Origin: a bacterium
GTDB taxonomy: Bacteria; Chloroflexota; Dormibacteria; UBA8260; Bog-877
Direction of reading: 5' to 3'
Assembly (NCBI GenBank): GCA_021817185.1
Contig: JAKAVU010000089.1
Location: forward strand, 1-9,954
Length of the DNA: 9,954 bases
In this document: positions 1-9,954 of the stretch, in pieces
Layout of the letters: each line of letters opens with the position of its first letter
Position numbering within the stretch: the stretch's first letter is position 1
Made by a program: the position numbers and the translations under genes
Notes under the pieces: generated by a model
The model's database searches: none
Told to the model about the DNA's origin: nothing
What the model saw: the letters and a program-made list of their open reading frames with translations, nothing else

Positions 1-666
1 TGGCGTCGCCCGGATCCGCCGGAGGGTCCCCTGCTCTCTGTCCCCGACCAACCGCAGCCCTGCCGACAGACCGCCTGCCAGTACCGCGTAGGCCAGCACT
101 CCGGGCGCCAGGAAGGCGATGTAGTTGTTCTTGGCGAGCGAGTCGGAACTCAACCCCCCGGGGGCGTGCACCGACTGGACGACTCCTTGAACGGCGGGCT
201 CCCGCCGCAGCAGGGTCTGGTTGAGAGCGCCGACCGCCGCCTCAGCCTCGGCCGTGAACGAGCCATTCTCGGTGACGTTGCTGGCGTTCTCCAAGATGCT
301 CACCTCCAGCCGGGAAGGAGCCTCGGCCCGGACCACCAACGCGAACGCGGCCTGATCGCTCAGAACCTGTTCGAGCGATCTGATGCCGGTGGCGCGGACC
401 AGGGTGAAGGAGCTCCTGGGCAGCGCCTGGCGCAGGACCGGGTAGTAGCGCATGGGAGTCGCCACGTCCACGGTAGCCGCGGTGCGCTGGAACAGCCCCC
501 CGAAGATCACGATGAGGAGGAGCGGGACGAGCACGTTGAAGACCAGCACCTGGCGGTTGCGGTAGAGGACCTTGATGTTGGCCGCGGAGAGCGCCAGCAG
601 GGGAATCCATGGACCGTCTCGCAAGGGCCGTGACAGCCGTCCGTCGGTTCCCGGGGGAGCGCTCAC
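1..666 (-). CDS. ABC-2 type transporter permease (C-terminus beyond window edge)
   Basis: Membrane subunit of an ABC-2 type exporter, partner of the ATPase encoded just upstream. The visible 222 residues start at a GTG (666-664) that overlaps the ATPase stop as GTGA, so the two are probably translationally coupled. The protein has a short cytoplasmic N-terminus, a first transmembrane helix at about residues 40-59, and a polar loop of about 120 residues (60-180) that is presumably extracytoplasmic. A second helix follows at about 183-205. The stretch D209-R-E-Q-G-T-L-R-R-I-R-A-T-P222 matches the motif that follows TM2 in ABC-2 permeases of the drug/polysaccharide export type. The remaining helices lie beyond position 1. 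Family assignment is strong from this topology, the motif and the neighbour. The substrate (drug, lipid, polysaccharide) cannot be told. Confidence 0.87.
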   Translation of the reverse strand, partial: MSAPPGTDGRLSRPLRDGPWIPLLALSAANIKVLYRNRQVLVFNVLVPLLLIVIFGGLFQRTAATVDVATPMRYYPVLRQALPRSSFTLVRATGIRSLEQVLSDQAAFALVVRAEAPSRLEVSILENASNVTENGSFTAEAEAAVGALNQTLLRREPAVQGVVQSVHAPGGLSSDSLAKNNYIAFLAPGVLAYAVLAGGLSAGLRLVGDREQGTLRRIRATP

Positions 667-1634
667 TCGCGCTCCTCGGACAGGTGGCGGCCGGCGCTCT
701 GCAGGAATACGTCCTCCAGGTTGGGGGGCTGGACCGTCACGTCGCGCAGGGCGGATTCCCCCAACCGGGCGCCGAGGGCGGCCAGCACCGAGCCCACCTC
801 CTTGGTGTGCAGCTCCCACCTGCCTGCTTCCCACCGGCCCCGGAGCACGCCGGGAAGTGTCGCCAGCGGGGAGGTCTCAGGGGCGGCCACGCTGATCCGG
901 GCGGCGGCTCCCAGCCGTGACACCAGCTCCTGCGGGCTACCCTCGGCGACCACCAGGCCGTGGTCGATGATCACCACGTACTCGGCCAGCTGCTCGGCCT
1001 CCTCGATGTAGTGGGTGGTGAGCAGCACCGTCCGCCCCTGCCGGTGAAGCTGCCGGATCAGCTCCCACGTCTGGCGGCGGCTGAGCGGGTCCAGCCCGGT
1101 GGTGGGCTCGTCCAAAATCACCAACTCGGGGTCGTTGCAGAGGGTCAGGGCGATCTGCAGGCGTCGCTTCTGCCCTCCGGAGAGGGCGGAGGCGCGACGG
1201 TCCAGCATCCCCCCGAGATCCACCAGGTCGAGGAGCGCCCTCGGGTTCGCCTCGTATCCGTAGAGCCTGCCGAAGAGATGCAGCGTCTCACCGCAGGTGA
1301 GGTCGTCGTAGAGCGCTCCCTCCTGGAGCTGGACCCCGACCCGGCGGCGAGCTCGCAGCGGCGACTTGCCCAGGACCTCGACCTGCCCCGAGTCGAACGG
1401 CTTGAGCCCCTCGATCACCTCCATGGTCGTGGTCTTGCCGGCACCGTTCGGGCCCAGAAGCGCCACGATCTGGCCGCGGCGCACGTCCAGGTCAAGACCG
1501 CGCACCGCCTGGACCGGCCCGTAGCTCTTGCGCAGGTCCCGCACCCGAATGGCGAGCGCCGCAGCCCCAGTTGGAGACTGGGCAGCGCCGACCGCTATGG
1601 CCGTGCTCCTCCGATCACAGCTGATCTCCACCAA
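663..1634 (-). CDS. ABC-2 exporter ATP-binding protein (multidrug/CcmA-like)
   Basis: ATP-hydrolysing subunit of an ABC exporter, 323 residues, cytoplasmic. Walker A GPNGAGKTT is at 61-69, Q-loop glutamines at about 102-104, signature LSGGQ at 151-155, Walker B LVILDEP at 171-177, the D-loop LDP at 181-183 and the switch histidine H208. All ATPase motifs are intact. After about residue 240 comes the C-terminal extension typical of the DrrA/CcmA-like subgroup, ending with the N-L-E-D-V-F-L motif at 305-311. The chosen start is TTG (1634-1632), 7 nt after a purine tract GAGGGGGGG on the minus strand; GTG at 1631-1629 is an equally plausible alternative. The first 27 residues are not conserved-looking. 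A TATCCT -10 box lies at 1662-1657. The stop overlaps the permease start by 4 bp, making a two-gene export operon. Confidence 0.93.
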   Translation of the reverse strand: MVEISCDRRSTAIAVGAAQSPTGAAALAIRVRDLRKSYGPVQAVRGLDLDVRRGQIVALLGPNGAGKTTTMEVIEGLKPFDSGQVEVLGKSPLRARRRVGVQLQEGALYDDLTCGETLHLFGRLYGYEANPRALLDLVDLGGMLDRRASALSGGQKRRLQIALTLCNDPELVILDEPTTGLDPLSRRQTWELIRQLHRQGRTVLLTTHYIEEAEQLAEYVVIIDHGLVVAEGSPQELVSRLGAAARISVAAPETSPLATLPGVLRGRWEAGRWELHTKEVGSVLAALGARLGESALRDVTVQPPNLEDVFLQSAGRHLSEERE

Positions 1635-1656
1635 AAGCCGGCCCCCCCTCGCCGGC

Positions 1657-1662
1657 AGGATA
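1657..1662 (-). promoter_or_regulatory. Candidate -10 box (TATCCT) for the ABC exporter operon
   Basis: TATCCT reads on the minus strand at 1662-1657 and fits the TANNNT -10 consensus. It stands out in a GC-rich gap between divergent genes. Transcription would begin near 1650, giving a leader of about 15 nt containing the G-rich ribosome-binding tract (1650-1642). I see no convincing -35 hexamer 17 nt upstream. Confidence 0.4.
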
Positions 1663-1749
1663 GCAGCCGTCCTGGGAGCCCGGGCCCTCCCGCCCGGTGG
1701 CCCGGCTGCTTGGCCGAGTTCGGATGTGGTGGAGCGGCCAGACCCGGGC

Positions 1750-1755
1750 TAACCT
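1750..1755 (+). promoter_or_regulatory. Candidate -10 box (TAACCT) for the YihY/BrkB gene, leaderless
   Basis: TAACCT lies 7 nt before the GTG start at 1763, so the expected transcription start falls on or next to the start codon. No Shine-Dalgarno sequence precedes that GTG, which fits a leaderless mRNA. No -35 element is recognisable. The promoter is inferred from spacing and composition only. Confidence 0.45.
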
Positions 1756-1762
1756 CGCCCCT

Positions 1763-2716
1763 GTGAAGAGATTCTTGGCCAGGTTGCGAAGAACCCTGCT
1801 GGTGCGGGTGGTGGCACGCTACCTGGGCCGCAACGGCCCCAATCAGGCGACCCTGATCGCCTGGAATCTCCTGTTCGCCATCTTCCCGATCGTGCTGCTG
1901 GCGGTGACCCTGGCGGGGGTCGTCTTCCGCGACCCCGCGATGGGCCGGGCCGTGGCCAGGGCCGTGGCCGCCATCCTGCCGCAGGGAAAGGGGGCCGTCG
2001 TGCTCTCCGCGCTGGAGGCGTTCCACCGGGACTCGGGAGCGCTGGCGGTGGTGGGAATCCTGGGCCTGGTCTGGTCTGGCACATCCCTGTTCGGAGCCAT
2101 GGAGCAGGGCTTCGCCGCCCTGTCAGGAGGCAAGACCAGGGGGTTTTTGAAGCAGAAGCTGATGAGCGTCGGCATGATCGTGCTCTTCACCGTGCTGGCG
2201 GTGCCGGTGGTTCTGAGCTCAAGCCTGCTGGCCGGGCTCGCCTCACTGCCCGGAGTCCCCGACTTTTTGAGAACGGGACCGCTGGCACTGATCGGACAGA
2301 TAGTGCTGGCGGTGGTGGTGGGCACCATCCTGTTCTCCGCCATCTATCGCCTGGTTCCGCATCCTGGGCCGACCCTGGGACGCAGCCTTCGGGGCGGCCT
2401 GGTCGCAGCTGTCGCCTTTGAGGGATTGAGCCTCCTGTTCCCACTCTATTTCCATCTGGAGCACGGCTTCAGCTCCTACGGGTCCACCTTCGGGCTGTTC
2501 TTCCTGATCCTGGCGTACGCGTTCCTGGTCGCCCAGATCACGGTCCTCGGCTACACCGCCGTGGTGGAACTCGGAGCCGGCCAGTCCGGGCCCGGTCAGC
2601 CAGCGAACCAGGAGGTCACGGCGGCCAGCGAGAACGCTGCCGCCCCGGTCGAGGCGGCTCCTTCGGACTCCCGAGCACCGGTGGCGACCCAACCGGCGGT
2701 GGTCAGCGAGGACTGA
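1763..2716 (+). CDS. YihY/virulence factor BrkB family membrane protein
   Basis: Integral inner-membrane protein of the YihY/BrkB (formerly RNase BN-annotated) family, 317 residues; the function of the family is unsettled. Family-like features include the N-terminal block R-N-G-P-N-Q-A-T-L-I-A-W-N-L-L-F-A-I-F-P (24-42), and helices at about 31-54, 92-110, 135-160, 176-198, 211-230 and 242-266. The region Y-R-L-V-P-H-P (195-201) and the H-G-F-S-S-Y-G-S block (234-241) match the conserved centre of the family. Residues 271-317 form a polar Pro/Ala-rich tail, probably cytoplasmic and disordered. I chose GTG at 1763 over the upstream ATG at 1697 because the extra residues do not resemble the family and a -10 box sits just before 1763. 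The gene diverges from the ABC operon. The ligand or substrate is unknown. Confidence 0.88.
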   Translation: MKRFLARLRRTLLVRVVARYLGRNGPNQATLIAWNLLFAIFPIVLLAVTLAGVVFRDPAMGRAVARAVAAILPQGKGAVVLSALEAFHRDSGALAVVGILGLVWSGTSLFGAMEQGFAALSGGKTRGFLKQKLMSVGMIVLFTVLAVPVVLSSSLLAGLASLPGVPDFLRTGPLALIGQIVLAVVVGTILFSAIYRLVPHPGPTLGRSLRGGLVAAVAFEGLSLLFPLYFHLEHGFSSYGSTFGLFFLILAYAFLVAQITVLGYTAVVELGAGQSGPGQPANQEVTAASENAAAPVEAAPSDSRAPVATQPAVVSED

Positions 2717-2799
2717 TCTGCCGCTGGACCGGGCAGGGGCCAACTTGCTTGACTGGCAGCTGTGCGCGATCCCCACTCCAGAAGTGTCGTGCCGGATGT

Positions 2800-2820
2800 C
2801 CCGGCCCCGCCGGGGCTGGG
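2800..2820 (+). terminator. GC-rich hairpin, possible terminator after the YihY/BrkB gene
   Basis: CCCGGCCCC (2800-2808), loop GCC, then GGGGCTGGG (2812-2820): a nine-pair stem with one G-U wobble and a three-base loop, 84 bp past the stop of the preceding gene. No T-tract follows, so termination is only a possibility. It lies inside the weak open frame of this gap. Confidence 0.3.
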
Positions 2821-2930
2821 ACCGCGACCGGTTTGATGACGCTCCGTGATGCCGCCGAGCAGGGTACCGTCCAGGCCACGCCGTGGCCGATGGTGATGGC
2901 GGTCCCACCGGACCGATTCCCCACCGAGCG

Positions 2931-2956
2931 CCGGGACCAGCTGCCGGAGGTCCCGG
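2931..2956. repeat. Perfect 8-bp inverted repeat upstream of the MFS gene
   Basis: CCGGGACC at 2931-2938 and GGTCCCGG at 2949-2956 are perfect inverted copies separated by 10 nt. The stem can extend by a G-U and a C-G pair outward (2929-2958). A second inverted repeat, CGGTCC/GGACCG with a 4-nt loop, is at 2900-2915. Whether this is an operator, an RNA structure or a chance GC-rich fold cannot be decided from sequence. Confidence 0.35.
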
Positions 2957-3221
2957 TGGGGTCCAGGGCCAAGACGCAGTTCCGCAGCGCCGGCCCCAGG
3001 TTTCTGCCGCGGCGCCAGCTGGGCTGGCCATTGGGAGCGAGGGCGTCGCAACGGGTTCCAGGCCTGCTCGGCTTCTCCCCCGAGGAGGGAGCGGCCACCC
3101 TCACCACCGGCCGCGGCGGCGGTTCAGCCGCTGACTGTGGGGAAGCGCATGAGCAACTGTTCGTAACCGCCTGGGGCCGGCCCCGGCGCCCACGAACGTC
3201 TACGGCCTCCGGAAGCAGGCG

Positions 3222-4751
3222 ATGACCTCCCCTTCCCCCGCGTCGCATCCCAGGACGGGCCTGGCCCTGCTGGTGATCGTGATCGGAGTCCTGATGGCGG
3301 CCGTGGACACCACCATCGTGGTGCTGGCGCTGCCGGAGATGGAGCGCGCGCTGCACGTCCCCTTGGCCGACGTGGTCTGGGTGATCATGGGGTACCTGCT
3401 GGTGATCACCCTGCTGGCTACTCAGGTGGGGCGGTTGGGCGACATGTTCGGGCGCGTGCGCATGTACGAGGCAGGGTTCTTGATCTTCATCGTGGGGTCT
3501 GCCCTCTGCGCTCTGGCCGGCAACGAGGCCACCATCATCGGCTTTCGGATTCTGCAGGGAGTCGGCGGGGCGCTCATCACCGCCAACAGTGGGGCGGTCA
3601 TCGCCGACACCTTTCCCCCCGAGACCCGGGGACGGGCCTACGGCTTCAACAGCATCGGCTGGAATGTGGGTGCGATCCTCGGGATCCTGGTGGGCGGCCT
3701 GGTCATCACCTTTCTCTCCTGGCGCTGGATCTTCTGGATCAACGTGCCGGCCGGCCTGATCGCCTTCACGCTGGCCCTGCGGGTGCTGCGCGACTCCGGC
3801 AACCGGCAGCGCCAGCAGCTGGACTTCGCCGGCATGATCACCCTGGGGGGAGGCCTGTTCGGAGTGCTCTGGGCGATCACGTCCCTGGCCACCTCCGCCT
3901 TCTCATTGGAGATGCTGGGCTTCCTGCTGGGCGGTTTGGTGCTGTTGGTGGCGTTCGTGCTCATCGAGCGCGCCACCAGTGCCCCGATGCTCGACCTGTC
4001 GCTGTTTCGGATTCCCACCATGAGCCCCACCCTGCTCGCCTCCCTGTTCCAGGGCCTGGCCAACTTCGCCGTGCTGTTTCTGGTGATCATGTATCTGCAG
4101 GGGGTGCGCCGGCTGAGCCCGCTGGACGCCTCGCTGCTGCTCGTGCCCGGCTATCTCGTGGGCGCGTTGGTGGGGCCCTATGCGGGCAGGCTCTCGGATC
4201 GGATCGGGGTGGTCTGGCCGGCCACGATCGGCCTCCTGATCGAGATCGCCGCGCTCCTGGTGTACGCCCAGCTGGGGGTCACCACCTCGCTGGTGGTGGT
4301 GGCGGTGGCCGCGGTCATCAACGGAGCCGGGGCTGGATTCTTCTTCCCGGCCAACAACGCCGCGGTCATGAAGGCGGCTCCAGGCCGGGCCTTCGGGACC
4401 GCCTCGGGGATGCTGCGCACCTTCGCCAACGTGGGGATGGTCTTCTCGTTCGCGGTCGCCATCCTGGTCGCGGCCCGGTCAATCCCCCGCGGGCTCGCCT
4501 TCGCCATCTTCGTGGGCACGACCAAGCTCGACCACCAGCTGGCGGGGGTGTTCACCGACGGCGTTCACGCCGCCTTCTATTCATCCGTGGCCTTCATGCT
4601 GGTCGCCATGCTGCTGTCGGGCACGCGGGTGTTCCAACGAGGAGCCGCGCCGACGGGCCGACGGCGCGGCCTGGTCCAGCCGGGGGGAGACGGGAGCCAC
4701 CGGGCGACCGCGGTGCTGCGGGACCCCCGGTCGGACGCCGACGAGGGCTGA
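3222..4751 (+). CDS. DHA2 family MFS transporter (EmrB/QacA-like, 14 TM)
   Basis: Proton-driven inner-membrane drug/metabolite exporter of the DHA2 (EmrB/QacA) major facilitator subfamily. At 509 residues it has the usual length for 14 helices. TM1 contains motif D1 around D29-T-T-I-V33. Motif A, G70-R-L-G-D-M-F-G-R78, follows TM2. The TM4 motif has R109 in F-R-I-L-Q-G-V-G-G-A. The TM5 motif C region (149-160, G-A-I-L-G-I-L-V-G-G) is followed by S-W-R-W-I-F-W-I-N-V-P-A-G (166-178), a hallmark of this subfamily. The second motif A-like loop is at about 321-328 (A-G-R-L-S-D-R-I). Residues 472-509 are a polar Arg/Gly-rich C-terminal tail. The ATG is preceded by a weak GGAAG site 6 nt upstream. 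No TetR/MarR regulator adjoins it, and the substrate is unknown. It converges on the lyase gene. Confidence 0.92.
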   Translation: MTSPSPASHPRTGLALLVIVIGVLMAAVDTTIVVLALPEMERALHVPLADVVWVIMGYLLVITLLATQVGRLGDMFGRVRMYEAGFLIFIVGSALCALAGNEATIIGFRILQGVGGALITANSGAVIADTFPPETRGRAYGFNSIGWNVGAILGILVGGLVITFLSWRWIFWINVPAGLIAFTLALRVLRDSGNRQRQQLDFAGMITLGGGLFGVLWAITSLATSAFSLEMLGFLLGGLVLLVAFVLIERATSAPMLDLSLFRIPTMSPTLLASLFQGLANFAVLFLVIMYLQGVRRLSPLDASLLLVPGYLVGALVGPYAGRLSDRIGVVWPATIGLLIEIAALLVYAQLGVTTSLVVVAVAAVINGAGAGFFFPANNAAVMKAAPGRAFGTASGMLRTFANVGMVFSFAVAILVAARSIPRGLAFAIFVGTTKLDHQLAGVFTDGVHAAFYSSVAFMLVAMLLSGTRVFQRGAAPTGRRRGLVQPGGDGSHRATAVLRDPRSDADEG

Positions 4752-4782
4752 CGCGCCGGCCGCCCGCGCACTCTCTCGTCAG
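4748..4782. terminator. Possible bidirectional terminator between convergent genes
   Basis: Only 27 bp separate the stop codons of the convergent MFS and lyase genes. CTGACG (4748-4753) and CGTCAG (4777-4782) form an inverted repeat that includes both stop codons, with a GC-rich interior that can pair further. There is no T-tract on either side, and the symmetry may just reflect two TGA codons in similar contexts. Confidence 0.25.
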
Positions 4783-5723
4783 CGGTCGAGGGATTGCCCG
4801 GTCCAGATCCCGGCTCGGTACAGCCGGCCCGGGAGAACCACCCCCAGGGTCGTCTCCAGGTAGGCGGCGGTGTCGCACAGAGCCTGAAGATCGGCCGGGG
4901 AGCTGGCGCCCACCCGCTTCAACATGTGCAGGAGGTCCTCGCTGCAGACGTTCCCGGTCGCCCGGGGCGCGAACGGGCAGCCCCCGATCCCCCCCACCGA
5001 CCCCTCGAACCGCCTGACTCCGAGCTCGTAGGCGGCCAGGGCGTTGGCGAGGCCCATCGCCCTGGTGTCGTGGAAGTGCAGCGAGAGCTGCTCGGTGGGG
5101 ATCCCCGAGCGGAGCAGGTGCTCGATCAGGGATCCGACCTGGCGCGGGTCGGCCACCCCGATGGTGTCTGCGATCCCGATTTCGTCCGCGCCCAGCTCCT
5201 GGCACCGGTCCGCCAGCTCGGCCACCCTGTCCTCGTCGACCCGGCCCTCGAACGGGCAGCCGAATGCGACGCTGAGACCGATGTCGAACCGGCAGCTCGC
5301 CGCCCGCGCCGCGGCGGCCATCTCTCCCAGTTCGATCAGCGTCTCCTCCACCGTCCGATTCAGATTGCGCCGGTTGAAGCTGTCGGTGACTCCGAGGTTG
5401 GCCACCACGTGGCTGACGCCGGCCTGGAGAGCCCTCTCCAGGCCCCTGGCGTTGGGCACCAGAACTCGGACCCGTCCCAGTACCGAATGCCCGCGCGCCG
5501 CCACCAGTCCGGCGATCAGGTCCTCCGCGTCCCCCATCCTCGGGACCCACTTCGCAGACACGAAGGAGGTCGCCTCGACCTGGTCCACCCCCGCGTCCAG
5601 CAACCGACCCACCAGCGCCAACTTGGACTCGGTCGGGACCTCGGCATCGAGATTCTGGAGCCCGTCTCGGGGGCCGACCTCGGTGAAGAACAGAGCGCGG
5701 GGATGCCCGGCCAAGAGGTCCAT
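4779..5723 (-). CDS. Hydroxymethylglutaryl-CoA lyase family protein (MvaB type)
   Basis: Cytoplasmic TIM-barrel lyase of the HMGL-like family, 314 residues, the usual length for bacterial HMG-CoA lyase, which cleaves HMG-CoA to acetyl-CoA and acetoacetate at the end of leucine degradation. The E-V-G-P-R-D-G-L-Q-N block (15-24) supplies R19 and metal ligand D20. H216 and H218 in L-H-F-H-D-T are metal ligands, and C249 in the G-I-G-G-C-P-F-A loop is the expected catalytic cysteine. N258 completes the metal site. All residues known to matter in human and bacterial enzymes are present. A related activity, isohexenylglutaryl-CoA lyase or another HMG-type acyl-CoA lyase, cannot be excluded, because no other leucine-pathway gene is visible. 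The start is ATG 5723-5721; a 78-residue in-frame extension is rejected because the domain begins here and a -10 box (5737-5732) lies just upstream. It diverges from the formate dehydrogenase operon. Confidence 0.88.
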   Translation of the reverse strand: MDLLAGHPRALFFTEVGPRDGLQNLDAEVPTESKLALVGRLLDAGVDQVEATSFVSAKWVPRMGDAEDLIAGLVAARGHSVLGRVRVLVPNARGLERALQAGVSHVVANLGVTDSFNRRNLNRTVEETLIELGEMAAAARAASCRFDIGLSVAFGCPFEGRVDEDRVAELADRCQELGADEIGIADTIGVADPRQVGSLIEHLLRSGIPTEQLSLHFHDTRAMGLANALAAYELGVRRFEGSVGGIGGCPFAPRATGNVCSEDLLHMLKRVGASSPADLQALCDTAAYLETTLGVVLPGRLYRAGIWTGQSLDR

Positions 5724-5731
5724 CGGGAGCC

Positions 5732-5737
5732 AGTCTA
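5732..5737 (-). promoter_or_regulatory. Candidate -10 box (TAGACT) for the lyase gene, leaderless
   Basis: TAGACT reads on the minus strand at 5737-5732, with 8 nt between it and the ATG at 5723. No Shine-Dalgarno sequence precedes that ATG. Spacing predicts transcription starting at or 1-2 nt before the start codon. No -35 is evident. Confidence 0.42.
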
Positions 5738-5763
5738 AGCCGCCGGGGGCCGAGGACTCGCGG

Positions 5764-5769
5764 TATCCT
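5764..5769 (+). promoter_or_regulatory. Candidate -10 box (TATCCT) for the formate dehydrogenase operon
   Basis: TATCCT lies in the 85-bp divergent gap between the lyase and formate dehydrogenase starts. The expected transcription start is near 5776, giving a leader of about 33 nt before the ATG at 5809. An ATG at 5776 opens a six-codon frame ending in TAG at 5794-5796, immediately before the ribosome-binding site. No -35 is recognisable. Confidence 0.42.
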
Positions 5770-5798
5770 ACGCCTATGCTGCGGGCGATCCGGTAGTC

Positions 5799-5803
5799 GG
5801 AGG
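5799..5803 (+). promoter_or_regulatory. Shine-Dalgarno site of the formate dehydrogenase alpha gene
   Basis: GGAGG with 5 nt spacing to the ATG at 5809 fixes that codon as the start. It lies 2 nt after the TAG of a possible six-codon upstream frame. Confidence 0.7.
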
Positions 5804-5808
5804 GCGGG

Positions 5809-8800
5809 ATGTCGATCAGGCAAAACCTGCCCCAATGGCCGGTGATCCGGCAGCTGACCGAGGACGACCCGCTCGGCCTGGGGCGCAGCGCCGCCTCCAC
5901 GAAGACCAGGGAACTGGAGCCCCGGACCGCCCTCGCCGACCGGGTGGTGCCCTCCATCTGTCCCTACTGCGCGGTGGGGTGCGGCCAGCTGGTCTACGTC
6001 AAGGACGAGCAGGTCACCCAGATCGAGGGCGACCCGGCCAGCCCGCTGTCCCGAGGACGTCTCTGCCCCAAGGGCTCGGCCAGCAAGGAGCTGGTCAGCA
6101 GCCCCCTGCGCGAGCTGAAGGTGAAATACCGGCGCCCTCACGGCACCGCGTGGGAGGAGCTCGACCTGGATCAGGCGATGGACATGATCGCGGACCGGGT
6201 GATCGCCACCCGGCGGGCCAGCTTCGAGCGGTCCGACGACCAGGGCCGTCCGCTCCGGCGCACCATGGCGATCGCCAGCCTCGGCGGGGCGACCATCGAC
6301 AACGAGGAGAACTACCTCTGGCGCAAGTTGATGGTGGGCCTGGGGGTGGTCCAGGTCGAGAACCAGGCCCGAATATGACACTCGGCCACTGTTCCCGGTC
6401 TGGGAACCAGCTTCGGTAGGGGCGGCGCCACCACCTTCCCGGGAGACCTGCAGAACTCCGACTGCATCGTGGTCATGGGATCGAACATGGCGGAGTGCCA
6501 TCCGGTCGCCTTCCAGTGGGTTGTGGAGGCCAAGCTCAAGGGCGGCACGCTGATTCACGTCGACCCCCGCTTCACCCGCACCAGCGCCATGGCCGACCGC
6601 CACATCCCGATCCGGGCTGGCAGCGACATCGCCTTCCTCGGCGGCCTGATCCGCTACGTGCTCGAGCAGGAGCGGTACTTCGCCGAGTACCTGCGCAGCT
6701 ACACCAACGCCGCCACCATCATCGACGAGCGGTACCTGGACACCGAGGATCTCGACGGTTTCTTCTCAGGCTGGAACGAGAACGAGCGCCGTTACGACAA
6801 CGCCAGCTGGCAGTACCAGGGGGGGACGATCCACGCCTCCGCCGGCCAGCGGACGGCCCCTGGTGGGCAGGCGGGAGGCCAGCCGGTGATGGGCCGGGTC
6901 CCGGCCGAGGATCCGTCGCTGCAGCATCCCCGCTGCGTCTTCCAGCTGCTGCGCCGACACTTCTCGCGCTACACCCCGGAGATGGTGGAAGCGGTGTCCG
7001 GGGTCCCTCGAGACCAGTTCCTGGAGCTGGCCGAGACGATCTGCGCCAATTCCGGGCGCGACCGCACGACCGCCTTCGTGTACGCGGTCGGTTGGACCCA
7101 GCACACCGCCGGGGCGCAGTTCATCCGCACCGCCGCCATCCTGCAGCTTTTGCTGGGCAACATGGGCAGGCCCGGTGGCGGGATCCTGGCCCTCAGGGGA
7201 CACGCCAACATCCAGGGGGCAACCGACATCGCGACCCTGTTCGATGTCCTCCCGGGCTATCTGCCCGTCCCCAAGGTCGATGACACAACCGACCTGGACG
7301 AGTTCTGCCGGCTCAACGGCGGGGAGGCGGGAGGCTACTGGGGCAACCTGCGCAACTACCTGGTCTCCCTGCTGAAGGCCTACTGGGGCGAGGCGGCCAC
7401 CGCCGGCAACCAGTATGGGTTCGACTACCTTCACCGCCTGACTGGCGATCACTCCACGTACCAGAGCACGCTGGGGATGGTCGACGGCTGGGTGAAGGGG
7501 TTCTTCGTGCTCGGCGAGAACCCGGCGGTGGGGTCAGCCCACGGTGGCCTGCACCGGAAGGGGCTGCGCAATCTCGACTGGCTGGTGGTGCGTGACCTCT
7601 ACGAGATCGAGTCGGCCAGCTTCTGGTACGACTCGCCGGAGGTTGCCTCGGGCGAGGTTCGGGCTGAGGACATCGCCACCGAGGTCTTCTTCCTGCCGGC
7701 GGCGGCGCACACCGAGAAGAGCGGGTCGTTCACCAACACCCAGCGCCTCCTCCAGTGGCACGAGTTGGCGGTCGAACCCCGCGGCGACTGCCGGTCCGAG
7801 CTGTGGTTCGCCTACTGGCTCGGCCGCAAGATCAGGGCCAAGCTGCAGGAGAGTCCCGAGCTGGACGACCGTCCCATCCTCGACCTGAGCTGGGACTACC
7901 CGCTCCTGGCGTCCGGCGATCCTGACCCGGAGGCGGTGCTGAGGGAGATCACGGGCCGCTCCTTGAGCGGCGAGCCGCTGCCGGGGCTGGGGGCCATCAA
8001 GGGGGACGGGTCGACCACCTGTGGCTGTTGGATCTACGCCGGCGCATTTGCGGGCGGGGAGAATCTGACCGCCCGCCGGCGTCCCCACTGGGAGCAGAAC
8101 TGGGTCGCCCTCGACTGGGGGTGGGCGTGGCCCATGAACCGGCGAATCCTCTACAACCGCGCCTCCGCTGACCCCTCGGGACGGCCTTGGTCCGAGCGCA
8201 AACGCTATGTCGAGTGGAGCGAGGAGCAGGCCCGCTGGGTGGGCCCGGACACCCCCGACTTCCCCGTTGATAGGCGCCCCGACTACCAGCCCCCGGAGGG
8301 AGCGGTGGCGGAGAACTGCCTCGCGGGTGACCGTCCCTTCATCATGCAGGCGGACGGCCGCGGCTGGCTGTTCGCCCCCAGCGGGCTGGTGGATGGTCCC
8401 CTGCCCACCCACTACGAGCCCCAAGAGTCGCCCCTGCGCAACGCCCTCTACGAGCAGGAGCGCAACCCGGCGCGCCAGGTCTTCCGGCGCGCGGACAACC
8501 CCTACCACCCCACGGCCGGCGAGGCAGGCAGCGAGGAGTACCCCTTTGTGATGACGACCTACCGGCTCACCGAGCACCACACCGCCGGGGGCATGAGCCG
8601 GTTCCTGTCACGCTTGAGCCAGCTGCAGCCGGAGATGTTCTGCGAGGTCAGCCCCGAGCTGGCGCAGGCCCGCGGGCTGCGGCCCGGCGGCTGGGCGACC
8701 ATCGTCACCATGCGGGCATCGATCGAGGCGAGGGTGCTGGTCACCCCCAGGATGACGGCGCTGAAGTTCGGCGACCGGATGGTTCACCAGGTCGGGCTCC

Positions 8801-8952
8801 CGTACCACTGGGGGAGCCGCGGGCTGGTCAGGGGTGACTCCGCCAACGATGTCTTCCCGCTGGTGCTGGATCCCAACGTCCACATCCAGGAGGTGAAGGC
8901 CGCCACCTGTGACATCAGGCCGGGCCGGCGCTCCCGCGGAGGCTTCTCGTGA
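5809..8952 (+). CDS. fdhA: Formate dehydrogenase catalytic alpha subunit, selenocysteine-containing (FdnG/FdhA type)
   Basis: Oxidises formate to CO2 (or the reverse) at a Mo/W-bis-MGD centre. It is read as one 1047-residue selenoprotein: the TGA at codon 190 stays in frame with 857 further codons of the same family. C51-P-Y-C54-A-V-G-C58 and C86 (L-C-P-K-G) bind the N-terminal [4Fe-4S] cluster. Q-A-R-I-Sec190-H191 is the active site, with the histidine conserved next to selenium. Further family blocks are Y-A-V-G-W-T-Q-H-T (425-433), G-R-P-G-G-G-I-L-A-L-R-G-H (453-465), G-E-N-P-A-V-G-S (569-576) and H-T-E-K-S-G-S-F-T-N-T-Q-R (634-646). The molybdopterin-dinucleotide-binding domain spans about 905-1035. 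A Gly/Gln-rich variable insert is at about 335-367. The N-terminus has no twin-arginine signal or hydrophobic stretch, so the protein probably stays in the cytoplasm. The stop overlaps the next gene by 4 bp. The unusual feature is UGA recoding; a conventional caller would report two fragments. Confidence 0.96.
6376..6378 (+). other. In-frame UGA selenocysteine codon (Sec190)
   Basis: TGA interrupts the formate dehydrogenase frame exactly where selenocysteine sits in E. coli FdnG and FdhF. The preceding residues Q-A-R-I and following H-S-A-T-V match the family's A-R-x-U-H active-site context, and the same frame continues with family sequence to 8952. No start codon with a ribosome-binding site lies directly after it. 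Confidence 0.95.
6389..6410 (+). promoter_or_regulatory. Bacterial SECIS hairpin downstream of the UGA
   Basis: GTTCCC (6391-6396), loop GGTCT (6397-6401), GGGAAC (6402-6407) is a perfect six-pair stem. An alternative longer stem uses CTG (6389-6391) with CAG (6408-6410) and one bulged C at 6407. The apical GGUCU is the SelB-recognised loop sequence known from E. coli fdhF and fdnG. The loop begins 18 nt after the UGA, the same spacing I recall for E. coli fdhF. The element lies inside the coding sequence, as bacterial SECIS elements do, and would recruit SelB with Sec-tRNA. Confidence 0.88.
8938..8942 (+). promoter_or_regulatory. Shine-Dalgarno site of the Fe-S subunit gene
   Basis: GGAGG lies inside the end of the alpha-subunit gene with 6 nt spacing to the GTG at 8949. 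It supports that GTG over the later in-frame ATG at 9015, which sits directly before the first cluster motif. Confidence 0.65.
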
Positions 8953-9776
8953 CCGTCACCCAGCCGCGCCAGGCAGCCGTGCCCTTGCCGGTCTGGCAGG
9001 CGGGGGGGGTCCGCATGGGGTTCTTCACCGACACCTCGATCTGCATCGGCTGCAAGGCGTGCGAGGTCGCCTGCAAGGAGTGGAACGGGGTGCCGGACGT
9101 CGACCCGACCTGGTCAGGCCACTCCTACGACAACACCATGCGCCTGGGCGCCAACAGCTGGCGTCACGTCGCCTTCGTGGAACGCCGCCGTCCGGACTCG
9201 GGGCAGGGGATGCAGTGGCTGATGAGCTCGGACGTGTGCAAGCACTGCACCCGCGCCGCCTGCATGGAGGTCTGCCCCACCGGCGCCATCTTCCGGACCG
9301 AGTTCGGCACCGTGGTGGTCCAGGACGACGTTTGCAACGGATGCGGATACTGCGTGTCCGCCTGCCCGTTCGGGGTCATCGAAAGGCGCGCCGATGATGG
9401 CCGAGCCTTCAAATGCACCCTCTGCTACGACCGGCTCAAGGTCGGCGAAAAGCCGGCCTGCGCCAAGGCCTGCCCGACCGAGTCGATTCAGTTCGGTCCC
9501 CTTGAGGAGCTACGGGAGAGGGCCACAGTCCGCCTGGCCACGGTGCGAGCGGAGCCCGGCCACGAGAGCGCCCAGCTCTATGGAGCCGACGAGGGTGACG
9601 GGGTCGGCGGCTTCGGCGCCTTCTTCCTGCTGCTGGACCGGCCCGAGGTCTACGGGATGCCGCCCTCTCCCACCTACCGGCGCCGCGAACTGGCCACCAT
9701 GTGGGGAGTGGCGTCGGTGGCGTCGGCGCTGATCCTGGCCGGGGTTTTCGGCTCACTGCGGAGGAAGGACAGGTGA
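8949..9776 (+). CDS. fdhB: Formate dehydrogenase Fe-S (beta) subunit, four [4Fe-4S] clusters, C-terminal TM anchor
   Basis: Electron-transfer subunit, 275 residues, FdnH/FdoH-like. Sixteen cysteines fall in the dicluster-ferredoxin pattern: C32-I-G-C35-K-A-C38-E-V-A-C42; C97-K-H-C100 with C105 and C109-P; C129-N-G-C132-G-Y-C135-V-S-A-C139-P; and C156-T-L-C159 with C171 and C175-P. This is enough for four [4Fe-4S] clusters carrying electrons from the alpha subunit to the membrane. Residues about 249-268 form one hydrophobic helix, followed by R-R-K-D-R at the end, comparable to the C-terminal anchor of FdnH. Basic residues flank the helix on both sides (R244-R246 and 271-275), so its orientation is not obvious. 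The GTG start overlaps the alpha stop as GTGA, and the GTG of the next gene overlaps its own stop likewise. No signal peptide is visible. Confidence 0.93.
   Translation: MTVTQPRQAAVPLPVWQAGGVRMGFFTDTSICIGCKACEVACKEWNGVPDVDPTWSGHSYDNTMRLGANSWRHVAFVERRRPDSGQGMQWLMSSDVCKHCTRAACMEVCPTGAIFRTEFGTVVVQDDVCNGCGYCVSACPFGVIERRADDGRAFKCTLCYDRLKVGEKPACAKACPTESIQFGPLEELRERATVRLATVRAEPGHESAQLYGADEGDGVGGFGAFFLLLDRPEVYGMPPSPTYRRRELATMWGVASVASALILAGVFGSLRRKDR
9760..9764 (+). promoter_or_regulatory. Shine-Dalgarno site of the NrfD-type subunit gene
   Basis: GGAGG, in the longer purine run GGAGGAAGG, lies 8 nt before the GTG at 9773 and supports that overlapping start. Confidence 0.6.
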
Positions 9777-9954
9777 GCCCGGGCCCGGACTCTGGCGAGC
9801 GGGCCATGGTGCCGCGGGCCGAACCGCGCTCCTACTACGGTCTGCCGATCGTGAAGCGGCCGGCCTGGACGGTGGAGGTGCCCTGGTACTTCTTCGTTGG
9901 CGGTGCCACCGGAGCGCTCTCCGCCACCGCCATGGCGGCCCGCAGGTTGGAGAT
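9773..9954 (+). CDS. nrfD: NrfD/PsrC-family membrane subunit (N-terminus only, truncated by window end)
   Basis: Only the first 60 residues are visible, starting at GTG 9773, which overlaps the beta-subunit stop as GTGA. After a short polar leader come R19-S-Y-Y-G-L-P-I-V-K-R-P-A-W-T-V-E-V-P-W38 and then the first membrane helix Y-F-F-V-G-G-A-T-G-A-L-S (39-50). A Y-Y-G-x-P-x-V-K-x-P-x-W leader followed by a P-W-Y-F-F-x-G-G helix is characteristic of NrfD/PsrC-type quinone-interacting subunits found beside selenocysteine formate dehydrogenases. The expected role is to anchor the Fe-S and catalytic subunits and exchange electrons with a quinone. With only the N-terminus visible, the helix count and quinone-site residues cannot be checked. 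Confidence 0.82.
   Translation, partial: MSPGPDSGERAMVPRAEPRSYYGLPIVKRPAWTVEVPWYFFVGGATGALSATAMAARRLE

Follow-up and report, generated by a model that had tools for sequence, protein, structure and literature searches.

A formate dehydrogenase gene from a Dormibacteria contig probably encodes one selenoprotein that gene callers split at an in-frame UGA

The window, that is, the whole stretch of 9,954 nucleotides analysed here, very probably carries an fdhABC operon whose FdhA is one protein, with the UGA at 6376-6378 decoded as selenocysteine (Sec) through a SECIS hairpin at 6391-6407; we give this reading, which rests on sequence comparison, a probability of about 0.95. The preliminary description had already proposed Sec at this TGA, and the proposal is supported by four kinds of evidence: the family alignment, covariation in the SECIS hairpin, the match between a TAG codon and a CTA anticodon in two relatives, and the co-occurrence of sel genes in relatives. 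The features are as follows.

5799-5804, forward strand: Shine-Dalgarno-like GGAGGG, 4 nt 5' of the ATG at 5809, seen by eye
5809-8952, forward strand: fdhA, predicted Sec-containing formate dehydrogenase alpha subunit, 1047 aa with Sec190
6376-6378, forward strand: predicted Sec codon TGA, residue 190 in A-R-I-U-H, placed by the alignment of relatives and PDB 1h0h
6391-6407, forward strand: predicted bacterial SECIS hairpin, arms 6391-6396 (GTTCCC) and 6402-6407 (GGGAAC), placed by pairing in relatives
6397-6401, forward strand: SECIS loop (GGTCT), separated from the TGA by 18 nt
8949-9776, forward strand: fdhB, iron-sulfur beta subunit, 275 aa
9773-9954, forward strand: 5' part of fdhC, membrane subunit, which runs off the end of the window

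Under the standard code, the open reading frame list gives 5809-6378 as a frame of 189 amino acids. Translation of 5809-8952 with TGA as U yields residues 1-1047, in which U190 is the only internal stop, and ends at a TGA at 8950-8952; residues 191-1047 amount to 857 codons. Thus, the earlier count of 189 codons up to the TGA and 857 codons after it is exact. It had also been claimed that the family sequence runs over the TGA without a gap, and two models bear this out, each in one stretch across the TGA: NCBIfam NF041513.1 (formate_DH_Act) scores 1793.5 bits (cut-off 1400) over residues 7-1044, and TIGR01553 (formate dehydrogenase-N alpha) scores 920 bits (cut-off 814.2) over residues 22-1035. 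Pfam places an Fe4S4 domain at 45-96, a molybdopterin domain within 150-598 and a dinucleotide-binding domain at 913-1031, and PF04879, PF00384 and PF01568 are each above cut-off. The context of residue 190 is Q-A-R-I-U-H-S, with the in-frame His codon directly 3' of the TGA, so that the A-R-x-U-H pattern expected for these enzymes is present as A-R-I-U-H. The best solved-structure match is PDB 1h0h (707.9 bits), presumably the formate dehydrogenase of Desulfovibrio gigas, which differs from the window in organism and subunit make-up. When the proposed alignment at position 190 was made, residue X of 1h0h, which we take to be selenocysteine in an enzyme that presumably holds tungsten, fell on residue 190 of FdhA in the shared context QARI-X-HSATV. 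On these alignments, the parts of FdhA on either side of the TGA are a single protein.

The assignment of this protein to the FdnG/FdhF type stands in part. TIGR01553, the alpha family of E. coli FdnGHI (PDB 1kqf, which matches window residues 43-1036), is above cut-off, and the alpha-beta-gamma gene order is common to both systems. However, FdhA is not simply FdnG, because its best family model is NF041513, no twin-arginine signal was seen by eye in the window's FdhA, and two relatives (L008 and L001) have an NrfD-like membrane subunit in contrast to FdnI, which is a cytochrome b. The accessible part of PMC13188914 lists UHxP as the motif for FdhA in its Table 1. The window reads UHSA at this place and 1h0h also reads XHSA, and therefore UHxP does not define the FdhA family.

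The GTG start of fdhB overlaps the stop of fdhA (GTGA, 8949-8952), and the GTG of fdhC overlaps the stop of fdhB in the same way (GTGA, 9773-9776). FdhB has a Fer4_11 match above cut-off; its best NCBIfam model is TIGR01582 (FDH-beta) with 182.4 bits, below the cut-off of 334.7, and its last 25 residues resemble a membrane anchor by eye. The start of fdhC is 82% identical over 50 aa to that of L008 and 68% over 53 aa to that of L001, and the fdhC of both these relatives, the two that were scanned, has an NrfD Pfam match. L008, a Candidatus Dormiibacterota locus whose FdhA is 85% identical to that of the window, is collinear with the window over the ABC transporter genes, a BrkB-like gene, an MFS transporter gene, an HMGL-like gene, fdhA, fdhB and fdhC. 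After fdhA-fdhB, the L008 contig carries the NrfD-type fdhC, a CGNR zinc-finger gene and then, on the opposite strand, selD, selB and selA, and its selB carries SelB winged-helix domains. In L008, selD begins 2.8 kb past fdhA; the window ends 1.0 kb past fdhA. In six of the eight nearest genomes (G001-G005 and G008), selD lies on the fdhA contig 2.0-3.4 kb from fdhA, and selA and selB are also on that contig in five of the eight (G001, G003, G004, G005 and G008).

No tRNA was found in the window itself, and there is no sel gene among its scanned genes. We therefore rely on relatives. In 28 genomes chosen from those of the best 80 loci, tRNA-Sec was above cut-off in 24, SelA in 23, SelD in 25 and SelB in 21. 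The corresponding numbers in 14 named control genomes were 5, 1 (E. coli), 2 and 2, and thus SelA and SelD are more telling marks than the tRNA-Sec model. The SelB model gave hits in all 28 genomes and in 14 of 14 controls, apparently other translation factors; only the top match per genome was used. All four sel genes are above cut-off in five of the eight nearest genomes (G002, G003, G004, G005 and G007). In G001 and G008, SelB is just below the cut-off of 242.25 (235.6 and 235.3 bits, respectively), and SelA of G001 is in three pieces. G006 has a partial SelA and a tRNA-Sec below cut-off. Of 14 loci scanned with ARAGORN, 12, from 9 genomes, gave a tRNA with the anticodon tca. From these relatives, we infer that the window's own genome has sel genes and hence that Sec decoding works in this host.

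The same association was seen on a larger scale in 110 genomes of the class of L008. SelA had a match at E 1e-10 in 82 of them (79 above cut-off), 71 had an fdhA match at E 1e-100, and a TGA-bearing fdhA match spanning residue 190 was present in 65. SelA occurred in 62 of the 65 genomes with a TGA-bearing fdhA versus 20 of the 45 others (Fisher p 1.3e-9, which ignores kinship), and a few of these 45 hold fdhA pieces missing the site. The 20 are the class genomes in which SelA is present although no fdhA match with TGA covers the site. Of the 65 genomes, 22 are matched solely through an FdnG-like paralogue that is more distant (40-42% identity), and without those 22, SelA is found in 42 of 43. 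The codon itself was read in 36 loci (30 + 6, with L158 outside the class), TGA being taken from the stop count elsewhere. Thirty-five of the 36 have TGA, with six hairpin pairs in 34 and five in L139. The remaining one, L148 of G255, has TGC, four pairs, a changed loop and no SelA match; G255 has the only class match over the site without a stop codon. An extra in-frame TAG in G130 and G266 was considered as recoding and rejected, being taken as assembly error or decay; in L153 the extra TAG falls within conserved sequence close to the Fe-S domain, and the frame of L154 breaks down from the TAG on. As a separate matter, SelA was found in 164 of 201 genomes drawn evenly from the whole phylum, a count with no bearing on fdhA.

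These data bear on whether fdhA is a stranded Sec-type gene, left in a host whose sel genes have been lost and in which only a truncated product is made. The idea draws on the fact that the sel genes of this host are predicted from relatives, and that three of the 65 TGA-bearing class genomes (G122, G225 and G278) have no SelA match. However, the absence of SelA may reflect incomplete draft genomes, selD follows fdhA closely in the collinear L008, and beyond the TGA the reading frame stays open and conserved. We consider a stranded gene very improbable, though the best surviving of the alternatives to Sec decoding in this host.

The stop codon at this site is the usual state in the family. We compared the window with the best 80 of at least 577 confirmed relatives from a scan of one-per-species genomes, and in these 81 sequences the site codon is TGA in 75 (the window and 74 of the 80 loci), TAG in two and TGC in four. 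Loci L009-L080 are 60-66% identical to the window FdhA, and most are titled actinobacteria. The TAG loci are L044 (Blastococcus) and L049 (Geodermatophilus). Both have an RF01852 match above cut-off whose anticodon ARAGORN reads as cta, so that codon and anticodon match. ARAGORN labels this cta tRNA tRNA-Pyl in both. UAG-Sec formate dehydrogenases of Geodermatophilaceae have been published, according to the part of PMC5330540 available to us. L044 and L049 are of this kind, whereas the window uses TGA. The TGC loci are L038, L055, L065 and L074. In the three genomes in which the only fdhA copy has TGC (G023, G025 and G027), tRNA-Sec, SelA and SelD are all without a match above cut-off and the best SelB-model hits (91-202 bits) are below cut-off. 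In the fourth TGC genome, G019, tRNA-Sec, SelA and SelD are present; it has a second, TGA-bearing fdhA copy on the contig with the sel genes, 2.8 kb from selD.

Downstream of the stop codon lies the predicted SECIS hairpin. With the TGA numbered 1-3, the stem is 16-21/27-32 and the loop 22-26, giving a stem of 6 bp and a loop of 5 nt; the alignment fold adds a seventh pair, which leaves a loop of 3 nt. The bacterial SECIS model, as far as it is set out in the accessible text of PMC13188914, has a stem of 4-16 bp, a loop of 3-9 nt with G among its first two positions, 16-37 nt from UGA to loop, a free energy of -7.5 kcal/mol or lower, and pairing conserved among relatives. The window hairpin agrees with this model in stem, loop size, loop G, distance, energy (-10.3 kcal/mol for 6376-6415) and conserved pairing. 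In the window alone, the hairpin has no extra stability over shuffles (z -0.22 to +1.11; -0.22 for 6376-6415), and Rfam at its gathering scores finds nothing anywhere in the window. Because stability in the window alone is uninformative and Rfam has no match, the case for a SECIS rests on relatives.

The hairpin alignment included 73 of the 77 stop-codon sequences (70 of them distinct), leaving out L003, L005, L006 and L007, which are identical to L002 over 48 bases. Pairing is kept in 99.8% of 420 cells, the single unpaired cell being one broken pair in L022, and versions of the hairpin slid along the sequence pair in only 32.6-65.0%. Eighteen cells are changed on both sides, compared with a shuffle mean of 3.2, and the covariation score is 0.229 versus a shuffle mean of 0.118; in both cases 0 of 500 shuffles were as high, although the shuffles ignore relatedness. 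Pairs with both sides changed number two of six (18-30 and 21-27), a count reached by 106 of 500 shuffles. These two pairs join third codon positions, and thus constraint on the protein does not explain the covariation. The evidence is therefore the count of changed cells, the nearly unbroken pairs and covariation at third codon bases. The loop is GGTCT, AGTCT or AGTTT in all 77 stop-codon sequences including the window, and G23 and T24 are invariant in 73 of 73 aligned rows; GGT and AGT are rare in these genes (620 of 6786 GGN and 128 of 1341 AGY codons). In the four TGC loci among the best 80 relatives, neither a complete six-pair stem nor T24 is found (0 of 4 for each). In summary, sequences with a stop codon keep the hairpin and show covariation in it, and those with TGC have lost it.

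A quick tree of 103 rows with SH-aLRT support was then read for the history of the site. From the class sample it includes the best-scoring loci, 30 reduced to 20; L123-L130, which repeat L001-L008, and L132 and L133, repeats of L012 and L017, were left out. L071 and L144 are identical and both in the tree, and L071 is therefore counted in the class. The order of deep forks is unsure, because the tree is quick, E. coli FdnG is a very long outgroup branch and L015 is 43% filled. The window pairs with L008 (support 100), and together with Candidatus Dormiibacterota loci it makes up a separate clade of nine rows (support 100). All five TGC rows group in a single clade (support 99) among stop-codon rows and away from the window, so that the TGC state needs one change; the TAG state also needs one. 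The rows of the L008 class are not one clade (p-AU 2.5e-5, at least four changes).

From these results, a nonsense mutation or a sequencing error in a Cys enzyme, which would make fdhA a pseudogene or its TGA a wrong base, is most improbable. A Cys (TGC) form does exist, in four of the 80 relatives and in G255. Yet the TGC clade is distant from the window, TGA prevails at the site, the SECIS accompanies the stop codon and is missing from the TGC forms, and in the nearest kin there are few amino acid changes relative to synonymous changes on both sides of the TGA.

In-frame stop codons read as selenocysteine are well known, and gene finders can call two genes at such a site. The protein database shows such splits, as the preliminary description had anticipated: among the 120 best-listed proteins, eight are 825-850 aa long and consist of the C-terminal part alone, starting 3' of the TGA. 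These eight head the list with 73-88% identity versus 59-63% for the other 112, which have C at the site in 111 cases and another letter in one (P0009), where C in a database record may stand for Cys or for recoded Sec. Such pieces would be real proteins if the enzyme were split, its short N-terminal part and its C-terminal part being made from separate starts and then assembling, a possibility that we hold to be slight in the extreme. The first in-frame ATG, GTG or TTG past the TGA is GTG 6469, with 30 codons in between, and no Shine-Dalgarno-like sequence was seen before it by eye. Versus L008, this stretch has 12 synonymous codon changes and one non-synonymous change. Its residues 191-220, which include the His adjoining Sec, have an amino acid identity of 0.77-0.97, above both flanking parts in six of six relatives compared. 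This synonymous excess and the higher identity are why the 30 codons look translated. A split enzyme would also leave the TAG/CTA and TGC states unexplained. Finally, TGA as a sense codon throughout, or as Cys or Trp via a suppressor tRNA, would keep the frame open and is hardly credible, since all six window genes checked at their ends stop at TGA, which is thus an ordinary stop here, and close relatives have a tca tRNA-Sec with SelA, SelB and SelD matches.

Sec decoding in FdhA can be laid out as a mechanism. The locus would be an fdhABC operon encoding a formate dehydrogenase that depends on molybdopterin and is linked to the membrane. SelB with Sec-tRNA-Sec (UCA anticodon) would bind the hairpin at 6391-6407 and deliver Sec at the UGA in place of termination, Sec190 would be a ligand of the active-site Mo or W atom, and electrons would pass from FdhA through FdhB to the NrfD-like, quinone-linked subunit. 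We infer the action of SelB, the insertion of selenium, the metal and the electron path for this formate dehydrogenase. E. coli offers close likenesses: fdnG has UGA followed by a His codon and the loop AGTCT, and fdhF has the loop GGTCT, both in the same register as in the window. The E. coli SECIS hairpin has a bulged U, whereas the window hairpin has six unbroken pairs. A Sec formate dehydrogenase with selABCD in one genome, called FDH-O, is described for Streptomyces incarnatus in the accessible part of PMC4498112; compared by description only, it resembles the present system in joining a Sec formate dehydrogenase with a sel cluster and differs in its Streptomyces host. FdhA is thus an ordinary selenoprotein among formate dehydrogenases, its SECIS is of the usual bacterial type, and the mechanism is textbook. 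Mildly new are the record of Sec decoding for a Candidatus Dormiibacterota lineage, for which no paper on selenocysteine was found in open-licence PubMed Central, and the tree with a single Cys origin.

The scattered rows of the L008 class suggest transfer, as far as such a tree can tell, and paralogues and mis-binned contigs could add to the pattern. In the available portions of PMC13188914 and PMC1794560, documented Sec-to-Cys changes are mainly those of FdhA and SelD, fdhA often adjoins sel genes, and joint transfer is held to be possible. The tree pattern agrees with these published views. It is conceivable, and we put it forward tentatively, that in soil actinobacteria and the L008 class fdhABC and selDBA form one dispensable unit able to cross between phyla, and that the enzyme, having changed once from Sec to Cys and lost the SECIS loop, no longer depended on this unit and could enter genomes lacking sel genes.

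The finding corrects a misannotation in the protein database, where the C-terminal pieces stand as proteins, and it documents, at the level of sequence, Sec decoding in a lineage titled Candidatus Dormiibacterota. If the tentative history of transfer and of a single change to Cys is true, this family would offer a favourable natural experiment for asking what keeps selenocysteine in use.

A Cys form of fdhA, the gene for the formate dehydrogenase alpha subunit, occurs within the class of L008, a collinear relative of the window. At locus L148 of this class (genome G255), the codon aligned to Sec190 lies on the minus strand and is TGC. In the tree, L148 grouped in a TGC clade with copies from Nocardia, Streptomycetaceae and Acidimicrobiales. 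The SelA search of genomes of this class gave no match in G255. The class also contains a second, FdnG-like fdhA clade, represented by L153, L154, L156 and L157 (genomes G130, G266, G122 and G278). TGA is also present in these four copies, together with a six-pair hairpin with the loop AGTTT, and the N-terminal region of L153 has a twin-arginine-like RRDFLK. Actinacidiphila acididurans (G019) carries fdhA in two versions, one with TGC (L038) and one with TGA (L158), and its sel genes are on the same contig as the TGA-type copy. Two Geodermatophilaceae genomes (G020 and G022) have two fdhA copies each, all with TAG.

Upstream of fdhA in the window is the following gene:

HMGL-like gene of the hydroxymethylglutaryl-CoA lyase family, minus strand; longest frame 4779-5957

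This frame runs into the beginning of fdhA. A start codon further in, near 5723, agrees better with the homologues that were matched; with this start, the HMGL-like gene and fdhA would form a divergent pair.

In 20 genomes of L008's class, SelA is present but no fdhA match spanning the site holds a TGA; other selenoproteins may account for this, or the assemblies may be incomplete. For each genome from G001 to G008, the best SelD match contains no in-frame TGA. One in-frame TGA lies inside the SelD matches of G009 and G011-G014, the sequence pattern expected of a Sec-containing SelD.
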